A stretch of DNA of 42,160 nt from a virus. The stretch spans positions 1-42,160 of the IMG/VR virus record IMGVR_UViG_3300030329_005844; one strand, given 5' to 3'. The position numbers were made by a program, and so were the translations under genes. The stretch's first letter is position 1. Each line of letters starts with the position of its first letter. The notes under the pieces were generated by a model that was not told the origin of the DNA, ran no database searches, and worked only from the letters and a program-made list of their open reading frames with translations. Positions 1-42,160 of this stretch are shown in pieces.

Positions 1-468
1 GAGGCGGAATTCATCAGGGCCACATGGGACAAGCCTGATTTATCTGCTGACGAGGTAAATCTTTACATCAATGTATGCGTAGACTATATAAATTTAAAAA
101 ATATATCCGCCCACATTGAAAAACTAAATAGAATGTTCAATGAAGCCGAAGAACAGCAAGACATGAGCATTCGACTTGCAGAACTACTCAAAACAAAGAG
201 TGAAGAATACAATCAATGCGAAAAGCGCATGGAGTCCTTGATTATGCGTTTAAGTGGTGATAGAGCCAAGCGTATAGCTAATCGCCGTGAAGAAAACGCG
301 AGTATATTAAATTTAGTACAATTATTCCAAGACGAAGAAGAGCGCAAGATAATGGTTAAGATTGCGGACCTTCAGAAACAGGCGGTCGAGGAAGAAGCTG
401 AAAGATTTGAAAAAATGCCACAATGGAAAGCTAGAGTACTCGGTATTTCTAAAGGTGATATACTATGA
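1..468 (+). CDS. Putative terminase small subunit, 5' end cut off by the window
   Basis: The reading frame is open from base 1, so 155 C-terminal residues are visible and the true start lies upstream. The first ATG inside the window, at 133, is probably internal because the 44 codons before it read as ordinary protein. The product is almost entirely helical and charged, with a long coiled-coil-like middle and the stretch MRLSGDRAKRI followed by an acidic helix. This pattern resembles marine phage small terminase subunits, which bind the packaging site and load the large subunit. The large terminase gene lies about 3.1 kb downstream, with accessory genes between them. The stop overlaps the next ATG (ATGA at 465). 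The family assignment is by resemblance and position only; another DNA-packaging or structural helper is possible. Confidence 0.45.
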   Translation, partial: EAEFIRATWDKPDLSADEVNLYINVCVDYINLKNISAHIEKLNRMFNEAEEQQDMSIRLAELLKTKSEEYNQCEKRMESLIMRLSGDRAKRIANRREENASILNLVQLFQDEEERKIMVKIADLQKQAVEEEAERFEKMPQWKARVLGISKGDIL

Positions 469-1154
469 CAAGACAAAGCACAGACTATTATGACATTTGC
501 GTCAAGCAACAAAAATTTATAGCAAAAAAAGAGAAAGCCCCCGATAAGCTTTCTGATTCGTCTGCATTAAACTTCGCCTGGCGTCCTGGCCAAGAAAAGA
601 ATTCGATATTAATCGAAGACTGTTATATAGACGGTCGCGGAGCTTCCGAAGGTTTAAAGTTATCGTTTTGTTCTAACGTTTATGTATATAACACCGTCAT
701 ATACGGTGGTTACGAAGATTGCGTCGATATAGTAAGGGGATCGAATATTATGTTCGATAATTGTGTTTTTTCTATTGGGGATGCTAAATATCACGCCACA
801 ATAAAAGGAGGCGCGCATACAGTGTATTTTAAAGACTGTGATTTTATAGGAAAATACAAAACATGGTATGACGGAGCTTGTGTGGACTTAGGCAACTGGA
901 CAGACTATGATGATGTGCCGCGACCTCGAGTAAGAGGTGTTTTATTCGACAATTGTAGAATAGTAGAAGGTCGCCCTATATTAGCTAGGGTATTACATGC
1001 GAATGCGCCCAAAGTATTTGATACAAAAGGGATGATACTTAAAGTACCCCGTTTATTTACAAACCTATTTTTCTTTCTCCAAAGAAAGGGTTGGATCGGC
1101 AAGCGTAGACGCTTTAGTGATGAAGATTTAAAAATTTATCCTGAAGAATTATAA
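465..1154 (+). CDS. Right-handed beta-helix (pectate-lyase-like fold) protein
   Basis: The 229-residue product has successive short strand repeats between about residues 48 and 170, such as ILIEDCYIDGRG, VYVYNTVIYGG, IMFDNCVFS, VYFKDCDFIG and VLFDNCRI. These are the rungs of a parallel beta-helix, with Asn/Asp-Cys turns recurring at the same place in the rung. Such folds occur in polysaccharide-cleaving enzymes and phage tail spikes, but there is no signal peptide or spike-type tail here, and the gene sits in the packaging region rather than with the tail genes. The C-terminal 50 residues are basic and helical. The start at 465 overlaps the previous stop and has an AAAGGTGA element about seven bases upstream, one of the few good ribosome sites in the window. 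The substrate is unknown. Confidence 0.7.
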   Translation: MTRQSTDYYDICVKQQKFIAKKEKAPDKLSDSSALNFAWRPGQEKNSILIEDCYIDGRGASEGLKLSFCSNVYVYNTVIYGGYEDCVDIVRGSNIMFDNCVFSIGDAKYHATIKGGAHTVYFKDCDFIGKYKTWYDGACVDLGNWTDYDDVPRPRVRGVLFDNCRIVEGRPILARVLHANAPKVFDTKGMILKVPRLFTNLFFFLQRKGWIGKRRRFSDEDLKIYPEEL

Positions 1155-1157
1155 TAG

Positions 1158-1382
1158 ATGAAACACACTATAAAATTTAGAATGGGAAGTACTGAATACA
1201 GAAGTGATAAGGAAATAGATTATGTACTAGAGAAAGTACGTAAAATATGGAGCGCACATAATTATTTAAACTTAGCTCAGTTAATAAATGGCTTAGCTGC
1301 GCGAAAGAACCTTCCAGTTAAAAATTTAACTGATATAGTAATGATTAACGCCATTGACGCCGAAATAAATGAAACCGATTGA
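1158..1382 (+). CDS. Small hypothetical protein
   Basis: The product has 74 residues and I recognise no family. It begins with a short charged strand region (KHTIKFRMGSTEYRSDKEID) followed by helices rich in Leu, Asn and Ala. It lies three bases after the beta-helix gene, and its end overlaps the following glycosyltransferase-like gene by 14 bases, so it belongs to the same tightly packed operon. The overlap on both sides, and the absence of a better alternative frame, support it as a real gene. No membrane segment, signal peptide or cysteine pair is seen. Confidence 0.55.
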   Translation: MKHTIKFRMGSTEYRSDKEIDYVLEKVRKIWSAHNYLNLAQLINGLAARKNLPVKNLTDIVMINAIDAEINETD

Positions 1383-2064
1383 TTTTCTAAAAGGACACAA
1401 TTTTAAAAATGAGTATCGCATTGGTGATGCGGTATTGCATCGCAATGATGCAGAGGCGGTGGTTATTTGTGAACCTATGCAGACTCTGTTCTTTAAAGAT
1501 ACGATTTTAAATAAATACCTTTGGGAATGCCGAAAAGAAGGTAAGAATATAGACATAGACAAGTTGCGTCGAATTGCCTTAGAACTAGGAGAAGAAAAAG
1601 GGTGGGAAAAACCAAGAAAAAACGACTGCGTTGTTCATTTAAGGATTGGAGATACGAAACGTATTACTAGTAGTGAAGTAAGCACTATAATTAATAGGTT
1701 AAAACACATCAGTCCTGCTGCGGTTACTTTTGTAAGTTTCTATCATCATCCCGCACGAGTATCGGAAGAAGAAAAGGCTCGTACATTAGAAGAAAACGAC
1801 CAAACAATTCATCAACTAGAAGGCGCTTGTAAGGAATTAGGCATCAGGGTGAATTGGCGATCTTGTTTGAATCCTGATGAAGACTTTTATTACTTAATTA
1901 ATGCTGACACGCTTTTATGTACTAACGGTGGGTTCAGTATTGTCGCAGCCCTTGCAAACCCTAAATTTAATTCAGATAATTTTGTAGGGCGCAAATCTGA
2001 CAGAGAAGTATACGATTTCTACATGAAAGGCAGTGACGAACTATTATGTACCATTACCGCATAG
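1369..2064 (+). CDS. Glycosyltransferase-like protein (fucosyltransferase-type motif)
   Basis: The product has 231 residues. Residues 88-95 read VVHLRIGD, which resembles the H-x-R-x-GD nucleotide-sugar binding motif of fucosyltransferase-type GT-B enzymes. Near the C terminus, INADTLLCTNGGFSIVAALA (about 177-196) resembles the ADxxIxSxSSFSxxAA element that follows in the same families. The first 80 residues do not clearly match a complete N-terminal Rossmann half, so this may be a shortened enzyme. It would transfer a sugar from a nucleotide donor to a host or virion glycan, but neither donor nor acceptor can be read from the sequence. It overlaps its neighbours on both sides (14 and 19 bases). 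The motif match is good but the family assignment is moderate. Confidence 0.5.
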   Translation: MKPIDFLKGHNFKNEYRIGDAVLHRNDAEAVVICEPMQTLFFKDTILNKYLWECRKEGKNIDIDKLRRIALELGEEKGWEKPRKNDCVVHLRIGDTKRITSSEVSTIINRLKHISPAAVTFVSFYHHPARVSEEEKARTLEENDQTIHQLEGACKELGIRVNWRSCLNPDEDFYYLINADTLLCTNGGFSIVAALANPKFNSDNFVGRKSDREVYDFYMKGSDELLCTITA

Positions 2065-2405
2065 AAAAAATAGTAAAAGTAGTGGACGGTGACACCGTGG
2101 ACGTAATTATTGACTTAGGTTTTCATACAACTGTAAAAAAAAGAATAAGGCTGCACGGCATCAACACTCCTGAGACGCGGACTCGCGACAAAGAAGAAAA
2201 GAAGCGTGGGTTAGCCGCTAAAGAAAGATTAAAAGAATTAATTGTAAGCGAAGGGGTGTGTGAAGAAAAAGATAAAGGTTTATTCCTGAAAAGCCGAGGT
2301 CTGGGCAAATATGGGCGCGTGCTGGGAGAGTTAATAAAAGACGGGATTATTTTAAATCGAATGCTCGTCAGAGAAGGTCACGCAAAAGAATATCATGGCA
2401 AATGA
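2046..2405 (+). CDS. Thermonuclease (staphylococcal nuclease fold)
   Basis: The 119-residue product is a compact SNase domain without a signal peptide, so it should act inside the cell. The N-terminal strand carries VVDGDTVDV (residues 12-20). Residues 35-43 read RLHGINTPE, matching catalytic Arg35 and Glu43 of the classic enzyme even in numbering, and GKYGR (87-91) supplies the second catalytic Arg. The C-terminal NRMLVREGHAKEY is the usual closing helix. One calcium ligand differs: Asn40 stands where staphylococcal nuclease has Asp40. Enzymes of this family cleave DNA and RNA with calcium. The gene overlaps the previous one by 19 bases and the following nuclease gene by 11, so two nucleases are made together just before the terminase. 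Confidence 0.88.
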   Translation: MYHYRIEKIVKVVDGDTVDVIIDLGFHTTVKKRIRLHGINTPETRTRDKEEKKRGLAAKERLKELIVSEGVCEEKDKGLFLKSRGLGKYGRVLGELIKDGIILNRMLVREGHAKEYHGK

Positions 2406-3399
2406 AGATACTACCTGTCAAGTCTGCGGAAAAACTTTTGATACAATTCGCGGATTACATATTCACCTTAAGGGCCACAAAATAACGCAGGCCGAGTATT
2501 ACTGTAGGCATTTTCCTCGTTTAAACAAGCTTACTGGAGAACCTCTCCCCTTTAAAAATAGGTCTGACTATTTTAATAAAGACTTCGCCAATTATGATCA
2601 ATTACTTAAATGGTGTTCTACCGCTTCCATCGAGGAAGTAAAGCCTTATATTTTAGAACAACTCTCTCGACGAATAAAAGAGAAGGAACTTAAATTTGGG
2701 CCGTGTCATTTAGAAATGGCTCAAAAGGAGATGCCACCCATAGAGCTTTACAAAAAGATCTTTGGAAGCTATACTTGGGCTTGTGAAGCTGCAGGCGTAG
2801 AGCCTTTATATAATAAAAAAGTCAAAGAACAATTTTTTGTAGAAGACGAAAAATTTAACGATTTGAATATCTTCATTGATACCAGAGAGCAGCAACCTTT
2901 AACTTTTAAAAACTCTGAATCGGTAAAGTTGGATTTTGGAGACTATACGTTGGGCGGAGATAACTATAATTATACTTTCGTGGACCGCAAGAGTGAGGGA
3001 GATTTTTTAATAACGTTTAGTAGTGGATTTAAAAGGTTTCAAAAAGAAATGGACAGGGTGGTTCAGTTCGACAGCTTTTTGTATATTGTTATTGAAAGCG
3101 ATTTAGAGCAAATCAAAAACAACAACGATAGACTTAAGGCTGCTATTGCAATAAATAAAAATAAAGCAGCTAAAGACCGTAATCCTAAAATGAGACAATT
3201 TGCAGCTAACTTAGATTATATTTATTATAATATGAGGAAGTTAATTAGAGATTATCCCAGAAAGTGTCAATTTATCTTTACAGGAAGCAGGGAGGCATCA
3301 GAGAGGATCATTCCAAGATTATTATTTTTTGGAAAAGAATTGTGGCAGGCGGACGTTCAGTACTTTATAGAGCAAAATGGAATTAGTGGTAAGAACTAA
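2395..3399 (+). CDS. Zinc-finger protein with ERCC4/XPF-type nuclease domain
   Basis: The product has 334 residues. It opens with a C2H2 finger (Cys8, Cys11, His24, His28). A middle helical segment includes LYKKIFGSYTWACEAAGVEP (118-137), which resembles the short DNA-binding repeat found beside HNH homing endonucleases. The C-terminal half is an ERCC4-type nuclease: IDTREQQPL (161-169), FGDYTLGG (181-188) and VDRKSEGDF (196-204), corresponding to the GDxnERKx3D signature with Asp in place of Glu. Such domains cut branched or double-stranded DNA. Its position two genes before the large terminase suits either a packaging or recombination nuclease or a free-standing homing-type nuclease; the sequence does not decide. 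It overlaps both neighbours. Confidence 0.85.
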   Translation: MANEDTTCQVCGKTFDTIRGLHIHLKGHKITQAEYYCRHFPRLNKLTGEPLPFKNRSDYFNKDFANYDQLLKWCSTASIEEVKPYILEQLSRRIKEKELKFGPCHLEMAQKEMPPIELYKKIFGSYTWACEAAGVEPLYNKKVKEQFFVEDEKFNDLNIFIDTREQQPLTFKNSESVKLDFGDYTLGGDNYNYTFVDRKSEGDFLITFSSGFKRFQKEMDRVVQFDSFLYIVIESDLEQIKNNNDRLKAAIAINKNKAAKDRNPKMRQFAANLDYIYYNMRKLIRDYPRKCQFIFTGSREASERIIPRLLFFGKELWQADVQYFIEQNGISGKN

Positions 3400-3607
3400 G
3401 CAGACAAAGCAACATTATAAATGTATTCCTGGTTTTGTGAATATAATGGACGATGGTAGATTTATGGTGAGAGAGGGAGCTGTAGAAAAGATGAGAGAGA
3501 TGGAATTTTATGATGTTTATATCAAACCTGTAGACATATGGCTGGATCTTTGGTATGCCTACTGTGAAGGTTTTTTAGATCCCGAACAATTAAGGAAATG
3601 GCCATGA
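3377..3607 (+). CDS. Small hypothetical protein before the large terminase
   Basis: The product has 76 residues and no recognised family. The N-terminal half is basic and strand-like with one Cys; the C-terminal half is aromatic and acidic (IWLDLWYAYCEGFLDPEQL). The gene starts 23 bases inside the nuclease gene and its end overlaps the terminase start, which argues that it is translated. It could be a small partner of either neighbour, but nothing in the sequence shows this. No membrane segment is evident. Confidence 0.5.
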   Translation: MELVVRTKQTKQHYKCIPGFVNIMDDGRFMVREGAVEKMREMEFYDVYIKPVDIWLDLWYAYCEGFLDPEQLRKWP

Positions 3608-5487
3608 GTTGGAGCGAAGGCAAACAGAAAAAACGTAAGAACGAGTGGAAAGACATTAATAACACTATTCTTGATACAAAAGGCTTTCTTGAAGAGAAGG
3701 AGGCTAAAATGTTACTTTATCAATTTTTAAGACAGAATACTACATTCGCTGTTGATTTAATGTCAGGAGTGAAGTTATTCCCCTTTCAGCATATGGCCGT
3801 AAAGTCTATGATGGAATCTGATTATTTTTTAGGCATATGGTCACGGGGTATGTCTAAATCTTTTTCTACAGCGATCTTTGCTTTCTTGGATGCTATTCTT
3901 AATCAGGGAGTGGAAATTGGAATTTTATCCAAGTCTTTTAGGCAGGCCAAAATGATTTTTAGAAAAATTGAAGACATAGCAGCCAAACCTGAAGCTAAGT
4001 TTCTTGCACAATGTATAACAAAAAAATCTAAACAAAACGACCAATGGACACTCGAATTAGGCAGAAGTCGGATTCACGCATTGCCATTGGGTGATGGCGA
4101 AAAGCTACGGGGGTTTAGGTTTCAACGAATCATTATCGATGAGATGTTATTGATGCCTGAAAGAATTTACAATGAGGTTATTGTTCCCTTTCTATCAGTA
4201 GTCGAAAACCCTACTGAGCGAGAAGATTTATATAATGCAGAAACGGCCATGATCGAAAAAGGAAAAATGAGTGAGGAAGATCGACATCAGTGGCCTAACA
4301 ATAAATTAATAATGCTATCATCTGCTTCATACAAGTTTGAATATTTATATAAACTCTATGAGACATTTGAACATCTTATTGAAGGGAGAATACCCGAAGA
4401 CAAGGAAAGTGGCGCCAAAAGAGTAGTAATGCAATTTTCCTATGACTGCGCACCTAAACAACTTTATGATCAAAATCTTGTTAATCAGGCTAAGGCTTCC
4501 ATGAGCCAAAGTCAGTTTGATCGAGAGTTTGGAGCGACATTTACCGATGATAGCTCAGGATATTTTAAAATATCAAGAATGTCAAGTTGCACAATCGCAG
4601 ATGGAGAAGAGCCAGCTATTGAAGTTGCTGGCAATCCTTCTGATAAATATATTTTATCTTTTGACCCTTCATGGGCAGAAAGTGAAAGTAGTGATGACTT
4701 TGCAATGCATGTATTTAAGTTATCTGATGAAACGCAAACAGGTACATTAGTTCATAGCTATGCATTATCTGGGTCTAGATTAAAAGACCACATTTTTTAT
4801 TTTTATTATCTAATGACTAATTTTAATATTGTAGCTATCTGTGGTGACTACAATGGTGGAGTGCAATTTCTAAATGCCGTCAATGAAAGTGAGTTATTCA
4901 AGAAAAACAAATTAAAAATAAATACCTTAACCGCCGACTTTGATAATGTCGAGAACTATAAAGACAATTTAATTAAAGGCAAGCAAGAATATAACTTAAG
5001 CACCCAAACTATCTGTCATTTGCAAAAACCAACTAGCGCCTGGATTAGAAGGGCTAATGAGCATCTTCAAGCATGTTTTGACCACAAGAAAATATGGTTT
5101 GCAGCAAGAGCTACAAATGACAACTATCACTCCCAGAAAAGCAAAAAAATCCCTATTGATAATTTAAAATTTTTAAGGAATGCAGATGTTATATTCGAGA
5201 AGCAAAGCTCTTCTGCTAAAATGATTGATTTTGTAGAGCATCAGTATGATATGATTAACTTAACTAAATCTGAATGCGCCTTGATTCAAATCACTACCTC
5301 CCCTCAAGGAACTCAGACTTTTGACTTACCTCAAAACCTAAAAAGACAAACAGGCCCAGATAAAGCTCGAAAAGACTCCTATTCGGCGTTGGTGCTCGGT
5401 GCGTGGATGATTAAATTATATTATGACATGCAGCACGCAAAGGCTGCAGAAAGTGTACAAACCTTTGTGCCTATGTTTATAAAATAA
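3598..5487 (+). CDS. terL: Terminase large subunit
   Basis: This is the DNA-packaging motor, an ATPase that pumps DNA into the prohead and a nuclease that cuts the concatemer. In 629 residues the ATPase has a variant Walker A, SRGMSKSFS (82-90), a Walker B strand ending in Asp-Glu, RIIIDE (177-182), and a coupling motif SSASYKFEYLYKLY (241-254). The RNase H-like nuclease has Asp356 in SFDPSWA, Asp417 in CGDYNGG and Asp593 in KDSYSALVLGAW as likely metal ligands. The start could be 3598 or the second ATG at 3604; an AAGGA upstream spaces better for 3604. The length is normal. The gene overlaps its upstream neighbour, and its stop overlaps the first sulfotransferase start (TAATG). Confidence 0.95.
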   Translation: MAMSWSEGKQKKRKNEWKDINNTILDTKGFLEEKEAKMLLYQFLRQNTTFAVDLMSGVKLFPFQHMAVKSMMESDYFLGIWSRGMSKSFSTAIFAFLDAILNQGVEIGILSKSFRQAKMIFRKIEDIAAKPEAKFLAQCITKKSKQNDQWTLELGRSRIHALPLGDGEKLRGFRFQRIIIDEMLLMPERIYNEVIVPFLSVVENPTEREDLYNAETAMIEKGKMSEEDRHQWPNNKLIMLSSASYKFEYLYKLYETFEHLIEGRIPEDKESGAKRVVMQFSYDCAPKQLYDQNLVNQAKASMSQSQFDREFGATFTDDSSGYFKISRMSSCTIADGEEPAIEVAGNPSDKYILSFDPSWAESESSDDFAMHVFKLSDETQTGTLVHSYALSGSRLKDHIFYFYYLMTNFNIVAICGDYNGGVQFLNAVNESELFKKNKLKINTLTADFDNVENYKDNLIKGKQEYNLSTQTICHLQKPTSAWIRRANEHLQACFDHKKIWFAARATNDNYHSQKSKKIPIDNLKFLRNADVIFEKQSSSAKMIDFVEHQYDMINLTKSECALIQITTSPQGTQTFDLPQNLKRQTGPDKARKDSYSALVLGAWMIKLYYDMQHAKAAESVQTFVPMFIK

Positions 5488-6128
5488 TGGTCCTCTATAA
5501 TAAAAAAGATAAAAGAAAAAATATAATTTTTACTCATGTCCCCAAAACAGGAGGAACGAGTATAGAAAAAGCTTTTGGCTTTGTAGTTCCAGAGGGAAAC
5601 GGGAAACACAATAACCTAACTTTACTAAAAAGTACTATGGTCAAGCAGGGGCGCCAAGATTTTTACAATAATGCCTTTAAGTTTACAATAGTAAGAAATC
5701 CATTTGATCAGCTTTATTCATTCTGGAACTACCATGTAAATATAATAGGAGACACTAGTGTTTTTAGATTTGAGAAAGATTTTAATGATTTTTTAAAAAA
5801 ATTAGATTTAAAAAATAAAACTATTGCTCCTCACCATAATTATGGAGGAAGGTACGCAGACACTGTAGCTTTGGTCTGGGCCGACCTTTTTCAAAAACAA
5901 TATGCCTATGTAGACGGTAAACTAGAAGTAGATTTCATCGGGAGGTTCGAAAATTTACATAGAGATTTTTCTTTAATTTGTAAAATCACAGGCTTTGAAA
6001 ATAAGTTGCCCCATTTAAATAATTCAGGGAAAAAGCTGCCCTATTGGGCAAGGTACGATAGGGAGAGTCGTAAAATTGCAGAAGAATTACTTGAAGAAGA
6101 CTTAAAAACTTTTGGTTATAAATTTTAA
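5487..6128 (+). CDS. Sulfotransferase, first of a tandem pair
   Basis: The 213-residue product carries both PAPS-binding elements of the sulfotransferase family 2 group: the 5'-phosphosulfate loop FTHVPKTGGTSIEKAF (15-30) and the 3'-phosphate element FTIVRNPFDQLYSFW (66-80). Later IGRFENLHRDF and the closing ELLEEDLKTFGYKF are also typical. It would move sulfate from PAPS to a hydroxyl, usually on a carbohydrate. No signal peptide or membrane anchor is present, so it acts in the host cytoplasm and depends on host PAPS. The stretch is more AT-rich than the terminase gene. Translation is coupled to the terminase by a shared A (TAATG). The acceptor is unknown; host surface glycan or a virion glycan are possibilities. 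Confidence 0.88.
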   Translation: MVLYNKKDKRKNIIFTHVPKTGGTSIEKAFGFVVPEGNGKHNNLTLLKSTMVKQGRQDFYNNAFKFTIVRNPFDQLYSFWNYHVNIIGDTSVFRFEKDFNDFLKKLDLKNKTIAPHHNYGGRYADTVALVWADLFQKQYAYVDGKLEVDFIGRFENLHRDFSLICKITGFENKLPHLNNSGKKLPYWARYDRESRKIAEELLEEDLKTFGYKF

Positions 6129-6129
6129 G

Positions 6130-6915
6130 ATGATTGTTTCTGTAAAACACAAATTTTCTTTTATACATATCCCCAAGACAGCTGGAAGTAGTCTTATAGC
6201 TCACGTAGCAGATTTGGATACGGAAATTATAGAATTATGTAGCACAACAGTATACATGAAAAACACAGGGGTTCATGTTAAAATGTGCGGTTTAAGTCAA
6301 GTAAATGATAAAAACCAAGATTTAAATCTGTGCCATGAAAAAGGCGTAAAATTTTTAGAATATGACCCATCTTTTGATTACGCTCATTTATATTATCCTT
6401 ATAATGTATTTTTGGGAGAAGAGTATTTGGGTAAAGATTATTTTTCAACAGCTTTTGTTCGTAATCCTTTTGATCGTTTAGTGTCTGCTTTCCTGTACTC
6501 TAAAAAACGAAAAGAATTTGAGAACTCACAACTCAATATAAATAAAGATACCGAAAAGTATGAAAATTTTAATGATTTTTGCGTTTATTATTTAAACCAA
6601 GAAGACTTGTTTCATCCTGTGACTCGTTACAATGTGCATTATCTTCCTCAATATAGATTTGTGTGTGACCCTTTACATATTGCAAGAAACACAAAAGAGG
6701 TTTTAGTTTCATTTGTAGGAAGGTTTGAAAAGTTAAAAGAAGACTTTAATTTTATATATCGCCATCTTGATCCGTATGGGGATGTCCCCGAATTGAATCA
6801 TAAAAGAAATTTAAAACGCCAAAGGCATTACTCTGAGTATTATTCTACAGAATCCAAAAAAATTGCAGAAAAAATATACGAAAAAGATTTAGATATTTTT
6901 AAATATACTTTTTAA
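6130..6915 (+). CDS. Sulfotransferase, second of a tandem pair
   Basis: The product has 261 residues from the ATG at 6130, one base after the previous stop; a TTG at 6112 would add six residues but lies inside the previous gene. FIHIPKTAGSS (11-21) is the PAPS 5'-phosphosulfate loop and FVRNPFDRLVSAF (109-121) the 3'-phosphate element. VSFVGRFEKLKEDF and the C-terminal AEKIYEKDLDIFKYTF match the same family. It is related to the preceding enzyme but clearly diverged and longer between the two motifs, where the acceptor normally binds, so the two probably act on different acceptors or successive positions. A strong hairpin begins at the stop codon, so this is probably the last gene of the unit. 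Confidence 0.88.
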   Translation: MIVSVKHKFSFIHIPKTAGSSLIAHVADLDTEIIELCSTTVYMKNTGVHVKMCGLSQVNDKNQDLNLCHEKGVKFLEYDPSFDYAHLYYPYNVFLGEEYLGKDYFSTAFVRNPFDRLVSAFLYSKKRKEFENSQLNINKDTEKYENFNDFCVYYLNQEDLFHPVTRYNVHYLPQYRFVCDPLHIARNTKEVLVSFVGRFEKLKEDFNFIYRHLDPYGDVPELNHKRNLKRQRHYSEYYSTESKKIAEKIYEKDLDIFKYTF

Positions 6916-6949
6916 AGTTAAAAGTCAACTTTTGTGGACTTTTAACTTT
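6914..6949 (+). terminator. Perfect 13-bp hairpin after the sulfotransferase pair
   Basis: AAAGTTAAAAGTC at 6914-6926 pairs perfectly with GACTTTTAACTTT at 6937-6949 around a 10-base loop. The stem is AT-rich and lacks a long T-run, so it may be a weak terminator or an RNA-processing or protective structure rather than a strong stop. It separates the sulfotransferase genes from the portal gene and is followed five bases later by a GTGTA motif. Confidence 0.6.
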
Positions 6950-6954
6950 GGTTT

Positions 6955-6971
6955 GTGTATCATATAGGCAT
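6955..6971 (+). promoter_or_regulatory. GTGTA motif before the portal gene
   Basis: GTGTATCATATAGGCAT runs directly up to the portal ATG and follows the hairpin. It belongs to a set of seven GTGTA motifs found in gaps between head and tail genes. A late promoter or processing site is the likely reading; this copy lacks the downstream CTTACA box. Confidence 0.4.
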
Positions 6972-8987
6972 ATGGCCAAAAGAAAATATACTAAAAAGTC
7001 GGATTATTGGAAACGTTTTAAGGGTAATAGAAGTGAAGCAAATAAGCCTGCTCCACTCCATGATTTATTAAATTCAGAAAAAGCCCCATGGGAACCTATT
7101 CTAGCAGGAGATAGCTTTTATAGTCACAGCAGTAAGGCTAATTATTCTCGAACAGGTCATACCACTAATCCTGTTGCAGGTACTACCGCAAGGCAAAACC
7201 TTGTAGCCTCATTGCCTAAATATAATAATTACGCCAACATTCGTGACGGAATGCTGCCGTATGATTATAGTACAGAAGGCGTTGATGTTAGAGAGGCTGT
7301 ACTTTTATGCCAAAAAGCTTATGCAAATATTGCGATATTTAGAAATGCCATTGATATTATGGCGGAGTTTGCTAATTCCGACATCTATCTGGAGGGCGGC
7401 TCTAAGGCTTCAAGAGACTTTATCAATAAATGGTTTCGCAAGATTTATATATGGAAAATTACTGATCAATTTTTCAGAGAATACTATAAGTCAGGGAATG
7501 TTTTTATCTATAGAATTGATGGCAAGTTTGATGCCGAAGACTTTCAAAAGTTAAGTTTGGTATATGGCAGTAAAATTGATACTGGCAAAATACCACTCAG
7601 GTATATTATTCTTAATCCTTTTGATGTTATAGCTTATCGCACTACGGGTTTTGGTCGTGGCGTGTACCGCAAAGTATTATCTGAATTTGAAATCGAACGC
7701 CTTATTAATGCTAAAACTGAAGAAGACGTTGAAATTTTAGAAGCTCTTGATCCTGCAACCCGAGAGTTGTTAGAAAAGGGAGGCTGGGGCAAGCGTGGCG
7801 TATCTATACCTTTAGATCCTACTAAGCTTACTTACGCTTTCTATAAAAAACAAGACTACGAGCCGTTTGCTATCCCTTTTGGTTTTCCTGTATTGGCAGA
7901 CTTAAACTGGAAGATGGAGCTTAAGAAAATTGATGCGGCTATTTGTCGTACAATTGAAAATGTAATCCTTTTGATTACTATGGGCAATACTCCTGACAAA
8001 GGAGGTATTAATCCTCAAAATATGCACGCGATGCAACAACTCTTCCGTAATGAAAGTATTGGTAGAGTTTTAGTGAGTGATTATACTACCAAGGCTGAAT
8101 TTGTTATTCCTGATTTAAACAAGGTTATCGGCCCTGAAAAATATCAAATTGTAAACGAAGACATTAAAGAAGGCCTACAAAATGTTATCGTTGGGCAAGA
8201 GCGTTATGCGAGCACAATGGTAAAAGCTGAGATCTTTTTAGAAAGACTCAAGGAAGCAAGGCAATCTTTTTTAAATGATTTTCTTCAGCCGCAGATTAAA
8301 TTAGTATGTAAATCTATGGGCTTTAGAAAATATCCTGTAGCCAAATTCGCAGAAATTGATTTAAAAGATGAACTGCAATTACATAGAGTAACAACTCGCC
8401 TTATGGAATTAGGGGTATTGCCTCCTGAAGAAGGCTTGCGCGCTATTAAAACAGGCATTTATCCTGAAAGTACTGATTTAGTAGAAGCACAAAAGAAATT
8501 CTTGGCTGCTCGTGAAAAAGGTTATTATAATCCTCTGGTGGGAGGAGCCCCTGTTCCCCGAACTAGCGAGAGCGGCGATGAAGCATCACCCCCTGTAACC
8601 ACGGGTCCGAGTAAGGAAGGCGGTCGGCCTCCTAGTTCTTCTAATCCTGAAAGGAGATATAGCAGAGCTTATTTGCAAGACGTAATTGTCTCGACTGAGG
8701 AACTTCGTGCAAAAGCGGCCAAAGCATTAAAAAAGCAAGTTAATAAAAAGCGACTTTCTAAAAAAGATAATGCTCTTTTAGATCAGTTATGTGAATCAGT
8801 TGTAGCAGGGAATGAAATGGAAAACTGGACTTCAACTGCTGAAGAATGCATCGCTAATTTTGATAAGATAGCCGAACTACTTCCTTTAAATGATATTTTA
8901 GAAATATCTAATGAGCATGAGTTGGAAACTTATCCTGCGGCTTTGATTTATCATAGTGATAAAATTTCCCAGTCAAAAGAGAAATAG
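6972..8987 (+). CDS. Portal protein
   Basis: The product has 671 residues from the ATG at 6972; an upstream GTG at 6948 would start inside the hairpin and motif and is unlikely. Portal proteins form the dodecameric ring at one capsid vertex through which DNA passes, and are the docking site for the terminase. The assignment rests on the size, the position right after the packaging genes and before the protease, scaffold and capsid genes, and the alpha/beta wing-like N-terminal half. That half is followed by long helices (about 300-470) and a disordered Pro/Ser/Gly-rich stretch near 525-560. The C-terminal 110 residues are helical and charged. I see no catalytic motif. The gene ends in a TAG that overlaps a GTGTA motif. 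Confidence 0.82.
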   Translation: MAKRKYTKKSDYWKRFKGNRSEANKPAPLHDLLNSEKAPWEPILAGDSFYSHSSKANYSRTGHTTNPVAGTTARQNLVASLPKYNNYANIRDGMLPYDYSTEGVDVREAVLLCQKAYANIAIFRNAIDIMAEFANSDIYLEGGSKASRDFINKWFRKIYIWKITDQFFREYYKSGNVFIYRIDGKFDAEDFQKLSLVYGSKIDTGKIPLRYIILNPFDVIAYRTTGFGRGVYRKVLSEFEIERLINAKTEEDVEILEALDPATRELLEKGGWGKRGVSIPLDPTKLTYAFYKKQDYEPFAIPFGFPVLADLNWKMELKKIDAAICRTIENVILLITMGNTPDKGGINPQNMHAMQQLFRNESIGRVLVSDYTTKAEFVIPDLNKVIGPEKYQIVNEDIKEGLQNVIVGQERYASTMVKAEIFLERLKEARQSFLNDFLQPQIKLVCKSMGFRKYPVAKFAEIDLKDELQLHRVTTRLMELGVLPPEEGLRAIKTGIYPESTDLVEAQKKFLAAREKGYYNPLVGGAPVPRTSESGDEASPPVTTGPSKEGGRPPSSSNPERRYSRAYLQDVIVSTEELRAKAAKALKKQVNKKRLSKKDNALLDQLCESVVAGNEMENWTSTAEECIANFDKIAELLPLNDILEISNEHELETYPAALIYHSDKISQSKEK

Positions 8988-9003
8988 TGTATAAATTATC
9001 ATA
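8987..9003 (+). promoter_or_regulatory. GTGTA motif before the three-module head gene
   Basis: GTGTATAAATTATCATA begins at the last base of the portal stop codon and lies 18 bases before the next ATG. It contains TATAAAT, which resembles a T4 late promoter core, but the shared element among the gaps is GTGTA. Confidence 0.4.
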
Positions 9004-9021
9004 TTTTTTCTCTTTAAAAAA

Positions 9022-9972
9022 ATGGAATGCGATTTTTCTGATAAAATATTAGCTGCTAAAAGAAGTGGCCCTAAAAGCGGAGCTCAAACTCCCGCTAAGC
9101 CTTCTGAACGCAAAAAAGGGTCTTCAAAGAATAAGCCTGGAACTGCAGGTAAGGGTGGAGATAAGATAACTTTTTCTGAAAAGGTTATTACTGCTTTAAA
9201 AAATAAAGTAAAAGAACACAACGGGAAACACAGTAAAAAGGTAACGCTGTCTCAACTTAAAAAAGTTTATCGCAGAGGCGCAGGCGCATTCTCTTCTAGC
9301 CATCGTCCAGGAAAAACTCGTGGGCAATGGGCAATGGCACGCGTAAATATGTTTCTCAAAATGATGCGCGGAGGAAAAGTTAAAGATTCTTATCGCAAAG
9401 CTGATCAAGATATAGCTAACGCTTCTGATATATGTATTTCAGAGCACGGTGAATTTGAGCCGACTGTCGAAGATCTAATTACTGCTAAATTGGAATTAGA
9501 AAAATTAGGTCTAGCTGCTGAAGACCCTATGGCTCACATGTTTGAAACAGAAGAAGAAGCCGAGGAAGAGGCTGAAAAAATGGGCCTAACAGGAACTCAT
9601 CCTCACCGCATGGAAGATGGTAAGGTAATGTATATGCCTGGAAAAGATCATGAAACCTTTATGAAGCGCCATGAGGAAATTTTAAAAAGTAAAGCGGCTA
9701 AAGAAAAAAAACTAAATAAACCTTTTCGGACCCCTGACGGACCAAAAAAGTTTGCGGTATACGTTAAAAATGAAAAAGGCAATGTAATTAAAGTAAATTT
9801 TGGTGATCCTAATATGGAAATCAAAAGAGACGATCCTGATCGCCGTAAAAATTTTAGAGCCCGACATAATTGTGATGATCCTGGCCCAAAATGGAAAGCT
9901 CGTTACTGGAGTTGTAAATTTTGGGAATCAGGAAAGTCAGTAACAGATTACCTTAAAGGTGATGAAGATTAA
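9022..9972 (+). CDS. Head-region protein made of three small conserved phage modules
   Basis: The product has 316 residues and three separable parts after a basic disordered N terminus. The first (about 75-115) reads LKKVYRRGAGAFSSSHRPGK then TRGQWAMARVNMFL, a module I associate with phage head genes next to the portal. The second (about 165-201) is an acidic helix followed by GTHPHRMEDGKVMYMPGKDH. The third (about 232-291) contains VYVKNEKGNVIKVNFGDPNM, RRKNFRARHNC and KARYWSCKFWE, a recurrent phage module of unknown function with two conserved-looking Cys. The gene lies between portal and scaffold genes, so a role in prohead assembly is likely. No enzyme activity can be claimed. The ATG follows an A-run without a Shine-Dalgarno match. 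Confidence 0.6.
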   Translation: MECDFSDKILAAKRSGPKSGAQTPAKPSERKKGSSKNKPGTAGKGGDKITFSEKVITALKNKVKEHNGKHSKKVTLSQLKKVYRRGAGAFSSSHRPGKTRGQWAMARVNMFLKMMRGGKVKDSYRKADQDIANASDICISEHGEFEPTVEDLITAKLELEKLGLAAEDPMAHMFETEEEAEEEAEKMGLTGTHPHRMEDGKVMYMPGKDHETFMKRHEEILKSKAAKEKKLNKPFRTPDGPKKFAVYVKNEKGNVIKVNFGDPNMEIKRDDPDRRKNFRARHNCDDPGPKWKARYWSCKFWESGKSVTDYLKGDED

Positions 9973-9999
9973 AATGATTTCTCAAACGTACCAACCTTA

Positions 10000-10016
10000 G
10001 TGTACATAACCTTACA
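10000..10016 (+). promoter_or_regulatory. GTGTA-N6-CTTACA motif before the scaffold-like gene
   Basis: GTGTACATAACCTTACA has the two-box form shared exactly in spacing with the copies at 14589 and 17521. Its GTG is in frame with the downstream gene and could be mistaken for its start; the ATG at 10030 is preferred because this GTG lies inside the repeated motif. Confidence 0.5.
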
Positions 10017-10029
10017 ACTTCTTTTAAAA

Positions 10030-11079
10030 ATGCAAGACTTAAAATCCAAATTAAATTTTAACAACGGTTCTGTTGAAGTAGAACTGACACGCGTTGAAGC
10101 CAAAAAGCTTACAACTGAAGAGCGCAATAACCTTCCTGATTCTGACTTCGCTTACATTAAGCCAGGCGGTAAAAAGGTAGATGGCAAGACTGAGCCCCGT
10201 TCTCTGCGCATGTTCCCTATTAATGATGCCGATCATGTGAGAAGCGCTCTTACATATTTAGATCGTGCCGATATTTCAGAAGAAGCTAAAAAGATAGCTT
10301 TAAAGAATATCAAAAAGGCCGCTAAAAAGTTTGGCGTAACAGTTAGTGATTCTGACGCAATGAGCAAAAAGGAAGAAAAGATTGATAAAAAAGAGCTCAA
10401 AAGAGACACTAAAAAAGAAAAAGAAGAACACGAAGACGACGCTATCAAAAATGACGAAAGAGAAATTAAAGATCTCAAAAAAGACGTTAAATTTGATAAA
10501 GAAAGTAAAAAGAAGTTCGCTAAGGCTGAAACCGACAAAGAGCGCCAAGAGCGTTTAGAGCGTCGTGAAGACAAGCAAGACAAAGATGAACTAGATAGTG
10601 AAACTTTAAAAGAGCGCCTTAAGCATCACGAAGATGCTGTAAAAAATCTTACTAAAGAAATTAAGCAGCTAGAAAAAGACAAGAAAGAAGACAAGAAGGA
10701 TGTTAAGGAAGAGGCTAAAGGACATTATAATGACAAAGGGCAATACGTTCCCTATCAAGGTCCTGAGCCAAAAGAACAGGTGCAATACATGCCTGAAGGC
10801 GATAAACCTGTAAAGCTTGACGAAGCAAAGGACGAAGACGGTAAATATATTCCTTATGAAGGCCCCGAGCCTAAAGAGCAAGTCCAATACATTGAAGTTC
10901 CTGGTGAAGAAAAATTACAGCACCAAGCTTTTATGTCTGAATGTATGCTTAATGACGATTCCCATGTTAATACTAAAGGGCTAGACGAAAATAGGTCTCG
11001 CATGGCATGTGCAATCGCATACGATAGAAAATATAAAACCTCTTATGCTCCTTGTGGCCCCTTCGGCTGTAAATACTAA
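10030..11079 (+). CDS. Charged coiled-coil, scaffold-like head protein
   Basis: The product has 349 residues from the ATG at 10030. Residues about 30-100 form a small domain with LPDSDFAYIKPGGKK and a run of Ala/Lys helices, a module seen in phage head-region proteins. Residues about 105-225 are almost only Lys, Glu and Asp and should form a long helix. Two copies of a (V/I)PY(Q/E)GPEPKEQVQY peptide follow. The C terminus has ECMLNDDSHVNTKGLDENR, then ACAIAYDRKYK and a short Cys-containing tail, another recurrent phage module. Composition and position before the protease and capsid genes suggest an internal scaffold or core protein; binding to the prohead shell is inferred. An AT-rich leader without Shine-Dalgarno precedes the start. 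Confidence 0.6.
   Translation: MQDLKSKLNFNNGSVEVELTRVEAKKLTTEERNNLPDSDFAYIKPGGKKVDGKTEPRSLRMFPINDADHVRSALTYLDRADISEEAKKIALKNIKKAAKKFGVTVSDSDAMSKKEEKIDKKELKRDTKKEKEEHEDDAIKNDEREIKDLKKDVKFDKESKKKFAKAETDKERQERLERREDKQDKDELDSETLKERLKHHEDAVKNLTKEIKQLEKDKKEDKKDVKEEAKGHYNDKGQYVPYQGPEPKEQVQYMPEGDKPVKLDEAKDEDGKYIPYEGPEPKEQVQYIEVPGEEKLQHQAFMSECMLNDDSHVNTKGLDENRSRMACAIAYDRKYKTSYAPCGPFGCKY
10744..10890 (+). repeat. Duplicated peptide repeat within the scaffold-like gene
   Basis: Codons 10744-10788 encode YVPYQGPEPKEQVQY and codons 10846-10890 encode YIPYEGPEPKEQVQY, 34 codons apart. The DNA has diverged at many third positions while the peptide is kept, which points to selection for the peptide, perhaps as a binding site. 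Confidence 0.85.
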
Positions 11080-11082
11080 AAA

Positions 11083-12681
11083 ATGTCTTACAAGTATAAG
11101 ACTAGTTTTTCTAACGAAATACTAGGGTCTGAGAGACTGACTAGTTTTGACAAGCTAGGCATTAGTACTGCATCATTGGAGAATTTAAAATCCCTGATTC
11201 CTGAATCTATTGATTTAGAAAAAAATATTGATTTAATGGCGGTAGCATTTAATGCGGCCGTTGTTAATAGATTCAATAAGAATGATGATGGGATTGACAC
11301 TAAAGCCGCTTTAGCTATTAAAGATTATTTCATCAATAAACCCACTAATATTGAGCATAAAAAAGAAGTTGTAGTTGGACATATAGTCTCAAGCTCATTT
11401 AGTTCGTTTGGAGAGAATACTCTTTTAACTGATGAAGAGGTAATAAATAAAAATTCTCCTTTTAATATTGCACTGGGATCGGTGGTATATAAAACAGTCC
11501 ACCCTAACTTTGCAAATATGTTAGAGCAAGAGCTTGACACAGGAGAAAAAATTATATCCACCAGTTGGGAGTTAGGTTTTAATGATTATTGTTTAGCGTT
11601 AGGAAGTAAAAACTTAGATGAAGCAGAAATAGTTACTGATCCTAAGCACATACAAGAATTATCTCAATACCTTAAAGCTCAAGATGGTTCAGGCGAAACC
11701 AAAGACGGCGTGCCTGTGAGGCGGTTAATTGTGGGAGAAATCTTTCCTCTCGGAATAGCTTTTACTTCTAACCCTGCGGCAGAGGTAAAAGGAGTTTACA
11801 TTGAAGATCCTGATGAAAATGTAATAATAAAAGACGAAAAAGAATCAGACGCAATGATAACTTTATCCGAAAATGACGAAAAAGATTTTTCAGAAAATGA
11901 AAATAAAAGTTCACATTCATCAAAATGTGATGTAAACCCAAATAACGACTATACACTTATGGACAATAATATCTTAGAAAAATTCGAAGAAATTCTTTCT
12001 GATAAACTGGACAATAAACAGTATACAGAAGAAGTCGTAGCGAATGTTACCAAGGTTTTTCAAGAAGCAATTATGCAAAAGGACGAAGAGTATAAGTCTG
12101 CCAAAGAAGCAGAAAGCCAAGCTTTAGCTGAGGCTGCTGATAAGAACGAGCAACTTGAAAAAGATGTTGCCGAACTTAAAGAGCAGCTTTCGTCCGCTAA
12201 GGCTCAGCTAGACGCAATCGAAGAAGAGCGCGCCGCTGCGGAAGCACAGGAGCTTTACAATTCTCGTATGGCAGGTTTAGACGAAGAATTTGAGCTTCTT
12301 GATGCTGACCGCGAAATCCTCGCTTCGGAAATCAAAACGTTAGATGCAACTGAAGAGTCTTATGCCTCTTATTTAGAAAAGCTACGTACTATTTGGGCTA
12401 CCAAGTCCAAAGCGTATATTTCTGAGCAAGAAGCTGCTCTTAAGGACCGCATTGAAAATGAAGTAACAAAACGTCTCGCTGAAATCGAAGAAGCTAAAGC
12501 TTCGGTTGAAACTGTTGAGGCTACTGAAGAAACCGATGTTGAAGAGGTTTTAGAAGAAGCTTCAGAAGAAGAGACAGCCGTTCTCACTAACAATAACGCA
12601 GAAGCTTCTCAAGAAGAGATCTCCTTAAGAGATCGTTTTAAGGATGCTTTCTCGAAAGAAAATTTAACCATTAAACTATAA
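11083..12681 (+). CDS. Prohead protease-scaffold fusion
   Basis: The product has 532 residues. The N-terminal 240 residues look like a capsid maturation serine protease: IEHKKEVVVGHI (90-101) offers His92, and TGEKIISTSWELGF (153-166) offers Ser159 or Ser161 in the setting of the GxxxGLSIGF element of HK97-type prohead proteases. An acidic linker (about 241-292) leads to a long coiled coil, rich in Glu, Ala and Lys (about 295-500), typical of a scaffold. Met293 (ATG at 11959) lies exactly at the start of this part and could be an internal start giving a free 240-residue scaffold, as in lambda C/Nu3. The family match is by motif only. It starts three bases after the previous gene. Confidence 0.62.
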   Translation: MSYKYKTSFSNEILGSERLTSFDKLGISTASLENLKSLIPESIDLEKNIDLMAVAFNAAVVNRFNKNDDGIDTKAALAIKDYFINKPTNIEHKKEVVVGHIVSSSFSSFGENTLLTDEEVINKNSPFNIALGSVVYKTVHPNFANMLEQELDTGEKIISTSWELGFNDYCLALGSKNLDEAEIVTDPKHIQELSQYLKAQDGSGETKDGVPVRRLIVGEIFPLGIAFTSNPAAEVKGVYIEDPDENVIIKDEKESDAMITLSENDEKDFSENENKSSHSSKCDVNPNNDYTLMDNNILEKFEEILSDKLDNKQYTEEVVANVTKVFQEAIMQKDEEYKSAKEAESQALAEAADKNEQLEKDVAELKEQLSSAKAQLDAIEEERAAAEAQELYNSRMAGLDEEFELLDADREILASEIKTLDATEESYASYLEKLRTIWATKSKAYISEQEAALKDRIENEVTKRLAEIEEAKASVETVEATEETDVEEVLEEASEEETAVLTNNNAEASQEEISLRDRFKDAFSKENLTIKL

Positions 12682-12685
12682 TAAA

Positions 12686-13366
12686 ATGGCACTCAGAATA
12701 CTACCATTCAGACAATACAACGAAAATGATGTCGTCAATCTGTATGCGTCGGCCACGGTCAATTCACAGACCTCCGATTCAGGACAGGGTGACGCGGGTA
12801 TTTTCGTCACTGTTTCGGCTGGCGATTTGACAGACGGGCCCGTTCAGTACCAAACAAATTCTTATTTGGGCAAAACGGACTATCCTTTTGTCGGTGCTGA
12901 CCAACTGCCTGTTGTAACTGCTCAGGTTACTCCTGCAGGTACAGGCGACACCGTTTTGGGTGTCACGTTGGCTCAGACCGCTCAGCGAGACGAAAATGGC
13001 GAAAAGCTCATCTACTATCCTCAGAAGCAGCTTGAATTACAAGCCGTTCATTCTGGGCAAGCAGTTCCTGTTCTCACACAAGGTATCGTTACCTTGAGTC
13101 CCGCTGCTTTTGACGGTGACATTCCTGCTCCTGGCACGAATGTTGTAACGGTTTCTCCAGGCGCTACCGCAGGTAAGCTTACTGGACACGCAACTCTAGC
13201 GGCTAAGAATGCTTGGTCCAGCAATGTTGAAACAATTGGTTCAGTTATTGCAACGGGTAATCGTGTAAATCGTGGTTTAGCTACTGACCAGTTCGCTGGC
13301 GCTTCTGTAGGTACTGGTGCCGCTAATGGCAACGGTCAATACGCAGTAGTTAAAATTTCCAAATAA
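12686..13366 (+). CDS. Putative capsid decoration (head stabilisation) protein
   Basis: The product has 226 residues, is beta-rich, has very few charged helices and no Cys. It is rich in Gly, Ala, Thr and Val, with turns such as GATAGKLTGHATLAAKN and a C-terminal VGTGAANGNGQYAVVKIS. It lies immediately before the major capsid gene, the classic place for lambda gpD-like decoration proteins that clamp the expanded capsid. Codon use shifts here towards C-ending and higher-GC codons compared with upstream genes, a sign of high expression. The ATG follows an A-rich leader four bases after the previous stop. No direct family motif was recognised, so the role is inferred from place, composition and codon use. 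Confidence 0.55.
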   Translation: MALRILPFRQYNENDVVNLYASATVNSQTSDSGQGDAGIFVTVSAGDLTDGPVQYQTNSYLGKTDYPFVGADQLPVVTAQVTPAGTGDTVLGVTLAQTAQRDENGEKLIYYPQKQLELQAVHSGQAVPVLTQGIVTLSPAAFDGDIPAPGTNVVTVSPGATAGKLTGHATLAAKNAWSSNVETIGSVIATGNRVNRGLATDQFAGASVGTGAANGNGQYAVVKISK

Positions 13367-13393
13367 CACTTGATCCGTAGAAAGTTTAAATAA

Positions 13394-14512
13394 ATGAACA
13401 TTACATTAAAAAGAACAAACGAACAGATCGAGTTAGTTAAGGCTATGGCATCTAAAAACAGAGATGTCGCATACGAAGCTCAAGCTGCCTTGGCTGAATT
13501 TATTGGTCCCGTCGTTTCTGAGGTTATTAATATCGCACCTACCGTTAGCAATCTTTTCGCTTCTTTTAATTTTGAAGCTGATTCTAACCCTAGCCTGCCT
13601 TTAGATCTCTATTACGACATCGCTGCTGAAGATTATATTCAAGTCTATAGCACAACGATGCCTGGCGGTCTTCCTACCAATCACGTTCTTCCTACTGCTT
13701 CCGAGCTTAAGTTCACCACGTATCGTTTAGATAGTGCTGTTTCTTTTGATCGTCGTTATGCCGCTCAGTCCCGCTTGGACGTAGTCGGTAAAACAATGAC
13801 CCGTGTAGCTCAGGAAGTTCTGTTAAAGCAACAGCAAACTTCTGCTAACTTACTTCTTAGTGCCCTTGCTGGCGCTGTAACGGGCGGAACCGCTCACGTT
13901 GCTGACAGTAAGATTAATGACACATTCCTCTTAGCTGACCTTAACGCTATGATGACCCGTGCGAAACGCATCAATGCTGCCTGGAATGGTGGTACACCTG
14001 ATGGTCGCGGACGCGGTATCACTGATCTCTTGGTTTCTCCTGAAGTTACCGAGATGATTCGCGCTATGGCTTACAATCCTGTCAATACTAAGGCGGCTGA
14101 CGGCTCAGTCCCAGCTGCTGGTAATGACGCTTGGATTGCTGCTCCTGAGAGCGTTCGTGCTGCTATGTACAACAATGCTGCTACCCCTGAATTCTTCGGG
14201 GTTAACATCATGGAAGTTAACGAACTTGGTCCTGATCGTAAGTACACTCGTATTTACAAGGGTCTAAGCCCAACTTCGCCTAATGCTACAGTAACTGGAC
14301 AAGAAGATCTCGTGATTGGCCTCGACCTTTCTCGTGACTCCTTGATCAAGGCAGTAGCTATTGATAGCGAAACTGGTAGTGACTTCACACTCATGGCTGA
14401 CGATCAGTACTCCATTCGCCAACAGAAGATCGGCTTCTTTGGTTCAGTGGAAGAAGGACGCATGGTTATCGACAACCGCGCTCTTCTTGGCTGTGTTATC
14501 ACAACTGCTTAA
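13394..14512 (+). CDS. Major capsid protein (HK97 fold)
   Basis: The product has 372 residues, a normal length for an HK97-fold coat protein without a long propeptide. Supporting points are its place after protease, scaffold and decoration genes, the strong terminator that follows, and the highly biased, GC-richer codon use of an abundant protein. The stretch YIQVYSTTMPGG and following strands (about 75-110) fit an E-loop region. ITDLLVSPEVTEMIRAM (about 207-223) is the spine helix and A-domain element often seen in this family. The C-terminal DDQYSIRQQKIGFFGSVEEG is also typical. The protein forms the icosahedral shell. The start lies 27 bases after the previous stop with no Shine-Dalgarno sequence. 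Confidence 0.88.
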   Translation: MNITLKRTNEQIELVKAMASKNRDVAYEAQAALAEFIGPVVSEVINIAPTVSNLFASFNFEADSNPSLPLDLYYDIAAEDYIQVYSTTMPGGLPTNHVLPTASELKFTTYRLDSAVSFDRRYAAQSRLDVVGKTMTRVAQEVLLKQQQTSANLLLSALAGAVTGGTAHVADSKINDTFLLADLNAMMTRAKRINAAWNGGTPDGRGRGITDLLVSPEVTEMIRAMAYNPVNTKAADGSVPAAGNDAWIAAPESVRAAMYNNAATPEFFGVNIMEVNELGPDRKYTRIYKGLSPTSPNATVTGQEDLVIGLDLSRDSLIKAVAIDSETGSDFTLMADDQYSIRQQKIGFFGSVEEGRMVIDNRALLGCVITTA

Positions 14513-14534
14513 GTTTAATCTTAAGTTTATTTTT

Positions 14535-14564
14535 AAAGGGGCGCCCACTGTGGCGCCCCTTTTT
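14535..14564 (+). terminator. Intrinsic terminator after the major capsid gene
   Basis: AAAGGGGCGCC at 14535-14545 pairs with GGCGCCCCTTT at 14552-14562 around a six-base loop, followed by Ts to 14564. The GC-rich stem and T tail are those of a factor-independent terminator, 22 bases after the capsid stop codon. Confidence 0.92.
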
Positions 14565-14588
14565 ATGTTTCACGATATATGGATTTTT

Positions 14589-14605
14589 GTGTAATCATCC
14601 TTATA
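14589..14605 (+). promoter_or_regulatory. GTGTA-N6-CTTATA motif after the capsid terminator
   Basis: GTGTAATCATCCTTATA has the same spacing as the copies at 10000 and 17521. It lies between the terminator and the next gene, which is where a new transcript for the connector genes should begin. Confidence 0.5.
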
Positions 14606-14629
14606 ATAAAGGTGAAAGGATTTTAAATT

Positions 14630-15046
14630 ATGGCACAACGCAAAAGAACATCTAAATCAAAAGCTGCCTCTACCTCTAAGAGTACAGCTAAAAAGAAGCT
14701 TGATAACTTAAATGTTGTTGATGGCAAAGCGCAAGACATTGAGAAAATTAAAGAGCTTCAAGAATTAATGGGGATTAAGCAATCCAATCCATTCGGCGTA
14801 AGTACCGCTGCAGAATTAGAAGAAAAAATGGATGAAATGAATTTAAGTGATCTTCAAGCTTTGGCTGTGAAGGCAGGTTTATTTCCCAGTGGCTCACGTT
14901 TAACTTTAAAAAATAAACTTTTAAAAGAGTTTTACTCTACTCCAGGAGCGGGAGCAGGCGTAGACGTAGGTTTTCAAAAACCTGTGGCAAACCCTGATAG
15001 CCCCGAAGGGCAAGACTTGATTAAATTAATGAATGAAAATCTATGA
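14630..15046 (+). CDS. Small head-tail region protein with SAP-like motif
   Basis: The product has 138 residues. A basic Lys/Ser/Thr-rich N terminus (1-25) is followed by helices. LSDLQALAVKAGL and TLKNKLLKEF (about 83-107) form a helix-turn-helix unit like a SAP domain, a small DNA-binding fold. The C terminus is Gly/Pro-rich and flexible. It is the first gene after the capsid terminator and its stop overlaps the next ATG, so it travels with the connector genes. It may touch the packaged DNA end at the neck, but that is inference from the motif and position. A GGTGAAAGGA sequence lies a little too far upstream to be an ideal ribosome site. Confidence 0.55.
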   Translation: MAQRKRTSKSKAASTSKSTAKKKLDNLNVVDGKAQDIEKIKELQELMGIKQSNPFGVSTAAELEEKMDEMNLSDLQALAVKAGLFPSGSRLTLKNKLLKEFYSTPGAGAGVDVGFQKPVANPDSPEGQDLIKLMNENL

Positions 15047-15579
15047 ATCAAATCGGTCAGTTAGCTTCTGACATTTATGACAATGAATTAGACAATGCTA
15101 CTACCGAATTAGGTCGGGAGCGTGAAGTAGAAAAAATCTCTGGTTGGCTTTTGGCTAACGAGGGAATACTTAATACATTAATTTATACTAATTTTAGTGG
15201 TGTAAATCCTGGCTTTAAACAAGAAGAGGCTGATATTTATAAGCAGATTTACCTGTCTCATTATTATAAAAAAGCGAGCAGGGATACGTTAAGGGTAATT
15301 ACTAGTGATTCAGTAGATTGGATTCGATTAAGCGAGGGCGATACAACTATCGTTCGCAATAATAAAAATGAGATTGCTAAAACTTACCTTAGTTTAGCTA
15401 AGGATGCTGAAGAGCAGATTAAACAGCTGGTTTATTCATATACTTTATATGGTGCTCGACCTCGGCAGGTTGCAGGGCTTGACGGCGGATGGCCGACGGG
15501 CAGTGGTTATTATGCTCCTGGTTATTACTATTATGGCTACTATCCTTATTATGGAAGAGGAGGCTACTACTCTATCTAA
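15043..15579 (+). CDS. Head-tail connector candidate with Tyr/Gly-rich tail
   Basis: The product has 178 residues. The first 140 are mainly helical (ELGREREVEKISGWLLANEG and later long helices), which resembles phage adaptor proteins that sit under the portal. The last 30 residues are extraordinarily rich in Tyr and Gly (GYYAPGYYYYGYYPYYGRGG), a low-complexity tail that could form sticky contacts. The gene overlaps its upstream neighbour by ATGA and is followed after two bases by the next connector gene. Adaptor function rests on position and fold type rather than a specific motif. Confidence 0.6.
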   Translation: MNQIGQLASDIYDNELDNATTELGREREVEKISGWLLANEGILNTLIYTNFSGVNPGFKQEEADIYKQIYLSHYYKKASRDTLRVITSDSVDWIRLSEGDTTIVRNNKNEIAKTYLSLAKDAEEQIKQLVYSYTLYGARPRQVAGLDGGWPTGSGYYAPGYYYYGYYPYYGRGGYYSI

Positions 15580-15581
15580 AA

Positions 15582-16028
15582 ATGCCTAGCTTATTAACAG
15601 ATGCTCAAAAAACAGCTATCGCCAATGTTTTTGACGATATGCACGATACGTTTGCTAGAGATATAACTGTCTATCAAAAGAAAAATAAAATCTTTGTTGC
15701 CACCAATGATACATACAACGCCTTATACAAAAGAATAAAAGACGCTAAAACTACTAGAACCGAAGTAACATCTACCACAGTTAAAGCGCGTATTCTTTAT
15801 GTAGATAAACAAATTGAGAGAGACATGGGTGGCCTTAAGGCCCAGATTAACGTGCCCCTTTCTGAAGGTATTGTAAGAATTAAAATTGAAAAAAGTGGAT
15901 ACGATTTATTTAAAAAAGCTCAAGAGGTAGAGATCGATGGCGCCCGCTACAACATTATTAGTGATGATTCAGCCATTGGACCTTTTGTAGTAAAATTCTA
16001 TACTCTTTATTTGCAGCGTTCAAACTAA
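15582..16028 (+). CDS. Head-closure or connector protein candidate
   Basis: The product has 148 residues from the ATG at 15582, two bases after the previous stop; longer versions starting upstream would run through the Tyr/Gly-rich coding region in another frame and are rejected. It begins with a helix (TDAQKTAIANVFDDMHDTF) and continues with beta strands ending in GPFVVKFYTLYLQR. Small beta-barrel proteins of this size next to the adaptor usually close the head-tail channel. The stop shares its last base with the next ATG (TAATG). No specific signature was recognised. Confidence 0.55.
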   Translation: MPSLLTDAQKTAIANVFDDMHDTFARDITVYQKKNKIFVATNDTYNALYKRIKDAKTTRTEVTSTTVKARILYVDKQIERDMGGLKAQINVPLSEGIVRIKIEKSGYDLFKKAQEVEIDGARYNIISDDSAIGPFVVKFYTLYLQRSN

Positions 16029-16627
16029 TGGCTAAGAAGGCACAAGTAAACATGCGAGGCTTAAAGAAAGAGCTTGATCGTAAGGGTAGACGCGTTCTTA
16101 CTAGACTAATCAAACAAAAAGCTCAGCGAGCGGTAGAAAAATCTACTGAAGAGTTAATTCAAAGATTTTTAACCCATCCTATTACTCGAGAGATTGCAGG
16201 AGGCCCTGATGCTCGAAACATTAGCGACACCTTAGGTGGGGTCGGCAATCTTTTTTCTTACATCGGTTTTGAGGAAGGTAGTGATCCTATTTCTCCTATT
16301 CGCAAATATCTAGCCAAATCATTAAAGATCGAAAGTATTGGAAGTAAAGATTTGGTTTTTAAAATAACTTTTACGGTTCCTGACATGGACGAAATTAAAG
16401 ATTTATCGCCTGTCCCTTGGGCTCCTGGGCGTAGCTGGGTTAAGGCAATGGAAAGCGGATTGTCGGGATTAGGTAATTATTTAGTAAAAGAAAGCCCTGT
16501 AAGTAGATCGGGAAGCGCTATACAGGTAAAGACTAAAATTCGTCCTGGAGCTTTTAAAAATACTAAATATATGTCGGCTATCTTGCAAGAAGTTCAAAAA
16601 CAATTAATTGAAGCTTTAAGAAAATGA
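16028..16627 (+). CDS. Tail completion or neck protein candidate
   Basis: The product has 199 residues. It starts with a basic helical segment (NMRGLKKELDRKGRRVLTRL) and contains PVPWAPGRSWVKAMESGL then SGLGNYLV (about 134-158), an element that recurs in phage neck proteins. A short C-terminal amphipathic helix closes it. HK97 gp10-like proteins at this place in siphovirus genomes join the tail to the connector. Overlaps on both sides (TAATG and ATGA) mark it as part of the connector operon. Confidence 0.58.
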   Translation: MAKKAQVNMRGLKKELDRKGRRVLTRLIKQKAQRAVEKSTEELIQRFLTHPITREIAGGPDARNISDTLGGVGNLFSYIGFEEGSDPISPIRKYLAKSLKIESIGSKDLVFKITFTVPDMDEIKDLSPVPWAPGRSWVKAMESGLSGLGNYLVKESPVSRSGSAIQVKTKIRPGAFKNTKYMSAILQEVQKQLIEALRK

Positions 16628-17493
16628 AAGTACAGTTTGATCATATAATTCAGTCAAGCTTTTATTTATGGTTTGATGATCAAGTAACAAGACAAGCCGA
16701 AGCTGTTACTTCAGGAATATCACAGAATTTTTATTATTCTAATAAAGGGGTAGATGTACCCTCTAACTTGGTCGCCTATTACTCTCCTGATCGCCAACTT
16801 GTCGCAAATGGCGAAAGTGTGCCTAGTGGAGTTTATATAAATGGGGGTTTGGTTAATCAAGGTACTAATAATCTAATGATTGATTTTGATCAAGGTCGGG
16901 TAGTAATGGACGCAGACCAAGGAACTAATCTTACTATTAGTGGTAATTTTGATCGTAAAGATGTAAATGTTTATATTACTAATGAGTCAGAAGAGCAATT
17001 ATTATTGAATAATGATTTCATTTTGGCTAGTGATGGGGATACTTGGATGCAGGATTCTAATTTATTAGGAACTCCGAATTATACGATTCCTGCGGCCTTT
17101 GTAAGTTGCAATGGATCCGACAACGCGCCTTTTGCATTCGGAGGGTTAGACGAAACTACTACGCGTATACGCACTGTTTTTATTACTGAAGATAATTACA
17201 CTCTAGATGGAATGCTCTCTTTGTTTAGGGACACGGCTAAAACATGCTTTCCATTGATTAGTTATTCTGCATTTCCTTTTGGAGAATATTTTCATATTAA
17301 AGAGCCGCCTTATAGCTATACAGGGCTAAAGGCCGAGTACCCCAATAATAAAAAAGTATATATAGATGAAGTAACGGTATCAAAGTTATATGACCGTTCA
17401 AGTTTAAGAATTCATAAAGATTTATTGATTGGTTTTGTAGACTTTGATCTACAAACTGTAAGGCTACCAAGAAGTAATCCTACCGAGGTATGA
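16624..17493 (+). CDS. Tail-associated structural protein, beta-rich
   Basis: The product has 289 residues and is largely beta, with many Asn, Asp, Tyr and Phe. It includes LMIDFDQGRVVMDADQGTNL and a C-terminal VYIDEVTVSKLYDRS. The position between the neck protein and the first tail tube-like gene suggests a tail terminator or capping role. It is longer than most tail terminators, so another virion role is possible. No recognised domain. It overlaps the previous gene by four bases and is the last gene before a 79-base gap. Confidence 0.5.
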   Translation: MKVQFDHIIQSSFYLWFDDQVTRQAEAVTSGISQNFYYSNKGVDVPSNLVAYYSPDRQLVANGESVPSGVYINGGLVNQGTNNLMIDFDQGRVVMDADQGTNLTISGNFDRKDVNVYITNESEEQLLLNNDFILASDGDTWMQDSNLLGTPNYTIPAAFVSCNGSDNAPFAFGGLDETTTRIRTVFITEDNYTLDGMLSLFRDTAKTCFPLISYSAFPFGEYFHIKEPPYSYTGLKAEYPNNKKVYIDEVTVSKLYDRSSLRIHKDLLIGFVDFDLQTVRLPRSNPTEV

Positions 17494-17520
17494 TTTTTAA
17501 GTTCTTTTTGAAGAAAAACT

Positions 17521-17537
17521 GTGTATGTATTCTTACA
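17521..17537 (+). promoter_or_regulatory. GTGTA-N6-CTTACA motif before the first tail tube gene
   Basis: GTGTATGTATTCTTACA shares both boxes and the six-base spacing with the copies at 10000 and 14589. It lies in the 79-base AT-rich gap before a gene whose codon use suggests high expression. Confidence 0.5.
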
Positions 17538-17572
17538 GCTTTTAATTTTTAACTTTTTAAAATAAATTTATC

Positions 17573-18673
17573 ATGGCAAGAAATCGAGTTATCTATCAAT
17601 CTGAGGCGCTTTACGTCGGCCCTACTGGTGCAGCAGGCGCTACCGCTGATCAATTAATCAGGGTTCAAGATGTATCGCACACTGTCGACGTTGCTCGTCA
17701 GGACGTAAACGAATTTGGTAAATTAGCCGCTCTAGCTCGGGAGGTTGTAGAGCCCCCTTCGGTAGGCACTGATTTTACATATTACTTAACCAACGGAATC
17801 AACGAAAGCGGGCTCGGTTTTAGTCTGCGTGGTATGGGGCACGGTGGTGACGTTAATTGTGTTTCTGGCCTGATTGGCGAGAATCGCGACTTAATTCTGA
17901 AAAACTATTACGTCAAAACTGTTCCTGAAGGGGCTGATGCATCCGCTAACACCACCAATGATCCTTGTTCCATTATTGGTATCGGTAATGGTTTTATTAC
18001 TGATTATACATTGAATGCTGCTGTTGGTGACATTCCTAATGTTGCTGTTTCTTTAGAAGCTGCTAACATGAATTTTGTTACAGGCACTATGTCAGCTGGT
18101 GCATTTACGGTTCCTGCAGACGAAAATCCTGCAATCAACGAATCTAATGGCCAGGGTATTAGTCAAGCTGTAGTATTACCTCAATCAACTACAGGCGAAA
18201 ATACTTTTGCAGCTTTACGTCCTGGAGATATTACATTATCTTTTGGAGACAGTGAGCTTCAAATGGGTGGTGCTAAATTAAGTGACCTGCACGTTCAAAA
18301 CTTTAGTTTTAACCTGCCTATTGGTCGTAGCTCTCTTAACGAAATTGGCAACAAGTACCCTTACTTCCGTGCTGTAGACTTCCCTGTAGTAGCTACTATG
18401 AATGCTAACGCTATTCTCGCTGACATTGTAGAAGGGAATTTAAGTGGAGTTCTTTGTAGTGAGCAAACTCGCGATATTACTGCAAGCTTCAAATTAAATT
18501 GTAGCAATGAGGTAGCATTTCAAATCTCAATGAAAAATGCTACGATGGATAGTCAAAATCTCTCTTCGAGTATTGGAGACAACAAAACTGTTGACTTGAC
18601 ATTCTCCGCTCAAATTGGCGGCCCTCAAGACACAGACGCTGGCATCTTCATGAGCGGAAATGCAAGTGCTTAA
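17573..18673 (+). CDS. Major tail tube protein candidate
   Basis: The product has 366 residues, is beta-rich, and is followed by a terminator, as expected for the most abundant tail protein. LRPGDITLSFGDSELQMGG (about 222-240) and the C-terminal TMDSQNLSSSIGDNKTVDLT reappear in altered form in the next gene (KPGDITVSVADS and SSAMGDNMTVDISY). The N-terminal YQSEALYVGPTGA also has a counterpart there. Codon use is closer to the capsid gene than to the tape measure. Hexamers would stack around the tape measure to form the tube. No sheath gene accompanies it, which points to a non-contractile tail. Confidence 0.72.
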   Translation: MARNRVIYQSEALYVGPTGAAGATADQLIRVQDVSHTVDVARQDVNEFGKLAALAREVVEPPSVGTDFTYYLTNGINESGLGFSLRGMGHGGDVNCVSGLIGENRDLILKNYYVKTVPEGADASANTTNDPCSIIGIGNGFITDYTLNAAVGDIPNVAVSLEAANMNFVTGTMSAGAFTVPADENPAINESNGQGISQAVVLPQSTTGENTFAALRPGDITLSFGDSELQMGGAKLSDLHVQNFSFNLPIGRSSLNEIGNKYPYFRAVDFPVVATMNANAILADIVEGNLSGVLCSEQTRDITASFKLNCSNEVAFQISMKNATMDSQNLSSSIGDNKTVDLTFSAQIGGPQDTDAGIFMSGNASA

Positions 18674-18733
18674 AAAATCTAATTATTTAAAAGCTGCCAA
18701 TAGATTGATTAAGTAGCTCACAAACATCTTACG

Positions 18734-18760
18734 AAAGCCCCTCGGTCTCGAGGGGCTTTT
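18734..18760 (+). terminator. Intrinsic terminator after the first tail tube gene
   Basis: AAAGCCCCTCG at 18734-18744 pairs perfectly with CGAGGGGCTTT at 18749-18759 around a four-base loop, ending in TTTT. It lies 60 bases after the stop codon and separates an abundant-type tail gene from its paralogue. Confidence 0.9.
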
Positions 18761-18762
18761 GT

Positions 18763-18780
18763 GTGTAATAATACATAGGT
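18763..18780 (+). promoter_or_regulatory. GTGTA motif right after the second terminator
   Basis: GTGTAATAATACATAGGT runs from the terminator to the next ATG. It closely matches the copy at 22629, and both place AGGT directly against ATG. A new transcript start close to the start codon is the likely reading. Confidence 0.45.
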
Positions 18781-19665
18781 ATGGCGATTACACGAAATGC
18801 ATATTTCGATCAAAAGGTTTATATAGGAGTAACAGGATCCACTCCTACAGAACTTCATGGCGTGCAGGGTTTTGATGGCTCGTGGGAAGTTCCTTTAACC
18901 CCTATTAAAGCTGCAGGTTTTGGGGTGATCAGCGTTGAAGCCGAAGGTGAGATGCAAGGAAGCGTTAATGTTTCTCGCTTAATTACGCATGCTGCAGAAT
19001 TTGATCCTTTAATTAATTATAATTATGGCGGTGGCGGAGGCTTGCTTGATCAACCTGTTACAGGTTTTTTATCTTATGGCACTCATGAGTCGTTTGATAA
19101 GGCATTTTATTTTAATCAAGGCCGTATTACCTCTTTTAGCTCTAGTTGCTCAGTTGGGTCGATAGCTACCTCAGATTTTTCTGTACAAATTTATGGAGAC
19201 ATAGGATCGGGTAATTACGTCGGAACCGACGCGGCACCATCTACTTTAATCGCTAAGCCTGGAGACATTACGGTAAGCGTGGCGGATTCCACTACTAATG
19301 CTTTACAATCGTATAATTTAAATATTAATTTAGATTGGCAACCTCTTTATGGGATTGGGTCATCAATGAAGCCCGTGGGTTATCGTTTAAATTATCCTAT
19401 AGAAGTTTCGGTTAATTTTGATATGATAGTAGATAGTTATGAGTCTAGGAATTTTTACAATTTATTATGTAATCCACAAATTAATGATTTGGAGCTAACA
19501 TTAAATGACTGTGGAACGCCTATTTCAAAATTCAAGATTGATAAGGCTAAGTTAACAAGTAATAATTTTTCATCAGCTATGGGAGATAATATGACAGTAG
19601 ATATTAGTTATGTCTCTTATTTAAATACGATTGATGAGCTAAAGGCTATTTTTCCAGTAGTATAA
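18781..19665 (+). CDS. Second tail tube-like protein (paralogue)
   Basis: The product has 294 residues. It is related to the preceding tail protein: RNAYFDQKVYIGVTGS at the N terminus, KPGDITVSVADS in the middle (about 162-173) and FSSAMGDNMTVDISYVSYL near the C terminus all align with that gene in the same order. It lacks about 70 residues of the larger protein and has ordinary AT-rich codon use, so it is probably a minor tube or tube-end component, perhaps a tail initiator or adaptor ring. AGGT abuts the ATG, too close for a normal Shine-Dalgarno site. Confidence 0.68.
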   Translation: MAITRNAYFDQKVYIGVTGSTPTELHGVQGFDGSWEVPLTPIKAAGFGVISVEAEGEMQGSVNVSRLITHAAEFDPLINYNYGGGGGLLDQPVTGFLSYGTHESFDKAFYFNQGRITSFSSSCSVGSIATSDFSVQIYGDIGSGNYVGTDAAPSTLIAKPGDITVSVADSTTNALQSYNLNINLDWQPLYGIGSSMKPVGYRLNYPIEVSVNFDMIVDSYESRNFYNLLCNPQINDLELTLNDCGTPISKFKIDKAKLTSNNFSSAMGDNMTVDISYVSYLNTIDELKAIFPVV

Positions 19666-19669
19666 AGTT

Positions 19670-20479
19670 ATGGTAAATTTTGAAAATTGTCCCGTAGTAA
19701 TAAACTCTAATGGAATATATCAGGGGATATTTGCTAATTCTGTATCTATATCCCAAAGCCTTTCTACGGATAATATTTCATCATTTGGGGTTTATGGCGC
19801 AAATGGTTCTTACCCTACCGAACCTCCTAATGGAAACATTAGTGCGGATTTTTATATCTCAGGCAGTAGTGACTTATCTTATTTCTTAAATTTTAAAAAA
19901 AGCGGCTACGCGGATAGCCTTAATAATTTTATTAATGTTGACGCAGGGCCTTTTAGGGCAGAAAAAGCAGTTCTAACTGAATACAGCTTATCTGTCGCTC
20001 CTAATGATGTTATAACAGCTAGCATTTCTCTCGATTATTATGGAGCATTTTATTCTGGCGCAGGTGGCGTTCAGGAATTAACTACAGGCAGTTTGGCTCA
20101 CGGAGGATTTTCTACGGGAGATTTTGCTACTCTAGGCTTTAATGATAAACCTTTTGCTTACTCATATACTTTAAGTCAAAGTTTTCAGCCTGTCAGAAGT
20201 TTAGGAGAGCCTTTCCCTAAGGCGGCAATCTGGACTGATGGAAGCGAAAGTTTATCTATCGACGGCTATGATCTTCCATCGAGTTTAACAGGAACCTATA
20301 GCGCAAGCGATACTCAATGGATGTTCCCGCAAAGTGGCGGTGTAGTTTTGGATATTAAAAATATATGCGAGCAAACTTATACCACATTGCCACTTACTGG
20401 ACTTTTTGCTTCTAGAAATATTTCTATTAATGAAGATAGTGTGATAAATGGCTCTATTGAAATTGTTAAGCCACTTTAA
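19670..20479 (+). CDS. Third tail tube-like or tail structural protein
   Basis: The product has 269 residues, beta-rich and rich in Ser, Gly and Asn. It shares size, position and the general pattern of the two previous proteins, including a late strand-turn-strand ending (ISINEDSVINGSIEIVKPL) comparable to their C-terminal element, but identity by eye is low. It starts four bases after the second paralogue and is likely co-translated with it. Membership in the tail tube fold is inferred. It could serve as a tube tip or a decoration of the tube. Confidence 0.5.
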   Translation: MVNFENCPVVINSNGIYQGIFANSVSISQSLSTDNISSFGVYGANGSYPTEPPNGNISADFYISGSSDLSYFLNFKKSGYADSLNNFINVDAGPFRAEKAVLTEYSLSVAPNDVITASISLDYYGAFYSGAGGVQELTTGSLAHGGFSTGDFATLGFNDKPFAYSYTLSQSFQPVRSLGEPFPKAAIWTDGSESLSIDGYDLPSSLTGTYSASDTQWMFPQSGGVVLDIKNICEQTYTTLPLTGLFASRNISINEDSVINGSIEIVKPL

Positions 20480-20509
20480 TTTATTTATTATTAGATATAT
20501 AATAGAGGT

Positions 20510-20800
20510 ATGAGCTTGGATCTCAATGATTTATTACGTTTTCAAATCAAGCGTAATATAACTAATTTATATAAAAATTATTTAACTATGCTGGAGGATT
20601 TACAAGAACAGCATGACGCTGCTTTTGCAAAGTTAAAAAGGTCGCGGCCCCAAGATGAGGATTTAATTCGCCAAGCCGAACTGCTCGACCAAAAGAAAAT
20701 GGAATATTTAAGGAAAAAAGTTTTAGACCTCGGAAACAATTGTTATCGAGAAATAAATACGGAATTGGAAAAGTTTAACGTAGATGTTAATATAGATTAA
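20510..20800 (+). CDS. Small coiled-coil protein before the chaperone-position genes
   Basis: The product has 96 residues, nearly all helical and charged (MLEDLQEQHDAAFAKLKRSR and later KMEYLRKKVLDLGNNC). I recognise no family. It lies between the tail tube-like genes and the two genes in the tail assembly chaperone position. A 30-base AT-rich gap with TATATAATAGAGGT directly before ATG precedes it. It could assist tail assembly, but only position supports this. Confidence 0.5.
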   Translation: MSLDLNDLLRFQIKRNITNLYKNYLTMLEDLQEQHDAAFAKLKRSRPQDEDLIRQAELLDQKKMEYLRKKVLDLGNNCYREINTELEKFNVDVNID

Positions 20801-20819
20801 AAGGTAAAAGGTAAAAATT

Positions 20820-21638
20820 ATGGCTAATAAAATCAAGGAATTACACAGCTTCTCTTTTGATATTGAAGAAGAAGTTGTAAAGGATGTAGAAAAAAAGGTT
20901 AAGCGCAAAGACAAGGAAACAGGTAAGATGAAGACAATTACCGAAACAGTAGAAAAGACTGTAAAGGAAAGTGTGCCTGTTAATATTGTAATTAAAAAGC
21001 CGACGCGTGTTCAGTTAGAAGACGGCGATATGTTTTACAGTATTTGGTTGAATAAGTTTATTAAGATGGGACTGCTTACGCGAGCCATGATTGCTAAGCA
21101 GCACGCTGATCTTGGCGGCCAACTTAGTGACGATGAAAAAAAGCGTTATTCCGTACTCACCGCCAAGAGCTTTAATAAAGAACAGGAAATACAAGCGTTA
21201 AGAGCTGCTAAAACAGAAGCAGAAATGACTGAAGAAGAAGTGTTTAAATTAACGCGCCTCGTTAATGAATTAGCTTTAGCCAAAAGGGAGTTAACAGACT
21301 TTGAGCTTATGCAGGCAAGTGTCTTTGATCATACCGCTGACACTAAGGCGCGAAATAAAGCTTTAATTTGGTATATTCTTAATCTTACTTACTTTACCAA
21401 AAGCGATGAAGAGAAATTAGAACCTATGTTTCCTGGCGCTGATTTTGAGGATAAATATAACGCTTACATCAGTAAAGAAGAGGAAGAAGATGAGATTTAT
21501 TCCCAATGCATTGACAAGGTAAGCTCTATAGTCACCCTTTGGTATATGAGCGGAATTGACAATTCTGAAGATCTTACTAACTTGATGGCGCAGATTTCTA
21601 CCCAAGAAGTGAGTGAGGAAGAAACTGCCGAAGCTTAA
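20820..21638 (+). CDS. Putative tail assembly chaperone, upstream part
   Basis: The product has 272 residues, highly charged. The N-terminal 60 residues are strand-like with Lys/Glu repeats; a helical domain follows (about 70-250) with LTRAMIAKQHADLGGQL and NKALIWYILNLTYFT. The C terminus is acidic (SEEETAEA). Tail assembly chaperones lie directly upstream of the tape measure and bind it until the tube forms; this gene and the next occupy that place. Its TAA stop is followed at once, in the same frame, by the next ORF, so a read-through fusion of 602 residues is possible. A doubled AAAGGTAAAAGGT leader precedes the ATG. Confidence 0.5.
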   Translation: MANKIKELHSFSFDIEEEVVKDVEKKVKRKDKETGKMKTITETVEKTVKESVPVNIVIKKPTRVQLEDGDMFYSIWLNKFIKMGLLTRAMIAKQHADLGGQLSDDEKKRYSVLTAKSFNKEQEIQALRAAKTEAEMTEEEVFKLTRLVNELALAKRELTDFELMQASVFDHTADTKARNKALIWYILNLTYFTKSDEEKLEPMFPGADFEDKYNAYISKEEEEDEIYSQCIDKVSSIVTLWYMSGIDNSEDLTNLMAQISTQEVSEEETAEA

Positions 21639-22628
21639 TTGAGTGGAGATCCTAATTTAAAATTAAATAAAACCTTCGCAGATATCTGTGAGGGGTTTTC
21701 GATTATGCCTCTTGATGAACGAGGGGCATACATACGGCATTTTAATTTTAGAGACCAACGGAAATTAGATTCCTTTTATGATAAAATTTTTTCCGTAGCA
21801 AAATCTCGCGGATTGCCTACTGAAAAAGAAACTCTTAAGTTTTTAGAGAAAGAAGGCTTATGGGGCGAAAAAGATGAGCGTGATATAACTACTCAACGCT
21901 TATATGTGGATAACTTAGAAAAGACTAAAGCAAACTTAATTCTCGAGTCCCAAAAAGATCAAGTCAGAAAAGACTTAGAAAACGCTAAGGAAAAATTAGA
22001 TAAATTAATAGACCAAAAACGAGAGTTACTTAACAATACGTGTGAAAGCTACGCCCAAAACAAGCTTAACAATGAAGTATTGTTTTTATCTTTGTACAAA
22101 GACGACGAGTTAAAAGAGCGATTGTATACGCGGGATGAGTTTGAAGATTTCAGCATTTTAAGGTTAAATAGATTATTTGGTGAATATAATGAGGCTACTG
22201 CTCATTTAAGCACTGAATCTATTAAGCAGCTCGCCACCTTGGGGTTTTTTACTAATTATTACAATATAGTAGAGAAAAATCCTCAAGACTTTTTTAGAGG
22301 TAATTTATATGACTGGACATTTTATCAAGTTAATTTGATAAATTATGGAAAAATCTTTAAGAATATTTTTGAGAATGTACCTGATATACCTGACGCCATT
22401 AAAGAAGACCCTGATGCTTTATTGGAATTCGCTCAATCGAGCGGTAAACGCAGGGAAGCTATGGAGAGAAGCTCTAATGCAGATAGCTATAGTCTAGTAG
22501 GAGCCACAAAGAAAGATCTAGCCCATATGGGCGTGCAAGAAGGCGAGGCTCAAAGCTTAGAAGCGTTTGCTGCGAAAAAAGGAGGTAAATTAGGGATTAC
22601 GGATTTTGCTGATATGTTTGGGAAATAA
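21639..22628 (+). CDS. Putative tail assembly chaperone, downstream part
   Basis: The product has 329 residues if read from the TTG that directly follows the previous TAA; the next in-frame ATG lies about 22 codons later and would remove a conserved-looking N terminus. It is helical, with a coiled coil at about 90-130 and aromatic helices further on (NPQDFFRGNLYDWTFYQVNL). The C terminus is basic and flexible. Similar proteins precede the tape measure in marine phage genomes as I recall them. It is in the same frame as the preceding gene, so it may be made by reinitiation at TTG or by read-through of the TAA. It ends 18 bases before the tape measure. Confidence 0.55.
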   Translation: MSGDPNLKLNKTFADICEGFSIMPLDERGAYIRHFNFRDQRKLDSFYDKIFSVAKSRGLPTEKETLKFLEKEGLWGEKDERDITTQRLYVDNLEKTKANLILESQKDQVRKDLENAKEKLDKLIDQKRELLNNTCESYAQNKLNNEVLFLSLYKDDELKERLYTRDEFEDFSILRLNRLFGEYNEATAHLSTESIKQLATLGFFTNYYNIVEKNPQDFFRGNLYDWTFYQVNLINYGKIFKNIFENVPDIPDAIKEDPDALLEFAQSSGKRREAMERSSNADSYSLVGATKKDLAHMGVQEGEAQSLEAFAAKKGGKLGITDFADMFGK

Positions 22629-22646
22629 GTGTAATACCTAGTAGGT
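22629..22646 (+). promoter_or_regulatory. GTGTA motif before the tape measure gene
   Basis: GTGTAATACCTAGTAGGT fills the 18-base gap and, like the copy at 18763, places AGGT against the ATG. Confidence 0.4.
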
Positions 22647-25600
22647 ATGGCGAACAATATTAATGTAAATGTAGGCGCACAGGGTTTAGCTCAGTCTATT
22701 AATCAGCAGGTGAACCAAGCGCAAGCGGGTCTTAATAGACGGCCGCTTCAGCTTAAATTAGACGCAAAAGGATTTAGGCAACCGTTGGGAAGGATTACGG
22801 GTGATATTAATGAATTCCAGAAGTCTCTTGATGCTTCGGTCGCTCGTACTTTCGCTTTCGGTGCAGCTGTGGGTGTTGTTAACCAAGTTAACCAAGCTTT
22901 CAAAGCCCTGGTAACCACTACTATTGAAGTACAAAAAGAGCTTGCTAATATTAATGTTTTGTTAGGAGCGACAACTTCTGACTTAGCTAAATTTTCAACT
23001 CAACTTTTTGGGGTTGCAAAAAATACCGCCCAAACTTTTCAAACCGTAGCCGAAGCCGCTACTGAATTTTCTCGACAAGGCCTGAGCGCAGAGCAGACAT
23101 TGAAGCGGGTTAATGACGCGATGATTTTAACTCGTTTATCGGGATTAAGTGCGACCCAATCGGTTGAGGCTCTTACAGCAGCTGTTAATGGATTTAGAAA
23201 AGAAGCTATAACTTCTACAGAAGTTATTAATAGATTAGCTAATGTTGATGCCGCTTTCGCGGTAAGCTCTAAAGATTTGGCAGACGCTTTAGCGCGAGCA
23301 GGATCTACTGCGCAAGGAGCTAAAGTAGAGTTTAATGAATTATTAGCTGCCGTAACATCTGTACAGCAACAAACAGCTCGCGGTGGCGCGGTTATTGGTA
23401 ATGCTTTTAAAAGTATATTCACCCGCATTCAACGTAGCGGCGTACAAGATGCATTAAATGAAATTGGAGTAGCGACAAAAAATGCTGATGGTAGCTTTAG
23501 GTCTGGCATACAAGTAATTAAAGATTATGCTGCTACTTATAATACTTTGACTGACGCTCAGAAAGCTTATACTTCCGAACAAATTGCTGGAGTATTCCAA
23601 ATCAATAATCTTAAAGCTTTAGTTAATGATTTAAATAGCGAGTATAGTATTTACAATAGAGCTTTAGCTACTGCCAATAATAGTACCGATCAAGCCGCTA
23701 GAAGAAATGACGAATTGAATAAAACCATGGCGGCAATGCTTGCGCAAACCGCTGCGAGCGCTGCTCAATTGGCGGCCGCTATTGGAGACCTCGCGGCCCA
23801 GCCTGCTATTGAAAGGCTTCTTAAGATTATAGGCTCTGTAGCGGATTTTTTTACCAAAGCATTAGATCCCGAAAAAGGAAGTAAATTAGCTAAAGGATTC
23901 TTTAGTGGTATTGGGGCATTTATTTCGGGGCCTGGATTAATAATCATAGGTGGAGCATTTTTAAAACTTTTTGCTTTTATAGGTAAACAGGCTTCAGGAG
24001 CACTTAAAGAAGTGTTCAAAATGAATACTGAAACTGCTAGGCAACAGCAATTGCAACAGGGCATTTTAGCCCTTGTAACATCCGAAGAAGCTGTATATCG
24101 TCAACTTGTAGCTAATGCAGGCAATCAAGCAGCTCAAGAGCAAATTATTTTAAATGCATTAAAGAAGCAAACTGCAGAACGCGCTGCTCAACAAGCCTTT
24201 TTGGCTCAAATGGCGGCTAGCCCCGCTTTCAGGGGAGTGGAAGTAAGTGGCGGAGTAATACAAAGGCGTCGCGGTCGTCGGGGTAGAGGCGCTCCAATTG
24301 CGGGTGGCCACATTCCTGTGTTCGCTAATACTGATGAAGTTATGGTTCGCGATTTTGCTGCAAGCGCCGAAGCTGATGCAGTTCGTCGTGGAGTAGGCGG
24401 AGCAAGACCTACCGCAAGAGTAGTTAAAACTTCAATTAATCCCCAAAGAGACGCGATATTTAATCGTGATATGGTAGCCAGTATGGGAATGCCTGCTGGA
24501 GCTCAGAGGATAGCAGCACAGGGATTTATTCCTAACTTTCAGGCTCGTAAACCAAAAGCTGATTTAGGCAATACAGTAGGGATTGACGCCTCCAAAGGTG
24601 CGACCGTTACGCCTTTGGTGGGGCCTCCTCGTTTCAGAAAATTTACAGATTTTACTGATACCAGGAGCTCTTCGCCAGCCAAGGGAATTAATTTTAAATT
24701 TGGAGGTGGAGGCACGGCTATATTTGGCCCTCCTGCAGGCGCTAAATCAGAAGATTTATTAGGTAAAGCTATTAAAGAACAAGGAGCCCAAGCCAGTTTA
24801 AAAAGTTATCTAGAAGTCGTCACTCGTAGTTTTTTTAGAAATTCAAGAGTAGGAGGTAATACTAAACCTTTAAACCTAAGTGATAATTTCCCTAATCCTG
24901 CTACGGTAACTCAAGAATTCTTGCGAGGAGGAGTAAAGGGATATATTTTTGAAGAAATAATAAAAAGTATCCAGGGAGACATTAAAGACGCAAATGTTAG
25001 TGACGCTAGAAATTCTCCTTTTGATGTAAATCCAACCGCTAAAGTAGGTAAAGCTATTAAGGATTTATTTTTATTATCAGATGCAACCAATAAAGTGGAA
25101 TTAAAAAGTGGGACGAGCATTACCACTGAAAATTTAAGAAATAAATTTGTAGATGACGTTATATTAAATAGAAATAGGCCCCAAGGGTCTGTTGATCCCA
25201 TGGCGGCTATAAAATTAAAAACGGTATTAGCCAGGAGAAAGCAAGCTAATACAGCTAAAGTGGGTGCGGCAACCACTACCTTTAAGAATTTTGGGGGGCA
25301 AGGAGACGCGGGGACTTTCTTTAGAGGAAAGGACGGAGAAATTTATGGAGTAAATAAGCAGGGGAAAATTGCTCAATATAATTCAAACACGGGAAAATTT
25401 TCTATAAATCCTCGGGCTCCTAAAACAGGTACCCCTATTGGGGGTGGAGCTCTAGCCAGGTTAATGTCAACTAAAAACAGCCCCCTTGGCAAGGGAATGA
25501 GGGGGTTTCGAGCAAATGCGTTAAGTTTAGCTTCAGGTTTTATTCCTAATTTTGCTGCCATTGACCCATTGGCTCGTGCGGTAAATACTGAAAGAAAGTT

Positions 25601-28600
25601 TGGGGGAAGTCCTGTAGTAGATTTTGATCCTCGGGTTGGTACATTTGTAAGAGATAAAAACAAACAATCTAATTTATCTCAGGCCGTTGCTCAACATGGT
25701 GGTTTAGCACAAGCTTTATCTGATTCCAAGCAAATGCAAGGATTAGCCGACGGCTTCGTTCCGAATTTTAAAAAACTGAAGGGCGACGGAGATGGAGGAG
25801 GGCTACTTTCGGGTGGACTGGGCCTGAGTTTCTTGGTCACGACCTTCTTGCAGGGCATACTCAGCCAAGTTCCTGAGGATAAATTATCTGGCCCCCTTGG
25901 TAAAGTGTTAGGGGGTGCTGCGAGTGGAGTGAGCATAGGGGCTATAGCAGGGCCATGGGGGATACTTATCGGCGGTGTTTTAGGAGCTGCTTTTGAAGGC
26001 ATTAAATATGCAATGGACCCTGTTAAGATCAGCTCTGAAGAGCTGGCTAAAAGTTTAGAAAAATTAAATGCTTCTCAAAAACAAGTTAATGAGTCATTAG
26101 ATTCTTTTGCTGATGCCCAAGCTAAATTGAGAGAATCCACTAAAGCGGCAAATATATCTGGAGTCGAAAAAGCAATTGAGCAAAGCGTAGACGCTTTGGT
26201 GCAACTTCCTCCTGAAGTCGCTAAAGCCACTTTAGGTACTATTGGTAAAGGCCCTGAAGCTATAGCAAAAGTGCGAGACAAATTTGGCGGGACGACGAGA
26301 AAACAAAGTTTTGAGGGCGCACGCTTGGATTTTGTAAAAGCTAGCGAAACCAAAGACGCGGAAAAGACTGAGAACTTAACAAGAGGCGTCAAGGGGCTAA
26401 TAGGGGTGCTTGAGTCTGCGGGCGAGGTGGATACGGCTAAAATAGAACGCTTTGCTACTCAAGGTGCCCTTGGTAAGGGTTGGGAAAAGAGTTTTTTATT
26501 TTTCATTGAGGACCTTGAAAAGTCGGGACAATTAACTAAAGACGAGCTTAGGGATTTAAGCGAATCTATAGATCCTAAAGACTTCCGTGAATCTATGGAT
26601 TTAATAAAAAAGGAAGCCGAAAGAATAAATTTAAAAAGAACTTTAACTAAAATTTTAACGCCCCTTAAAAAAGCTGAATTTGATATAGATCGAGAATTCG
26701 CCAATTTAGCTAAAACTATTGAAACTCGAACGGGTTTGATAGCCTCAAAATTTGAGGGCTTAAGTGGAGCGCTAAAAACTTTGTCGGAGGGAGCAACAGA
26801 TTTATTTGTAGGGGCTGGATTTATGACTCAGCGCACGGGCATAATAGATAAGGCTACAACTTCAGAGCAGCAAATTCGCGCGGACGCCGAGCAGCAGCGC
26901 ATAGCTTTGGAAACACGAAATGCCGCAGCACGAAGCGCTAAAGAACAGCAGGATATAGCCAAGGAGTTGGCCGAGCTTAATATGAAAGAAACGCAGCAGT
27001 TAGATGAATTGCGCGCTAACACTCAGGCTCAATTAGAATTATTAACTTTATCCGAAGCAATCAAAACCAACACTGCTTTAACTGAAGGCCTCTTAAAAGC
27101 TAAAGATTTTAAAAGTCTAGCTGATACCACTCGCATTACAGAGGATCCCGCTAACAAAAAAGAAGCTGAGCGATTATTAAATATCCGTAAGTCTCTTGAT
27201 GAATTAAAAAAATTAATTCCAGGGTTAGATTTTACAGGCGCTAGCAAGGAAATAAATGAGGGACTACGGGCTTTTAATGTATCCGAAATATTACGCGGTA
27301 TTGGCTTAGATGTAGATCCATCCCAAGGAATGGAGGGAATAATTAAAAGTTTAGAAACAGAGCTGGCGGGCGCCATGGAGGGGGGGCAAAGAAGGCTAGT
27401 GCAGGATATTCTTGAGGGCCTTAAGTTACAACAATCAGTAATCGAGGATCCTGAGGAAGCTCGAGACGCTGCTATGAATCGCATTGGCGACCTTTTTGGA
27501 GTAGATTTAAGGGGTAGTTCAGATAAATTTGGCGCAGCTGTTGAGGGCCTGAATAAAGGCGAGCGTGCTATCATAGCTTCAATTACAGCCTTAAATAAAA
27601 GTTTCAAACCAATAGAGACCGCAGCTACCAGTCTGGCTCAAACTACGGCCGACTTAGAGCAGACTACTGCTAATATTACCACTGCTAATGAACAATTGGC
27701 TGAAGCTCAAAGGCAATATGCTGACAATCTTGAAGAGGTCGAAAAGGCATTAACCAAGTTGGCTAACAAAGAATTAGATGCCAACACGATGGAGGTTAGT
27801 ACTAATACGGTAAATGTAAACTCGGAGGGTAATAATGCTGCCAGAGGATTTATTCCTTCGTTTTCTCCACTTTCTCGCGCGGTAACTACCGAAAAGAATA
27901 TGGGAGGTAGACCTGTGGTTGACTATCATCCAAGCGTAGGGAATTATGTTCGTGACGGACGAACTCAAAAAAACTTTGCAGATGTAATCGCTTCTCATCC
28001 CGAAGGCATACCTCAGGCAATAAACAATTCTAAAATTTTACAAGGCGCCAACAGCCAGGGACTTGTTCCAAACTTGTTCCCCTTCTTATCTTACGCTGTA
28101 GGTATATGGGCAGGCAAAAAGGGGCTTGACGACCAGGCAGAGAAAAAGTTAGTAGAAGAGCAAAGGCAGCTGAGTATGGAACAAGAACAAATGGCTGCGT
28201 CGTCACAGGAGATTGCGGAAAAAGAGGCAAGCAAGAGGCAGAGCCAAGCTGCTCTCAAACAGGGGTCAGCAAGGGCCTTCCGCCCGATTCCTCAGCACAT
28301 ACGGTCCGAATTGGAACTCTTCGGGGTGCCAGGCATACCAGCAGTTTTCCAGGCGAATACAGACGGGAGCTTTAATAAAGTGCAACTCGAAGAAGCGGCA
28401 AAGTTTTATCTAAGGGTGCTTGACCCACAAAGCAATGACCTCCAGGGGGTGCCTTGGATGTATGACTATGTATTTAGGAACATGCTCACGAATGCCTTGT
28501 CGGAGGTGGAGGTCAGACTCTCCAAGTTTGGTGGCGGGGGCACACTACCTCCCCAACCAGTTGCGCCTGGCCCCCTCCCTGCCGCTAAAACGAGCCCTCT

Positions 28601-30557
28601 AAAAACAGCTATGAGCGCAGGCTTGTTGGAACATTTTAGAAACCCGATGTATTGGTGGCTCCAGCAAAACACGGATCCCGCAGGCACAACTGCAGTCGAC
28701 TCCCCCTTGACTGTTCAAGACGCATTTTGGGTTAATTTCATAAACTCACCTTTTGATGAATTTAAAAAGAAATACGCAGGCAATATAGATGGCGCACGCA
28801 GTAATAAAAACCAAGCCAGACTTGCAAATGCAGGAAGGGCGAACTTGGCGAATTTCTTTAATATAAAGGCAGACGACTTGGCGCAGCTGCTATTAGAGCA
28901 GGATGAGGACAGAATGGCGGAAAACAATTCATTAAAAGCAAAAGGAGTAACACCTGAGCAAGTCAAGGATTTCGTTACCAACTCTAAAGTTAAAGCATTT
29001 AAGGGTAAATCGGTTAATGATATTCTAGCTTTTATGGAGGCCTCTGATAGGCATTTAGCTAAATTAAGTAAGATTTATGTTAGTAGCAATGCGGACGTAG
29101 GAGCCGTAGAAAGAGCTATTAATCCAAATTTAGTTTCGCTCGACTTGTGGAATAGGCTTCCCAATAAAGCTCTGGCTGGAAAATTTTCGGAACAAAGGGT
29201 AAAAGAAGGGGCAAAACAAAGGCAGCAGGCTGCATTTGATATGCTGGGCAATAATGAAAAAATTGCAAAATTCCTACGTTTACTTCCTGGAATTAATCAA
29301 GCGCCTGGTGCAGAATTGGCTCAAATCCTTAAGGTTTATGGTATGGAGCAGGAATTTGCCGCCAGACGGGGTGATTATAATTTAGTAAAGTCCCTTCAAA
29401 GTAAAAAATTCGCTTCTATTTTCGAAAAAAGTTCGCCCGCGAGTAGAAATGCAATTTTTAACAGAATTAAGAATCTTAAGTCGTTGCCCGTGCCTGGAGT
29501 AAATACCCCTCAAGACTTGGCGCCCAGAAGGGATATTGCTAAAGCTTTAGGAATCGACACGTTTACGTTAGGCCAGATGATAGAGGCGGGGGCGCGGGAT
29601 TTCGAGGCCGCCCAAATGATTCAAGCCCAAAAGGACAAAGAGGCGAAGGAGGTGGCCGACCGCAAACAACGAGCAGAAGAACTGGGGGTTGCGCCAGCTA
29701 TACTTGCGGGAAACAAAGTCGGGGCTAGGAAGAACCCTTTTGCCGTAGATATAGATGTAGCCGTCCCTCAAGGCACGGGCGGTCTCGGAGCTACTATCGA
29801 TGCTAATAATGCTGCCTTTATGTCGGCGCTCACACCAATAGGGCGCCTTAAGGAGTTAGAAAGAGATGGTAGCGTTAGAAAAGGATTTTTCTTTAAACAG
29901 GGCACTCAGCTCCAACCCAGATGGGCTGGGCTATCGCCCGAGCGACTCGCCGCCGTAGCCACCCAGTTTGAAAAGCGAAATCAATTTGCGCGAGGTTTTG
30001 TTCCTAATTTTTCAGCTTTAGGGGAAATTGCTGCATCTATTGGTGCGGGTTACAAAAATCCCGTAAGTGCTAGTCAGGTTAGATCTACTAATATTCCTGG
30101 ATTAGGTAAAGTTAATTATAATACTCAAGAAAGTGTGTTTCGGGCCCCTGGAATGCAGCAGCCCTTTATCGTTCCTCCTCGTAATTCAAAAGTCGCCCCT
30201 GATTACGCGCGAAAGGTCGAGGGCAAGTTTGGGTTTAATCCTTATAAGTCAGGCTTGGCTGCGGGTGGATTTGTTCCTAACTTTCAAGGACCACCTAAAA
30301 TGGACTTTACTAAGTTTAGTGAGTCGGTTACACAGTTTGGCGAAGATGTAGATCGCTTCGCAGAGGCTATGACTAAAACTCTTGAGGGGCAATTAAATGT
30401 AAATGTAGATACTTCTACTACTGTAGATAGTGCAGCCATCAGAGACGCCGTGCAGAATGGAGTTATTAATGCTGTAACTAATTATTTTACTAGTGGTCCT
30501 GGAGTTCAAAATATAGTAGATTTATCTCAGCAAGTATTTAATCAAAACCTTGGATAA
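22647..30557 (+). CDS. Tail tape measure protein with inserted modules
   Basis: The product has 2636 residues and is the largest gene here. Residues about 55-330 match the TP901-type tape measure core (LANINVLLGATTSDLAKFST, EFSRQGLSAEQTLKRVNDAM and following helices). Hydrophobic stretches at about 419-445 and 1050-1120 could enter the host membrane. Coiled coils lie near 1411-1470 and 1658-1710. GF(I/V)PNF-type motifs at 626, 964, 1036, 1734, 1805, 2450 and 2541, with a variant at 554, delimit cassettes; residues 964-1041 and 1734-1810 are copies of one. A nuclease-like pattern lies at 769-820. Residues about 1811-2448 include two GC-rich patches. The role is to set tail length and leave with the DNA; delivery of the modules to the host is inference. 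Confidence 0.93.
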   Translation: MANNINVNVGAQGLAQSINQQVNQAQAGLNRRPLQLKLDAKGFRQPLGRITGDINEFQKSLDASVARTFAFGAAVGVVNQVNQAFKALVTTTIEVQKELANINVLLGATTSDLAKFSTQLFGVAKNTAQTFQTVAEAATEFSRQGLSAEQTLKRVNDAMILTRLSGLSATQSVEALTAAVNGFRKEAITSTEVINRLANVDAAFAVSSKDLADALARAGSTAQGAKVEFNELLAAVTSVQQQTARGGAVIGNAFKSIFTRIQRSGVQDALNEIGVATKNADGSFRSGIQVIKDYAATYNTLTDAQKAYTSEQIAGVFQINNLKALVNDLNSEYSIYNRALATANNSTDQAARRNDELNKTMAAMLAQTAASAAQLAAAIGDLAAQPAIERLLKIIGSVADFFTKALDPEKGSKLAKGFFSGIGAFISGPGLIIIGGAFLKLFAFIGKQASGALKEVFKMNTETARQQQLQQGILALVTSEEAVYRQLVANAGNQAAQEQIILNALKKQTAERAAQQAFLAQMAASPAFRGVEVSGGVIQRRRGRRGRGAPIAGGHIPVFANTDEVMVRDFAASAEADAVRRGVGGARPTARVVKTSINPQRDAIFNRDMVASMGMPAGAQRIAAQGFIPNFQARKPKADLGNTVGIDASKGATVTPLVGPPRFRKFTDFTDTRSSSPAKGINFKFGGGGTAIFGPPAGAKSEDLLGKAIKEQGAQASLKSYLEVVTRSFFRNSRVGGNTKPLNLSDNFPNPATVTQEFLRGGVKGYIFEEIIKSIQGDIKDANVSDARNSPFDVNPTAKVGKAIKDLFLLSDATNKVELKSGTSITTENLRNKFVDDVILNRNRPQGSVDPMAAIKLKTVLARRKQANTAKVGAATTTFKNFGGQGDAGTFFRGKDGEIYGVNKQGKIAQYNSNTGKFSINPRAPKTGTPIGGGALARLMSTKNSPLGKGMRGFRANALSLASGFIPNFAAIDPLARAVNTERKFGGSPVVDFDPRVGTFVRDKNKQSNLSQAVAQHGGLAQALSDSKQMQGLADGFVPNFKKLKGDGDGGGLLSGGLGLSFLVTTFLQGILSQVPEDKLSGPLGKVLGGAASGVSIGAIAGPWGILIGGVLGAAFEGIKYAMDPVKISSEELAKSLEKLNASQKQVNESLDSFADAQAKLRESTKAANISGVEKAIEQSVDALVQLPPEVAKATLGTIGKGPEAIAKVRDKFGGTTRKQSFEGARLDFVKASETKDAEKTENLTRGVKGLIGVLESAGEVDTAKIERFATQGALGKGWEKSFLFFIEDLEKSGQLTKDELRDLSESIDPKDFRESMDLIKKEAERINLKRTLTKILTPLKKAEFDIDREFANLAKTIETRTGLIASKFEGLSGALKTLSEGATDLFVGAGFMTQRTGIIDKATTSEQQIRADAEQQRIALETRNAAARSAKEQQDIAKELAELNMKETQQLDELRANTQAQLELLTLSEAIKTNTALTEGLLKAKDFKSLADTTRITEDPANKKEAERLLNIRKSLDELKKLIPGLDFTGASKEINEGLRAFNVSEILRGIGLDVDPSQGMEGIIKSLETELAGAMEGGQRRLVQDILEGLKLQQSVIEDPEEARDAAMNRIGDLFGVDLRGSSDKFGAAVEGLNKGERAIIASITALNKSFKPIETAATSLAQTTADLEQTTANITTANEQLAEAQRQYADNLEEVEKALTKLANKELDANTMEVSTNTVNVNSEGNNAARGFIPSFSPLSRAVTTEKNMGGRPVVDYHPSVGNYVRDGRTQKNFADVIASHPEGIPQAINNSKILQGANSQGLVPNLFPFLSYAVGIWAGKKGLDDQAEKKLVEEQRQLSMEQEQMAASSQEIAEKEASKRQSQAALKQGSARAFRPIPQHIRSELELFGVPGIPAVFQANTDGSFNKVQLEEAAKFYLRVLDPQSNDLQGVPWMYDYVFRNMLTNALSEVEVRLSKFGGGGTLPPQPVAPGPLPAAKTSPLKTAMSAGLLEHFRNPMYWWLQQNTDPAGTTAVDSPLTVQDAFWVNFINSPFDEFKKKYAGNIDGARSNKNQARLANAGRANLANFFNIKADDLAQLLLEQDEDRMAENNSLKAKGVTPEQVKDFVTNSKVKAFKGKSVNDILAFMEASDRHLAKLSKIYVSSNADVGAVERAINPNLVSLDLWNRLPNKALAGKFSEQRVKEGAKQRQQAAFDMLGNNEKIAKFLRLLPGINQAPGAELAQILKVYGMEQEFAARRGDYNLVKSLQSKKFASIFEKSSPASRNAIFNRIKNLKSLPVPGVNTPQDLAPRRDIAKALGIDTFTLGQMIEAGARDFEAAQMIQAQKDKEAKEVADRKQRAEELGVAPAILAGNKVGARKNPFAVDIDVAVPQGTGGLGATIDANNAAFMSALTPIGRLKELERDGSVRKGFFFKQGTQLQPRWAGLSPERLAAVATQFEKRNQFARGFVPNFSALGEIAASIGAGYKNPVSASQVRSTNIPGLGKVNYNTQESVFRAPGMQQPFIVPPRNSKVAPDYARKVEGKFGFNPYKSGLAAGGFVPNFQGPPKMDFTKFSESVTQFGEDVDRFAEAMTKTLEGQLNVNVDTSTTVDSAAIRDAVQNGVINAVTNYFTSGPGVQNIVDLSQQVFNQNLG
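24306..24539 (+). other. Tape measure cassette bounded by GHIPVF and GFIPNF
   Basis: Residues 554-631 start with GHIPVF and end with GFIPNF, 72 residues apart from motif to motif, the same distance as in the cassette at 25536. The interior (with INPQRDAIFNRDMVASMG) differs from that one, so different contents share the same frame and borders. Confidence 0.6.
24801..25112 (+). other. Candidate PD-(D/E)XK nuclease-like domain inside the tape measure
   Basis: Around residues 719-822 the pattern GGVKGYIFEEIIKSI (Glu769 or Glu770), then SPFDVNP (Asp793), then NKVELKSG (Glu818, Lys820) follows the helix-Glu, Asp, Glu-x-Lys order of the PD-(D/E)XK fold. The surrounding residues are not tape-measure-like helices. 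The assignment is by motif only and the domain may be degenerate. Confidence 0.42.
25536..25769 (+). repeat. Tape measure repeat module, copy 1
   Basis: Residues 964-1041 run from GFIPNF to GFVPNF and contain LARAVNTERKFGGSPVVDFD and a later SKQMQG. Copy 2 at 27846 aligns over the whole length with the same landmarks. The module is about 78 residues. Confidence 0.88.
27846..28076 (+). repeat. Tape measure repeat module, copy 2
   Basis: Residues 1734-1810 run from GFIPSF to GLVPNL with LSRAVTTEKNMGGRPVVDYH inside. Landmarks GG-x-PVVD, P-x-VG, VRD, SK-x-x-QG match copy 1 in order. Its right-hand motif is degenerate and marks the left edge of a GC-rich patch. Confidence 0.88.
28077..29993 (+). 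other. Atypical-composition stretch of the tape measure
   Basis: About 28085-28730 and 29570-29990 are visibly GC-rich, near 55-60 percent in sampled lines, against roughly 40 percent or less in flanking coding sequence, and use more C- and G-ending codons. The part between them returns to AT-rich. Outer borders coincide with GF(I/V)PNF-type motifs at 28059 and 29994. The frame stays open throughout. The protein is helical with Gln/Glu-rich and Pro-rich parts and matches nothing I know. Confidence 0.6.
29994..30284 (+). other. C-terminal tape measure cassette bounded by two GFVPNF motifs
   Basis: Residues 2450-2546 begin and end with GFVPNF, 91 residues from motif to motif. The interior (VSASQVRSTNIPGLGKVNYN and later DYARKVEGKFGFNP) differs from the other cassettes. 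A short helical tail of about 90 residues closes the protein. Confidence 0.65.
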
Positions 30558-32401
30558 TGTTTAATTTTAATTTATTAAGAATAACTTTAACTGACGTTCA
30601 GGATTTTGGGGTTTCTAGTGCGCCAGAATATTTTGGTAGCGAGCAAGGAAGGTTTCGAGACACTATAACTTATAATATTACTTGTTATAAAGTAGATGTT
30701 ACTAATAGTGATGGAGTTAGTCAAGATGTTGTTTCTAGTCTAAATGACTTAAGATTAACTAAAGACTACGCAATTATTACATTAGAAAATGGTCAAGAAT
30801 TTATTAATGCTAAATTAATTGATTTTTCTATTGATGAAAGTACGTTTACGGATTTTGGATTAGCGAGTCTTACTTTTGAGAAGTATGGTTCACGAGCTAC
30901 AAACCAGATGGACAGTAGCTTGTATAATTGTTTTAATCAAACGATAGCTGGAACCGAAGAATACCAAACTTATTTTGAATCTTTTAGTGAGAGTTTTGAT
31001 TTTGATTACGGCAAAGACTCCACAACATTCAATTATAATTTAAATCTGCAGCTCAGAGAGCAGGCGGGCGACACGCAGAATGCACTGATTTACCCAGTTA
31101 ATTTTCCTCTTTTAGTTAATATAAATGGAAGCAAGGCCATAAAGCTAGCAAGAGAATTCGCTTACAATATTTTTACTTGTAATGATAGGCCAGATATACC
31201 TAATTTAATTTTACCCTCAGGATTATCGGGAATATATCAAAGCGGTTTTAAGAAAAATTATACGGAGAATATTGACTTAGTAAATAACACATGCTCTTTT
31301 ACTGAGAGTTTTGACACTACCAATATAACAGGAGTGGGTGCAGGAGAATCCCCCCATGGTTTAACTTTTTCTAATCAAATTAGCCGCGCCGAGAATAATG
31401 TTATTAATGTTACTGAAAATGGAAGCATTAAGGGTTTGGGAACTAATTTTGTATTAAATTCTCCTTATTCGTCGGCTGATGCTGCATTGGCTGATGAATT
31501 AAGTGCGGCAACAGGGAGAATAAATGCAGCCTTTAATCGCTTTAAAGTCGATGGCGATGCACCGTTAAATAGTGGATGCAATGGAGGAATACGAATATTT
31601 TCTCAAGATATTACTCGTGACCCTTTTAATGGTACAATTGAATATTCTATAACCGCGAATAATGATGAAAAATTTAGCGGAAGATGTTCAGGCGGATCGG
31701 TTCAGGTAGAAAACACTTTTACATTAGAGCCTGCCAATTATAGCGGGCTTTCACGAAGTGTTAGTATTGTAGGTTATGGAGTTGAAATAAGCGGAAAAGA
31801 GGGTACCGCAGAAATAGTTTATCCCAAATTTGAAAAAGCCTATGACATTATGACGGGGGTTTATAAGTTGTATAACGCTGCAGCTGGTTACGCTCCCTCA
31901 CCTATCGCGGAGCAATGGGATTACGATAAACGAAATGGAGCAATAAATTTAAGTTTTGAATTTTCTAGTAACCCTATTTATAGATACAATAGTGAAGCTA
32001 GTGGAATTAAAAAAGCAGAAGTAAGTTACAGTCAAACCAACTCCCTGCCTAAGTACAACCTTTTTCAAGGTTTAAATCTGGGGGTTGGAGAAAAAAAGAT
32101 AGATCAAATTATTCAACCCATGAATTATAATTTACCGCAAAGCATGGGAGTTTCGGTAAATGTAGTAAGGTCTAGGGATGCGGATTCTAGTAATGCTCAA
32201 GATGCTGTTCTAGAGGGTTTGGTAAATTTTGCTACAGGGCAAATATTTACAGATGAAGTGTTTGGAGTAAAAGACAAAAGGCAAACGTATATTTTACAGG
32301 ACGCGAGTTATACCTATACCCCTTTAAACAACGTAACATTAGGTATGGAAGTTAACTTTATGGATACGAGTGGAACTGAAATTAATATGGCATTGGTATG
32401 A
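30557..32401 (+). CDS. Distal-tail position structural protein A
   Basis: The product has 614 residues, beta-rich, high in Asn, Ser, Thr, Tyr and Phe. Its start shares the last A of the tape measure stop (TAATG), the place usually held by the distal tail protein in siphovirus genomes. It has recurring strand pairs such as VTENGSIKGLG and IEYSITANNDEKFSG that recall repeats in the next gene. The late DKRQTYILQDASYTYTPLN with NVTLGMEVNF forms a closing beta element. A distal tail or baseplate ring role is inferred from position and composition; no family motif is certain. Coupled translation with the next gene is likely (ATGA overlap at 32398). Confidence 0.55.
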   Translation: MFNFNLLRITLTDVQDFGVSSAPEYFGSEQGRFRDTITYNITCYKVDVTNSDGVSQDVVSSLNDLRLTKDYAIITLENGQEFINAKLIDFSIDESTFTDFGLASLTFEKYGSRATNQMDSSLYNCFNQTIAGTEEYQTYFESFSESFDFDYGKDSTTFNYNLNLQLREQAGDTQNALIYPVNFPLLVNINGSKAIKLAREFAYNIFTCNDRPDIPNLILPSGLSGIYQSGFKKNYTENIDLVNNTCSFTESFDTTNITGVGAGESPHGLTFSNQISRAENNVINVTENGSIKGLGTNFVLNSPYSSADAALADELSAATGRINAAFNRFKVDGDAPLNSGCNGGIRIFSQDITRDPFNGTIEYSITANNDEKFSGRCSGGSVQVENTFTLEPANYSGLSRSVSIVGYGVEISGKEGTAEIVYPKFEKAYDIMTGVYKLYNAAAGYAPSPIAEQWDYDKRNGAINLSFEFSSNPIYRYNSEASGIKKAEVSYSQTNSLPKYNLFQGLNLGVGEKKIDQIIQPMNYNLPQSMGVSVNVVRSRDADSSNAQDAVLEGLVNFATGQIFTDEVFGVKDKRQTYILQDASYTYTPLNNVTLGMEVNFMDTSGTEINMALV

Positions 32402-34140
32402 GCTCTCTAATTTCATATAACGGCACTCAGGTAGTGACAGACCAAGCTGACCCTTTGGTTTCTAAAAGTACGCAATATGTACAAGCTGGAGAAAGATGGG
32501 GCACGGTAGAAAACATAACATTAAATGGCGTTATTACAGGCGATAGTTTTGATTCTATTTATACTGCTCAAAACAATTTAATCAATGTATTTAACGAAGA
32601 CTTTAAAACCCTAAATATTGAGGGGTTTGGTGATTTTAATTCTTGCAGAGTAGAGAGTATTGATTTCACAGAATCCGATTACTTAAGTAACGCAACTTAT
32701 AATATTAGTTTGCAATCATACGGGACGGGAGAGTCGTTGCTTTATACTCACGGCGTTGTAGATCCTGTAAATACTATTTCTTATGCTGAAAATGACAATA
32801 TGACTGTCAGGGCAACTCGGACTATTTCGGCTAAAGGGGTTAATATAGAGGGAAAGACTAATGCGGTAAGTAATGCAATAAATTTTATACAGCAATATAC
32901 AGGACAAAATAGAAAAATTGGAAATGTCTTGGGTGGCCATTGGGTAACTGCTCCCTTTTTTGTAACAAATCAAGTGGCTGACCCTAATATGCCCATGCTT
33001 TTGGTTAGCCAAAATCAAAGCATTAATCGCTTTACTGCTGAAGTTTCGCTTACTGAAGAATATATCATAGACGCAACAGGAGATACTCAATTCAACCAAG
33101 ATTATATACTGAGATATACTGAAGCTTCTAGTGAATCAGATCATTCACGAGAGCATATATCTTTAAATGGCACTATTGAGGGGTCTAAATATTCTAATTA
33201 TGGAATAGGAGGAGCGGTACAATATTACCAAAAATTTAAAGATGGAATCGATGGATTTATTTATAACGAGTCCCTTACTGAAGACGCAACTAATAGCTCT
33301 TTAAGTTTTTCTTTTGAATACGATAAGGGTTATAATTTAGATATTGTTCCTGAGATAAGCGTTAGTATCAGTGAAAATTCGGACTCTAGCCTACTTTCTT
33401 TAAGCGTTAATGGCACAATCTCAGCAAAAGGGCCTGGGGGAAATAACTTTGAAAGAGTGAGGGCCTGGTTTAATCAAAGAAAAAAATATTTAGCATATGA
33501 CGCGGCCCAATCCGCTTATGATGATTATTTGGAAGTGAAGCCAAATTTCGGAGGAAGTATTAGAGGGGAACTGGCTGTTAATCCAACCCCTTTAAGTGAG
33601 AGCATAACTGAAAATAAAGAAGCGGCCACTGTTTCTTTTTCGTACAGCTTTGATGATCGTTTTAATAGAATAGGAATTGGTTTTGTGGATTCAGACGCAG
33701 AGCCTTCGAGGACAAGCTTAGATTTAAATCTATCTTTTAAGCCCATGGTTGAGCAAGTCACCACGGTAGAAGGCATAAATGGGGCGGAGTTTTTTGATAT
33801 GGGTTATCATTCTTTAGCTTCTTTTGGTATTAATATAAATGTATTGGGTAAAGATTTAAGTAAAAATCCCCCGACCCAAGATGGAAATATAAGAAGTTTA
33901 TTAAGCAAATATTGTAGCCCCGTGGGGGCATTGCCTGATTTAAAGACCTCTAAAAATACAGCTAATACTTCAGTTATTACTAGTTTCTCACAAAATAAAA
34001 AAGCGGTTGGCTCGACGGTGTTGGATGAAAAATCTTATTCACTTAATTGGGATTTTAAAAGTAGAAATAAAGCGACAGATCATGTTGATAATGGAGGTGC
34101 GGGAGGATTTATAAATAATCAATCAAGCTTTTTGATATAA
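32398..34140 (+). CDS. Distal-tail position structural protein B
   Basis: The product has 580 residues and the same composition and strand-repeat style as the preceding protein. Units of the form NITLNGVITGDS, ISLNGTIEGSKYSNYG and LSVNGTISAKG recur at about 40, 260 and 335. These suggest repeated beta-sandwich or tube-like domains. The pair may have arisen by duplication, though overall identity by eye is low. It overlaps both neighbours by four or one bases. A tail-tip ring or baseplate component is the likely role. No enzyme motif is visible. Confidence 0.52.
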   Translation: MSSLISYNGTQVVTDQADPLVSKSTQYVQAGERWGTVENITLNGVITGDSFDSIYTAQNNLINVFNEDFKTLNIEGFGDFNSCRVESIDFTESDYLSNATYNISLQSYGTGESLLYTHGVVDPVNTISYAENDNMTVRATRTISAKGVNIEGKTNAVSNAINFIQQYTGQNRKIGNVLGGHWVTAPFFVTNQVADPNMPMLLVSQNQSINRFTAEVSLTEEYIIDATGDTQFNQDYILRYTEASSESDHSREHISLNGTIEGSKYSNYGIGGAVQYYQKFKDGIDGFIYNESLTEDATNSSLSFSFEYDKGYNLDIVPEISVSISENSDSSLLSLSVNGTISAKGPGGNNFERVRAWFNQRKKYLAYDAAQSAYDDYLEVKPNFGGSIRGELAVNPTPLSESITENKEAATVSFSYSFDDRFNRIGIGFVDSDAEPSRTSLDLNLSFKPMVEQVTTVEGINGAEFFDMGYHSLASFGININVLGKDLSKNPPTQDGNIRSLLSKYCSPVGALPDLKTSKNTANTSVITSFSQNKKAVGSTVLDEKSYSLNWDFKSRNKATDHVDNGGAGGFINNQSSFLI

Positions 34141-36119
34141 TGAGTCAAGATTCTTTAAGATTTATTTTTGCAAGTGGAGCTTTTACTAGTGGAGCTTTAG
34201 GGGTTTATTATGATTTTAATTCTTATGATGGAGATAAGATTAATTCTTTAGCCCCAGCTTTTACAGGGGCCACAGGACAAATCTTAGGAAGTGTTGGAGA
34301 TTTTACAGGAACTTCTCCAGGGAGTGGGTATTTTGAAAATAATGCTATACAAATAAATGACGGGCATAATTTATTTAGAAAAAATGCTGCTTTTATTTTT
34401 TCCCAAAAGAAGACTAACAATGAACCTGTTACTTTATTTAGTAATTTAGTGGATTTAGGGATATCGGGGAGTGGTATAGAGATAGGTATTAATGCCACTA
34501 ATAATCTTTATGTTAAAACATTTAATGGTGACAGGCCTACGATATATAGTGCCAATACTCAAGCTCCAGAACAAAGCTTAAGGTCAGTTTATTTCCAAAG
34601 GGAAAATGTATATTTGGGAACTTATGATTTAAGGCAAGATGAATTTATATATGATAGTTTTCCAATAAATTCGCGATTTGTAAACAATAATTCAGGAACG
34701 CGATGGCTCGTCGGAAGCGGCGAGTATAATGCGCCATTATATATGGACATGTTCCTTTATTGTATAGGGCCCGTAGGTGTTGAAAGTATAAATGCTTTTG
34801 GTAGAACCGTTTATAATGAATATTATTATAACCCACCTGTCTCAGGAACGATTCCTGGAGTAGTGACTGGAATGCAAGTTACGACAACGGGTAATACAGG
34901 AGTAAGATACGAATACGTATTATCAGGGTACAATACTTGGAGTAGAACATTTTATAGCAGTAGTGGGCAAAATATTACTGGCTCAGGAAGTAACGCTGTA
35001 AGTGGGGAAACTATTATATATGATACGGTATTAAGTGGACTTACTGGGTTTCCAACACAAGATGGGTTATTGCCTTCTGAGCCTACAGGTCTATATAGTA
35101 TTAGCATTGCTTCAGGGACCGAAGTGGGAGCAATTGTAACAGGAGGCAGTGGATTTTCCCAGGCAGTAACTGTTAATTTTTCAGGAGCTGTATATGTAAA
35201 ATCAGGAATAAGTGGTTTATCTATCACAGGGTATTCTTATTCAGGGTTAACTGGTGATTCTGAGCCTTATTTAATAAGCGGAGCGCAATCAGGGGTAAGG
35301 GGTTCTATTCCTGCTAGATATAACTTTACATCTCTTACTTATAAAGAGCCAAGGGGGACAGGAAATAATTTTGTAGAATACGATTTATTTTCTAGCGGAA
35401 AAGCTAATATAAATAGAAGCGCCCGAAATACTAAAAGTTATTTAGCTCCTGGAAATATTTTTGATCTTCAAGAAGAGTATGATTCTACCCAATTGAATTT
35501 TAATGTAAACGGCGTGGGATTTTTTGCAGGAGGCGTCAGTGGATCGACGGGGCCAAATGGTAGAATATTAACAGTAACTGGCGATTATTATGTCACAGGT
35601 TCGCTTTTAATTCCCGCAAGCTTAACTAATCTTTTTGATCAAGGTATTTTTGATTCTGATATTGTAGAAAATAGAAGTAGATTTTTAATTACAGGAATAG
35701 GTGATTCTTGGGGTGATCCTGATAATACACCAGCTATATTAAGGCCTTCTTTTAATTGGCCGCAATCACTAAACGCGCAGATTTATTTTAATGGTATACG
35801 CTTGGCCTCAGGAATTGACTACGATGTTTCTTATGTCGGGCCCGACCCGTATTTTAACCCCTTGGGTGATCAGTTAACAGGAATAAGTGGGTCTTTATAT
35901 GCTTATGAGAATTATCCTAATACTACGTATGTTAGCGGAATAGATTCTTTTGATATATATAATCAATCCTTTTCTACTAACACATTTACTGCTTTTGTTA
36001 ATGGAGTTCGACAAGATCCTAATAATTTTATTCAATATAGCTCCAACACTAGTTTAATAACAGGGGGAATTATTTCTCAAAAAATTACCACGAGTATTTA
36101 TAATAAAGTTATAAAATGA
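34140..36119 (+). CDS. Tail-tip or fibre-like protein
   Basis: The product has 659 residues, rich in Gly, Ser, Tyr and Asn and with very few helices. The N-terminal 220 residues, with a GYFENNAIQINDG strand and later SVYFQRENVYLGTYDLRQ, resemble a concanavalin A/LamG-like sandwich. The middle (about 225-420) has many short Ser-Gly turns. Near the C terminus, YFNGIRLASGIDYDVSY (about 550) and AFVNGVRQDPNNFIQY (about 617) are two copies of an FxNGxR-type strand found in phage fibre proteins. Carbohydrate or receptor binding is therefore plausible but unproven. TAATG joins it to the previous gene and ATGA to the next. Confidence 0.55.
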   Translation: MSQDSLRFIFASGAFTSGALGVYYDFNSYDGDKINSLAPAFTGATGQILGSVGDFTGTSPGSGYFENNAIQINDGHNLFRKNAAFIFSQKKTNNEPVTLFSNLVDLGISGSGIEIGINATNNLYVKTFNGDRPTIYSANTQAPEQSLRSVYFQRENVYLGTYDLRQDEFIYDSFPINSRFVNNNSGTRWLVGSGEYNAPLYMDMFLYCIGPVGVESINAFGRTVYNEYYYNPPVSGTIPGVVTGMQVTTTGNTGVRYEYVLSGYNTWSRTFYSSSGQNITGSGSNAVSGETIIYDTVLSGLTGFPTQDGLLPSEPTGLYSISIASGTEVGAIVTGGSGFSQAVTVNFSGAVYVKSGISGLSITGYSYSGLTGDSEPYLISGAQSGVRGSIPARYNFTSLTYKEPRGTGNNFVEYDLFSSGKANINRSARNTKSYLAPGNIFDLQEEYDSTQLNFNVNGVGFFAGGVSGSTGPNGRILTVTGDYYVTGSLLIPASLTNLFDQGIFDSDIVENRSRFLITGIGDSWGDPDNTPAILRPSFNWPQSLNAQIYFNGIRLASGIDYDVSYVGPDPYFNPLGDQLTGISGSLYAYENYPNTTYVSGIDSFDIYNQSFSTNTFTAFVNGVRQDPNNFIQYSSNTSLITGGIISQKITTSIYNKVIK

Positions 36120-39100
36120 GCGCGATAAAATACATACCTAAAGCAGGGGGAATAAAATATGGAGATTTTAACGTTACTTCCTCCGAGGTATATGGTGGCC
36201 ATATAATTTCCGCTAGTGTTTCTCTAGGGTATAATGGGCCTAGTACCGCTACTTTATCTATAGTTAGCGAAAAGGGCGAGTACGATATAACACAAGACGA
36301 TTTATATGTCTCGTCCTGCAAAAAGGCGCCAAAGATTTTAACTTTTGGTTTAAATTCCGACACTTTAAATGCTGACCCAGAGGAGAACCCAGAAGAAGAA
36401 ATTCTCGCGGATAGCTCCAAGGGCTTTGGCATGTTTGCTTACCCTGTGGGTTATACTTTTTCAGAAGGGCCTGGAGGCCGAACATTAGAAGTAGAATTAG
36501 TTGAAGCCTCGGTAGATTATTTCTCTCGAACATTAGTGGTGACTCAGAACAACGTTCCTCAGGGAGATAGAGAAAAAGAAGGAATTTTATATGTGGGTAA
36601 AGAATATTTTACAAATAACACTACTACTAGAAATGAAATGATTAGTAGGGAGGATATTTTAAAATTACAAGATGCCTACCCCGCCTTATACGAAAAAGCG
36701 CGAACCGAGTTTGGAACTTACTATTATACTCCAGCTGATTTAGCTAAGGAGCTAAGAAAAAAAAGCATTCCTTGTACGGATGAAATGATTAACTTCTTAA
36801 GCAAGTATAATGATATTTATTTGTCAGAGACAGGGACTCTACAAAGTATTCTGCAGCAAATTGGGTCAAAATTAGGAGTCATGTTTTTTTGGAATGGAAT
36901 TGATGCTGTAGGCCAGTTTAAACTGGATTGGAATAAGTTAAATCCTGAGCCTGAAGCTGAGGGAGATGAGCCTCCTATAACTATAGGTATAGATGTATTA
37001 AGAGAAGCCGACATTACCCCTAATATGCAACTCGAGACTCTTATCTTTGGTGCGGAAAAAGACGGGTTGCTAACGAGAACTGTACAAGTATCTATTAGTG
37101 ATACGTCGGTAACCTCCCAGATACAACGTGTGGAGTTAGCGGGAGGGGACGAAAGTAACCCTAAGTATTTATCTGAGGTCAAGCTTAGCCGCTTAACTCC
37201 TGTTTTTGGTAAAATTAACGTTTGCGGAGACAATAAAGAAGAGGAAATAGAATTATTTACACCTCGTGAGGCGGTCGCAGATCCTCTGCCTGGCGCTGAA
37301 GAGGGTGGCGAGCTGCCCGACGGCTATAAAATGGCATGGATGCGATTAAATTTATTAAAAGCCATTGCTTTAGGCCCAGAGTTTGCGCGTTCCTATATTT
37401 TATTAAAAAAAGCAGGATATAGTAGAGATCAAATTAGGGAGAATGGTAAACCATTGGTAAATAATGATGCGTTTACTGCGGACAATATGAGTTCTGACGA
37501 AAAAGGGACGAGCGAGGGAGAAAGAATAGCGCCGTATATAAATAATTATGAAGCCGTAAAAGAATTATTTCCTGATTGCTGCAAAGGTTGTTGCGAAGAT
37601 GACAGTGACGACCTTGGCAAGTGTGACGAATATAACGTGTTTGTAGTATCCCCAGGAAGCCCAGAAGGAAAAGACTTTGATGATGCGGTATATACTGATG
37701 GGGACTTAAGCAGTTTACAGGGAGCAGACGGTCCATATGACCCATATATTGTAACGGCCATTCTGGAGGCCGTAGAAAACAGAAATCCGAAGCAGAAAGG
37801 GAGACTTAGCAATATCGAAGCTAACCCTAAAGATATACAAGCATTTAAGGAGAAATTAATGGTTTTATATGTGCGGAACCTGGGAGCGGGAGAAGACTCC
37901 GACGATTCCAAGAGCGCAGGACATCCTTTTGTTCCAGAAGAACCTAATATGAGTAGCAATTACACCTACGCTCAATTAGACAGCTTTGTTAAATCAATTA
38001 ACTCGTATTATTACGCCGTCGGGAGCTTTATCCCTAATTGTTATCCTGAAGGCACTAAAGATGAGGATAAGTTTACTTATTCTCATAAAAATTGGCCTGC
38101 TACGCCTACCCCTGAATTTGATGTGTCTCCTGCCCAAACCAACCTTCAGGCGGTAAGGGTGCAGGATTTAAGTTGGATTAATCCTATAGGAGAAGCATAT
38201 GCGGGAAAGAGTGGGTTTGAAGATAAAGATAATCAATTTACTGCTATAGCAGATTTTGTACAAAACTTAGGCTATAATGGACTATTTACGGGAGCGTATT
38301 ATGGAGAAGATGCACCGCCAGCTCCTGATTATATTAAATTTGATACTCAGCACGACAAATCCTGCCTGAGCCCCATCTCTAAGGAGGGCGCTGCACTACA
38401 GAAAAAAATCGATAAGGTAAATTGTACTTATAACAATACCAATACAATTAAGTTTTGGAAAAATGATTCGCCTTTCGATATTAGTTTGAATACCGAGGTT
38501 AACGCCTTTAAGGTGACTGATAATTACACCCATATTTCAAAGGACAACCCTATTGTAGACAGAATAGTAAATGCGGGGCATAATAATTATTATAGTGTCG
38601 CCGTCGCTTATAAACCAACTGGGAAGCATGATGTGGGCGCACGGGTTCAGTTTTTTAGTGGAGATAACCAAGGGAAAAATATAGCTTTTAATACTATAGG
38701 CTACAGGGTTAAGGATGTTGATGATTTAGATTATTTTTTAGAAAACGTAGATATTGGTATTGACTTAAAAGGGTTGCCTACTAATAGTATGACTGTTAAT
38801 CAAATTTTAACACCTGACAGATATTATCAAACTAAAGGAGTGTTAATTGGTGGTTGCGAAAACTCCTTTGGCCCTGGGGAAAATTATTTTAATAACCAGC
38901 CGCCTAATATAGAAACTTTTGATAATACAAAAGTATTAAGTTTAATTCCCGATAGTGGGGGCACGGGCGCGGCAAATAGATCGGAATATTCCGACTTGAA
39001 GCCTGGAACTGGCTGTGATTATAAAAAAGAAGACGAAGAAATAGAAGACAATCTCTTGCCTTATTCAGGTCTTACCGCCCAAGCCAAGAATATAATTGAA

Positions 39101-39490
39101 AATAATATGACTCAGTTGGCTGAAACGCAATTTGAGTTAAATAAATTTACAGAGCCCACTTATAATTATTCATATTCATGTGTTGGTGTGCCTCCAGGTG
39201 GCTTTCCTACTATTAGAGATGGCCTCTCCACATTAAGTATTGATGTGGGTACCGAGGGACCCAGAATACAATTTACTGTTGGCAGCAAAAGGTTGCGGCG
39301 CACGGTTTTAGAGCAAGATAAAAAAGCGGTTTCACTTAGAAATGGAGTAAGAAAAATAGATGAAAACGATGCTAACTCTGTATTCTCCAAAAGATTCTTG
39401 AATAAAGTGGCTCAAGGCTCGCCGCCCATGTCTTTAATTAAGGGTAAAAATATGAATAAAGGCAGGCCTCCCACTAATCCTAGCGTATAA
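36116..39490 (+). CDS. Large baseplate hub or tail-tip protein
   Basis: The product has 1124 residues. The N-terminal 300 residues, beta-rich with TGTLQSILQQIGSKLGVMFF (about 239-258), look like the hub domain of phage tail-tip proteins that cap the tube and anchor fibres. A cysteine cluster, PDCCKGCCEDD (486-496), lies in an acidic linker and may bind metal or form disulfides. The remaining part alternates Asn/Tyr-rich beta segments with charged loops and ends in a basic tail. It is the largest protein after the tape measure and lies in the usual tail-associated (Tal) or hub position. No peptidase or lysozyme motif was found. The start overlaps the previous stop. Confidence 0.55.
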   Translation: MSAIKYIPKAGGIKYGDFNVTSSEVYGGHIISASVSLGYNGPSTATLSIVSEKGEYDITQDDLYVSSCKKAPKILTFGLNSDTLNADPEENPEEEILADSSKGFGMFAYPVGYTFSEGPGGRTLEVELVEASVDYFSRTLVVTQNNVPQGDREKEGILYVGKEYFTNNTTTRNEMISREDILKLQDAYPALYEKARTEFGTYYYTPADLAKELRKKSIPCTDEMINFLSKYNDIYLSETGTLQSILQQIGSKLGVMFFWNGIDAVGQFKLDWNKLNPEPEAEGDEPPITIGIDVLREADITPNMQLETLIFGAEKDGLLTRTVQVSISDTSVTSQIQRVELAGGDESNPKYLSEVKLSRLTPVFGKINVCGDNKEEEIELFTPREAVADPLPGAEEGGELPDGYKMAWMRLNLLKAIALGPEFARSYILLKKAGYSRDQIRENGKPLVNNDAFTADNMSSDEKGTSEGERIAPYINNYEAVKELFPDCCKGCCEDDSDDLGKCDEYNVFVVSPGSPEGKDFDDAVYTDGDLSSLQGADGPYDPYIVTAILEAVENRNPKQKGRLSNIEANPKDIQAFKEKLMVLYVRNLGAGEDSDDSKSAGHPFVPEEPNMSSNYTYAQLDSFVKSINSYYYAVGSFIPNCYPEGTKDEDKFTYSHKNWPATPTPEFDVSPAQTNLQAVRVQDLSWINPIGEAYAGKSGFEDKDNQFTAIADFVQNLGYNGLFTGAYYGEDAPPAPDYIKFDTQHDKSCLSPISKEGAALQKKIDKVNCTYNNTNTIKFWKNDSPFDISLNTEVNAFKVTDNYTHISKDNPIVDRIVNAGHNNYYSVAVAYKPTGKHDVGARVQFFSGDNQGKNIAFNTIGYRVKDVDDLDYFLENVDIGIDLKGLPTNSMTVNQILTPDRYYQTKGVLIGGCENSFGPGENYFNNQPPNIETFDNTKVLSLIPDSGGTGAANRSEYSDLKPGTGCDYKKEDEEIEDNLLPYSGLTAQAKNIIENNMTQLAETQFELNKFTEPTYNYSYSCVGVPPGGFPTIRDGLSTLSIDVGTEGPRIQFTVGSKRLRRTVLEQDKKAVSLRNGVRKIDENDANSVFSKRFLNKVAQGSPPMSLIKGKNMNKGRPPTNPSV

Positions 39491-39492
39491 TC

Positions 39493-39987
39493 ATGCCTAA
39501 TTTTATTTTAAATGCTTTCCAAGGCGAAGGAGAGTGCTGTGAAACCTGTGAAGATGTTGTACTAGAGGATTGTGGTTGTGGAGATGATTGTCCTGAATGT
39601 GATACGACCTCGGATTGTTTTGGCACAATAGTGCCCCCTTATGGAATGAACGTAGAAGTTACGTTACCTAGTGTAGGCACGGTAGAATTTGTATTTGTAT
39701 GGAATGAAAACTGCGAGTGGATACCTTGTGTAAGAAACGAAAACACAGAAAATACAACATTGACCTTTAACACTCTTTTCTGCCAATGGGAGTTTAGTAT
39801 TTATTATGGTGACCCTTATTTTACAGATATAAATTTTTATTTAGATTCTAATCCTAGCCCGTTAGGAACTTATGATTCGAGTGAGGCTGGCGTATTCGCT
39901 GACGTAGATCCAGGTTATGATTGTAAATCGGATTTTATTGCAGGAGGATATAATTGTACAAATTGCCCCAATATGGCGGGTTGTTAA
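39493..39987 (+). CDS. Cysteine-rich tail-module protein
   Basis: The product has 164 residues with 15 cysteines. Eight lie between residues 15 and 38 (ECCETCEDVVLEDCGCGDDC is the densest part) and four more within the last 25. The central part is beta-like with VEVTLPSVGTVEFVFVW. The pattern suggests metal binding or, outside the cytoplasm, disulfide cross-links; the N terminus is not a typical signal peptide. It starts two bases after the hub gene and one base before the next gene. I know no family for it. A small virion-tip knot or a metal-binding assembly factor are both possible. Confidence 0.6.
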   Translation: MPNFILNAFQGEGECCETCEDVVLEDCGCGDDCPECDTTSDCFGTIVPPYGMNVEVTLPSVGTVEFVFVWNENCEWIPCVRNENTENTTLTFNTLFCQWEFSIYYGDPYFTDINFYLDSNPSPLGTYDSSEAGVFADVDPGYDCKSDFIAGGYNCTNCPNMAGC

Positions 39988-39988
39988 T

Positions 39989-40324
39989 ATGGATAATTTA
40001 TTTTTATATATTCTAGGGGGCCTTGTAAACTCATGGTTTATATGTACATGGTTTTTTACCTCACTGCCGCTTCATTTATTTAAACCTTTTATTGATAAAG
40101 ATTTAGAAATTTATTCTTGGGAAGACTGGAATAACTGGCTAATGTTAAAAAACGATTTTATAGCAGAATTATTAGGCTGCCCCTTATGTTTGGGTTTTTG
40201 GTCTTCTTTGACAATCGCTAGTTTAATTGCTAATATAAATGGATTGGATTATAAATTTATTTTAGCGGGCTGGTTCACTTGGCCTTTGATTGCGTTCATG
40301 TTTTATAAAAAATTAGAAAAATGA
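39989..40324 (+). CDS. Small membrane protein with CPLCLGFW motif (DUF1360-like)
   Basis: The product has 111 residues from the ATG at 39989, one base after the previous stop; an earlier in-frame start would lie inside the previous gene. Two or three membrane segments are likely: residues about 4-25, 66-84 and 90-107. LLGCPLCLGFW (about 62-72) matches the Cys-x-x-Cys-x-x-Phe-Trp element of the DUF1360 family of small phage and bacterial membrane proteins of unknown function. A role in the host membrane is certain only in location; lysis help or superinfection effects are guesses. Its stop overlaps the next start (ATGA). Confidence 0.65.
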   Translation: MDNLFLYILGGLVNSWFICTWFFTSLPLHLFKPFIDKDLEIYSWEDWNNWLMLKNDFIAELLGCPLCLGFWSSLTIASLIANINGLDYKFILAGWFTWPLIAFMFYKKLEK

Positions 40325-40530
40325 CACAAAAAGAAAAAAACATAATCTTTATGGATTTCACGCGTGGCCACTTTGGAGACCACGACTATACTGAAAAATT
40401 AAAGAAAATCTACAAAAACTACAAAGAGGATATGCGTAATTTTCGCGGATGCTCGGCTTGTCATAAGCGACGAGTTAATAGGCAATACAGAGATTTGATT
40501 GTAAATAAATTACTTAACTCTGAATCCTAA
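40321..40530 (+). CDS. Small hypothetical protein with a Cys pair
   Basis: The product has 69 residues, basic and helical, with CSACHKRRVNRQYRDLI (about 44-60) containing one CxxC pair. It overlaps the membrane protein gene by four bases and is the last plus-strand gene. Its 3' end overlaps the minus-strand gene by 17 bases. A small nucleic-acid-binding role would fit the charge, but no family is recognised. Confidence 0.5.
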   Translation: MTQKEKNIIFMDFTRGHFGDHDYTEKLKKIYKNYKEDMRNFRGCSACHKRRVNRQYRDLIVNKLLNSES

Positions 40531-40873
40531 GTCGCACAGATTGGAAATTACTAAGATCGAGTGACACCCCACTTATAGAACCTGTTTGGCGAGAGCAGTC
40601 TAAATTTTTAGCAACACCATTAATAAAAATATTATGCTTTCCAGTAAATATGTTTCCGCTAATAGATAATAGATTATTTCGATAATAACTATGTATAAAA
40701 TTATTATCGGTATCAAAAATTTTACCACTTATACCTGATATATGAAATCTAGTTGTGGGTGCCAATCCGCTATTAAAGAAATTTATGCCGAAACTACCTG
40801 TGGTATAAGCAGGATTTAAATCAAGCTGGTAATTAAAATAGCCCGTTTGTTCTGTAAAAGTATAAGATTTCAT
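40514..40873 (-). CDS. Small fibre-like structural protein on the minus strand
   Basis: The product has 119 residues, beta-rich, with Ser-Gly turns (HISGISGKIF, LLSISGNIFTGK) and IFINGVAKNL, a strand like the FxNGxR units of the plus-strand fibre-like protein at 34140. This suggests a virion or fibre component. It starts nine bases after the upstream minus-strand gene, forming a two-gene operon, and converges with the plus-strand genes. Shared turn style with that protein is by eye only. Confidence 0.5.
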   Translation of the reverse strand: MKSYTFTEQTGYFNYQLDLNPAYTTGSFGINFFNSGLAPTTRFHISGISGKIFDTDNNFIHSYYRNNLLSISGNIFTGKHNIFINGVAKNLDCSRQTGSISGVSLDLSNFQSVRLRIQS

Positions 40874-40882
40874 AACAGTCTA

Positions 40883-42160
40883 TTATGACATACTATCTAA
40901 CTCCCCTGCGGTAATTCCGTTGTTAGTATCACAGTCTGGAGAGTCCTGCGTAAGACCTTCAATTTTATCTGCGACATCTTGGCTAACCTGTATTAGAATA
41001 TCGCTTTCCTTCATAGTGAAGCGATTTCCTTGTTTTTTGGGAGTCAAATTCTTTTCGTTAACAATACATACATCCTTATCGGCGTCGACGAGTCTTTCCA
41101 TACTAAGTAAATTACGCATTTGATGTATAACGGGCCTTTTCTTATCGCTGGTAAAAAGAGAGGAGCTAGACGCGGCGTCGTCAGGTTTAAATAAAATGCT
41201 TCCTGCAACTTGGGTTTGTTCGCCTGATTCCTCAAGACATAATGTAACAGGCACTTTATAATAAATTTCAGTAGTACTAGGGAATACAAAATTATTATTT
41301 TCAAAAATATGGTTTAAGCTTAAATCTCTATAGCCTAATGCGCCATCCCCTAAAATCAATGGACTATCGCTTTTTATGTCCCATTCTACGTCTACACCTC
41401 GGTTGTATTGATTTTTTTGGCTCTGTATGCCAAAGTCATTATATTTCCATAGTCCGCCTTCAAAATCGGTATCGGAGTTGAGTTCTTCTTTATCATATTG
41501 AGGCTTTAAAATATTTACAGCTGCTGAACAGGTTAATATGTAAGTAGAAAACAAAGTGCCTCTACCGTCGGTCATGGTAGCGTTACCTAGAGATTTTGAA
41601 GTGTCAGTATTGGTGATATCGGTACCCTTGGTTCCATAAAAATATATTTTTTGCAATTTTACAGGTAACCCTCTGGCGGCAAAGGCGCCGTCATCGTAAT
41701 CCGTGGACCTCCGCCCAAGTTTATTTAAGTTTGAGGACGCCTCATAAAGATTCAGGGTATCAAAATCTAATAAAAAATTCTCCCGCATTCTATCTTGAGC
41801 GCTAGGCTCCGTTAATGTAGTAGGCGTAAAGTCGTCGCCCTTTCGCGGGCTAATTGATTCTTGTTGAGGTACTAGTAGGCCGTCGCTTTCGGTAGTGCCT
41901 TTTATCCATCCTATTTCTATTTGATATCTCTTAAGGCATTGATCAAAGTTTTCTAAAGGGTTGCTCGCCTCTGTGTTATCCGTAATGTTCTTCTTCTCTG
42001 AGAGCGGTATATTATTAACTTGATCGTCTTTATATTCGGATTTATTAAAATTCGAAACCTTCTCCGTCTCGTTTTCCCCTTCACCTTCTGTTATGCCATC
42101 GGCATTGAGGGAGACTTTATTTACATTTCCGAAATAAGCATAAGGCCTTAAAACAATTGG
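40883..42160 (-). CDS. Minus-strand structural-type protein, 5' end outside the window
   Basis: The frame is open to the window edge, so at least 425 residues are encoded and the N terminus is missing; the ATG at 41788 is probably internal because 124 codons upstream of it read as normal protein. The product is mixed, with many Asn, Asp and Ser, an early Lys/Glu-rich acidic part and later strands such as VKLQKIYFYGTKG, TLFSTYILTCSAAVNILKPQ and TEIYYKVPVTLCLEE. The last 90 residues are charged. I recognise no family. Composition and its small fibre-like neighbour suggest a tail or virion protein transcribed from a promoter outside the window. Confidence 0.55.
   Translation of the reverse strand, partial: PIVLRPYAYFGNVNKVSLNADGITEGEGENETEKVSNFNKSEYKDDQVNNIPLSEKKNITDNTEASNPLENFDQCLKRYQIEIGWIKGTTESDGLLVPQQESISPRKGDDFTPTTLTEPSAQDRMRENFLLDFDTLNLYEASSNLNKLGRRSTDYDDGAFAARGLPVKLQKIYFYGTKGTDITNTDTSKSLGNATMTDGRGTLFSTYILTCSAAVNILKPQYDKEELNSDTDFEGGLWKYNDFGIQSQKNQYNRGVDVEWDIKSDSPLILGDGALGYRDLSLNHIFENNNFVFPSTTEIYYKVPVTLCLEESGEQTQVAGSILFKPDDAASSSSLFTSDKKRPVIHQMRNLLSMERLVDADKDVCIVNEKNLTPKKQGNRFTMKESDILIQVSQDVADKIEGLTQDSPDCDTNNGITAGELDSMS

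Follow-up and report, generated by a model that had tools for sequence, protein, structure and literature searches.

Motif-bordered cassettes in a phage tape measure protein and its relatives

The tape measure protein (TMP) encoded in the window, the 42,160 bases that make up the whole of IMG/VR virus record IMGVR_UViG_3300030329_005844, contains segments bordered by the hexapeptide GF[IV]PNF. Among its relatives, such segments are reused in varied order, homology breaks off at the motif, and several segments are recognizable as enzymes. The reading that we favor, and regard as probable, is that the TMP carries swappable enzyme cassettes which are exchanged at GF[IV]PNF and which would be carried in the tail, delivered to the host, and active there.

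Organization of the tape measure protein and its relatives

The TMP (P0001, 2636 aa) matches PhageMin_Tail (PF10145) with an E value of 4e-26 and 13 tape measure families of PHROG (best E 9e-48). PhageMin_Tail is the only domain found in it by Pfam; neither a metallopeptidase domain nor DUF4157 is found. Head-packaging genes are present in the same window, namely a terminase match (E 3e-24) and a weak portal match (E 0.002).

A preliminary description of the window had listed eight hexapeptides that pair up 72, 72, 71, and 91 residues apart, and all these positions (Table 1) and spacings proved to be correct. The TMP contains five strict GF[IV]PNF copies in addition to three variants, compared with approximately 1.5e-4 expected by chance. 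The strict motif does not occur in the other reading frames of the window.

Table 1. Coordinates of the tape measure protein in the window and of its segments. Residue numbers are those of the protein.
Feature	Position	Strand	Basis
TMP, P0001, 2636 aa	22647..30557	+	Pfam PhageMin_Tail and PHROG
N-terminal TMP region, conserved, residues 1–553, motif-free	22647..24305	+	40–73% identity to relatives
A-type bracket module 554–625, degenerate border GHIPVF (probable)	24306..24521	+	69% identity to L039 562–644 (border there GYVPNF)
Border hexapeptide GFIPNF (626)	24522..24539	+	Motif positions
Variable cassette 632–963, nuclease-like (E769, D793, E818-x-K820, K833)	24540..25535	+	Aligned columns; 30% identity to L039 cassette
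Z-type bracket module 964–1035, opens with border GFIPNF	25536..25751	+	Family 3; 55% identity to L039
Border hexapeptide GFVPNF (1036)	25752..25769	+	Motif positions
Second Z-type module 1734–1804, border GFIPSF	27846..28058	+	Same family as 964–1035
Degenerate border GLVPNL (1805)	28059..28076	+	Motif positions
Segment 1811–2449	28077..29993	+	21% identity to L039; no family match
Second A-type module 2450–2540, border GFVPNF	29994..30266	+	Family 1 (51 loci); 59% identity to L039
Border hexapeptide GFVPNF (2541)	30267..30284	+	Motif positions

In the relatives, the usual order is an N-terminal region (approximately 540 aa), a motif, module A (approximately 82 aa), a motif, one or more variable cassettes, a motif, module Z (approximately 71–76 aa), a motif, and the C-terminal part. 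The window follows this order with a degenerate A, a cassette, and Z, and continues with a second Z and a second A. The hidden Markov models for A and Z were built without the motifs; with the motifs included, the two modules merged. In the comparison with the closest relative, L039, the brackets are 55–69% identical, whereas the intervening segments are only 21–30% identical. This indicates that the short paired segments are brackets and that the payload lies between them. The paired segments had been described as the cassettes themselves; their borders are real, but the segments are mainly conserved brackets. Likewise, the earlier statement that one cassette is present twice applies to 964–1036 and 1734–1805, which belong to one family (Z), whereas 2450–2541 belongs to A, and 554–626 is probably a degenerate A module, judging from its position and the border GYVPNF at the corresponding place in L039. 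The stretch 626–964 is itself bounded by motifs and corresponds to a payload-type segment in relatives; the same perhaps holds for the stretches 1036–1734 and 1805–2450. Further cassettes that have lost their borders may lie inside 1811–2449 (28077–29993, + strand).

The relatives were collected in two ways. IMG/VR was scanned for two motifs approximately 53–73 aa apart, giving 33 contigs, 25 of which show the exact 71-aa spacing, whereas the same residues in scrambled order gave no contig. A second codon variant of the scan added seven contigs. A TMP signature was found in every match whose ORF is intact at the 5′ end. Alignment of the N-terminal TMP region revealed at least 528 relatives in IMG/VR, 80 of which were kept. 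Peptide patterns with P0001 alone as query found no relatives; these came from the motif-pair pattern and from aligning the N-terminal region. Five contigs from bacterial genomes carry relatives (four Flavobacteriales and one Verrucomicrobiales). Among cultured phages, similarity is limited to the general N-terminal TMP region (25–30%), and no A module, Z module, staphylococcal-type nuclease (SNase)-like cassette, or family member was found there. The search for proteins with two or more motifs that the preliminary description had proposed gave recurring spacing and families reused in varied order.

Conservation of the hexapeptide and exchange at the border

Within 118 loci, the motif is confined to TMPs. 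The TMP ORFs of these loci (263,691 aa) contain 490 motifs, and the non-TMP ORFs of at least 60 aa in the same loci (642,761 aa) contain none. Among 88 full-length relatives, no motif lies upstream of GGAVIGN+250. The conserved unit is (A/S)-x-G-(F/Y)-(I/V)-P-N-F-(A), with A or S at −2 and A at +6, and conservation stops there. At the DNA level, 193 distinct 18-mers encode 496 motifs, and copies inside one TMP nearly all differ (454 of 496). The peptide is kept despite the varied codons, indicating that selection acts on the peptide.

Clustering of the segments between motifs gives 89 families: six of short brackets and 83 that are variable. Twenty of the variable families have two or more members, and most of these occur in more than one neighbor context; family 4 is found in 12 contexts with 13 members, and family 0 in 15 contexts. 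The remaining 63 are singletons without annotation.

Exchange at the border is seen directly in pairs of loci. The TMPs of L036 and L014 share 98% identity as far as 16 aa beyond the first motif and then carry unlike cassettes; they next share a 224-aa cassette (85% identical), after which L014 has one extra. In five of six inspected pairs, DNA identity is 0.91–0.97 on one side of the motif and 0.28–0.33 on the other; the sixth shows 0.80 and 0.29. Homology ends inside a 7-residue target at the motif in both partners in 43 of 84 cases. For unique ends the count is 33 of 63, compared with 2.8 on average and at most 10 in 1000 draws under the null, a comparison that serves as description and not as a probability since the pairs are not independent. 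The drop in identity exactly at the motif indicates that cassettes are exchanged there. A survey of mosaicism found mosaic signal in tape measures and could not confirm genuine recent mosaicism (PMC10684548). In contrast, breakpoints between 91–97% identical and unrelated DNA show recent exchange here, and they supply the clear cases of domain exchange in tape measures that the survey lacked.

The structural setting of the motif was examined in the model of L055 (pLDDT 71), the sole structure model usable for this purpose. All four motifs lie in stretches with pLDDT below 50 (residues 1–38, 90–96, 344–354, and 419–432), and these low-confidence stretches separate better predicted domains. The model suggests that the motif sits in flexible linkers and that no continuous helix runs through it. 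The interpretation of the hexapeptide as a cassette boundary is therefore strongly supported by recurring spacing, reuse of families in varied order, DNA breaks at the motif, and the predicted linker placement; random spacing, lack of interior reuse, and a continuous helix, which would have spoken against it, were not found.

Enzyme-like cassettes

The dominant variable family, family 0, is found in 60 loci and has a nuclease-like signature, E-D-(D/E)xK-K. The residues G..FE, D, F, DxK, and K are conserved in 53–60 of the 60, and a profile scan with this family matched TMPs alone, wherever a match could be judged. In the window cassette, E769, D793, E818-x-K820, and K833 occupy aligned columns that are invariant across 43 sequences, and the catalytic signature of the PD-(D/E)XK type, E...D...(D/E)xK, is present. 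The profile link of this cassette to family 0 is weak (E 8e-5, probability 33). The catalytic-type signature makes a metal-dependent nuclease the likeliest identity of the window cassette. Its AlphaFold model is poor (pLDDT 51), and Foldseek searches of PDB and BFVD with this model and with the L055 model gave no significant match.

Pfam searches over 63 nuclease-like cassettes gave isolated weak matches only. Kinship to Mrr_cat was considered, and profile comparison failed to link the two; a restriction endonuclease-like fold is therefore not claimed. A loose regular expression for the signature matches 12 of 83 families, compared with 0.4 by shuffling, but it also matches 10 of 101 C-terminal regions, which are much longer, and it is therefore taken as supportive only. 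A sulfotransferase-like ORF that matched in the scan with the window cassette is a chance match.

Clearer enzymes are found in relatives. Cassettes in L087, L101, and L043 match CCA-adding tRNA nucleotidyltransferases in Pfam (E 4e-19 and 3e-14), in PHROG (E 9e-57), and among PDB structures of CCA-adding enzymes (E 2e-15), and the motifs GGxxRD...DxD, RRDLTxN, and DPLRxxR are intact. A GNAT cassette in L111 lies above the Pfam cut-off (E 9e-7), and a GNAT match in L027 is weaker (E 6e-4). Cassettes in L014, L030, and L117 are probably SNase-like, judging from conserved DGDT/S and RL..xDAxE; their PDB match reaches just E 0.2. One and the same region of phrog_8809 (2317 positions, function unknown) is matched by both the L014 cassette and the stand-alone SNase gene of the window. 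Motifs alone underlie the assignment of P-loops in L040, L081, and L111 and of HExxH and DWDGT in L111. The proposal that the segments are effector domains thus holds insofar as relatives carry enzyme cassettes and the nuclease-like signature is invariant, while for the window cassette itself the activity is deduced from its residues.

Three further observations concern the composition of these TMPs. The segment adjoining the CCA-adding cassette in L087 and L101 resembles a HAD phosphatase by eye (DFDETL...LTAR). The P-loop, GNAT, HExxH, and DWDGT segments of L111 all lie in one TMP. Positions 1309–1771 of the L046 TMP look like an ADP-ribosyltransferase by eye (LYRGQ...SFSTS...AKEFA), with no support from Pfam. 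The segments of L087, L101, and L111 may possibly form an RNA-repair set, in which tool support is limited to the nucleotidyltransferase and GNAT.

Possible role of the motif, proposed delivery, and known systems

A conserved yet flexible hexapeptide has the look of a linear recognition motif for processing or docking, as a plain linker needs no such conservation. One tentative explanation is that the hexapeptide is a dedicated proteolytic site at which a phage or host protease frees each cassette at maturation or after ejection. Six near-invariant residues with A/S at −2 and A at +6 between unconserved flanks would fit such a site, as would its position in flexible linkers at both cassette ends; polyvalent proteins, moreover, are thought to be processed (PMC5512222). 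However, no partner protease was identified, HExxH occurs in a single cassette (L111), and four relatives (L145, L148, L154, and L157) keep the nuclease-like segment without the strict motif, which suggests that the motif is dispensable. These four and L119 have shorter TMPs (approximately 1450–1530 aa) in which the family 0 segment is kept and the borders have decayed, and they offer a natural test of the role of the motif. An extension that we lean against, though it deserves consideration, is a "plug-in" format, in which GF[IV]PNF would both define and release each cassette, so that any enzyme placed between two motifs would become an injected one and payloads would be traded against host defenses.

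It is rather unlikely that the hexapeptide instead serves for docking to a tail-assembly chaperone, to the lumen of the tube, or to a host translocation factor, with the cassettes as passive passengers. A conserved peptide with unconserved flanks in a flexible position does fit a short linear binding motif. Contrarily, the N-terminal region is motif-free, and the number of motifs tracks the number of cassettes, whereas a motif that binds the tube should track TMP length.

In general, TMP length determines tail length, and the cassettes could be structural: folds inserted to plug the tail or to make it thicker or longer, with activity that was lost or never present. The low annotation rate agrees with this idea. 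It is nevertheless improbable, because the tRNA nucleotidyltransferase cassettes have kept their catalytic residues and those of the 60-member nuclease-like family do not vary, and plain structure needs neither. That the motif is only a DNA-level recombination joint, a short homology surviving because exchanges occur there, is very improbable: breakpoints do fall on it, but the peptide persists across 193 different 18-mers and in differing copies within one TMP.

The preferred reading, a TMP with swappable enzyme cassettes acting in the host, can be set out as follows. Behind the conserved N-terminal domain of the TMP and ahead of its coiled C-terminal part would lie a docking region. It would consist of A and Z brackets flanking at least one exchangeable cassette, with a flexible GF[IV]PNF at the end of each cassette and with whole cassettes traded between phages at this border. 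From TMP biology, the cassettes would ride in the tail tube and reach the host together with the DNA or before it; TMPs leave the tube at ejection and insert in the membrane (PMC11126660, PMC13277306). In the cell, they may act as nucleases, in tRNA-end repair, or as protein-modifying enzymes, serving takeover, counter-defense, or attack on competing DNA. The hexapeptide would most likely be a protein-level linker signal, a release or handling site, and in addition a permissive recombination joint.

Polyvalent proteins, fixed TMP enzyme domains, and TMP-like injection effectors are already known. Polyvalent proteins of phages and conjugative elements, proposed to enter with the DNA (Iyer et al. 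2017; PMC5512222), are likewise long polypeptides with several conflict-system enzyme domains (GNAT, nucleotidyltransferase, and nucleases), a set seen here across relatives rather than in the window alone. By analogy, the cassette set (nuclease-like, tRNA 3′-end repair, and acetyltransferase) suggests host takeover or counter-defense. Polyvalent proteins differ in being described as head-packaged or conjugated and metallopeptidase-processed, and PMC5512222 does not mention tape measures; here, the carrier is a TMP, its domains share one hexapeptide border, and the bracket modules are conserved. The zincin metallopeptidase that is common, though not universal, in polyvalent proteins has no counterpart here beyond the HExxH of the L111 cassette.

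Tme of Streptomyces davawensis is a TMP-like injection-system effector with an active nuclease domain (PMC11126660), and Sle1 is a tape-measure-related effector of a contractile injection system with a swappable type of functional domain (PMC13277306). Both resemble the present TMPs in joining a TMP-derived carrier with a nuclease (Tme) or a swappable domain (Sle1 type). However, they belong to bacterial injection systems and have one C-terminal domain, with DUF4157 in Tme, whereas the present proteins belong to phages with head-packaging genes and have internal cassette arrays, a shared hexapeptide border, and no DUF4157. Bacterial polymorphic toxins vary in a C-terminal toxin domain that is accompanied by a neighboring immunity gene, whereas the variable part here is internal. 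The peptidoglycan hydrolase motif of TM4 and the transglycosylase of SPbeta YomI, as cited in PMC13277306, are enzymatic TMP domains used at infection; they are fixed cell-wall enzymes, whereas the cassettes here are exchangeable and mostly of nucleic-acid- or protein-modifying types. In the open-access literature that was searched, we came across no account of phage TMPs with internal arrays of motif-bordered cassettes.

The motif is a sequence tag by which candidate injected phage enzymes, including many unannotated families, can be read from metagenomes. If delivery is true, it would explain how uncultured phages, some on Flavobacteriales and Verrucomicrobiales contigs, bring nucleases or tRNA-end repair before gene expression, and it would point to a modular way, of natural origin, to send proteins through a tail.

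Other genes of the window should also be noted. A stand-alone SNase gene lies at 2046–2405 (+ strand; phrog_452, E 1e-34), followed by an ERCC4-type nuclease domain at 2395–3399 (+ strand; phrog_3490, E 1e-10). Two adjoining sulfotransferase-like genes occupy 5487–6915 (+ strand), the first of which resembles galactose-3-O-sulfotransferase (phrog_3347, E 6e-23); the pair lies between the terminase and portal genes, an unusual place.
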